The notes beneath the pieces are model-generated. The model had not been told where the DNA came from, made no database searches, and was given only the letters and a program-made list of their open reading frames with translations. A DNA stretch of 34,621 nucleotides from Candidatus Magasanikiibacteriota bacterium. Its GTDB lineage: Bacteria > Patescibacteriota > Patescibacteriia > Magasanikbacterales > GWA2-37-8. Made by a program: the position numbers and the translations under genes. The stretch covers positions 1-34,621 of the forward strand of contig JACRFW010000041.1 in assembly GCA_016234265.1 (NCBI GenBank), given 5' to 3'. Positions 1 through 34,621 of this stretch are shown piece by piece (positions within the stretch are counted from its first letter, which is position 1; each line of letters starts with the position of its first letter).

Positions 1-105
1 ATTTGCTTAACTTAAGCAAATTTAGCGAATGGTACACTTTTGTACTATTCGCGAAATGCCGAAATTAGTGAATATGGCCAATTTTCTACCTTCTGTTCAC
101 CAATT
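1..105. repeat. Cluster of three inverted repeats upstream of the island
   Basis: Three stem-loops follow one another. Positions 1-10 and 12-21 are a perfect 10-bp palindrome around one central base. Positions 25-35 pair with 42-52 (11 bp, one mismatch, 6-nt loop). Positions 63-72 pair with 96-105 (10 bp, one mismatch). None has a T-run, so they do not look like ordinary terminators. They sit directly upstream of the first promoter and could be protein-binding sites, an untranslated RNA or a recombination end; the sequence alone does not decide. The window starts inside or at the edge of the first palindrome, so it may extend further. Confidence 0.5.
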
Positions 106-126
106 CTTGCCTTATTCCCATAATCC

Positions 127-155
127 TTGCATTTGCTTGTTTTATGCACTATACT
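127..155 (+). promoter_or_regulatory. Sigma70-type promoter for the first DUF4143 ATPase gene
   Basis: TTGCAT at 127-132 and TATACT at 150-155 are separated by exactly 17 bp. The expected transcript start is near 162, which is where the following inverted repeat begins. The gene starts at 217, leaving a leader of about 55 nt. Confidence 0.65.
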
Positions 156-161
156 ATGTGT

Positions 162-191
162 AATGCACAAGTTTAGCTACTTTTGTGCATT
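162..191. promoter_or_regulatory. Inverted repeat / candidate operator at the transcription start
   Basis: AATGCACAA (162-170) and TTGTGCATT (183-191) are perfect 9-bp arms with a 12-nt spacer. A further direct copy of ATGCAC lies at 144-149, overlapping the promoter. The placement suits a repressor site or a 5'-UTR hairpin. A TAGGAG motif at 191-196 overlaps the right arm but lies 20 nt from the start codon. Confidence 0.5.
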
Positions 192-216
192 AGGAGTAAA
201 ATAATAAGCTTAAAAT

Positions 217-1497
217 ATGCTAAAAGACATAGTTTCGAAGCAAAAACTAAAGAAAGAGGATCTTTTGAAATCCCAGTACGTGGATAGAACCAAAGAACCA
301 TTTGCCAAAAAATGGCTGTCTTCGGATTTGATAAAAGTCGTTCTTGGGCCCCGACGCGCAGGAAAATCGGTGTTTTCTCTCCTGCTTTTAAGAGATCATG
401 ATTTTATGTACTTTGATTTTGACGACGAGGTATTGGCCGCGGAAGGTAGCATGTCAACAACCGAATTAATGAAAGAACTACATAGTGCTTATGGCGATAT
501 TAAAACAATTCTTTTTGATGAAATTCAAAATTTACCGGCTTGGGAACTGTTTGTAAACCGTTTGCATCGCGAAGGATACAATCTTGTGCTCACCGGCTCA
601 AATGCCAGGTTGCTTTCAATGGAGTTGGCAACCCACCTTACCGGCAGGCACATGCCGATAGAGCTGCTCCCGTTTGATTTTAAGGAATTTTTGAAAGGTA
701 AAAAGTTCGAAATAGACCCGGAGTACAAATCCTTGCCTGAAAAACATGGCCAGCTTTTGAATTTGCTCGATCAATATTTATCAAAGGGAGGCTTTCCGGA
801 AGTTGTGGTGAGCAATCTTGATCCGGCAGATTACTTGGAAGTTCTTTTTGATTCTTTGCTCTTTAAGGATGTTGTAAAAAGGCACCGGGTTAAATTTTCA
901 ACGCAGATAAGCACGCTTGGATCACACCTAGTCAATAATTTTGCTTCGCTCTACACGCTCAACAAACTGATGAAGACGCTTAATCTGAAAAGTGTGCATA
1001 CGGTAGCCAAATATGCATCCTATTTGGAGGAGGCGTATTTGATATTCTCACTCTCACGATATTCTCCAAAATCAAGACAGCGGATACATTCGCCGAAAAG
1101 AGTATATGTTGTTGACAATGGCTTTGTAACCGCGAAAGCCATTCAACATTCTCCTGACAAGGGCAAACTCATGGAGAACCTGGTTTTTACCGAACTGGTA
1201 AAACGAGGCCTTAAGCCAAACTTGGAATTGTTCTATTACAAGACCCGCAATGATCGCGAGGTGGATTTTGTCGTAAAAAAGGGACACCTGGTTACGGAAC
1301 TGATACAAGTTTGCTATGAGTCTGTAAGCGCGGATGTTGAGCAGAGAGAAACAAAAGCTTTATCTGAAGCAAGCGGCGAATTGAACGTTAGAAAATTGAC
1401 CGTACTCACATGGGATGAAAAACGAGAGGCTGAAAAAGACAACATGACCATACAGTTTAGACCGCTCTGGGAGTGGTTGCTTGAAAATAATTTATGA
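217..1497 (+). CDS. AAA+ ATPase with C-terminal DUF4143 domain
   Basis: Predicted ATPase of the AAA_14/DUF4143 superfamily, 426 aa. The Walker A motif GPRRAGKS is at residues 44-51, the Walker B ILFDEIQ at about 98-104, followed by PAWE, and the sensor-1-like LTGSNA at 125-130. The C-terminal part has the EVDFVV motif (about 348-353) typical of DUF4143, a region related to PD-(D/E)XK nuclease folds. The usual EVK/EIK lysine is not evident (the segment reads LIQVCYE), so nuclease activity is doubtful. An in-frame TAA just upstream fixes the earliest start at 217. The stop overlaps the radC start (ATGA), implying translational coupling. The cellular role of the family is poorly defined. It occurs in mobile and defence neighbourhoods, and here it heads a restriction-modification cluster. 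Confidence 0.85.
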   Translation: MLKDIVSKQKLKKEDLLKSQYVDRTKEPFAKKWLSSDLIKVVLGPRRAGKSVFSLLLLRDHDFMYFDFDDEVLAAEGSMSTTELMKELHSAYGDIKTILFDEIQNLPAWELFVNRLHREGYNLVLTGSNARLLSMELATHLTGRHMPIELLPFDFKEFLKGKKFEIDPEYKSLPEKHGQLLNLLDQYLSKGGFPEVVVSNLDPADYLEVLFDSLLFKDVVKRHRVKFSTQISTLGSHLVNNFASLYTLNKLMKTLNLKSVHTVAKYASYLEEAYLIFSLSRYSPKSRQRIHSPKRVYVVDNGFVTAKAIQHSPDKGKLMENLVFTELVKRGLKPNLELFYYKTRNDREVDFVVKKGHLVTELIQVCYESVSADVEQRETKALSEASGELNVRKLTVLTWDEKREAEKDNMTIQFRPLWEWLLENNL

Positions 1498-2156
1498 AAA
1501 TAAAAGATTTACCAAAAGTAGATAGACCGCGAGAAAAACTGGAGAAATACGGCCCCGAGCGACTTTCGGATTCGGAACTTTTGGCTATTCTTTTACGAAC
1601 CGGAAGCGAAGGCATAAATGTCGTGGAATTATCCAGTAAGATTTTAAGGAAATTCAGCGGCGCTGGATTGGCCAAAGCGTCGGCCAAGGAATTGAAAAAC
1701 ACATTCGGTCTTGGAAGCGCGAAAGCGTGTGAAATCGTCGCCTGCTACGAACTCGGCCGCAGGCATCTGCAGAATAAACAATCAGTTCTGCTTTTATCAC
1801 CCAAAGATGTTTGGGATGAGCTCAAAGATATTCGTGATCATAAAAAAGAGCATTTCGTAATTTTCTTCTTGGATTCCAGGAATCAAGAAATCAAGCGTGA
1901 AATAGTTTCAGTCGGCTCCCTTAACACCAGTCTCGTCCATCCGCGAGAAGTGTTCGAGCCGGCAGTAAGACATTTAGCCGCGCAGGTTATTATCGCTCAC
2001 AATCATCCGTCCGGTGATCCATCGCCATCGCAAGAAGATCAGGGATTAACCAAGCAATTAGTTGATGCCGGAAAACTTCTCGGCATTGATATAAGTGATC
2101 ATGTTATCGTCAGTAAGGCGAATTATTTCAGCTTCAAAGAGCACAAATTGATTTAA
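1494..2156 (+). CDS. radC: RadC-family JAB/JAMM domain protein
   Basis: RadC-like protein of 220 aa. The N-terminal third has helix-hairpin-helix character (GLGSAKACEIVACYELGRR around residues 68-86). The C-terminal JAB1/MPN+ domain carries an intact metal-binding motif: HNHPSG at 169-174, with H169, H171 and D182 giving the HxHx10D spacing, plus upstream acidic residues that could complete the site. JAMM domains bind zinc and are often isopeptidases or metallohydrolases. Despite the name, a DNA-repair role for RadC is not supported in the bacteria where it was tested. It overlaps the preceding ATPase gene by 4 nt and ends 5 nt before hsdR, so it is co-transcribed with the restriction genes. 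RadC homologues are frequent in mobile elements, which fits this island. Confidence 0.88.
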   Translation: MKIKDLPKVDRPREKLEKYGPERLSDSELLAILLRTGSEGINVVELSSKILRKFSGAGLAKASAKELKNTFGLGSAKACEIVACYELGRRHLQNKQSVLLLSPKDVWDELKDIRDHKKEHFVIFFLDSRNQEIKREIVSVGSLNTSLVHPREVFEPAVRHLAAQVIIAHNHPSGDPSPSQEDQGLTKQLVDAGKLLGIDISDHVIVSKANYFSFKEHKLI

Positions 2157-2161
2157 ATATT

Positions 2162-4414
2162 ATGGCTACACAAGATACAACCGGAAAAAAGTTCATGCGC
2201 GAAACAGACGCGCGTATTCTTATTGACCGCAGACTTCGTGAAGCTGATTGGGATATCGAAGACAAAAATCAGGTTTCTACCGAAGAAACTTCGCAGACAG
2301 GCCGTGCCGATTATATTCTTAAAGACTCGCGAGGTCGTGCCATAGCGGTTATTGAGGCAAAACGTTTTTCTGTTGATCCAGCTTCCGCCAAGCAACAAGC
2401 TCTTTCATACGCGGAATCCATTAATGCCGGTTTTATTTTCTTATCAAATGGCGAAGAAATTTATTTCTGGGATTATAAATATCGGCCGGAACAAAAAGTT
2501 GCCACTTTTTTCTCGCAACGCGATCTTGAGAAGATACAAACCCTCCGACTTGAACAAAAACCGTTGTCAGTCATCCCTATTCCGGAAAAGTATTATAAAG
2601 GCAGTGAATGGCGAACGCCGAGGTCATACCAAAAAGAAGCGATGCAGATTATGGATAAGGCCATTGAGGGAGGTAAACGCAAGATGCTCTTGGTTATGGC
2701 AACGGGTACCGGTAAAACTGATACGATTGCACTGTATCTCAAGCGACTATTCGAGGCCGGACTTGTTAATCGTGCGCTCTTTTTAGTCGACCGTATTGAC
2801 CTTGGAGTACAAACAAAGGAAGTCTTCGATGAAATTCTAAAAGATTATCCATCAAAACTGCTTTATGGCGGTAAACAGCGCGATGAATCATCAATTATTA
2901 TTTCAACCCTCCCAACTCTCTACTCACAGCTTTCATTATTCACCAGCGGCTATTTTGATGTGATTGTTTCCGACGAAGCTCATCGGTCGATTTTTGGAAC
3001 CTACAATGGTGTTCTCTCGCATTTCGATGCTATTCGCATCGGGATGACAGCAACTCCCAGCGGATATGTTGATCGCAATACCTATAAACTTTTTGGATGT
3101 TGGGATGAGACGGAACAGAAAGGTAAACCGACTTTCGTATACAGTATTCGTCGCGGAGTCAAAGATGGTTTCCTTGCCGGTTATGACATTGTTCAGATAG
3201 ATACAAAAGTGTCGCTTGAAGGCGTAAATTTTGAGGGCGAAGATTACAGTCCGGATGATTTGGAAAGAAAGATAAACATACCGGCTAGAAACGAGCAGGT
3301 CGTTCAAGCTTATTTTGCCGAGGAAGAAAAACGAGAACCAAAGAAACCGCGCAAAGCTATCGTGTACGCTGTTACAAAACGCCACGCCGCTCAACTGGCC
3401 TACTATTTCAATCAGGCCAGGCCAGAATATAATGGCAGGTTCGCGGAGATCATCACTTCAGATACCGAAAACCCTCGTGGGGCTATTCGTCGCTTTAAAC
3501 TCGAAGAAATGCCGACAATCGCGGTATCCGTTGGTATGATGGATACGGGCATTGACGCGCCAATGGTTGAAAATATAATCATGGTTCGTCCAACACAATC
3601 ACCAATCTTATATCAACAGATGCGTGGCCGGGGCAGTCGCCTTGATTCTCGCATAAACAAAAAGTCATTTAGGATTTATGACTTCGCCGGTGTTACAAAA
3701 TATTTCAATGATGAAAGTTACAATCCATATTCGGAAATTGCCAAAGCTAAAGCTGGTATCCCGTGGGGAACCGAAGCGAAGGACTTTGTTGAGGAAGATA
3801 TTGAAATACCAGCCGGATTTATTCAGGTCGCCGAGAGCGCAGAAGAGAATGCAGATGTCATCATAAAGCGCGCCCACATTGAAGTCGGAGCTGAGGGAGA
3901 AAAGATTGACTCGGATGATTATCAAACTGCTTGGGAGCGACAGGTACAGGAGCTTGCTCAGGCCGAACCATTAGTGAAAAAAGTAAAAGAAGGGCAAGAA
4001 CTCTCCAACGACGAATCCCAAGTTTTGGCCGATCGTCTCAATTCGCCCAAGTATTATTTCAACGAAGCGAACCTACGAGAAGCGTATCGTTATCCAATTG
4101 GGACACTGAATGACTTTATAAAAACAGCTCTTGGTATTCAAAATCTCCCTACCGAAGAACAATTATATGAAGACCGGATCGGTGAACTGTTTGAAGCGTG
4201 GATGATTGATAAGCAATTTGAGCCGGAGCAGGCCAAGATTTTACGTTTGGTTAAAAGCCAATACATCGCTCGCCGCTCGCCGATCGAAATTTCTATTTTC
4301 AACGAACCGATTTTTCAACATATCGGTGGCCTTAATTATGTTTTGCGAGTCTTTGACGAGAGAACATTAAAAACCACCATCAGAGAATTAAACGAAGGTG
4401 TTTTTGCTCAATAA
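2162..4414 (+). CDS. hsdR: Type I restriction enzyme R (motor/nuclease) subunit
   Basis: HsdR subunit, 750 aa, in the size class of the EcoEI-like type I family. An N-terminal PD-(D/E)XK nuclease site is visible as RAD (D50) ... VIEAKR (E65, K67). The SF2 translocase follows, with Walker A ATGTGKT (about 180-186), DEAH at about 271-274, MTATPSG (motif III) and QMRGRGSR (motif VI). The C-terminal helical region (about 560-750) resembles the EcoEI R C-terminal domain that contacts the methyltransferase. All motor and nuclease motifs look intact, so the gene should be functional. It starts 5 nt after radC and is followed immediately by hsdM. It would cleave foreign DNA lacking the host methylation pattern after ATP-driven translocation. 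Confidence 0.95.
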   Translation: MATQDTTGKKFMRETDARILIDRRLREADWDIEDKNQVSTEETSQTGRADYILKDSRGRAIAVIEAKRFSVDPASAKQQALSYAESINAGFIFLSNGEEIYFWDYKYRPEQKVATFFSQRDLEKIQTLRLEQKPLSVIPIPEKYYKGSEWRTPRSYQKEAMQIMDKAIEGGKRKMLLVMATGTGKTDTIALYLKRLFEAGLVNRALFLVDRIDLGVQTKEVFDEILKDYPSKLLYGGKQRDESSIIISTLPTLYSQLSLFTSGYFDVIVSDEAHRSIFGTYNGVLSHFDAIRIGMTATPSGYVDRNTYKLFGCWDETEQKGKPTFVYSIRRGVKDGFLAGYDIVQIDTKVSLEGVNFEGEDYSPDDLERKINIPARNEQVVQAYFAEEEKREPKKPRKAIVYAVTKRHAAQLAYYFNQARPEYNGRFAEIITSDTENPRGAIRRFKLEEMPTIAVSVGMMDTGIDAPMVENIIMVRPTQSPILYQQMRGRGSRLDSRINKKSFRIYDFAGVTKYFNDESYNPYSEIAKAKAGIPWGTEAKDFVEEDIEIPAGFIQVAESAEENADVIIKRAHIEVGAEGEKIDSDDYQTAWERQVQELAQAEPLVKKVKEGQELSNDESQVLADRLNSPKYYFNEANLREAYRYPIGTLNDFIKTALGIQNLPTEEQLYEDRIGELFEAWMIDKQFEPEQAKILRLVKSQYIARRSPIEISIFNEPIFQHIGGLNYVLRVFDERTLKTTIRELNEGVFAQ

Positions 4415-4415
4415 T

Positions 4416-5939
4416 ATGCAAAATAATATCCAACAATTAAGGGAGGAGTTTAAAGCTAAAGTCGCTCGTTTGAACGATTATCTTTGGGGTGCCGGGCTCA
4501 AAGACCCTGTTACTCGTATTCAGCAAATTAGCTTTCTCTTTTTCTTGAAAATGATGGAGGAACAAGATATTGCGATGGAAAAAGAGGAGAAACTTACCGG
4601 GCACAAACATAAATCAATCTTTACCGGTAAAAATGAAAAATTCCGCTGGTCACGCTGGCGCGAGAAAACCGGCCAAACGCTTTATAAGTTCGTCCGCGAC
4701 GAAGTATTCCCATTCATTGAGGACCTACACAATGGCCATACTAATATCCGCCAAATCTTTCACGGCGCTAAGCTTCTTATTCCCGACGAGGTAACGCTCA
4801 AAAGAACAATTGAAATTATTGATACCATTGAATTCTCACGATTGGATACTGATATAAAAGGCGATCTTTACGAATCGCTTCTTGCAAGCATTGAGTCAGC
4901 TGGTGAACTTGGGCAATTCCTTACGCCTCGTCATATTATCCGCGCCATTATTGAAATGGTGAATCCAAAAATTGGCGAAACGATTTTTGACCCGGCGTGC
5001 GGTTCGGCCGGTTTCTTGATCACGGTTTACGAATGGCTCAAATACAAAAATAGCGATAAGAAAAATATTGAGGATCGTGACGGCAGAAGTATTGGTTATG
5101 GCGATAAGTTGAACAAAGAGCAATGGGAATTCTTAACCACCAAAACATTCCACGGCTATGATGTAGATCCGGAAATGGTTCGCCTCGCATTGATGAATCT
5201 TATTTTGCACGGTATAGAAGGCGCGCATGTTCGCAGAAAGGATACGGTTGCCGGAGCTGAAGACGAGGAGGATTTACGCCGTTTTGATGTCGTGCTTACT
5301 AATCCGCCATTTGCCGGCAAAGTAGACAAAGAACGCATTAAACCGACCCTTCCGGTTAAATCCAACAAGACACAGGTGCTTTTCTTGGGCTATGTAATAA
5401 ATTCGCTCAAGCCCGGCGGCCGGGCCGGCATAATCCTGCCTGAGGGTTCGCTTTTCGGCACAAACAAAGACGATAAAGATATCCGACGCTTTTTACTTGA
5501 GAATGCGAAACTGGAGGCGGTTGTCTCAATGCCGGCTGGAGTATTTCAGCCTTATGCCGGAGTAAAAACGAGCTTCCTGATTTTCAAAAGAAAGCCCACG
5601 CCCAAATTGGACGAAAAAGAGCAGGTCTGGTTTTTTGATATGAAAGGCGACGGCTCATCGCTCTCGGCCGCCAAGAAATTCGGCCCGCAATATAAAAACG
5701 ATATTTCTAAACTTTTAGAGCTCTGGGACAAGGACAAATCAGTTGCAAAGCCGTATTCGTGGTTCACGAAAGTTAGCGATATTGTTGAAAACGACTATAT
5801 CCTCTCGGCTAATACTTATAGCCCCTACAACGGCGAGGAAGAAGTAAACCATCGTGAGCCGAAGGAGATTTTGAAAGAGATTGAAACTGATGAGAAAAAA
5901 TTGGGGTCGGCGTTAGGCGCGGTTAAAAAGATGCTTTAG
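4416..5939 (+). CDS. hsdM: Type I restriction-modification methyltransferase subunit
   Basis: HsdM, 507 aa from ATG 4416. The N-terminal helical HsdM_N domain (about 1-150, beginning MQNNIQQL) precedes an adenine-N6 methyltransferase domain. SAM-binding motif I is FDPACGSAGF (about 191-200) and catalytic motif IV is NPPF (about 296-299). An in-frame GTG at 4398 lies inside hsdR and would add MFLLNN. The ATG directly after the hsdR stop gives a typical family N-terminus and is preferred. HsdM methylates the target sequence chosen by HsdS and is needed for both modification and restriction. Unusually, the next gene is not hsdS but a second ATPase gene; hsdS follows 1.6 kb downstream. Confidence 0.95.
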   Translation: MQNNIQQLREEFKAKVARLNDYLWGAGLKDPVTRIQQISFLFFLKMMEEQDIAMEKEEKLTGHKHKSIFTGKNEKFRWSRWREKTGQTLYKFVRDEVFPFIEDLHNGHTNIRQIFHGAKLLIPDEVTLKRTIEIIDTIEFSRLDTDIKGDLYESLLASIESAGELGQFLTPRHIIRAIIEMVNPKIGETIFDPACGSAGFLITVYEWLKYKNSDKKNIEDRDGRSIGYGDKLNKEQWEFLTTKTFHGYDVDPEMVRLALMNLILHGIEGAHVRRKDTVAGAEDEEDLRRFDVVLTNPPFAGKVDKERIKPTLPVKSNKTQVLFLGYVINSLKPGGRAGIILPEGSLFGTNKDDKDIRRFLLENAKLEAVVSMPAGVFQPYAGVKTSFLIFKRKPTPKLDEKEQVWFFDMKGDGSSLSAAKKFGPQYKNDISKLLELWDKDKSVAKPYSWFTKVSDIVENDYILSANTYSPYNGEEEVNHREPKEILKEIETDEKKLGSALGAVKKML

Positions 5940-5943
5940 GCGC

Positions 5944-5982
5944 TTGACAGTTTAATTTGCTATGTATATCATACTATACATA
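5944..5982 (+). promoter_or_regulatory. Strong promoter with overlapping palindromic operator
   Basis: TTGACA at 5944-5949 and TATCAT at 5967-5972 are spaced by 17 bp, near the sigma70 consensus. TATGTATA (5961-5968) and TATACATA (5975-5982) form a perfect 8-bp inverted repeat with a 6-nt spacer covering the -10 element and the expected start near 5979. A protein bound there would block transcription. The gene downstream starts at 6001 with no clear Shine-Dalgarno site. Confidence 0.75.
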
Positions 5983-6000
5983 ACTATAATATAACGATTT

Positions 6001-7473
6001 ATGTCAAAAAAACCCAATAAATACCTTGAAGCTCTAGGTATACATAACTTACGCCAAGCGCTTCTCGCATATAATCCATGGTGGCGCACCAAATCTTTCT
6101 CGATTCCCGTTCCTGAATTCAAGCGAGATGCTTTCACTCAAGCCATGCGCCACACAGAGGCAAATCATGGATTAGCTCTCCTTATTAACGGGCCACGCCG
6201 CGTGGGGAAAACAACCATTATCAACCAAGTCATTCGTTGTTTGATTGAAGACAAAAAAATTCCGGCTAACAGAATACTCTTTTTTTCGCTTGATGATCCA
6301 ATTATTCAGCAATTGCCGCAAAAAGATCAGGGCACTTTATTTGAAGCGTTACTCGCTCAATGGGCGCAAGTCGCCGGTACCGCATTGCGTACCTCGCCAA
6401 ATACGCTGTATTGTTTTCTCGACGAAGTACAAAGATTGCCGCGCTGGGAACTATACATAAAACGATATATAGATCTTCGCTATCCGATTCGTTTTATCAT
6501 TTCCGGTTCGGCCTCTCATACAATTTTCAGAAAATCGCTTGAGAGTTTGCTTGGTCGGCTAGTTGATATTTCCTTGCCCCCTTTTACCTTTCGTGAATTC
6601 GTTCGATTCCACTATCCTGATCACGGCGATTTTTTAACTAAATTATCAGAAGACATTCTAGATATCGGAGACTCTTCTTCAGCAGTCAAGTTCAACCGCC
6701 GTTTGAGTGAATATATAAAACCGAATGCTGTTCAGCAATGGAATCACTATGCCGATGAATACGCGCAAAAAGGCGGGTTTCCTCAATTGTGGACAATGGG
6801 AACCGCGGCGGAACGCTCCGCATTTATTGACCAGCAATTTGTCGAGCGCGTTACGCTTGAAGATTTGCGTCTTGTGAAAGAGATACGTCGGCCGGAGATT
6901 TTTCACCAATTTTTACGCTATGCTTTTGCTAGAACTGGCCAAGAATATAATTTGGAGGAATTAGCTTCGCTCATTCATACCACCCGCGTAACGCTTACCG
7001 AGGCCTTGCCCCTTTTGTTGCAAACGGAGTTAATCCGCAAAGTCGAACGGTTTACCGGTAAGCCCGTGCGCCTACGCTCTACCCACGCAAAGTTATATGC
7101 GGCCGATCTTGTGTTGATGCAAGGAATAACAAAAATTGTTACTTCTCTTGAAGGAGAAGAGCGCGGCAGAATCGCGGAAACTTTGGCTCATAATGTAATC
7201 CGACTATTTCCGGGAGTTTCGGATGTGTCTTACTACCGAGAACCAAGCGGCAAACAGGAAGTCGATTTTGTGGTGCGAGTTGGCAGTCAGATGATACCGA
7301 TTGAAATTGCGTATCAAAACCAATTAGACAGCAAACATCGCGTCGCAATCCGGGCATTTTTGGAGGCGCACGGCAAGCCGAATAGTTTTGGCATCCTTGT
7401 TACAAAAGAGGATTGGAAAATCGAGCAACCAATTCTGGAAATGCCACTATCCTTATTTTTACTTGCGGCATGA
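6001..7473 (+). CDS. Second AAA+ ATPase with C-terminal DUF4143 domain, between hsdM and hsdS
   Basis: ATPase of the AAA_14/DUF4143 superfamily, 490 aa. Walker A is GPRRVGKT (64-71), Walker B FLDEVQ (139-144) followed by PRWE, sensor-like IISGSA (166-171), and the C-terminal motif EVDFVV is near 420-425. The DUF4143 active-site lysine is not evident (PIEIAYQ). It shares only motif-level similarity with the ATPase at 217-1497: it has an N-terminal extension of about 20 residues and different linkers, so it is not a recent duplicate. It has its own promoter and operator-like palindrome and splits hsdM from hsdS. This suggests either a separate cargo gene that entered the operon or a partner of the restriction system. 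No function is claimed beyond ATPase. Confidence 0.85.
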   Translation: MSKKPNKYLEALGIHNLRQALLAYNPWWRTKSFSIPVPEFKRDAFTQAMRHTEANHGLALLINGPRRVGKTTIINQVIRCLIEDKKIPANRILFFSLDDPIIQQLPQKDQGTLFEALLAQWAQVAGTALRTSPNTLYCFLDEVQRLPRWELYIKRYIDLRYPIRFIISGSASHTIFRKSLESLLGRLVDISLPPFTFREFVRFHYPDHGDFLTKLSEDILDIGDSSSAVKFNRRLSEYIKPNAVQQWNHYADEYAQKGGFPQLWTMGTAAERSAFIDQQFVERVTLEDLRLVKEIRRPEIFHQFLRYAFARTGQEYNLEELASLIHTTRVTLTEALPLLLQTELIRKVERFTGKPVRLRSTHAKLYAADLVLMQGITKIVTSLEGEERGRIAETLAHNVIRLFPGVSDVSYYREPSGKQEVDFVVRVGSQMIPIEIAYQNQLDSKHRVAIRAFLEAHGKPNSFGILVTKEDWKIEQPILEMPLSLFLLAA

Positions 7474-7564
7474 CAAGATATTTATTTTCAAGGGGGGTTG
7501 ATAATAAAACAGACAAGGGCAGTCTCTCCTCTTAAATTAGGTCTTTTTTGAATAACTTATTTTC

Positions 7565-8737
7565 ATGACTACTTGGTCAACAAAAAAATTAGGAGAAGTT
7601 GCTGACATTGTTATGGGGCAATCGCCGCCATCTTCAAGTTATAACGAGCGTGGTGAGGGTTTGCCATTTTTCCAAGGTAAGGCTGAATTTGGCGAGATTT
7701 ACCCGACTCCTGTTAAGTATTGTTCGTCTCCAAGCCGTATTGCAGAAGCAAATGATGTTCTCATGTCTGTTCGTGCGCCGGTAGGAAATATCAATATCGC
7801 AAAAGAAAAATCTTGTGTTGGTCGCGGTCTCGGAGCTCTCCGTGCAAAAAAGAACATTTTGAATCAAATGTTTCTGTTTTATTTCATGAAGAAAAATGAA
7901 AATAATTGGTCTCGGCTTTCAACTGGGAGTACATTTTCTGCGATCAAGGGAAGTAGTTTGAAAAACTTTGAAATCCCTCTCCCGCCTATCGCAATCCAAA
8001 AACAAATCGTTGAGCGGTTGGATAAAATCGCCGAGGCGCAGAAATTAAATGACGATCTCATCCGAAAAGCCGACGAGCTTTTCCAGTCGCTTTTACATAA
8101 GGAACTCAACCCCGTTAGAGATAGCAAACACTCTAACGGGGTAAACCCAGCCGGCAAAGATTGGAAAGTCAAAAAACTGGGAGATGTTGCCGAAACTTCC
8201 TCTGGTGGTACACCCTTAAAAGAAAAAGCGGAATATTATGAAAATGGTACTATTCCATGGTTGAGAAGTGGAGAGGTATCACAAGGTTTGATTTACAAAT
8301 CAGAATTATTTATTACTGAAAAAGGATTAAAAGAAAGCTCGGCAAAGATTTTCCCAATAAATACTGTTTTGGTCGCTATGTATGGAGCGACAACCGGACA
8401 GATCGGTTTATTAAAGTTTGAGGCTTCTACTAATCAAGCAATTTGTGGTATTTTCCCAAATAGTAAATTTGTACCCGAATATTTATACTATTTTTTGAAA
8501 ACCAAAACGAATTACTTGATCAAAATTAGTGCTGGTGGAGCGCAACCAAATATCTCACAAGCAGTTATACGAAATCTTAAAATCCCGCTTCCGCCTCTCC
8601 AAACCCAAAAACAAATCGTCGCTAAACTTTCCGCGGTTCAATCGTATAAAAAGGAGTTGTTGGAACAGAAAATAAAACTTAAGGAATTGTTTGACAGTGC
8701 GTTGCATCGCGCAATGAGTTCAGGATTACCCCAGTAG
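7565..8737 (+). CDS. hsdS: Type I restriction-modification specificity subunit
   Basis: HsdS, 390 aa, with the usual two half-site target recognition domains. TRD1 runs from WSTKKLGEVADI (about 4-15) to the conserved helix starting PLPPIAIQKQIVERL. TRD2 runs from WKVKKLGDVAET to PLPPLQTQKQIVAKL. The central linker contains a translated perfect palindrome (8109-8142, residues NPVRDSKHSNGV), probably an in-frame repeat insertion. The protein dictates the bipartite DNA sequence recognised by HsdM and HsdR. No Shine-Dalgarno site or convincing promoter is seen in the 91 bp upstream, which contain a G-run and T-rich DNA. A decayed extra copy of the hsdS 3' end follows at 8775-8855. Confidence 0.93.
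   Translation: MTTWSTKKLGEVADIVMGQSPPSSSYNERGEGLPFFQGKAEFGEIYPTPVKYCSSPSRIAEANDVLMSVRAPVGNINIAKEKSCVGRGLGALRAKKNILNQMFLFYFMKKNENNWSRLSTGSTFSAIKGSSLKNFEIPLPPIAIQKQIVERLDKIAEAQKLNDDLIRKADELFQSLLHKELNPVRDSKHSNGVNPAGKDWKVKKLGDVAETSSGGTPLKEKAEYYENGTIPWLRSGEVSQGLIYKSELFITEKGLKESSAKIFPINTVLVAMYGATTGQIGLLKFEASTNQAICGIFPNSKFVPEYLYYFLKTKTNYLIKISAGGAQPNISQAVIRNLKIPLPPLQTQKQIVAKLSAVQSYKKELLEQKIKLKELFDSALHRAMSSGLPQ
8109..8142. repeat. Palindromic repeat inside hsdS
   Basis: ACCCCGTTAGAG (8109-8120) and CTCTAACGGGGT (8131-8142) are perfect 12-bp arms with a 10-nt loop. It lies in frame in the linker between the two target recognition domains, a position that tolerates length change. It looks like a mobile REP-like element rather than coding sequence under selection for its own sake. 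Confidence 0.75.
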
Positions 8738-8774
8738 TAGAACCTCGCAAAGCTCGGTTCACTACGGGGCAGGT

Positions 8775-8855
8775 AAAAAACAGCTTCTTGAGCAAAAATC
8801 AAAACTCAAAGAGCTGTTCGATAGTGCGTTAGATAAATCAATGAGCAACAAATAA
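8775..8855 (+). pseudogene. Remnant of a second hsdS 3' end
   Basis: Read in the frame starting at 8775, this stretch encodes KKQLLEQKSKLKELFDSAL followed by DKSMSNK and a stop. It closely matches the end of HsdS (KKELLEQKIKLKELFDSAL, then HRAMSSGLPQ). The frame differs from that of hsdS and there is no start codon. The 37 bp between the hsdS stop and the remnant contain a short inverted repeat (GAACC ... GGTTC). This is the leftover tail of a recombined or replaced hsdS allele. Confidence 0.8.
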
Positions 8856-8892
8856 CATCCTTCAAACTTGAGAATATAAGGATATCGGGACC

Positions 8893-9624
8893 ATGTCTCC
8901 GAAATATAATTTAGACAAAATTAAGTTTGCGACCGATGGTCCGACTTTTGAAAAGGCGGTTGATTTATATGAGAAAGGAAAGGTGGCGAAGTTTAAGGGG
9001 GAACTTAATGGATTTTTCGCGACCGTTTTGGGAACGAAGCCATATAAGGTTTATGTGGGTAATCGATATTATGACCGAGGTGATTGTGAATGTTATCTTG
9101 GCCAGAATGATATGCTCTGCAAACATATGGTCGCAGTTGCTATTTATGCGGTAAAGGAAGGCAAGCCCCTCACAGATGAGGATAAGCGGCAAGTATCGCA
9201 GTCATCTTGCAGTGGCAAGGTTGGGACCCTGAATAAAACCGAGTTGTCTGCGCTCAAGAAATCCATTACCGGCGCCATAAGATACATAAAGTCATATGAA
9301 GGTCCTTCTCGCATTTGGTTTTCTTATCAAAGCTCGCTTTCGGAAGGGTGTAATCGTTTGGCTAAGATCATATCCGACTTGCCGGTAAACGAGCAAACCG
9401 CGAAGTTGCTTATTGATATGCTTTTGCGGCTTGACGGCAAACTCTGCCGCGGCGGTGTTGATGATTCGGATGGCACGGTTGGCGGCTTTATCGAGGAAAC
9501 TGTCCAGGTGCTTAAAGAATATGTAAAACTTGATCCGGATTGTATAAAGGTTTTTAAAGAACTTAAGGGTAAAGAAACTTGTTTTGGTTGGGAAGAACCG
9601 CTTGTAAAACTTATTGATTCTTAA
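8893..9624 (+). CDS. SWIM zinc-finger domain protein
   Basis: Protein of 243 aa with a clear SWIM zinc-finger signature, CEC-x8-CKH (residues about 62-75), preceded by a short beta-rich segment (VYVGNRYYDRGDC). SWIM domains bind zinc and are linked to DNA or protein binding; they occur in SWI2/SNF2-associated proteins, transposases and MuDR-like proteins. The rest (about 110-243) is helical with no motif I recognise. A TAAGGA motif at 8877-8882 lies 10 nt before the ATG and supports this start. It follows the hsdS remnant, so it may belong to the defence island, but its role is unknown. Confidence 0.75.
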   Translation: MSPKYNLDKIKFATDGPTFEKAVDLYEKGKVAKFKGELNGFFATVLGTKPYKVYVGNRYYDRGDCECYLGQNDMLCKHMVAVAIYAVKEGKPLTDEDKRQVSQSSCSGKVGTLNKTELSALKKSITGAIRYIKSYEGPSRIWFSYQSSLSEGCNRLAKIISDLPVNEQTAKLLIDMLLRLDGKLCRGGVDDSDGTVGGFIEETVQVLKEYVKLDPDCIKVFKELKGKETCFGWEEPLVKLIDS

Positions 9625-9654
9625 TAAGATTCATCCGTTAGATACGAAACGAAT

Positions 9655-10926
9655 ATGACCAGAATTTGGAATAAGCACAAACAATCAAATACCCCTCTTA
9701 AAAGAAAGGTCTTCGTAGCCATGTCCGGCGGCGTTGATTCTTCAGTCGCCGCCGCGCTTTTAGTATGGTCAAGAAAGTACGAAGTTGTCGGAGCATATAT
9801 GGTAAATTATGACGGTAGCAATGCTGCTTCGCACGCCATAGCGCGAAGCGCGGCGGCGTGCTGGTTGCCCGATTACAGAGACGCCCTGCGTGTCGCGGCG
9901 CATCTCGGCATTCCGCTCCTGAAGTTTGATTTCACCAAAGAGTACAAGCGGCTGGTGCTGGACTATATGTTCAAAGAGTACAAACTCGGGCGCACCCCCA
10001 ACCCTGATGTCCTCTGCAATACATTCATCAAGTTTGGCACCTGGTTAGATAAAGCACGCGAGCTCGGTTTTGATTATTTGGCGACGGGGCACTATGCACG
10101 AGTTGAGCAAGACCCCGCCTCGCCTCCCCTTAAAAGGGGAGGGAAAAGCACACCCCCTCCTTTCAAGGAGGGGAAAAGGGGAGGTCTCGTTCACTTACTT
10201 GAGGCCAAAGACACCAACAAAGACCAAACATACTTTTTGCACCAGCTCAATCAAGAGCAATTAGCCCGCACTATGTTCCCGATCGGCGGCTACACCAAGC
10301 CAGAGGTGCGCAAGCTCGCCAAAAAGTTTGGTTTGCCGACAGCCGAGAAAGAAGAGAGTATGGGCATTTGCTTTGTGGGCGAGGTGCCGATGAAAGAGTT
10401 TCTGGAGAAAAAAATTAAACACAAAAAAGGAAAAATTATTTTAAGCACCGGCGAGGTTGTGGGCAAACACGACGGCCTGCCGTTCTACACCATCGGTCAG
10501 CGACATTTTGGCAAGCGAAGCGTTGTTGGAAAAAATGTCATCCAGAGCGGAGCGCCCGCCCGACTGAACGACATCAGTCGTTCGGGCGGGAAGGATCTTC
10601 CTATTTCCGACAGTCGCCCGCTTTTCGTTTTTGAAAAACGCACTAAAACCAATGAATTGGTCGTTGGCTATGAAAGCGACTCGCTCTTGTATAAGAAGGA
10701 AGTGGCGTTGGCTGATGTCCGCTGGATTAGTGGACAATCACCCAAGTTTCCATTACAATGTGAAGTACGTCTACGCCACCGACAACCATTACAAAAAGCA
10801 ATTGTGAGTCTTCAGTCTTCAGTCTTCAGTCTGTCTTTCGCCAAACCACAACGCGCCGTCACCCCCGGACAGTTTGTGGTGTTTTACCGGAAAGGTGAAT
10901 GTTTAGGTGGCGGAGTAGTAGTATGA
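9655..10926 (+). CDS. mnmA: tRNA-specific 2-thiouridylase MnmA, with in-frame repeat insertions
   Basis: MnmA catalyses sulfur transfer to U34 of tRNA-Lys, -Glu and -Gln. The PP-loop SGGVDSS is at 24-30, the first catalytic cysteine is in NPDVLCN (C121), and the second is in MGICFVGE (C239). TIGQRHFG precedes the C-terminal beta-barrel. At 423 aa it is longer than the roughly 360 aa usual for the family. The excess lies in translated repeats: a proline/glycine/lysine-rich insert after YARVEQ (two hairpins, 10123-10173) and a second insert after VVGKN (10537 to about 10612). A 7-nt tandem repeat (10807-10832) encodes part of the C-terminal domain. Both catalytic cysteines and the PP-loop remain, so activity is plausible. 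The stop overlaps the next start (ATGA at 10923). Confidence 0.93.
   Translation: MTRIWNKHKQSNTPLKRKVFVAMSGGVDSSVAAALLVWSRKYEVVGAYMVNYDGSNAASHAIARSAAACWLPDYRDALRVAAHLGIPLLKFDFTKEYKRLVLDYMFKEYKLGRTPNPDVLCNTFIKFGTWLDKARELGFDYLATGHYARVEQDPASPPLKRGGKSTPPPFKEGKRGGLVHLLEAKDTNKDQTYFLHQLNQEQLARTMFPIGGYTKPEVRKLAKKFGLPTAEKEESMGICFVGEVPMKEFLEKKIKHKKGKIILSTGEVVGKHDGLPFYTIGQRHFGKRSVVGKNVIQSGAPARLNDISRSGGKDLPISDSRPLFVFEKRTKTNELVVGYESDSLLYKKEVALADVRWISGQSPKFPLQCEVRLRHRQPLQKAIVSLQSSVFSLSFAKPQRAVTPGQFVVFYRKGECLGGGVVV
10123..10173. repeat. Pair of CCTCCCCTT-type palindromes inside mnmA
   Basis: CCTCCCCTT (10123-10131) pairs with AAGGGGAGG (10134-10142), and CCCCTCCTT (10154-10162) pairs with AAGGAGGGG (10165-10173). 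Both stems are perfect 9-bp matches with 2-nt loops. Similar palindromes sit inside the GT2 gene (25356-25376) and fmt (27176-27196), so this is a dispersed family in this genome. Confidence 0.8.
10537..10601. repeat. GTCATCC...AAGGATCTTCC repeat inside mnmA
   Basis: Starts with GTCATCCAGAG and ends with GAAGGATCTTCC, with a GC-rich inverted repeat between (CCCGCCCGA ... TCGGGCGGG). The same outer boxes bracket the intergenic elements at 24772 and 28464. Here the element is translated within MnmA. Confidence 0.7.
10807..10832. repeat. 7-nt tandem repeat in mnmA
   Basis: AGTCTTC is repeated three times at 10807-10827, followed by a partial copy. The unit is not a multiple of three, so loss or gain of one copy would shift the frame of the last 40 or so codons. 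Confidence 0.7.
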
Positions 10927-11093
10927 ACAGATTTTTTCAACTTAAGGTAGCAATAAAAGATTTGTATTCAAGTATTGAGAAATTGCATGCTGCTTTTGAG
11001 GAGCGACCTTTCACGCCAGACGGTAGACTCGTAGGTGATATAGGAGAAGCCATTGCACATTTGGAATTTGGAGTTATAATCGATGTTAAGTAA
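10923..11093 (+). pseudogene. Truncated DUF6998-like ORF
   Basis: A 56-aa ORF whose start overlaps the mnmA stop. The segment PFTPDGRLVGDIGEAIA followed by HLEFG resembles the N-terminal half of DUF6998-type proteins, which from memory are well over 100 aa; I could not check this. The reading frame stops at TAA (11091-11093), one base before a copy of the alaS start. It is probably a gene fragment left by the rearrangement described under findings, though a functional small protein cannot be excluded. Confidence 0.5.
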
Positions 11094-11094
11094 T

Positions 11095-11142
11095 ATGCTC
11101 ACCTCAAAAGAACTCCGTCAGAAATATTTGTATGCACTCTAA
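11095..11142 (+). pseudogene. Remnant copy of the alaS 5' end
   Basis: Encodes MLTSKELRQKYL and then YAL-stop. The first 12 residues are identical to the start of AlaS at 11764. At the DNA level 31 of 36 positions match and all five differences are synonymous. The NYN gene begins at 11132, inside this remnant in another frame. It marks a former alaS start or a recombination junction. Confidence 0.75.
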
Positions 11143-11620
11143 CGAAAAAATTTTTGCTTATATTGACGCCGCCAATCTCCACAACGGTGTAGCTGAGCTT
11201 GGATGGCGATTAGAGTATCAACGTTTCCGTATTTGGCTGAAAGAAAAGTTTGATGTCGTAAATGCTTATTTGTTTATCGGTTTTCTTCCCAAAAATAAAA
11301 ATCTCTACACCTATCTGCAGGAAGTGGGCTTCATTTTAGTCTATAAAGAAATAAGTTATGACGGCACTGGGAAAGTAAAAGGAAATTGCGATGCCGCTTT
11401 GGTGTTAAAGGCGGCGGTAGATTTTTACGAACGCAACTTTACTGAAGCGGTTATTGTTTCTAGTGATGGAGATTACGCGGAACTTGTAAATTTTCTTAAG
11501 GACAAACAGTCTCTCCGCATGGTTATATCACCAAGCAACAAATGTTCGTATTTATTGCGAAAACAGAATATACCTTTGTTGTATCTAAATACGCAACGTG
11601 GTAAATTAGAGCATAAATAA
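11132..11620 (+). CDS. NYN domain protein (LabA/DUF88-like, PIN-fold nuclease)
   Basis: Protein of 162 aa with the features of NYN/LabA proteins. These are an N-terminal AYIDAANLHNG (first acidic metal ligand, D12), a central GNCDAALVLKA, and VSSDGDYAELVNFL (acidic residues of the second metal site) at about 110-123. NYN domains adopt a PIN-like fold and are predicted metal-dependent RNases. The first codons lie inside the duplicated alaS start, so the gene probably arrived with, or was captured by, the rearrangement. A stem-loop terminator follows directly. The substrate is unknown. Confidence 0.8.
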   Translation: MHSNEKIFAYIDAANLHNGVAELGWRLEYQRFRIWLKEKFDVVNAYLFIGFLPKNKNLYTYLQEVGFILVYKEISYDGTGKVKGNCDAALVLKAAVDFYERNFTEAVIVSSDGDYAELVNFLKDKQSLRMVISPSNKCSYLLRKQNIPLLYLNTQRGKLEHK

Positions 11621-11662
11621 AAAAAGCCCCCGATACGGACGAAACCGTATAAGGGTCTTTTT
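11621..11662. terminator. Stem-loop terminator after the NYN gene
   Basis: An A-run and GCCCC lead into ATACGG (11633-11638), which pairs with CCGTAT (11645-11650) around a 6-nt loop. The stem resumes after a small internal loop, and a T-run ends at 11662. The A/T tracts on both sides could let it work in both directions. Confidence 0.65.
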
Positions 11663-11763
11663 CATAGTGATACACCTATCATAGCAGAATCTTAGTTTTT
11701 GTCAAGTTCTGGCTGTGGATATTAAAGGAGCGAAGGAGGGGGTGGGGAAGTAGTCAGGTAATT

Positions 11764-13656
11764 ATGCTCACATCGAAAGAACTCCGCCAAAAATATTTAG
11801 ACTTTTTTGCTTCGAAAGGACACGCCATTATCCCTTCGGCTTCTTTGGTTCCGGACAACGACCCGACCGTGCTCTTCACGACCGCCGGTATGCACCCGCT
11901 CGTGCCCTATCTCATGGGGCAGAAGCACCCGTCCGGCAGTCGGCTCGTGAACGTGCAAAAATGTATCCGCACCCAGGATATTGATGAAGTCGGGGACAAT
12001 CGCCACGACACTTTTTTTGAAATGCTGGGCAACTGGTCCTTGGGGGATTACTTCAAGAAAGAAGCTATTGAATGGAGCTGGGAATTTTTGACCTCGTCCA
12101 AGTGGCTCAACATTGATAAGAAAAAATTAGCGGTCACGGTCTTCACTGGCGACAACGATGCTCCACGCGACGATGAGTCGGCCGGTATTTGGAAATCTTT
12201 TGGCGTGCCCGAAGAGCGCATTGGCTATCTGCCCAAGAAAAATAACTGGTGGGGCCCGGCCGGCCAAACTGGCCCGTGCGGACCAGACACCGAAATGTTC
12301 TATTGGAAAGGTGCCACCGACCTGCCACCAGCCGGTAGCAACCCAGCGACCGACGAAGACAATTGGCTGGAGATCTGGAACGACGTCTTCATGCAGTATA
12401 ACAAAAAAGCTGATGGCACCTTTGAGCCGTTGAAACAGCAGAACGTAGATACCGGCATGGGCCTAGAGCGCACGCTGGTTGTCTTGAACGGTTTGAGCGA
12501 TGTTTTTCAGATTGATACTTTCTGGCCGCTCATCCAGAAAATTCAGGATATTTCCGGACGGGAATACGTTGAGAGTAAAGACGTGACCAAGTCCATGCGC
12601 ATTGTCGCCGACCATCTGCGCACCGCCACGATGATTATGGGCGACGACGCCCACATCGCCCCGAGCAACGTGGAGCGCGGCTATATTGTCCGTCGGCTGA
12701 TCCGCCGCGCCGTGCGCCGCGGTCGTTTGCTTGGTATCAAAGAAAACTTCTGCGACCAAATAGCTTCCGAAATTATTGCTTTGTTTGGTACTGTCTACCC
12801 GGAGCTGACGCGCAACAAAGATTTTGTCACTACCGAAATGGCTCGAGAAGAAAGTAAATTTAGAAATACGATTGAACAAGGGCTGAAAGAATTAAATAAA
12901 CTTATTGAAAAAAAGATAAAAGAAATGGAATCCGCTTTTGCCGTGCGTTGGCCGCCGAAAGACCCAATTGCAAAATCTAATTACACAATTAACGCTGTGA
13001 CGCCTCAAGAAGCATTTGATTTATATCAGTCACATGGCTTCCCATTAGAATTAATCAATGAGGAACTAGCGGGATATGGGCTGTTCATTGATGCTATTGA
13101 GTTTGATAGAGAATTTAAAAAGCACCAGGAACTTTCTCGCACCGGAGCCGAGCAAAAATTTGCCGGTGGCCTGGCCGACCACAGCGAGATTTCTACGAAG
13201 TACCATACAGCGACACATTTGCTCCACGCGGCTTTACAACGCGTCCTCGGGCCTCATGCTATGCAGCGGGGGAGCAACATCACCCAGGAACGTATGCGTT
13301 TTGACTTTGCCCACCCGGAAAAAATGACGTCGGAGCAGGTCAAACAGGCCGAAGACATGGTCAATGCCGCTATTCAGAAAGATTATCCGGTCTCCTGGCA
13401 GGAAATGAGCTTTGAGGAAGCCAAAGAAAAAGGCGCTATCGGGCTTTTTGAGGACAAATACCAGGCCAGAGTGAAGGTGTATACTGTCGGTGACACCAGC
13501 CAAAAAGCCTTTGCCGACCCGACTAGCCCTACCTATAGCCGCGAGGTTTGTGGTGGCCCGCATGTAGAGCACACCGGCACCATTGGTCATTTTAAAATTG
13601 TTAAGGAGGAAGCGGTCGCCGCCGGCATTCGCCGCATTAAGGCCATTGTAGAGTAA
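11764..13656 (+). CDS. alaS: Alanyl-tRNA synthetase lacking the C-terminal C-Ala domain
   Basis: AlaRS, 630 aa, starting MLTSKELRQKYLDFFASKGH. The class II catalytic core (motif 2 with RTQDIDEVGDNRHDTFFEMLGN, motif 3 with GMGLERT) is followed by the tRNA-recognition region (ERGYIVRRLIRRAVRRGR). The editing domain has its zinc ligands H481 and H485 (HTATH) and C596 and H600 (CGGPH). The protein stops just after the editing domain (GIRRIKAIVE). The roughly 240-residue DHHA1/C-Ala region of standard 870-aa AlaRS is missing. No in-frame continuation follows, and the gene ends before a repeat element. Aminoacylation and editing motifs are intact. The CAGGT at 11755-11759 is a weak ribosome binding site. 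Confidence 0.94.
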   Translation: MLTSKELRQKYLDFFASKGHAIIPSASLVPDNDPTVLFTTAGMHPLVPYLMGQKHPSGSRLVNVQKCIRTQDIDEVGDNRHDTFFEMLGNWSLGDYFKKEAIEWSWEFLTSSKWLNIDKKKLAVTVFTGDNDAPRDDESAGIWKSFGVPEERIGYLPKKNNWWGPAGQTGPCGPDTEMFYWKGATDLPPAGSNPATDEDNWLEIWNDVFMQYNKKADGTFEPLKQQNVDTGMGLERTLVVLNGLSDVFQIDTFWPLIQKIQDISGREYVESKDVTKSMRIVADHLRTATMIMGDDAHIAPSNVERGYIVRRLIRRAVRRGRLLGIKENFCDQIASEIIALFGTVYPELTRNKDFVTTEMAREESKFRNTIEQGLKELNKLIEKKIKEMESAFAVRWPPKDPIAKSNYTINAVTPQEAFDLYQSHGFPLELINEELAGYGLFIDAIEFDREFKKHQELSRTGAEQKFAGGLADHSEISTKYHTATHLLHAALQRVLGPHAMQRGSNITQERMRFDFAHPEKMTSEQVKQAEDMVNAAIQKDYPVSWQEMSFEEAKEKGAIGLFEDKYQARVKVYTVGDTSQKAFADPTSPTYSREVCGGPHVEHTGTIGHFKIVKEEAVAAGIRRIKAIVE

Positions 13657-13670
13657 CGTGGCGTCGCACT

Positions 13671-13743
13671 GTCATTCCCGCGAAAGCGGGAATCCATTCA
13701 CGAACCAAGTAGAGTTATAGATTCCCGCTTTCGCGGGAATGAC
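13671..13743. repeat. ATTCCCGCGAAAGCGGGAAT repeat pair
   Basis: A 24-nt segment at 13671-13694 and its exact reverse complement at 13720-13743 are separated by 25 nt. Each arm is itself nearly palindromic (CCCGC-GAAA-GCGGG). This is a REP-like intergenic element and may also act as a transcript-end hairpin for alaS, but no T-run follows. Confidence 0.85.
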
Positions 13744-13752
13744 AAACTAAAT

Positions 13753-14211
13753 GTGGTCAAACGATTCATAGCACATCTCTGGAGCGCGCGGCGCGAATTT
13801 GCCAAATATTTTATTATCGGCGTAAGCGGCGTAGCGCTTGATATTGGTTCGCTCTACGTTCTCAAAGAATACGTTCACTGGAGCGCCGTTGCCGCCGTCA
13901 TTGTCAATCAGGCGGTACTTATCAACTATGGTTTTTTTCTTAATAAATATTGGGCTTTTAAATCAACGGGCATCACCCATCGGCAGATTATTCGCTATTA
14001 TCTTCTGGCTTTAGCAAATTATCTGTTCTCCATTTTTTGGATGTGGTTTTTTCACGATCGCTTCGGTTTCAATTATTTATTGACGAGAGTAGCCAATATT
14101 GCTTTGGCAGTGACCTGGAATTTCCTTCTTTATAAGCACTGGGTATATGGAGGAAAGGCTAATATTAGCCAAACAGAAGCCCTGACCAGTATTCCCCTTG
14201 ACGAATTATAA
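13753..14211 (+). CDS. GtrA-like membrane protein
   Basis: GtrA family protein of 152 aa. Four hydrophobic segments are visible (about 19-38, 41-60, 83-103 and 112-128), with the family features FAKYFIIGVSG at the first helix and NYGFFLNKYWAF between helices two and three. GtrA proteins are thought to move lipid-linked sugars across the membrane or assist glycosyltransferases, which fits the surface-polysaccharide genes downstream. The start is GTG at 13753. An ATG two bases earlier is in another frame, and no Shine-Dalgarno site is visible. The infA promoter lies inside its 3' end. Confidence 0.8.
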   Translation: MVKRFIAHLWSARREFAKYFIIGVSGVALDIGSLYVLKEYVHWSAVAAVIVNQAVLINYGFFLNKYWAFKSTGITHRQIIRYYLLALANYLFSIFWMWFFHDRFGFNYLLTRVANIALAVTWNFLLYKHWVYGGKANISQTEALTSIPLDEL

Positions 14212-14226
14212 TGTTTTCGCTATACT
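14198..14226 (+). promoter_or_regulatory. Promoter of the infA-ribosomal protein operon
   Basis: TTGACG (14198-14203) and TATACT (14221-14226) are 17 bp apart. The transcript should begin near 14233, only about 16 nt before the infA start, leaving no room for a strong ribosome binding site. Confidence 0.75.
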
Positions 14227-14248
14227 ATTCACAGCTTAACTATTTGCG

Positions 14249-14464
14249 ATGCCTAAAAGTGACACCATAGAACTACGTGGGTCGGTTGAAGAATTATTGC
14301 CCGCGGGAATGTTTAGAGTGAAACTGGAAAGCGGCCAGATGATTATCGCCCACTTGTCAGGAAAGATGCGTCTGAATAAGATCCGTTTGTCCGTGGCCGA
14401 CAAGGTTAAAGTGGAAATGACGCCATACGATCTGACGAAAGGGCGCGTCACATTCCGTTTTTAA
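14249..14464 (+). CDS. infA: Translation initiation factor IF-1
   Basis: IF-1, 71 aa, a single S1-like OB-fold: [23 protein letters not shown], then [34 protein letters not shown]. Length and sequence are typical. It binds the ribosomal A site during initiation. It is the first gene of the ribosomal protein operon, directly after a near-consensus promoter. It is separated from rpmJ by a 184-nt region that holds a structured RNA element. Confidence 0.96.
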
Positions 14465-14466
14465 AT

Positions 14467-14574
14467 AAAAATATCAACCAGTGCGGTGTAGCTCTGCCAA
14501 ACTGACTCAAAGACACTCGGTCCGTAGTCAGCGTTCGCGGGGCCATGATATCGCGGCAGTGGTTGGTATTTTTT
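14467..14574 (+). ncRNA. Structured RNA element / candidate ribosomal-protein leader between infA and rpmJ
   Basis: Positions 14467-14484 pair with 14556-14573 to give an 18-bp closing stem with one mismatch and one G-U pair. Inside are a helix 14502-14507/14526-14531 that contains a nested GAC/GTC hairpin (14512-14514/14520-14522), and a CGCG/CGCG hairpin (14536-14539/14552-14555). The result is a multi-branched fold. The 3' strand of the closing stem runs into a T-run, as in an attenuator. The position before rpmJ-rpsM-rpsK-rpsD suits feedback control by a ribosomal protein such as S4, but this is inference. I do not recognise the fold as a known family. Confidence 0.55.
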
Positions 14575-14617
14575 GATAGCGACCAAAATCTTTGAAAAAA
14601 TTTTGTGTCAGCTAACA

Positions 14618-14634
14618 ATCCGCCTCTGGCGGAT
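14618..14634. repeat. Short ATCCGCC-TCT-GGCGGAT hairpin
   Basis: Perfect 7-bp arms with a 3-nt loop, 14 nt before the rpmJ start. It could be a small dispersed repeat or part of the leader. No T-run follows. Confidence 0.6.
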
Positions 14635-14648
14635 ATTCCATTTTTACT

Positions 14649-14762
14649 ATGAAAGTTCGCGCGTCAGTGAAAAAGGTCTGTATTAAATGTAAGTTAGTCC
14701 GTCGTAAAGGAAAATTACGCGTGATTTGCTCTACCCAAAAACATAAACAACGCCAAGGCTAA
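14649..14762 (+). CDS. rpmJ: Ribosomal protein L36
   Basis: A 37-aa protein, [20 protein letters not shown] and then [17 protein letters not shown]. It has the zinc-ribbon pattern of L36: C11, C14 and C27, with H32 in place of the fourth ligand. Length and operon position (infA-rpmJ-rpsM) are canonical. No Shine-Dalgarno site is evident. Confidence 0.95.
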
Positions 14763-14788
14763 ACTAAACTCTTTATTAGATTTTTATT

Positions 14789-15175
14789 ATGCGTATCGCT
14801 GGTACCAACATTCCTAAAGAAAAGAAAATTGAATTTTCCTTACCTTATGTCTACGGCATTGGCCCGACCTTGTCTCGGCAAATTTTGAAAGCCGCCGGCA
14901 TTGATGGCAACATCCGCACCAAGAATTTGACCAACGAACAGGAAGACAAGCTCCGCGCGATCGTTGAAAAGAGCTACCGCACCGAGGGCGATCTGAAGCG
15001 CGAAGTGCAGGGCAACATTAAATCGCTCAAAGATATCAAGTGTTATCGCGGCGTTCGCCACATGAAGCACTTGCCGGTTCGCGGCCAGCGCACCAAGACC
15101 AATTCCCGCACCGTGCGCGGCAACGTCCGGAAAACCATGGGCAGCGGCCGCAAAGACGCCGGTCAAAAGACTTAA
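14789..15175 (+). CDS. rpsM: Ribosomal protein S13
   Basis: S13, 128 aa, with the family start MRIAGTNIPKEKKIEFSLPY, a central helix-turn-helix region (YVYGIGPTLSRQILKAAGI) and the C-terminal GVRHMKHLPVRGQRTKTNSRT that contacts rRNA and tRNA in the small-subunit head. It follows rpmJ by 26 nt and precedes rpsK by 32 nt. It also lies next to the alpha-operon-like leader discussed at 14467. Confidence 0.96.
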   Translation: MRIAGTNIPKEKKIEFSLPYVYGIGPTLSRQILKAAGIDGNIRTKNLTNEQEDKLRAIVEKSYRTEGDLKREVQGNIKSLKDIKCYRGVRHMKHLPVRGQRTKTNSRTVRGNVRKTMGSGRKDAGQKT

Positions 15176-15207
15176 TTTTACTCTTCTCCATACAGCGAGA
15201 CACTTCT

Positions 15208-15669
15208 ATGACTGACCAAATTGTTAAACCAACTACTCCGACGATTGCCGTTCCGGCGGGCTCTTCGGCCGTCGCAAAGACCGACACAAAAGTAGCGCCG
15301 AAGAAAAAGAAAGCGGTGAAGATTGTGCCGCGCGGTAATGCATATATCCAAGCTACTTACAACAACACCATCATCACTATCACCGACCCGAACGGCGCGG
15401 TATTAGGCTGGTCATCTTCTGGCACCAATGGTTTCAAGGGGCCAAAGAAAGCCACGCCATACGCTGCGAGCGTGGTGGTGAAAGATTTAATGACAAAATT
15501 GGCTGACTATGCCGTGAAAGAAGTAAATGTGTTTATCAAAGGCATCGGTGGCGGCCGCGAATCCGCTATCCGCGCTTTGCATGGCAATGGTTTAAACGTT
15601 TTAAATATTACCGATCTGACTCCGATCCCACACAATGGTTGCCGCCCGCCGAAACGCCGCCGCGTTTAA
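15208..15669 (+). CDS. rpsK: Ribosomal protein S11
   Basis: S11, 153 aa from ATG 15208. The conserved body begins near residue 40 (GNAYIQATYNNTIITITDPNG) and ends with IPHNGCRPPKRRRV, as usual. The first 40 residues form an alanine/lysine-rich extension (KKKKAVKIVP) that is longer than in typical S11 and probably disordered. A longer open frame from 15040 overlaps rpsM and is not supported. S11 forms part of the small-subunit platform near the mRNA exit. Confidence 0.96.
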   Translation: MTDQIVKPTTPTIAVPAGSSAVAKTDTKVAPKKKKAVKIVPRGNAYIQATYNNTIITITDPNGAVLGWSSSGTNGFKGPKKATPYAASVVVKDLMTKLADYAVKEVNVFIKGIGGGRESAIRALHGNGLNVLNITDLTPIPHNGCRPPKRRRV

Positions 15670-15710
15670 ACTTTATAACTTTGAACTTTCCACTTTAGAA
15701 CTAATCATCT

Positions 15711-16322
15711 ATGGCTCGCGATTTAAGACCAAAACACAAACTCTGCCGTAAATTCGGTGAAAAGCTCTGCGATTCGCCGAAGTGCCCTTTGCTGCGCCGC
15801 AGTTATCCGCCGGGCATCCATGGGCCCAGCAAAAAACATCATACCAAGCTCGGGAGCTACGGCAAACAGTTGCTGGAAAAGCAAAAAGTGAAGCGCATCT
15901 ATGGCATTTTGGAGCGCCAATTTAGTAATTATGTTGCTGAAGCTTCCAAGAAAACTGGTGATACGAGCAAATTTTTGCTCCACTATTTGGAATCTCGTTT
16001 GGACAATGTGGTGTACCGCAGCGGTTTAGCCAATTCTCGCGCCGCCGCCCGTCAATTGGTCACTCATGGTCATGTGTTGGTCAACGGCAAGAAATTGGAT
16101 ATTGCTTCCTACCGCGTCCGCGTCGGAGAAACCGTTGGTATTAAGGCCAAAACACACCAGAGCAAACTGTTTGAAAACCGAACTGAAACTATTGCTAAGA
16201 AAGATATGCCGAGTTGGTTAAGCGTTGATGCGAAGGCGTTAACGGCTAAAGTTTTAAACAGCCCAACGGTGGCCAATCCTAATTTTGACGCGAACTCTAT
16301 CATCGGTTTCTATTCACGCTAA
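15711..16322 (+). CDS. rpsD: Ribosomal protein S4
   Basis: S4, 203 aa, the primary 16S rRNA-binding protein. The N-terminal region has three cysteines (HKLC ... KLCDSPKC), a reduced version of the four-cysteine zinc site found in some S4 proteins, followed by RRSYPPGIHG. The S4 RNA-binding domain covers about 92-155 (SRLDNVVYRSGLANSRAAAR, LVNGKKLDIASYRVRVGETV). In other bacteria S4 represses its own operon through an mRNA leader, so it is the first candidate ligand for the element at 14467. Confidence 0.96.
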   Translation: MARDLRPKHKLCRKFGEKLCDSPKCPLLRRSYPPGIHGPSKKHHTKLGSYGKQLLEKQKVKRIYGILERQFSNYVAEASKKTGDTSKFLLHYLESRLDNVVYRSGLANSRAAARQLVTHGHVLVNGKKLDIASYRVRVGETVGIKAKTHQSKLFENRTETIAKKDMPSWLSVDAKALTAKVLNSPTVANPNFDANSIIGFYSR

Positions 16323-16330
16323 TTTTAAAA

Positions 16331-16351
16331 CCGGTCACCTCAAGCGACCGG
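16331..16351 (+). promoter_or_regulatory. Small hairpin in the rpsD-rpoA gap
   Basis: CCGGTC (16331-16336) pairs with GACCGG (16346-16351) around a 9-nt loop, ending 18 nt before the rpoA start. It could modulate rpoA expression or RNA processing, and there is no T-run for termination. Confidence 0.4.
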
Positions 16352-16369
16352 GATAAACTTCAAACTCGT

Positions 16370-17191
16370 ATGGAAAATTTTCTTCTACCATCTAAAGTAG
16401 AATTCCAGCCTAGTGAGAGCAAGCACACTGGTTCCATGGTGGTTACACCCTGCTACCATGGCTATGGCACCACGCTCGGCAACGCCCTGCGCCGTGTTCT
16501 GCTTTCTTCGCTCCCGGGTTCGGCCGTGGAATATTTTAAAGTAAAAGGCGTTCAACACGAATTTTCTACGATTGATGGCGTGAAAGAAGATGTGGTGGAA
16601 ATAATGTTGAATTTAAAACAGCTCGCCGTAAAAGTTTTTTCCGATGAGCCAGTGCTGTTGAATCTGGTCAAAAAGGGCCTGGGCCCGGTAACTGCCGCGG
16701 ACATTGAGGCCAACTCCAATGTAGAAATTGTGAACAAGGATTTAGTTATCTGCAACTTGACCAAAAGCAAGACGCTGGAAATGGAGATCACCGTCGGCCG
16801 TGGCCGCGGCTACAAGCCGGTGGAAGAGAAAAACCGCCAGAATTATGACCTCGGCACTATTGTGATGGATTCGGTGTACACCCCGGTCAAAGATGTCGGC
16901 TACCATGTAGAATACACCCGCGTCGGCGATATCACGAACTTTGAGAAATTAACGCTCACGGTAGAGACCAACGGCACCATCACCCCGCGCGAAGCCATTG
17001 ATCAGAGTACCAAAATTTTGATGGACCACTTTACGGTTGTGCTGAATGCCGCCGAAAGCGCGGCCGAGTCAGCCGCTCCAGCGGTTGAAGAGGAAGCCGC
17101 GTCCGCTGAGGTCATCGCCGAGACCAAAGACGAAGAAGAGAAGGCCGAGAAAAAAGAAAAGAAAGCCAAAAAATCAAAGAAGAAAGAATAA
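16370..17191 (+). CDS. rpoA: RNA polymerase alpha subunit without a C-terminal domain
   Basis: RpoA, 273 aa. The N-terminal dimerisation and assembly domain is intact: GYGTTLGNALRRVLLSSLPGSAVE, the insert domain, VEYTRVGD, and the final helix DQSTKILMDHFTVVLNAAE ending near residue 225. The remaining 45 or so residues are a low-complexity acidic then lysine-rich tail (EEEAASAEV ... EKKAKKSKKKE). The standard alpha-CTD, with its helix-hairpin-helix region that binds UP elements and activators, is absent. rplQ starts 2 nt after the stop, so there is no space for it. Promoter activation through alpha-CTD is therefore not expected in this organism. Confidence 0.94.
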   Translation: MENFLLPSKVEFQPSESKHTGSMVVTPCYHGYGTTLGNALRRVLLSSLPGSAVEYFKVKGVQHEFSTIDGVKEDVVEIMLNLKQLAVKVFSDEPVLLNLVKKGLGPVTAADIEANSNVEIVNKDLVICNLTKSKTLEMEITVGRGRGYKPVEEKNRQNYDLGTIVMDSVYTPVKDVGYHVEYTRVGDITNFEKLTLTVETNGTITPREAIDQSTKILMDHFTVVLNAAESAAESAAPAVEEEAASAEVIAETKDEEEKAEKKEKKAKKSKKKE

Positions 17192-17193
17192 AT

Positions 17194-17544
17194 ATGCGTC
17201 ACCAGAAAAACAAACTGACACTTGACCGAAAGACCGCCGGGCGCCGGGCGCTTCTCGCCAATTTGGCGGAGAGTTTAGTGGTGTTTGAAAAGATCAGCAC
17301 CACCAAAGCCAAAGCTAAAGCCGTCCGCTCGCTTGTGGAGCGCCTTATCACCAAAGCCAAGCAGGGCACATTGGCCGATCGCCGCAATATCCAGGCTGTT
17401 CTCTACACCAAGAATGCCACTGAAAAACTCATGGAGAAGCTTGGCCCCCGCTACAAAGACCGCCAGGGCGGCTATACGCGTGTCACTGTGACCCGCAACC
17501 GCGTCGGCGACGGAGCCGAGGAAGCGCTGGTTGAATTAGTTTAA
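17194..17544 (+). CDS. rplQ: Ribosomal protein L17
   Basis: L17, 116 aa, MRHQKNKLTLDRKTAGRRAL followed by LANLAESLVVFEKISTTKAKAK. The C-terminal GGYTRVTVTRNRVGDGAEEALVELV is typical. It begins 2 nt after rpoA, the usual order in the alpha operon. L17 lines the polypeptide exit tunnel region of the large subunit. Confidence 0.96.
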   Translation: MRHQKNKLTLDRKTAGRRALLANLAESLVVFEKISTTKAKAKAVRSLVERLITKAKQGTLADRRNIQAVLYTKNATEKLMEKLGPRYKDRQGGYTRVTVTRNRVGDGAEEALVELV

Positions 17545-17555
17545 TTTTGAAATAT

Positions 17556-17912
17556 ATGGCAGGAAGCACACATGGAAAATACGTCATTGATGCGGCTGGT
17601 ACTCGTCCGGGTCGTTTAGCGACCGCTATCGCCCGGCTCCTCATGGGCAAAAACAAGCCAGACTACGAGTTGCATGTTGATCGCGGTGGAAAAGTGGTCG
17701 TCAGCAATATCAGTCAAATGGTCTTTTCGGGAAAAAAGCTGGATCAAAAGCTGTATCGTCACCACACCATGTACCCGGGCGGTCTCAAGGAAATTCCGGC
17801 CAAGAAGATCTTTAAAGAGAACCCGGCCGAAATTTTGCGCCAGGCCGTGGCCAAGATGCTCCCCAAGAACAAGTTCCGCACAAATCGTTTGAAGCGATTG
17901 GCGATTAAATAA
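17556..17912 (+). CDS. rplM: Ribosomal protein L13
   Basis: L13, 118 aa from ATG 17556 (a TTG at 17547 in frame is less likely). Family features are YVIDAAGTRPGRLATAIARLL, a VVVSN segment, KLYRHHTMYPGGLKEIP and a C-terminal MLPKNKFRTNRLKRL. It is somewhat shorter than the usual 140 or so residues. Its stop overlaps the rpsI start by one base (TAATG), indicating coupling, as in the common rplM-rpsI pair. Confidence 0.95.
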   Translation: MAGSTHGKYVIDAAGTRPGRLATAIARLLMGKNKPDYELHVDRGGKVVVSNISQMVFSGKKLDQKLYRHHTMYPGGLKEIPAKKIFKENPAEILRQAVAKMLPKNKFRTNRLKRLAIK

Positions 17913-18325
17913 TGACTATGACCAAGCTCAATCAAAATAGCACTATTACTCGTTCCGTCGGCCGCCGAAAATCCGCTTCCGCCCGTGTGCGCATAGATAA
18001 AGGCACCGGTAAAATTACCGTCAACGGCAAAGCTCTTGCAGTCTATTTCCCATACTTTGAATTACAGCAAATTATTCTCGCTCCACTCAAGGCTTTGGCC
18101 AAAGAAAAAGACCTTGATTTTTCCGTAAAGGTGGCTGGTGGCGGTCAACGCGGTCAGGCGGTCGCTGTGCAGCTCGGGGTGGCTCGCGCCCTTCTGAAGT
18201 GGAACGAAGAATTTAGAAAAACTTTAAAAACTCTCGGTTTCCTCAAGCGCGATGCGCGCGTCAAAGAGCGCAAGAAGCCTGGGTTGAAAAAAGCTCGCCG
18301 CGCACCTCAGTGGTCCAAGCGGTAA
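17912..18325 (+). CDS. rpsI: Ribosomal protein S9
   Basis: S9, 137 aa, with SVGRRKSASARVRIDKGTGK near the N-terminus, VAGGGQRGQAVAVQLGVARALL, and the characteristic C-terminal KKPGLKKARRAPQWSKR whose end reaches the P-site tRNA. It is the last gene of the operon and is followed by a clear terminator. Confidence 0.96.
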   Translation: MTMTKLNQNSTITRSVGRRKSASARVRIDKGTGKITVNGKALAVYFPYFELQQIILAPLKALAKEKDLDFSVKVAGGGQRGQAVAVQLGVARALLKWNEEFRKTLKTLGFLKRDARVKERKKPGLKKARRAPQWSKR

Positions 18326-18343
18326 AACCTGTCTTCAAAATCC

Positions 18344-18375
18344 AATCCCGCCCTTCGCGAAAGGCGGGATTTTTT
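18344..18375 (+). terminator. Terminator of the ribosomal protein operon
   Basis: ATCCCGCC (18345-18352) pairs with GGCGGGAT (18363-18370) and is followed by a run of six T (18370-18375). The loop contains a small extra TT/AA pairing. It lies 20 nt after rpsI and is a textbook intrinsic terminator. Confidence 0.85.
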
Positions 18376-18389
18376 AACCATTGACATCT

Positions 18390-18409
18390 CCTGCCTGCCG
18401 GCAGGCAGG
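18390..18409. repeat. CCTGCCTGCCGGCAGGCAGG palindrome
   Basis: Perfect 20-nt palindrome directly downstream of the operon terminator. I recall similar sequences being common in Parcubacteria-type genomes, but this was not checked. It lies just after a TTGACA box (18381-18386) that has no matching -10, so that box is probably not an active promoter. Confidence 0.75.
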
Positions 18410-18441
18410 TCTTTTCTTTTTTCCAGGTCCAGTTTACAATA

Positions 18442-18632
18442 CCTGCGTCTTTTCTTATCAGGCCAACATGGGGTTGGTCTGAACCTCGTAGTAGCGCAGG
18501 AGGTTTCCCTTGCGGAAGGCAATGGAAATGGCGTTGGCCCTGCTGGCCGGCTCTGGGAGGAGTGGTAAAAGAGCCAGAGCGGCGCCGGGGATAATGGATC
18601 TCTTCCGGGCGCGGGGGTGTCTGACAAATTAA
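18442..18632 (+). promoter_or_regulatory. Highly structured, GC-rich leader upstream of the lipase gene
   Basis: This region fills most of the 340-bp gap between rpsI and the lipase. TCAGGCCAAC (18458-18467) pairs with GTTGGTCTGA (18473-18482), a 10-bp stem with a 5-nt loop. AACCTC (18482-18487) can pair with GAGGTT (18500-18505), and CCTGCG (18442-18447) with CGCAGG (18495-18500). These last two exclude each other, and both mask the AGGAGG at 18498-18503. A further 10-bp stem with one bulge joins 18546-18556 to 18574-18583. The GC content is well above the flanks. It could be a regulatory leader or a small RNA. Confidence 0.45.
18510..18632 (+). CDS. Possible 40-aa small ORF in the lipase leader
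   Basis: A TTG codon lies 6 nt after a perfect AGGAGG, the best-spaced ribosome binding site in this part of the window. The frame reads MRKAMEMALALLAGSGRSGK, then a basic segment (RARAAPG) and IMDLFRARGCLTN before TAA. It could be a leader peptide whose translation controls the downstream gene. Against it are the rare start codon, the strong RNA folding that could produce the AGGAGG by chance, and the absence of any recognisable family. Confidence 0.25.
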   Translation: MRKAMEMALALLAGSGRSGKRARAAPGIMDLFRARGCLTN

Positions 18633-18665
18633 AAATTACATAATTTATCTTTAAGGAGGGGATAT

Positions 18666-21600
18666 ATGGAATTTTTTTTCAAACAAGGTGCGCGAGCGGG
18701 ACTTTTGGCGGGTGGCGTGTTTAGCGCGGCTTTTTCTATTTTTCTAGCATTTCCTCATTGGGCCAGCGCTGCCACCGAGCTTCAATATGACGGTGGTTAT
18801 GGTTATGGTTTGGTTACGCAGACTCTTACGAAAGCCAAAAGTCCCTATATAGTTCACGGCGGCTGTTTTGCCGCCACGAAAATTCCATATGGCGCCACTG
18901 TCACCGTTGATCCCGGAGTCATACTTAAGTTTGCGATAGAGAGTGGGTGTGGGAGCGGCCCGGGGCACATTGGCGTTCTTGGCAATTTATTTGTCAATGG
19001 TACTTCCGAAGAACCGGTAATTTTTACTTCCATCCGTGATGACAGTGTCGGCGGCGACACTAGTGGCGATGGTTCAGCTACCGTACCGCGGCCGGGCGAC
19101 TGGAATGATATTGAGATTATCAGTAGTAGTGGAGCGAATACCATTGGTATTCATAACGCTATTTTCCGCTATGGCGGTTTCAAGGGCGCGTCGATTGACA
19201 TTTGGTCGGGCACCAGCAGTGTAACGTTTGAAAATATTGAGCTGGCTTATAATGCGGGTTTTGGTATTAAGACCAGTCTTCCGCTTACGCTCGCCAGTAG
19301 CAGTTTTCATGATAACTTGAGCGGTGCCATCAATGCCGATAATTTGTGGGCGCCGCAAGTTGATGCCAGGAATAACTGGTGGGGAGAGGCGTCGGGCCCA
19401 AGTGTCGCTGGCAACCCGGGTGGGCATGGTCAAACTTTCCGTGGCAATGTTCTCTATGACCCCTGGATCGGCAAAGTGTTGCCCAATCAGCCGCCGGCGT
19501 TATCTTTTTCGTCTGAGAGCGGCTACCAGACGGATGGCGTTGAGCCGAATATAGCGTTTCTTTCCAAATTGCCGACGTTTAAAGTTGTCTTTGCCGATGC
19601 CGATAACAACCCGCCGACGTATGTGCGCATTGTCATTGACGGCTTGCCTTATGACCTGGCAAAAGACACGGGGCAGGATGGAATTTTCGTAAATGGTGAA
19701 GTATATGCTTTTACAGCCACAAGCACGCTCCCAAGCGGCCAGCACACCTATCATTTTGAAACCAGCGACGGCATCGTCACCGCGCGTCTGCCCGCCAGTG
19801 GTGAATTGAATTTTACCCTAAAAAACGATCCGGTTATCATTATACCCGGCATTTTGGGCAGTGAACAAAAAAATGGGGTTTGGGTGATTGACCCGATTTT
19901 TCACACCTATGACAATTTGATTGATACTTTTAGAGTAAACGGCTATGCCGATGGTGTAGATTTGTTTACTTTCCCATATCAATGGCGGAATTCAAATGTA
20001 GATACAGCAGTGTTGCTCAAAGATAAAATCGCAGGTGTGAAAGCGATTTGCGGTTGTGATAAAGTTGACTTGGTCGCGCATTCCATGGGTGGTTTGGTGG
20101 CACGACAGTATATCCAATCCAACTATTATGCGCATGATATTGATCAATTAATTTTTCTGGGTACGCCGCATTTGGGTGCGCCCAATGCTTATTTGACTTG
20201 GGAGGGAGGAGAAACAGGACGTCGTCTGCCTGATAGGGTTTTAAATTTTATATTTACACGAGAAGCTGAAAAAACAGGCTATGCAAGCTTGTTTGATTAT
20301 GTAAGGCATAGACCAATAACTTCGATTGAGGAATTGTTACCAATCTATGATTATTTGAAAGATAAGAGCGCTAACACATTAAGGCAATACCCAAATAATT
20401 ATCCAAGAAATCAATTTTTGGAAGAGTTGAATGCGAATGTTAGTAAATTATACGATTCCGGTATTTTGTTAACAAACATCGTTGGTGATCTAGGACCCAG
20501 CAGCACCTTGAATACTGTTAGAGTAATTGATTCACCGTTCCTGCCATTATGGAATCACGGTTTTCCAGACGGATATGATGGCACCACATATGATTTAGGC
20601 ATGGAAGTTGGAAGCGGTGACGGCACACTACCTCTTAAAAGTAGTGAATTTATTTATTCAGATATATCTGTACAATCAACAGAGCATACAGCATTACCAA
20701 CACATGCAGAGTCGTTAATTATAAATAAATTAGCGGCAATAAAAGATCCAGAATTAGTTAACAATTGGCATTTTCCTAATTTTAAACTTTTAATCATCAA
20801 AATCCTTTCCCCAGCTGATATTGTCGTCATCGCTCCAGATGGCAAGCGAGTTGGGAAGGATTTTACGATTGGTCAAGAAGTAAATCAAATCGATGGCGCA
20901 TTTTATTCTGGATTTACCACCGATGATGAATATATAACCATTCCCAACCCTTTGGATGGTGAATACAAGGTGGAAACTATTGGTACGGGTAATGGCGGTG
21001 AATATACTGTTGCCGCAGGTTATATCTCTGACGACGTTCTTGTTAGTAAAGATTTCCAGGCTAATACTTTACCAAATATGGTATCGGAATTAAAAATAGA
21101 TATAAACAGCAGTACGCCGCAGAATTTGAGGGTTACGCCAACGGATAATGTGCCGCCGGAAATTACGATTTTGTCTCCGCTTGCCCAAGATTACACCCGG
21201 CCATTTGTTTTGCCTCTTTTAGTCACAGCTACAGACACCGGCTCTGGCGTATATTCCCAAAGTCTAGCGTTTGATGGTAAAATAGCTACCAGCAGTGATA
21301 TGGTAGATTTATTTTACTTACCACTCGGTATTCATACAGTAATGGCCACAGCCACGGATTTTATGGGCAATGTGGCCATAGCGAGCACTTCGTTTAAATT
21401 AATCGCCAGTGTTACTAGTACTATTTCGGATATAGAACGATCTTACTCATTGGGGTGGATAAATAATGCCGGTATTAAAAAAAGTTTGATTAAAAAATTG
21501 CAGGAAATAAAAAAAGAAGATAAAAAAGAAAAAGAAGATGATGAAAGAAAACATAAAAAGAACGAAGAAAAACGCAAAGAAGAGTTTAAAGAATTTTTAC

Positions 21601-21689
21601 AGGAGCTTAAGAAGCAACGGGGCAGACATGTTAATGAGCAGGCCTTTACGTTAATTCAAGAAGATATTAATTGGTTAATAAATAATTAA
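18666..21689 (+). CDS. Very large secreted LCAT-like lipase/acyltransferase with beta-helix and charged tail
   Basis: Protein of 1007 aa, starting after a strong AAGGAGGGG site. An N-terminal hydrophobic segment (about 10-36, ending WASA) looks like a signal peptide. Residues about 60-270 resemble a right-handed parallel beta-helix, ending with the recurring motif NNWWGEASGPS ... GNPGGHG. Residues about 385-700 are an alpha/beta hydrolase of the LCAT/PGAP1-like lipase group: PVIIIPGILGS (oxyanion region) and AHSMGGLVARQ with nucleophile S473. Residues about 830-910 form an Ig-like repeat (PPEITILSPL ... FMGNVAIAST). The last 85 residues are a lysine/glutamate-rich coiled coil. It probably acts at the cell surface on lipids or esters; the substrate is unknown. 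Confidence 0.8.
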   Translation: MEFFFKQGARAGLLAGGVFSAAFSIFLAFPHWASAATELQYDGGYGYGLVTQTLTKAKSPYIVHGGCFAATKIPYGATVTVDPGVILKFAIESGCGSGPGHIGVLGNLFVNGTSEEPVIFTSIRDDSVGGDTSGDGSATVPRPGDWNDIEIISSSGANTIGIHNAIFRYGGFKGASIDIWSGTSSVTFENIELAYNAGFGIKTSLPLTLASSSFHDNLSGAINADNLWAPQVDARNNWWGEASGPSVAGNPGGHGQTFRGNVLYDPWIGKVLPNQPPALSFSSESGYQTDGVEPNIAFLSKLPTFKVVFADADNNPPTYVRIVIDGLPYDLAKDTGQDGIFVNGEVYAFTATSTLPSGQHTYHFETSDGIVTARLPASGELNFTLKNDPVIIIPGILGSEQKNGVWVIDPIFHTYDNLIDTFRVNGYADGVDLFTFPYQWRNSNVDTAVLLKDKIAGVKAICGCDKVDLVAHSMGGLVARQYIQSNYYAHDIDQLIFLGTPHLGAPNAYLTWEGGETGRRLPDRVLNFIFTREAEKTGYASLFDYVRHRPITSIEELLPIYDYLKDKSANTLRQYPNNYPRNQFLEELNANVSKLYDSGILLTNIVGDLGPSSTLNTVRVIDSPFLPLWNHGFPDGYDGTTYDLGMEVGSGDGTLPLKSSEFIYSDISVQSTEHTALPTHAESLIINKLAAIKDPELVNNWHFPNFKLLIIKILSPADIVVIAPDGKRVGKDFTIGQEVNQIDGAFYSGFTTDDEYITIPNPLDGEYKVETIGTGNGGEYTVAAGYISDDVLVSKDFQANTLPNMVSELKIDINSSTPQNLRVTPTDNVPPEITILSPLAQDYTRPFVLPLLVTATDTGSGVYSQSLAFDGKIATSSDMVDLFYLPLGIHTVMATATDFMGNVAIASTSFKLIASVTSTISDIERSYSLGWINNAGIKKSLIKKLQEIKKEDKKEKEDDERKHKKNEEKRKEEFKEFLQELKKQRGRHVNEQAFTLIQEDINWLINN

Positions 21690-21695
21690 AATGTT

Positions 21696-22073
21696 ATGAA
21701 GTATAAAAATTTTGTTTTATTTATCCTTGTTAGTTTTTTGTCAATTTTGTTGGCTGCGCCCGCAGGACAATTTTATCAAAGATTTATAAGGATGCCAGTA
21801 GGATTTGGTAGTTTTATTATTCCTATTTTTTGGTATAACTTTACCGACGGAATTATCCTGTCTTTTATTTTCTTCCTCACCCTTCTGTTTACTGCCTTTG
21901 GCGATCAAAAAAAATACTGGTGGATCGGCATTCTGCTTATTCCGGCTGCGTTATTTGAAGTATACTTTGATTTGGCCCACATTTATTTCCCCATTGCTCT
22001 TGGCCTTCTTGGCTGGCTGGTTGGCAAAGGGATTGAGATGGTTGTCCCAAAGTTGTGGACGCAAAAAGTCTAA
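21696..22073 (+). CDS. Small membrane protein of unknown function
   Basis: A 125-aa protein with three hydrophobic stretches (about 5-22, 50-68 and 75-112, the last probably two helices), rich in aromatic residues. No motif was recognised. It starts 6 nt after the lipase gene, so the two are likely co-transcribed and may be functionally linked. A long hairpin lies downstream. Confidence 0.6.
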   Translation: MKYKNFVLFILVSFLSILLAAPAGQFYQRFIRMPVGFGSFIIPIFWYNFTDGIILSFIFFLTLLFTAFGDQKKYWWIGILLIPAALFEVYFDLAHIYFPIALGLLGWLVGKGIEMVVPKLWTQKV

Positions 22074-22101
22074 AAGACGGTCGGCAGTTGTGCCGTTTAA
22101 A

Positions 22102-22142
22102 ACATACTAAAGTCCTCTCCAAAAGAGAGGACTTTAGTATGT
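22102..22142. terminator. 18-bp perfect hairpin between the lipase unit and the flippase gene
   Basis: ACATACTAAAGTCCTCTC (22102-22119) is the exact complement of 22125-22142, with a 5-nt loop (CAAAA). The stability suits a transcript end, but there is no T-run, so it may instead be a repeat element or a 3'-end protecting structure. Confidence 0.5.
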
Positions 22143-22152
22143 GCCTAAAGCG

Positions 22153-22181
22153 TTGATTTTTTCAGTTTTTTAGGCTACACT
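22153..22181 (+). promoter_or_regulatory. Promoter of the flippase-glycosyltransferase operon
   Basis: TTGATT (22153-22158) and TACACT (22176-22181) are 17 bp apart. The expected start is near 22188, six bases before the ATG, so the transcript would be nearly leaderless. Confidence 0.65.
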
Positions 22182-22193
22182 ACAAACTACGCT

Positions 22194-23648
22194 ATGTCCT
22201 ATACTGTAGCGCAAAACACTTCTTTTCTCACCTTCGCCTCTGTCCTGCAGAAGGTGATATCTTTTGTCTATTTCACCATTATCGCCCGCGTTATTGGGGT
22301 AGAGAACACCGGGCAGTATTTTTTTGCTATCTCCTTCACCACCATCTTTGCGGTCGTTGCCGATTTTGGCTTGGTGCCGGTGCTCACTCGTGAAGCCTCC
22401 AAATTTCCCGATCAGTCCGAAGGGTATGTGAATACCATTCTGTGGACAAAGATAGTGTTTGGCTGTGCTGCCTATGGTCTGCTCATTGTCGCGGTGAATC
22501 TGCTGAACTACGACCCGGCGCTCCGCGAGCTTATCTATCTCTCCGGCGTGACAATGTTCTTTGATAGTCTGCAGGGCACGTTTTTCAGTATCTTCCGCGC
22601 CCATAAAAATTTAGTATATGAGTCTATTGGCGTCGTTGCTTCACAGTTTATCACGCTTGTGATAGGCACCATTGCCATTGTGAACCACGCCTCGCTGTTG
22701 TGGCTCATCGCGGCCTATACTATCCCCAGTTTCGGCAATACGCTCTATGGCGCCTATTTTGGGGCCAGGGCCTATGGTCTACACTATCGTTTTACCTTCA
22801 ATTTTGTCATCTGTAAGGCGTTTGTGGCTCTCGCCGTACCGTTTGCCCTGGCCGGCATTATCGGCCGTCTTTACGCCTATACCGACTCAATTCTCATGTC
22901 CAAGCTCCTGCCACCCGAACATTTGGGTTGGTGGAGCGTGCCCTACAAAATAACCTTCGCTTTTCAGTTCATTCCTTCCGCGGTCGCGGCGAGCGTCTAC
23001 CCAGTCATGAGCTCCTTGAGTCTCACCGACCCGGCAAAAATAGGGGAGTTGTTTACAAAGGCCTGGCGTTATTTATTCGCTATTATTTTCCCGCTGTCGT
23101 TTGGTTTGGGGGCGGTCGCCAAGCCCGTCATTGTGGCTCTGTATGGCGAGCGGTTTCTGCCGTCGGTGCCGGTGCTCCGCCTGCTTCTCGTAAGCCTCAT
23201 TTTTAGTTATCTGGGTTACATCACCGGGGCACTCCTGAATGCGACCAACCACCAAAAAGTGCAAACGTCTTTGCTCGCTGTTGCCCTGGGCATAAATACC
23301 GCTTTAAATCTTTTGCTTTTACCGCGTTTTGGCATAGAGGGAGCGGCCCTGACGGCCCTCATGAGCAATAGCATTCTGTGTATTAGTGGTTTTTATTTTG
23401 CCCGGCGCTTCGCGTCTATCAATATCAACGCTATCAGCGTAGCTTTTTTTAAGACCGTGCTTCCGGCGGCAATTATGGCTGTGGTCGTTTGGCTTCTCAC
23501 TCTCAAATTACATTTTGTTATCACTATCCCGCTCGGTGTCGCGCTCTACGGCGGGCTCTTATTTTGGAATGGCACCATTGATCGCGCGCTGCTTGCCTCT
23601 GTTATTGCTAAAATTTGGTATAAGAAAAATTATCCCGCTAACTTATGA
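22194..23648 (+). CDS. Polysaccharide flippase (Wzx/RfbX-like, MOP superfamily)
   Basis: Integral membrane protein of 484 aa with about 12-14 hydrophobic segments. The N-terminal region VLQKVISFVYFTIIARVIGVENTGQYFFA is typical of oligosaccharide flippases, as is the mid-protein LAGIIGRLYAYTDSILMSKLLPPEHLGWWSVPYK. It is expected to move undecaprenyl-linked glycans across the membrane. Its stop overlaps the following glycosyltransferase start (ATGA), forming an operon with GT4 and GT2 genes. The promoter lies immediately upstream. Confidence 0.88.
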   Translation: MSYTVAQNTSFLTFASVLQKVISFVYFTIIARVIGVENTGQYFFAISFTTIFAVVADFGLVPVLTREASKFPDQSEGYVNTILWTKIVFGCAAYGLLIVAVNLLNYDPALRELIYLSGVTMFFDSLQGTFFSIFRAHKNLVYESIGVVASQFITLVIGTIAIVNHASLLWLIAAYTIPSFGNTLYGAYFGARAYGLHYRFTFNFVICKAFVALAVPFALAGIIGRLYAYTDSILMSKLLPPEHLGWWSVPYKITFAFQFIPSAVAASVYPVMSSLSLTDPAKIGELFTKAWRYLFAIIFPLSFGLGAVAKPVIVALYGERFLPSVPVLRLLLVSLIFSYLGYITGALLNATNHQKVQTSLLAVALGINTALNLLLLPRFGIEGAALTALMSNSILCISGFYFARRFASININAISVAFFKTVLPAAIMAVVVWLLTLKLHFVITIPLGVALYGGLLFWNGTIDRALLASVIAKIWYKKNYPANL

Positions 23649-24766
23649 ACCAAAAAATGCTCATTATCACTTTAGAGTACCCGCCCCAGGCCGGCGGCAT
23701 TGCCTCCTATGTGTACAACTATGCTAAACACGCCACGCCAGAGAGTGTGGTTGTCTACGCTCCACCGCTCCCTCATGCGGACGAGTTGGACAAGGCATCG
23801 CCTTGGAAAGTGTATCGCCGCCGTCCGTATTGGTTTTTGGTTTGGCCCCATTGGCTCCGGTTATTTTTTCAGGTATTCCGTATTATTCGCCGGGAAAAAA
23901 TAACTCGTCTTGATATCCATCAGGCTCTGCCCGGGGGCTATGTTGGCTATCTAATAAAGAAATTTAAAAAGATTCCCTACACCATTTTTCTTCATGGTAC
24001 TGACCTCGCATTAGCCACTCGTGGCTCGCTGAAACTCAAAAATTTTAAAAAGGTCTGTGCGAACGCTGAGCGCGTTGTCGTTAACAGTGAATTCTTGAAA
24101 AAGAAACTCCTAGAGCATGTGGAAATAACCGCGCCAATTACGGTGGTGTACCCTTGTCCGGCCGATACTTTTTCCTCCCCGGTCACCCCCGAAAAAATAG
24201 CTAAAATCAAGGAACAATTGGCTCTGCAGGGTAAAAAAATCATTCTGACCGTGGCCAGAATGGTGGAGGGCAAAGGGTATCCTCATGCCATCCGCATGTT
24301 GCCGGAAATTCTAAAAGAAGTGCCAAACGTGGTCTGGCTCATGATTGGCTTGGGGCCAAAACAGCAGGAAATATTTGACGCCGTGCACAAGCACTATCTC
24401 CAAAACGTCGTTCGTTTCTTGGGGCAAATTTCTTTTGCTGATCTGCCGACCTATTATCAAGCCTCGGATGTATTTGTATTGCTCACTCACCCGGATGAAG
24501 GCATGGAGGAAGGGTGGGGGACAGTATTTCTAGAGGCCGGGGCCAGTGGCTTGCCGGTGGTGGCCGGGCGCTCTGGTGGGGTTGAGGAGGCCGTGGAAAA
24601 CGGAGTCACCGGTGTGGTGGTTGATGTGCACCAGGACAAAGCTGTGATCAAAGCGATCGTGGATCTGTTAAAAAATCCGGAGTGGGCGCGTCAGATGGGG
24701 GAGGCGGGAAAGAAACGGGTGGCCGAAGAGTTCACCTGGGATAATCAACTATCAAAATTAAAATAA
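23645..24766 (+). CDS. Glycosyltransferase family 4
   Basis: GT-B fold glycosyltransferase, 373 aa. The N-terminal EYPPQAGGIASYVYNYAK is the acceptor-side glycine-rich loop. The middle has ILTVARMVEGKGYPHAIRMLP, the start of the nucleotide-sugar domain. The C-terminal HPDEGMEEGWGTVFLEAGASGLPVV contains the E-x7-E motif of GT4 enzymes, and GRSGGVEEAVENGVTG follows. The overall pattern resembles PimB/PimA-like mannosyltransferases, but the sugar cannot be told from sequence. It overlaps the flippase gene by 4 nt. Confidence 0.9.
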   Translation: MNQKMLIITLEYPPQAGGIASYVYNYAKHATPESVVVYAPPLPHADELDKASPWKVYRRRPYWFLVWPHWLRLFFQVFRIIRREKITRLDIHQALPGGYVGYLIKKFKKIPYTIFLHGTDLALATRGSLKLKNFKKVCANAERVVVNSEFLKKKLLEHVEITAPITVVYPCPADTFSSPVTPEKIAKIKEQLALQGKKIILTVARMVEGKGYPHAIRMLPEILKEVPNVVWLMIGLGPKQQEIFDAVHKHYLQNVVRFLGQISFADLPTYYQASDVFVLLTHPDEGMEEGWGTVFLEAGASGLPVVAGRSGGVEEAVENGVTGVVVDVHQDKAVIKAIVDLLKNPEWARQMGEAGKKRVAEEFTWDNQLSKLK

Positions 24767-24771
24767 TAGTT

Positions 24772-24812
24772 GTCATCCAGAGCCCCCTCGCAGTGGGCGA
24801 AGGATATTCCTC
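24772..24812. repeat. GTCATCC-type repeat at the GT2 gene start
   Basis: Begins GTCATCCAGAGC and ends GAAGGATATTCC, matching the outer boxes of the elements in mnmA (10537) and before def (28464). The GGCGAAGGA near its end sits about 10 nt before the GT2 start, so it may supply the ribosome binding site. Confidence 0.65.
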
Positions 24813-24814
24813 TT

Positions 24815-25642
24815 ATGCCGTCACTTATTAGCGTAATCATTCCCGTCTACAATCACGCTCATACTCTAGAGCGTTCTCTTTTGAGTATTACCGCGCAAAC
24901 CCTACAGCCGCTGGAAGTTATAATTGTGAACGACGGTAGTACCGACAACTTCAATGAAGTGATAAAAAGTACTTTGGAGAAGGTGCGTGGCTTGAATACA
25001 AAAGTTATTCAACAAACAAATCAGGGTGCCGGAGCCGCACGCAACCACGGTTTCAGAGAGTCAAAAGGGGACTATGTTATTTTTTGGGATGCTGACACGG
25101 TGGCAGAGCCGACTATGCTAGAGGATATGCAAAGAGCGCTCACACAACATCCGGAAGCCAGCTACGCTTATTCTCAATTTAAGTTTGGCTGGAAGACTAT
25201 GAAAAGTCAGGAGTTTAATTCCAGTGACTTACAGCGATATAATTACATTGATACCCCGTCGCTCATTCGTTTGGAAGCGTTGCAAACCCCACCCCTCGCC
25301 CCTCCCCTTATAGAGGAGGGAACGTTCAACGACGGCGATTTCGTTGCCCCCGTCTCCTCCCCCTATAAGGGGGAGGATAGAGGAGGGGGTTTTGTCGCTG
25401 GTCCGTTTGATGAATCACTCCGGCGTTTTCAAGATTGGGATCTGTGGCTTACTTTACTTGAGGAAGGCAAAACCGGTGTCTTTGTACCCAAAGTTTTATA
25501 CAAAAAAATCGTCCGGGGACGAAAGGGCTACAGTTTTTGGCTGCCTGGCTTTATGTACCATCTGCCTTGGAAAATAAAAACCATTCGGGCCTACGAAGAA
25601 GCCAAGAGAATTATTGTGCAGAAGCATTCTCTAACCGAGTGA
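24815..25642 (+). CDS. Glycosyltransferase family 2 with an in-frame repeat insertion
   Basis: GT-A fold enzyme of 275 aa from ATG 24815 (the longer TTG frame from 24770 only translates a repeat). It starts MPSLISVIIPVYNHAHTLER and continues with VIIVNDGSTDN, GAGAARNHG and the metal-binding FWDADT. The C-terminal GPFDESLRRFQDWDLW is typical. Between LIRLEAL and FVAGPFDESL lies an insert of about 37 residues (TPPLAPPLIEEG ... PYKGEDRGGG) coded by palindromic repeats. The insert falls in a surface loop before the acceptor region, so the enzyme may tolerate it. The 3' end overlaps the convergent O-antigen ligase gene by 32 bp. Confidence 0.88.
   Translation: MPSLISVIIPVYNHAHTLERSLLSITAQTLQPLEVIIVNDGSTDNFNEVIKSTLEKVRGLNTKVIQQTNQGAGAARNHGFRESKGDYVIFWDADTVAEPTMLEDMQRALTQHPEASYAYSQFKFGWKTMKSQEFNSSDLQRYNYIDTPSLIRLEALQTPPLAPPLIEEGTFNDGDFVAPVSSPYKGEDRGGGFVAGPFDESLRRFQDWDLWLTLLEEGKTGVFVPKVLYKKIVRGRKGYSFWLPGFMYHLPWKIKTIRAYEEAKRIIVQKHSLTE
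25283..25395. repeat. CCTCCCC-type palindromes inside the GT2 gene
   Basis: CCTCCCCCT (25356-25364) and AGGGGGAGG (25368-25376) are perfect arms. A second, imperfect copy of the type lies around 25300-25320 (CCCCTCCCCTTATAGAGGAG). They match the elements in mnmA and fmt. Confidence 0.75.
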
Positions 25643-27008
25643 AGAGCATGGCCAAAAATAGTATCCCCAGCACATGAAACAATGCCGGTGAAGTGAGATT
25701 GATAGTGAGAAGCGCCAAAAAACTAGCCAGCTGCCACCGCGGTAGCTGGTTTTTGGTGTAAGCACGGAAAAGAAATGCAATGATAAAAACCCAGACAAGC
25801 AAACCAACAGCCCCCAGTTCAGCCAATATTTCCAAATACCCCCAGTCAAAGTGCGGGGTAGTAACATCTTTTCTGAAAACTGGGCTATAGACCGTCACCG
25901 TGTCGCCGATGCCCGTGCCGAGGATAGGATTGGATTTTATTTTTTCTAGAATTTTCGGCAACAGGAGCAACCGACTCAAAGAGCTGTCTTCAATGGCTGG
26001 GGAGACAATACTTTGCAGGCGGATGCCAAAAATTTCCCACCCCAAGCTCTTTCCACGGCTCGCTGCCAGATGGGTGCCAGTAAAAGCCACTCCAAAGAAC
26101 AGTAGTGTCGCGAGACTACCAATGAACCAGCGTCGCCACTCGGCACGGTTAAACAGTGCGAGAAGCCCAACAGCAAGCGCCACTAGGTAAATGCGGGTGA
26201 GGTTAATGGAGAGAATAACCAGGAGCAAAGCTGGAAAAATAAGCCATATATGAGCAAGCTCTTTTCTGATTATTTTGTTTAAAAAATAAAGAAAAACTGG
26301 CACGAGCAACAAGTGTTCATTGAGAACTAAACGATAGAAGTGATAGGGGAGTTCCGTAATTTTTCCGCCGGCCACATCACGATACCAATGGTAATAGCTA
26401 TCTTGAAGTAGCAAAAGGCCCGATGAGTACCCGGTAAAGGTGCCGACAATCATCAGCGCATTCCCGACAATCGCGGCTATGAGAGCGTTCAGAGCCAACT
26501 GCTTGAACCCTCCATCACGCAAAAGTTCGCGGAGTGGAAAATAGTACAAAATGTAGAGATAGGGGAGAGTATCACCAATGATAAGCTTCAGATCATGGCC
26601 ATTGAAATAGCCGTGAAGTGTCTGCAAACCGATGGTCGTCAAAAAAATGCCAAGCAGAAGAACCATTTTTGACTCACGTTGCCAAAAGTTCAGCCAATAT
26701 TTTTTCCATAGCAGTCTGAAAGCATAGAGTGGAATAGCTACGATAACAAACCAGGTGCGAACCGTTAAGCCAAATGCGGCCAGATAATTACCACTCCCAC
26801 CCAAAATTATTTCCAAAAGTATCAAATACCAACCACGCTTGTCTCCTCGGGCAATCAGAATAGCCACTAGCGCGATGAGAGCGAGAGAAACAATCGTATT
26901 CACGATATGTTGTGTCTGCAATGGCGTTTCCGGACCGAAGAAAAAGGAGAATACCCGGAGGGCTGTGTACACAACGAGCAAGAACAGGGACTGCTTTCTC
27001 TGGAACAT
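25611..27008 (-). CDS. O-antigen ligase-like membrane protein (Wzy/WaaL family)
   Basis: Membrane protein of 465 aa with about 11-12 hydrophobic segments and the large polar loop typical of O-antigen ligases and polymerases. The Wzy_C region holds LTRIYLVALAVGLLALF, then the loop with LEKIKSNPILGTGIGD and a histidine-containing TPHFDWGYLEILAELGAVGLLVWV, the segment that usually carries the catalytic histidine. It would join or polymerise lipid-linked glycans. It is the last gene of the minus-strand operon, 5 nt after fmt, and converges on the glycosyltransferase operon of related function. No terminator is visible in the overlap. Confidence 0.85.
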   Translation of the reverse strand: MFQRKQSLFLLVVYTALRVFSFFFGPETPLQTQHIVNTIVSLALIALVAILIARGDKRGWYLILLEIILGGSGNYLAAFGLTVRTWFVIVAIPLYAFRLLWKKYWLNFWQRESKMVLLLGIFLTTIGLQTLHGYFNGHDLKLIIGDTLPYLYILYYFPLRELLRDGGFKQLALNALIAAIVGNALMIVGTFTGYSSGLLLLQDSYYHWYRDVAGGKITELPYHFYRLVLNEHLLLVPVFLYFLNKIIRKELAHIWLIFPALLLVILSINLTRIYLVALAVGLLALFNRAEWRRWFIGSLATLLFFGVAFTGTHLAASRGKSLGWEIFGIRLQSIVSPAIEDSSLSRLLLLPKILEKIKSNPILGTGIGDTVTVYSPVFRKDVTTPHFDWGYLEILAELGAVGLLVWVFIIAFLFRAYTKNQLPRWQLASFLALLTINLTSPALFHVLGILFLAMLFTRLENASAQ

Positions 27009-27013
27009 AGTTT

Positions 27014-27937
27014 TTAGGAAGGCAAAACTGAACCAGAAAATTTTTTGTAGCCGTTACAAAAAACCTTGGCTGACATGGGCTTTCTCCCCTCCAGCTGAAG
27101 TTCAGTTATTTCAATTGAAGCGTCGGCTGTGGCGACGTACAAATGATTGTTTTGAGTGAAAACCCCTCCCATCATCCCTCCCCTTATAGGGGAGGGAGTG
27201 ATAGAGAGTAGCTTAAGTCGTTTTCCATTCCACGTGGTCCAGATGCCTGGCCATGGCATAAGTCCTCGATAGAGGTTATAAATTTCCGTATTGGTTTTTT
27301 CCCAGTCTATTTCACCATCATCGCGGGTCAGTATGTTGCACACGGTTGCCTGGGCGTCGTCTTGCGCTTGTGGTACGATTTTTTTCTCTGTCCAGTCTGA
27401 AATAACCTGCACCAGGGCGGGTATGGCCAGCGTAGTGAGTTTCTCGGTTAAAGTAGCTGTGGTGTCATTTTGGTCAATGGCCAAGCGCATTTGTTTAAAA
27501 ATCGGGCCGTGGTCCATTTTGGCGTCCAGAAGCATAATACTCGTTCCAGTTTCGGTCTCGCCATTCATCAGGGTAGATTGAATCGGTGTCGGGCCGCGGT
27601 ACTTTGGCAAGAGGGAGGGGTGGATATTGAGTGCTCCGTGCGGCGTACAGTCCAGAATTACTTGCGGAATAATGAGTCCATAGGCGTACACCACAAAAAT
27701 GTCCGCGCTCGGCAATGTTTCTAAAGGGAAATCCTTAAGATTTTCTGGACATAAAACCGGCAGACCGAGTTTTTCCGCCGCCACTTTAACCGGCGAGGGC
27801 GTTACTGTTTGCCCACGCCCGACCGCTCTATCAGGCTGGGTCACCACCCCAGAAATGCTAAAACCCTGGGTGCGCGCCAGGGCCTCAAGTACGGTTGCCG
27901 ATGCTCCACTCGTGCCAAAGTATAGAATGCTTGTCAT
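27014..27937 (-). CDS. fmt: Methionyl-tRNA formyltransferase
   Basis: Fmt, 307 aa, adds the formyl group to initiator Met-tRNA. It starts MTSILYFGTSGASATVLEAL, with GVVTQPDRAVGRG, and the signature NIHPSLLPKYRGPTPIQSTL followed by the D-H-G segment (AKMDHGPIFKQ) of the active site. The C-terminal OB domain (LKLLSITPS ... ITELQLEGRKPM) contains a short in-frame palindrome-coded insert (PIRGGMMGGV). It is next to def, the enzyme that removes the formyl group, the usual pair in bacteria. Confidence 0.95.
   Translation of the reverse strand: MTSILYFGTSGASATVLEALARTQGFSISGVVTQPDRAVGRGQTVTPSPVKVAAEKLGLPVLCPENLKDFPLETLPSADIFVVYAYGLIIPQVILDCTPHGALNIHPSLLPKYRGPTPIQSTLMNGETETGTSIMLLDAKMDHGPIFKQMRLAIDQNDTTATLTEKLTTLAIPALVQVISDWTEKKIVPQAQDDAQATVCNILTRDDGEIDWEKTNTEIYNLYRGLMPWPGIWTTWNGKRLKLLSITPSPIRGGMMGGVFTQNNHLYVATADASIEITELQLEGRKPMSAKVFCNGYKKFSGSVLPS
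27176..27196. repeat. CCCTCCCCT palindrome inside fmt
   Basis: CCCTCCCCT (27176-27184) and AGGGGAGGG (27188-27196) are perfect 9-bp arms with a 3-nt loop, in frame within the fmt C-terminal domain. It belongs to the same family as the elements in mnmA and the GT2 gene. Confidence 0.75.
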
Positions 27938-27946
27938 AGTTTCTTC

Positions 27947-28468
27947 TTACGAAAGCGTCCGCTTAGGTTTTTCAGCCTCATGAATATCTTTGGCTGTTTC
28001 AATATAGAGGTGTCCGTTCAAATGGTCAACCTCGTGCTGGATAATACGAGCAAAAAAATCTTCGGCGATAAACTCGATCGGTTTGCCTTTGCCGTTGGTG
28101 GCAGTCACTTTAATTTTCGTGTACCGCTGGATTTTACCATAGAGGCCGGGCACGGAAAGACAGCCCTCTTCATCCCATTTTTTGTATCGGGAAATTTTAG
28201 TCCAGGTGGGGTTGATCAGGCACAAATCCTCGTGCGGGTTCAGCTCATTAAATTGTTTTACAATGGTGCAAAGCTGAATTGATTTGCCAACCTGAATAGC
28301 GGCCAAGCCCACCCCGTCTTTCACATACATGGTTTCCACCATGTCCTTGATAAATTTTTGCATTTCCCGGCCAGTGATGGTGGCTGGGTCCACCGGAGCG
28401 CTCGGCCGGTGCAGCATCGGTTCAGGTTCAAATACAATGTCGTAAATCATAGAAATTTTTTTTGTCAT
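27947..28468 (-). CDS. def: Peptide deformylase
   Basis: Def, 173 aa, with all three family motifs: GVGLAAIQVG (motif 1), EEGCLSVPG with the metal-binding cysteine (motif 2) and QHEVDHLNG with two metal-binding histidines and the catalytic glutamate (motif 3). It removes the N-formyl group from nascent proteins. The first six residues MTKKIS come partly from a repeat element at the 5' end, so the original start may be the ATG at 28450 (MIYDIVFEPEP). It is transcribed with fmt, 9 nt away. Confidence 0.94.
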   Translation of the reverse strand: MTKKISMIYDIVFEPEPMLHRPSAPVDPATITGREMQKFIKDMVETMYVKDGVGLAAIQVGKSIQLCTIVKQFNELNPHEDLCLINPTWTKISRYKKWDEEGCLSVPGLYGKIQRYTKIKVTATNGKGKPIEFIAEDFFARIIQHEVDHLNGHLYIETAKDIHEAEKPKRTLS

Positions 28469-28580
28469 CCTTCACCCCGACGTACGTCGGGGTGAAGGAT
28501 CTTCCGAATTCCCAACGTCAATCGTCATTGCGAATTGGAAAATAGGAAGATTCTTCGGTCGCTTCACTCCCTCTGAATGA
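28464..28580. repeat. Repeat elements between def and the priA-like gene
   Basis: Positions 28467-28500 are a perfect 34-nt palindrome (17-bp arms meeting at ACGT), bracketed by the GTCATCC / AAGGATCTTCC boxes of the family also seen at 10537 and 24772. A second element at about 28522-28580 starts GTCATTGCGAA and ends CTCTGAATGAC. Together they fill most of the 121-bp gap and overlap the def start. Confidence 0.75.
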
Positions 28581-28589
28581 CACTTAATT

Positions 28590-30458
28590 TTACAAGCTCA
28601 ATAGCGTCGTAGGGTTAGGGTCAACTTTCCACGTTTCCGGCACCGCGGTCAGGAACTGTCGGATGATTTTTTTATACTGCGCGTAGCCTATTTTGATAAT
28701 AATTGTTTGCCAATAAAGTCCGCGCTGAAAGCTGGGAAACATGTCCGAAGCTGGCGTTATTGTAACCGTGGAATCATTTTTAGTCAATCGTTTCAACGCC
28801 GCCTCCACTTGCTCCATTTCGCGTTTGAGCAGGGCATAGTTTTTTCCGCTCGTGAACAAACGTAGCACAAAACGATACGGTGGATATTGAAATAAACGGC
28901 GTTCGGTGAGTTCGTGAGTATAAAAAATGTCCGGGCGAGCCAACCCCTGAAACACTGTGTGTTCCGGGTGGGCTGTTTGTATGTAGAGAGGCGTTTTTTC
29001 TGGCAATAAAAATAAAGAGCGCGTCAGCACCTGCCAAAGCCGCTCGGCCGTTTTGTATTCCGGCACAAACAGGGGAGTGTCGGCGTCAATAAAGGCCATG
29101 AGGCTTATTTTTTTCCAAGGCAGGGTGCTCCAGGCTGACTTCGTACCAACAATAATATGGTCTGCGGCGCTGCTCAATTTTTGTGGGGTGTCGCTATCAA
29201 TAACGACAATGGGGCGGGGGTCATTCGGCAGCAGTTTTTTGATTTCGCTTTCCACCTGCTCTGTGCCCGGGCCAAACATAGTAATGTTCGTTCCCCGACA
29301 ACGGGCACATGTAGTGATCATGGGGGAGTGATGGCCGCAATGGTGGCACTCCAATGTTCTGGAAGCGGCATGGTAGGCCAGTGATTCTTGGCACACCGGG
29401 CAAGTGAGCACTGTCTTGCAGTCGCGGCAGCTCACATAGCCCAGTGTTCCGCGCCGGTGGCAAAAAAGAAAAATAGTTCCTTTGGTGGCGGAGAGAAGTT
29501 GTTCAGCCAGGTCGCGGGTTATGGCGCTCCAGCTGCCGCCCCGTCGGTCATTTTTAATGTCTAAAAGAGTATATTTTTGGACAATGGTCGGCAAAAACGT
29601 TTTTGAAGCCACCTCGTAAACCTTTTTTTGAGAAAAGTAATAGGTTTCAACAGTTGGCGCGTGGGTAGTGAGATGAACCACGGCAGCGTGGTGTTGGGCA
29701 AGTATGGTGGCCGCGTCTCGAGTGTGAAATCGCGGCGCCAGGTCAAAGCTTTTGTGGTTGTCATTGCCCTCGTCGTCAACAATAATTGTTGCCAGGTTAT
29801 CAAAAGGCAAAAAAAGCGCGCGCCGTGTGCCGATAATTATATTGGTTTTGCCGCTCCACACGTCTTGCCAAAGAGCAAAGAAAAGTTTAGGCGACACCTC
29901 CCCGGTGATAGTTCCAGTTTTTTTGCGTTGTGCCGTGGTCAGACTTCGCAAAAGCGTTTCCGCATCATTAACTTCCGGCACCAGAATAAGCGTTTGGCCA
30001 TGGGGAGCAATGTTCGCGCCGATGTACTTTTTTCTCTCCGCCGTGGCGGAGTACAGAAATATCCGCGGTTTGGTAAACGGCTGCTTCAGGCTCATTTGCT
30101 GCTCTCGTTTTTGTATTACCCAAGCCGCGAGTTTTCTTTTTTGGAGCGGCAACAAGTTCATTTTTACCAGCAACCCGAGCGACGTATTATACAGCGCGCT
30201 CATTTCTTCTAAAAAGGCCAGTTGCTGTGGGCCAATTAAAGGTTCGGGACGGACAATGCTTTTGAGAGCCTTCAGTTTGAGATCGGTCTTTGGTGTGATA
30301 TCAAGCGAGTGAATAATGCCGTAATCTTCTTTGGAGCGGAAAGGAATAACCACGAGCTGACCAATGGCCACTATTTTTTCTAGCTCTATCGGCACGCTAT
30401 AATCAAACCATGCCAAATGGAGGGTCCCTCGCTTAGCCAATATGACGTGGGCAATCAT
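28590..30458 (-). CDS. priA: PriA-like primosomal protein N' with lost helicase motifs
   Basis: PriA-like protein, 622 aa. The N-terminal DNA-binding domain (ILAKRGTLHLAWFDYSVP ... GQLVVIPFRSKEDYGII) is recognisable. The zinc-binding module is intact: SCRDCKTVLTCPVCQESLAYH, then LECHHCG and TTCARCRG. The helicase core is degraded. Walker A (normally GVTGSGKT) reads SATAERKKYI. The DEEH box reads VDDEGNDNHKS. The QVAGRAGR motif is replaced by VLTRSLFLLPEKTP. ATP-driven unwinding is therefore unlikely, while fork or DnaB-loader binding may persist. The gene is in a conserved-looking operon with def and fmt, which is the usual PriA neighbourhood. Confidence 0.85.
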   Translation of the reverse strand: MIAHVILAKRGTLHLAWFDYSVPIELEKIVAIGQLVVIPFRSKEDYGIIHSLDITPKTDLKLKALKSIVRPEPLIGPQQLAFLEEMSALYNTSLGLLVKMNLLPLQKRKLAAWVIQKREQQMSLKQPFTKPRIFLYSATAERKKYIGANIAPHGQTLILVPEVNDAETLLRSLTTAQRKKTGTITGEVSPKLFFALWQDVWSGKTNIIIGTRRALFLPFDNLATIIVDDEGNDNHKSFDLAPRFHTRDAATILAQHHAAVVHLTTHAPTVETYYFSQKKVYEVASKTFLPTIVQKYTLLDIKNDRRGGSWSAITRDLAEQLLSATKGTIFLFCHRRGTLGYVSCRDCKTVLTCPVCQESLAYHAASRTLECHHCGHHSPMITTCARCRGTNITMFGPGTEQVESEIKKLLPNDPRPIVVIDSDTPQKLSSAADHIIVGTKSAWSTLPWKKISLMAFIDADTPLFVPEYKTAERLWQVLTRSLFLLPEKTPLYIQTAHPEHTVFQGLARPDIFYTHELTERRLFQYPPYRFVLRLFTSGKNYALLKREMEQVEAALKRLTKNDSTVTITPASDMFPSFQRGLYWQTIIIKIGYAQYKKIIRQFLTAVPETWKVDPNPTTLLSL

Positions 30459-30468
30459 AGCCTAACTT

Positions 30469-31257
30469 TTAAAGAACGAAGTTGGCCGTCAGGTATCCAA
30501 CTCCGAACGGCCCTTCGTAGGCGTAGGATTCAAAGGTGTAGTTCACTCCGCGCAGAATTCCCATGAGAATAAGAAACGAGCGAAAACCGCATTCAGCGGC
30601 ATTGGCAATCATTGCTTCCATCTGCAGCAGGCCGGCGGTGTTGCGGGTGGCCAAGTATTCCTGTATTTTTTTATCAAACACCGCGCCCTCGGGGTTGAAT
30701 CCAGCCGGGGCGTCGGTGGTAAGCGCGTGCGATAAGTCACCCGAGGCGATGACCGCCACGCGTTTGTTAGTGCGCATAATCTGTTCTTTTATTAGATAAC
30801 CAAAATCAGTGTGGGTCTTGGCGTCTAGGTTGCAGAAACCAAAAATCGTTAAACTGATGTCAGGCAAATGAGGGGTAAGATAAAACAGTGGCACGGCGGC
30901 TCCATGATCCAGTTTTTTCTCGCTGATCATGATAGTTCTATACTCCTTTTTTTTACTCGCTTCGCGGATAAGCGCCGGCAAATTCAGTTCGCCTTTAAAA
31001 TGGAGTTTGGTGGTGAGATCGCCGAATTCCTTCAGATCAGTCTCGTATTCCGCGCAGACATTCATGGAGAAAGCATTGTCAAACAGCTTGCCATGGGGTG
31101 AGATAAGAAGCACAATATCCGGGTGGCTCAAGTAAAGGTATTCCTCCATTTTTTCTAGAGCTTTTTTGGTAGCGTCTATTTTTTTGATGTTCTCCTTGCC
31201 GATGGCGGGTATGAGGAGCGGCGGGTGGGGAGTGATGGCCGCGAAAACGAGGGACAT
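30469..31257 (-). CDS. LigB/MEMO1-like protein (class III extradiol dioxygenase fold)
   Basis: Protein of 262 aa of the LigB superfamily, close to the AmmeMemoRadiSam system protein B/MEMO group. Motifs are ITPHPPLLIPAIG (residues about 8-20, a metal-ligand histidine region), LLISPHG (second histidine), KLDHGAAVPLFYL (third) and VIASGDLSHAL (fourth). It may bind iron and act as a redox or dioxygenase enzyme, but the AmmeMemoRadiSam radical-SAM and AMMECR1 partners are not in this window. It lies 10 nt before the priA-like gene and 21 nt after the carboxypeptidase in the same operon. Confidence 0.8.
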   Translation of the reverse strand: MSLVFAAITPHPPLLIPAIGKENIKKIDATKKALEKMEEYLYLSHPDIVLLISPHGKLFDNAFSMNVCAEYETDLKEFGDLTTKLHFKGELNLPALIREASKKKEYRTIMISEKKLDHGAAVPLFYLTPHLPDISLTIFGFCNLDAKTHTDFGYLIKEQIMRTNKRVAVIASGDLSHALTTDAPAGFNPEGAVFDKKIQEYLATRNTAGLLQMEAMIANAAECGFRSFLILMGILRGVNYTFESYAYEGPFGVGYLTANFVL

Positions 31258-31278
31258 GGGAGTGTAAAAAGGTAAAAA

Positions 31279-33471
31279 TTATTTTTGTGTGGCAATCCAC
31301 TGAGCGAGCTTATGCGGCTCTTCAAACCGTTTCGCATAATTCGGGTTGCCCATAGTAACTATAATATGCCGTTTCTTGGTTTTTTTAGATTCAATGAGCA
31401 TGATAAGCACCGCGTTCGCCTCTTCAGTATAGCCTGTCTTGGTCGCGAGGATCTTGTAGCCGCGTTTTCCGGCCGGGTACAGGGCAAAGATTTGATTAGT
31501 ATTTTTTAATGTTTGAGCAGTCGGGCGTTTCTTGGTAGTTTTTCTAAATATATACGTCGGACGAGCCAGCGCGTCTTTGACAGTTTTGTCTGTGAGCACC
31601 TTAGTGAAAATTTTGAGCAGATCTCTCGGCGTTGATTTGTTGCGCTCGTCTAACCCGGTCACGTCAGCAATGGTGGTAAAATCAGCGCCCCAGGCGTCCA
31701 GCCGAGCATTCACTTTCTGAACAAACTCAGATTCTTCTAAACCTGTGCTTTGGGCGATCATACGGGCAGCGGAGTTGACCGAGCCCACTAACATAGCATA
31801 GAAAAGATCCTTGTTTTTGGCAATATCGCCGTCTTGGAGTTTGAGCGGGTTTTCATCCGTAGCGTAGCGGTCTGTTTCATAAGCAGTGGTTTTGTTCAGA
31901 TTCAGATCTTGATGGAGCGCCTCGTAGGCGGTGAGCAGTTTCGTAAGCGAAGCAATGGGCCGCCGGGTATCAACATCTTTTCCGGAAACTATTCGGCCGC
32001 TCGGGTATTCCGCAATTACATAGGCGGGGAGGGTGGTCTTGCCGTAGAGATCGGTTACCGGCGTGGCGTTGTCGCCGAGGTATTTATTTTTTGCGGAGGT
32101 AAAATCTTTATTCATGAAGAGCGGCTTGCCGAGCGGGATATTTAAAAGCGACAGCATAGCCACCGGCACAATATTTGAACGTTTGTACCCCAGTGCGATA
32201 AAAGTATCATCGTCCGCTATGGGGCGCTTCGCTCCGTGGTCAATAACATAGACAATAGAGCTATCTTTGGCGCGCAGCAGGGTGCCATCGGAAAAGACTA
32301 CCGGTTCATTGGCAGTAGTATATTTGGCCAGCTCTTTAAGCTTGTGTTTTTCCACGCGCAGATTTTTGTAGTTCGCGTCTATGACAGCCTTATCCAAAAT
32401 AGGGGAGAGCACATCGTCTTTCAAGAGATAGTAGGCCGCCGCGTCAGTGATTTGAAAAATAATTCCTTGTGGGGCGGTGGTGGAGGCGGTAATGGTGGAG
32501 CCAATGGCGTAGCCGGCCAGTTCTGTATCCGCTACGTCAATGGGCTCATCGGGATTATAGCCAAGCTTGGCTACTACTTCATCCGAGGCAAAAGGACGAA
32601 GGGTGTCATAGTCAAGCAAATATGTTTTTGTTGAAGTTTTTAAAAGAGAATAATTGGGGAAAGAAATTTCCGCTCCGAGCGTATAATTCATTAAATCAGT
32701 CTCACTGGTCAGAAGAGCGATTTTAGGGTCCACTCTGGTGATAAGAGCAGTTTTGTTTTTGAATTGGCGTCGTTTTCCTTCCTGAATAAGCCAGTAGGTT
32801 GTGTTATCGGTGGTGAGGAGCGTCCCATTTGGGTACACCTGCTCAAACCAAGTATTCCAAATGCGCCAAAAATTTTTGTTACCATGCAAATGCGGGGTGT
32901 AGGTGTACAAAAATGCCGTGGCCCAGCTCTGCGGCGTCACGTCTTCACCGTCAATGCGGATGGGCGTGTCTTTTTTCTTTACGATCGTCTTGTCTTCATT
33001 GTCGTAGTACCAACGCATAATGCCAGCCGACCCGTCTACTTGTTTTCCAAACCCTTTATATTTCATCACTTTCGGATCGTCCATACTGCAGGAGTCGCAC
33101 ACGGCATAGCCGGTCGCCCAATCCAGTTGTTTTTGGGTGGGGGTATCGTCGGTAATGAGGCTTTGTTCTTTTTGCAAAGTCACCAAAAGAAATTTTGGGT
33201 TGACTTTGTAGAGTTGCGCCGCATTATAAATAATATCCGAAGCCATCTTGGTCATTCCGTTCGCGTCTTCGGCCACTAAGTTCCGCAAGTAGCTCCCCTT
33301 ATCGTCAAGAAATTTTTGGATATCAGAGCTGGTCCAATTCTGGTAGTCCTGCAGTTCCGGATCAGAAATAATGAAGTGGGGATTGAAGTCGGCTTGCGCA
33401 AAAACAAAAGCAGGCTCAAAAAATAGCGGAGCGAGAAAACCCGTAAGTAGTAATAGTTTTTGTAGCTTCAT
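31279..33471 (-). CDS. Fusion of a muralytic-like domain, repeats and an S11 D-Ala-D-Ala carboxypeptidase
   Basis: Protein of 730 aa from ATG 33471 (a TTG nine bases upstream is in frame but less likely). A signal peptide covers about 1-26 (ending VFAQA). Residues about 35-210 hold a lysozyme-like domain of the secreted-glycosidase type (WTSSDIQKFLDDKGSYL, LYKVNPKFLLVTLQKEQSLI, DGSAGIMRWYYDN). Residues about 215-450 contain about four repeats of the pattern G-T-L ... YLI-G-RRP ... LGY. The C-terminal S11 domain has SxxK (SLTK, S508 and K511), SVN and KTG motifs, so it should trim peptidoglycan stem peptides. It heads the minus-strand operon after an extended -10 promoter. Confidence 0.85.
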   Translation of the reverse strand: MKLQKLLLLTGFLAPLFFEPAFVFAQADFNPHFIISDPELQDYQNWTSSDIQKFLDDKGSYLRNLVAEDANGMTKMASDIIYNAAQLYKVNPKFLLVTLQKEQSLITDDTPTQKQLDWATGYAVCDSCSMDDPKVMKYKGFGKQVDGSAGIMRWYYDNEDKTIVKKKDTPIRIDGEDVTPQSWATAFLYTYTPHLHGNKNFWRIWNTWFEQVYPNGTLLTTDNTTYWLIQEGKRRQFKNKTALITRVDPKIALLTSETDLMNYTLGAEISFPNYSLLKTSTKTYLLDYDTLRPFASDEVVAKLGYNPDEPIDVADTELAGYAIGSTITASTTAPQGIIFQITDAAAYYLLKDDVLSPILDKAVIDANYKNLRVEKHKLKELAKYTTANEPVVFSDGTLLRAKDSSIVYVIDHGAKRPIADDDTFIALGYKRSNIVPVAMLSLLNIPLGKPLFMNKDFTSAKNKYLGDNATPVTDLYGKTTLPAYVIAEYPSGRIVSGKDVDTRRPIASLTKLLTAYEALHQDLNLNKTTAYETDRYATDENPLKLQDGDIAKNKDLFYAMLVGSVNSAARMIAQSTGLEESEFVQKVNARLDAWGADFTTIADVTGLDERNKSTPRDLLKIFTKVLTDKTVKDALARPTYIFRKTTKKRPTAQTLKNTNQIFALYPAGKRGYKILATKTGYTEEANAVLIMLIESKKTKKRHIIVTMGNPNYAKRFEEPHKLAQWIATQK

Positions 33472-33479
33472 TAAGAACA

Positions 33480-33488
33480 ATTATAGCA
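33480..33488 (-). promoter_or_regulatory. Extended -10 promoter of the carboxypeptidase operon
   Basis: On the minus strand TGCTATAAT occupies 33488-33480, a perfect extended -10. The -35 region (TGGTAA, 33508-33503) is weak. The transcript would start near 33473, two bases before the ATG at 33471, so the mRNA would be leaderless. Confidence 0.7.
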
Positions 33489-33541
33489 GATTTTGCCACG
33501 TTTTACCAGCTGACTGAAAAAATCCAAAAAAATCCAGACGG

Positions 33542-33570
33542 TTGACAAATAGTGATTTTTTTGCTACCAT
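33542..33570 (+). promoter_or_regulatory. Promoter of the lipoprotein gene
   Basis: TTGACA (33542-33547) and TACCAT (33565-33570) are 17 bp apart, giving a transcript start near 33577 and a leader of about 50 nt. The leader contains AAGGAG (33616-33621) 6 nt before the ATG. It diverges from the carboxypeptidase promoter. Confidence 0.75.
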
Positions 33571-33627
33571 CATTAATGATTCGGACATTTCGTTCTCTCT
33601 CTTCTTCCCTATGAAAAGGAGCTGCTG

Positions 33628-34290
33628 ATGAGCGCGATGAAGTACGTCTGTGGTCTCTCCACTCTTTTGCTCTTGTTTAGCCTCGCGGCCTGTGGTGAAC
33701 CGGAGGTGGGGGTCTACACCCCTGCTGACGGCGGTGTCGGTGGTTGCACCGCGGTTCACCAGGATGCTGGCCCCGACCAGCCCAACGCTGGCACTTCAGA
33801 CGCCGGAGAGTCGGCGTTCTGCAGCTCGCAGATCGCCTGGGCTCAGCTCACGGTGACGAACGCCTCTTCCACGGAGGTCACCGGTCAGCCGGGGTCTGAC
33901 GAGGCGATCGCGGAGGTGTTCGTGACGGCTGCGCAGGGCCCGCATTGCGTGCATCGCAGCGTGGCGAGTCAGGTCGCGTTCCAGTTCCGCCAGATGTCGT
34001 TCCCCGTGACGAACTGGCATCTGGAGGCCAGCACGGGGGAGGTGCTTGCGACCACCCCCTGTTCCACTGATGCACACTCTGACGGGCTGTACGTCACCTT
34101 CTGCCCCTCGAAGGAATTATCCCCCGGGGAGAGTTTCCGGGCTCAAGTGAAGGGCAACACGACTGCAGCTCATCGAGGTAGTACGCTGGAATGGTTCGTC
34201 AGGGCGGGCTACGCTCTGGACAAGGAGGACGGCTCCGGCTTCTACATGGTCGGCACTCCGACCCCTCCGGTGACTCGTTCATACCGATGA
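33628..34290 (+). CDS. GC-rich putative secreted lipoprotein of unknown function
   Basis: Protein of 220 aa. The signal sequence (residues 4-21, CGLSTLLLLFSLAA) ends in a lipobox with C22 followed by G, so it should be lipid-anchored. A flexible, glycine/aspartate-rich stretch follows (about 30-60), then a domain of about 150 residues with five further cysteines and beta-strand character (VTNASSTEV, QVAFQFRQMSFPVTNWHLE, FRAQVKGNTT). No family was recognised. The codons are strongly GC-rich compared with the neighbouring genes, and the ribosome binding site is unusually good for this window. Recent transfer is plausible. The style (DAG-type linkers) recalls lipoproteins of large-genome bacteria such as myxobacteria, but that is only an impression. 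Confidence 0.7.
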   Translation: MSAMKYVCGLSTLLLLFSLAACGEPEVGVYTPADGGVGGCTAVHQDAGPDQPNAGTSDAGESAFCSSQIAWAQLTVTNASSTEVTGQPGSDEAIAEVFVTAAQGPHCVHRSVASQVAFQFRQMSFPVTNWHLEASTGEVLATTPCSTDAHSDGLYVTFCPSKELSPGESFRAQVKGNTTAAHRGSTLEWFVRAGYALDKEDGSGFYMVGTPTPPVTRSYR

Positions 34291-34378
34291 CAGAGTGAAC
34301 AGATACGGCTTCCTGCCCGCCGCTGAGTGGCAGGGAATAGCGGACTGGATCATCTCTTTCCGAGCGTGGTCGTCCGTA

Positions 34379-34445
34379 CGCGGTCGTCCATGCTCACTTT
34401 TATTACAAGATTGTTTGTCTTGCCGTAAGAGTGAGGACGATCGTG
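34379..34445 (+). ncRNA. Long stem-loop after the lipoprotein gene
   Basis: Three stacked helices: 34379-34388 with 34436-34445 (10 bp, two G-U pairs), 34393-34402 with 34426-34435 (10 bp, one G-U pair) after a 4-nt bulge, and 34406-34410 with 34418-34422 (5 bp). This is too long and too AU-mixed to be a simple terminator. The direct repeat GGTCGTCC occurs at 34368-34375 and 34382-34389. It may be the 3' UTR of the lipoprotein mRNA or a separate RNA. Confidence 0.5.
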
Positions 34446-34455
34446 ATATTTTTTG

Positions 34456-34487
34456 AAAAACACAGCCACTATATAGCTGTGTTTTTT
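34456..34487. terminator. Bidirectional intrinsic terminator
   Basis: AAAAACACAGC (34456-34466) pairs with GCTGTGTTTTT (34476-34486) around a 9-nt loop, ending in a run of six T. The A/T arms allow function on both strands. Confidence 0.8.
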
Positions 34488-34491
34488 GCTA

Positions 34492-34581
34492 ACCCAGGAA
34501 ACCTCGCACGGAGGTCAAAGCAGGTGAACACATTAGTACCACGAAATTGACGCTTTGACCGGAGTGCGAGGATGAATGGGT
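34492..34581. ncRNA. Three-tier hairpin with symmetric internal loops
   Basis: ACCCA (34492-34496) pairs with TGGGT (34577-34581); CCTCGCAC (34502-34509) with GTGCGAGG (34564-34571); GGTCAAAGC (34513-34521) with GCTTTGACC (34552-34560). The helices are separated by symmetric internal loops, GGAAA opposite ATGAA and GGA opposite GGA, and the apical loop has 30 nt. All base pairs are perfect. Such regularity suggests a functional RNA or protein-bound DNA element. I do not recognise the family. Confidence 0.55.
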
Positions 34582-34587
34582 CCTTGC

Positions 34588-34621
34588 CAGCTTGCGACAG
34601 TCCCGAGACTGTGGCAAGCTG
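34588..34621. repeat. Stem-loop cut by the window end
   Basis: Positions 34588-34602 pair with 34607-34621 (15 bp, one mismatch) around a CCGA loop. The bases just outside (TTGC) suggest that the stem continues past the window. It follows the three-tier hairpin by six bases and may belong to the same element. Confidence 0.5.

Follow-up and report, generated by a model that had tools for sequence, protein, structure and literature searches.

The window, a stretch of 34,621 nt, is the whole of contig C23 of a Candidatus Magasanikiibacteriota genome (913 kb in 55 contigs, 98% complete), and the contig ends at 34621. Close to this end a single GC-rich gene reads divergently from a native dacA-like gene, which is found in 24 of 25 genomes of the family, and the GC content shifts sharply near 33600. 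The GC-rich gene is followed, up to the last nucleotide of the contig, by four stem-loops. The features of the locus, and those elsewhere that are discussed with it, are collected in Table 1.

Table 1. Coordinates of the features discussed. Positions without a prefix refer to the window; folding z scores are relative to shuffled sequences.
Feature	Position	Strand	Remarks
dacA-like D-alanyl-D-alanine carboxypeptidase	31279..33468	-	PF00768, E 3e-29; native left neighbour, divergent to the lipoprotein gene
Sigma-70-type promoter, TTGACA-17-TACCAT	33542..33570	+	10/12 matches; TG before the second hexamer
Ribosome binding site, AGGAG	33617..33621	+	Recognised by sequence
Orphan GC-rich lipoprotein gene	33628..34290	+	220 aa; lipobox LAA-C22; low-complexity linker of D, A, G and P, then a beta-rich domain
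Stem-loop 1	34379..34445	+	67 nt, near-perfect; z -7.3; lies 3' of the coding sequence, in the untranslated part of the lipoprotein mRNA; unique
Stem-loop 2	34455..34487	+	Intrinsic terminator of the lipoprotein gene, AAAAAACACAGC..GCTGTGTTTTTT; z -5.1; also the IS insertion site
Exact repeat of C4:12137-12276	34482..34621	+	140 nt; assigned to a multi-copy IS200/IS605-type element as its left end, truncated at the contig end
Stem-loop 3	34492..34581	+	z -5.0; assigned as main left-end hairpin of the IS; three tiers: basal tier, stem CCTCGCAC/GTGCGAGG, apical stem GGTCAAAGC/GCTTTGACC
Stem-loop 4	34588..34621	+	z -6.0; assigned as second left-end hairpin of the IS, in the tnpA 5' leader
IS copy on contig C4	C4:12145-12812		About 668 bp; tnpA alone, no tnpB
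GC-rich single orphan genes, this genome	L024:17886-18650; L024:3984-4370; L038:9497-9877; L042:3121-3687; L043:12766-13251; L011 (C4):11290-11493		Native genes flanking
5'-leader stem-loops of orphan units	G020:C1 about 57500-57560; L043:12500-12670; L011:11540-11660		
SAM riboswitch (RF00162)	C4 (L011):11754-11856	-	Upstream of the GC-rich orphan gene 11290-11493

The lipoprotein gene and its transcription unit

The GC-rich gene encodes a protein with a signal peptide and a lipobox, FSLAAC with Cys22, the latter being a pattern match only. Structure prediction gives beta strands in a low-confidence model (mean pLDDT 45). The product is probably anchored at the cell surface; its function we can only infer. 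The composition of the gene (GC 0.63, GC3 0.75) lies outside that of 105 long ORFs drawn from 292 kb of this genome, for which GC3 is 0.56 ± 0.07 with a maximum of 0.68. The original prediction had called the composition unlike that of the neighbouring genes, which this comparison bears out, and the gene is probably of foreign origin, from a GC-richer source. The promoter and ribosome binding site that had been ascribed to the gene are likewise present, with one such promoter found where 0.3 were expected in shuffles, and the protein has, as had been suggested, no recognised family in Pfam, NCBIfam or PHROGs.

We found no homologues of the lipoprotein in 25 genomes of the family, in 380 genomes of the phylum or in a GTDB pattern scan, and none in IMG/VR, plasmids, phages or the PDB. 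Because the GTDB scan reaches close relatives only, the status of the gene as an ORFan is provisional. Like horizontally acquired ORFan lipoproteins in general, it is compositionally foreign, a single gene and without a family; unlike them, it belongs to a large class that occupies exchangeable sites in Patescibacteria (see below), and for such a class of exchangeable ORFan lipoproteins no precedent was found in the literature searched.

All four stem-loops described earlier are present behind the gene, each of them stabler than its shuffles (z -5.0 to -7.3). The 334 nt from 34288 to 34621 as a whole fold with a z score of -8.4, and 0 of 100 shuffles are as stable. Rfam gives no hits in the window at the gathering score, and on contig C4 no match at the corresponding hairpins. 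An integron cassette (attC) was considered and rejected, as neither the RYYYAAC nor the GTTRRRY core motif occurs on the + strand of 34288-34621. Stem-loops 1 and 2 are part of the transcript of the lipoprotein gene. A consensus promoter, one GC-rich gene, a 3' untranslated region holding the strong stem-loop 1 and an intrinsic terminator make up what is very probably a self-contained orphan transcription unit, and an IS200-type element has its left end directly behind the terminator.

Stem-loops 3 and 4 in an IS200/IS605-type element

The last 140 nt of the window and their counterpart on contig C4 are identical at 140 of 140 positions. The C4 copy continues: its stem-loop 4 ends 5 nt before the ATG of a 149-codon tnpA, which is followed by a right-end hairpin and the end of the element, GGAGGAGGTCATT. 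The protein matches PF01797 (E 1.5e-26) and NF033573 transpos_IS200 (99 bits, cut-off 55) and carries HVH at 61 and a downstream Tyr at 126, the layout of a single-domain Y1 HUH transposase. Subterminal hairpins are present at both ends of the element (left end z -7.0, right end z -4.8) and are kept in relatives. Judged from these sequences, a multi-copy insertion sequence of the IS200/IS605 type has its left end in stem-loops 3 and 4; by comparison with C4, the tnpA and right end of the window copy would lie beyond the end of the contig. Contigs C16 and C40 finish with this right end in other surroundings, and C4 starts with it; in all, the copies in the genome have two left and three right flanks. 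Being multi-copy, the IS explains why contig C23 stops within it, and the overlap of exactly 141 nt shared by C16 and C40 would fit a repeat that breaks a k-mer assembly. Two more contigs start within another Y1 transposase gene (C26:5-148 and C53:5-148), i.e., they also break at insertion sequences.

Related transposases occur at 12 loci in a scan of GTDB genomes and in 17 places in the 380 phylum genomes, nearly all of them in Patescibacteria. About 20 tnpA relatives in other genomes, at 47-85% identity, have the same left end and no lipoprotein. This common left end consists of AGGAAACCCCGC, a variable insert, GCGGGGATGAAT and then a separate hairpin that ends a few bases before the tnpA ATG. 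In an alignment of 12 relatives pairing reaches 99% in the main stem, where 5 of 8 pairs have changed at both partners, and 83% in the basal tier, where this holds for 4 of 4; when the partner columns are shifted by 1-3 the pairing is destroyed. For the basal tier the four bases left of AGGAAAC were tested against the four after GATGAAT, and the 16 distinct combinations contain 41 complementary cells, compared with 26.9 ± 2.9 for shuffled partners (0/20000). In the IS200 group a short fixed target, kept at the left flank without duplication, pairs with a guide in the left end. Such a guide-target reading of the four-base pairing is attractive, but the four bases left of AGGAAAC are identical among copies in one genome, as is more sequence to their left, and may be internal to the element. 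No empty insertion site for the IS was found.

With the IS200 group of the IS200/IS605 family the element shares its Y1 HUH transposase, the presence of tnpA only and the subterminal hairpins at both ends. A second hairpin 3' of the main left-end hairpin is also known from IS608, ISDra2 and IS605 (PMC5934647), and a structured tnpA 5' leader is a further likeness to the family (PMC12594629). The clade differs from the IS200 group in that it lies directly behind intrinsic terminators, that its main hairpin is long (about 90 nt in the present element) with a variable apical part, and that a four-base basal tier outside the AGGAAAC foot covaries with the four bases after GATGAAT. TnpA-REP and its REPs likewise combine a transposase of the Y1 superfamily with intergenic palindromes (PMC6006769), but the present transposase reaches only 22.8 bits for NF047646 (cut-off 80), and the element, present in several copies, is bounded by two IS-type ends.

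For the mode of action of the two hairpins, IS608 and Salmonella IS200 would be the closest models. A tetranucleotide beside IS608 is read through its pairing with bases of the element, in which the main hairpin likewise has a second one behind it (PMC5934647). The tnpA leader of Salmonella IS200 contains a stem-loop that sequesters the ribosome binding site (PMC12594629). We infer from these models that the left-end hairpins would serve as the substrate recognised by the single-strand Y1 (HUH) transposase TnpA in transposition, and that the second of them, lying in the tnpA leader, would exert translational control, as does the Salmonella stem-loop that blocks translation. Salmonella IS200 similarly has a 5'tnpA RNA, whose stable stem-loop lies in the 5' portion of the tnpA transcript (PMC12594629), but the likeness is one of structure.

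Insertion behind intrinsic terminators

The two copies in this genome each begin right after a T-tract, behind terminator hairpins that differ in sequence (window 34455-34495; C4 12120-12150). The same arrangement is found across the clade: a terminator lies at most 16 nt from the element in 20 of 22 distinct left flanks, and a strong one in 19 of the 22, with the qualification that the 22 elements are relatives of one another and do not all count as independent cases. Stem and element are 6-10 nt apart in most cases and never more than 16. At random positions in the same loci a terminator is found in 5.9% and a strong one in 1.9%. The T-tract alone is no explanation, because only 21% of tracts of at least 5 T follow a terminator hairpin and 7.9% a strong one. 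Taken as sequence evidence, these positions argue for an insertion preference of the IS clade 3' of intrinsic terminators. Such a preference is apparently undescribed; we found no description of terminator-directed IS200 elements in the literature searched, which is not proof of absence. Group IIC introns also insert beside intrinsic terminators. However, Rfam finds no intron RNA in the window or on C4, and a DNA transposon is an element of another kind.

Alternatively, the pattern could reflect survivorship, insertions elsewhere being lethal in a compact genome, with no preference for terminators on the part of the transposase or a guide. The genomes are indeed small, and surviving insertions alone are seen. 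However, survivorship predicts scatter across whole intergenic regions rather than the narrow spacing from the terminator stem, and T-tracts generally lie behind a terminator hairpin in just 8-21% of cases. We therefore regard survivorship as doubtful, though it deserves to be taken seriously. That a single-strand transposon might recognise terminators is a testable idea, and doing so would allow it a harmless existence in a compact genome.

The 67-nt stem-loop, the borders of the gene and the supposed module

Stem-loop 1 has no second copy in its own genome, in the family or in the 380 phylum genomes, and its location in the 3' untranslated region is the only explanation that we have for it. 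A near-perfect palindrome of 67 nt could also be a degenerate miniature element, for example an IS-derived one, that is independent of the gene. In one relative (G009, L016:3850-3945) a miniature element that lacks tnpA and consists of both ends, left and right, of this IS family does adjoin the remnant of a GC-rich gene. However, the 67-nt stem-loop has neither a second copy in the genome, family or phylum sample nor the AGGAAAC and GATGAAT feet of this IS family, which makes such an origin improbable.

The original prediction had itself raised a chimeric join near 33500 as a possible objection. In an assembly chimera foreign GC-rich DNA would have been fused to a Patescibacteria contig at this point, and the abrupt GC step near 33600, the draft state of the assembly and the nearby contig end are all compatible with such an error. 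However, the DNA to the right of the lipoprotein gene is an IS identical letter for letter to that on the native contig C4, so that both borders of the gene are native and a chimeric join is very unlikely. Similar GC-rich single genes moreover lie inside five other contigs of the same genome, with native genes flanking, and GC-rich single genes with native flanks are found in relatives too.

The lipoprotein gene and the four stem-loops had been proposed to be one protein-plus-RNA module, transferred together and acting together, and their adjacency, almost gapless pairing and strong folding do suggest this, but we give the idea next to no credence, since stem-loops 3 and 4 occur without the lipoprotein on C4 and in about 20 other elements, always before an IS200 tnpA, a terminator separates them from stem-loop 1, and the lipoprotein and stem-loop 1 recur nowhere (in the collections searched for the former, in the 380 phylum genomes for the latter). 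The comparison with other genomes that had been recommended thus gave no lipoprotein, and stem-loops 3 and 4 only without it. Because stem-loop 1 is unique, no recurrent protein-plus-RNA module is demonstrable.

The lipoprotein unit and the left end of the IS are very likely two independent neighbours. The main claim is an ordinary one: what had been taken for the RNA half of a module is the end of a transposon. What had been ranked as the best candidate here for an undescribed system is to that extent a false candidate for a new protein-RNA system and can be removed; contig ends at insertion sequences can mimic one.

GC-rich orphan units in the genome and its relatives

Six more GC-rich single genes, flanked by native ones, occur in the 292 kb sampled from this genome, with GC3 from 0.82 to 1.00, the latter over 161 codons in the gene at L043:12766-13251. 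Most of the six have a recognisable promoter of their own. In G022, where native GC3 is 0.32, several orphan genes have values of 0.73-0.90. The list of orphan units was partly chosen by composition and promoter score, and its size is an estimate, not a census. None of the 10 units tested reaches a Pfam or NCBIfam cut-off, just two units are alike (neighbours in G022), and a clear lipobox is present in 4 of 18 units examined, the window lipoprotein included. The mean promoter score is 9.9 for orphan units and 8.8 for native genes (P 6e-4), which is weak evidence, since the list was partly filtered by promoter.

The congeneric genomes G020 and G022 are syntenic at about 75% identity but are set apart by many intergenic insertions of single genes. 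At one intergenic site there are two orphan genes that are unrelated to each other, and several sites are occupied in one species only. The site upstream of dacA holds other unrelated genes, in the same orientation, in G018, G014, G020 and G021, and in many relatives a gene that we take, from reading its translation, to be clpB lies directly upstream of dacA. This points to fast turnover of orphan genes at preferred sites, and such intergenic sites may form an exchange system for surface and secreted proteins. The wider picture, of an IS200 clade homing to terminators together with a large, fast-exchanged class of GC-rich orphan units at preferred intergenic sites, is put forward tentatively, as a possibility somewhat short of an even chance. 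No description of GC-rich orphan units in Patescibacteria was found in the literature searched, which again does not prove absence. Some of the swapped genes encode secreted or lipid-anchored proteins, and the question raised is why GC-rich orphan genes keep being exchanged at the same sites in reduced, probably host-dependent bacteria. Both the IS200 clade found next to terminators and the exchange of single-gene orphan units are worth following.

The C-terminus of the protein encoded at L024:17886-18650 (WTLCAGSRGSDGGVPSASCCGYRF...) presumably resembles the variable region of target proteins of diversity-generating retroelements. The orphan gene on C4 has a SAM riboswitch upstream (Table 1), and in several orphan units long stem-loops occupy the 5' leader between promoter and ribosome binding site.
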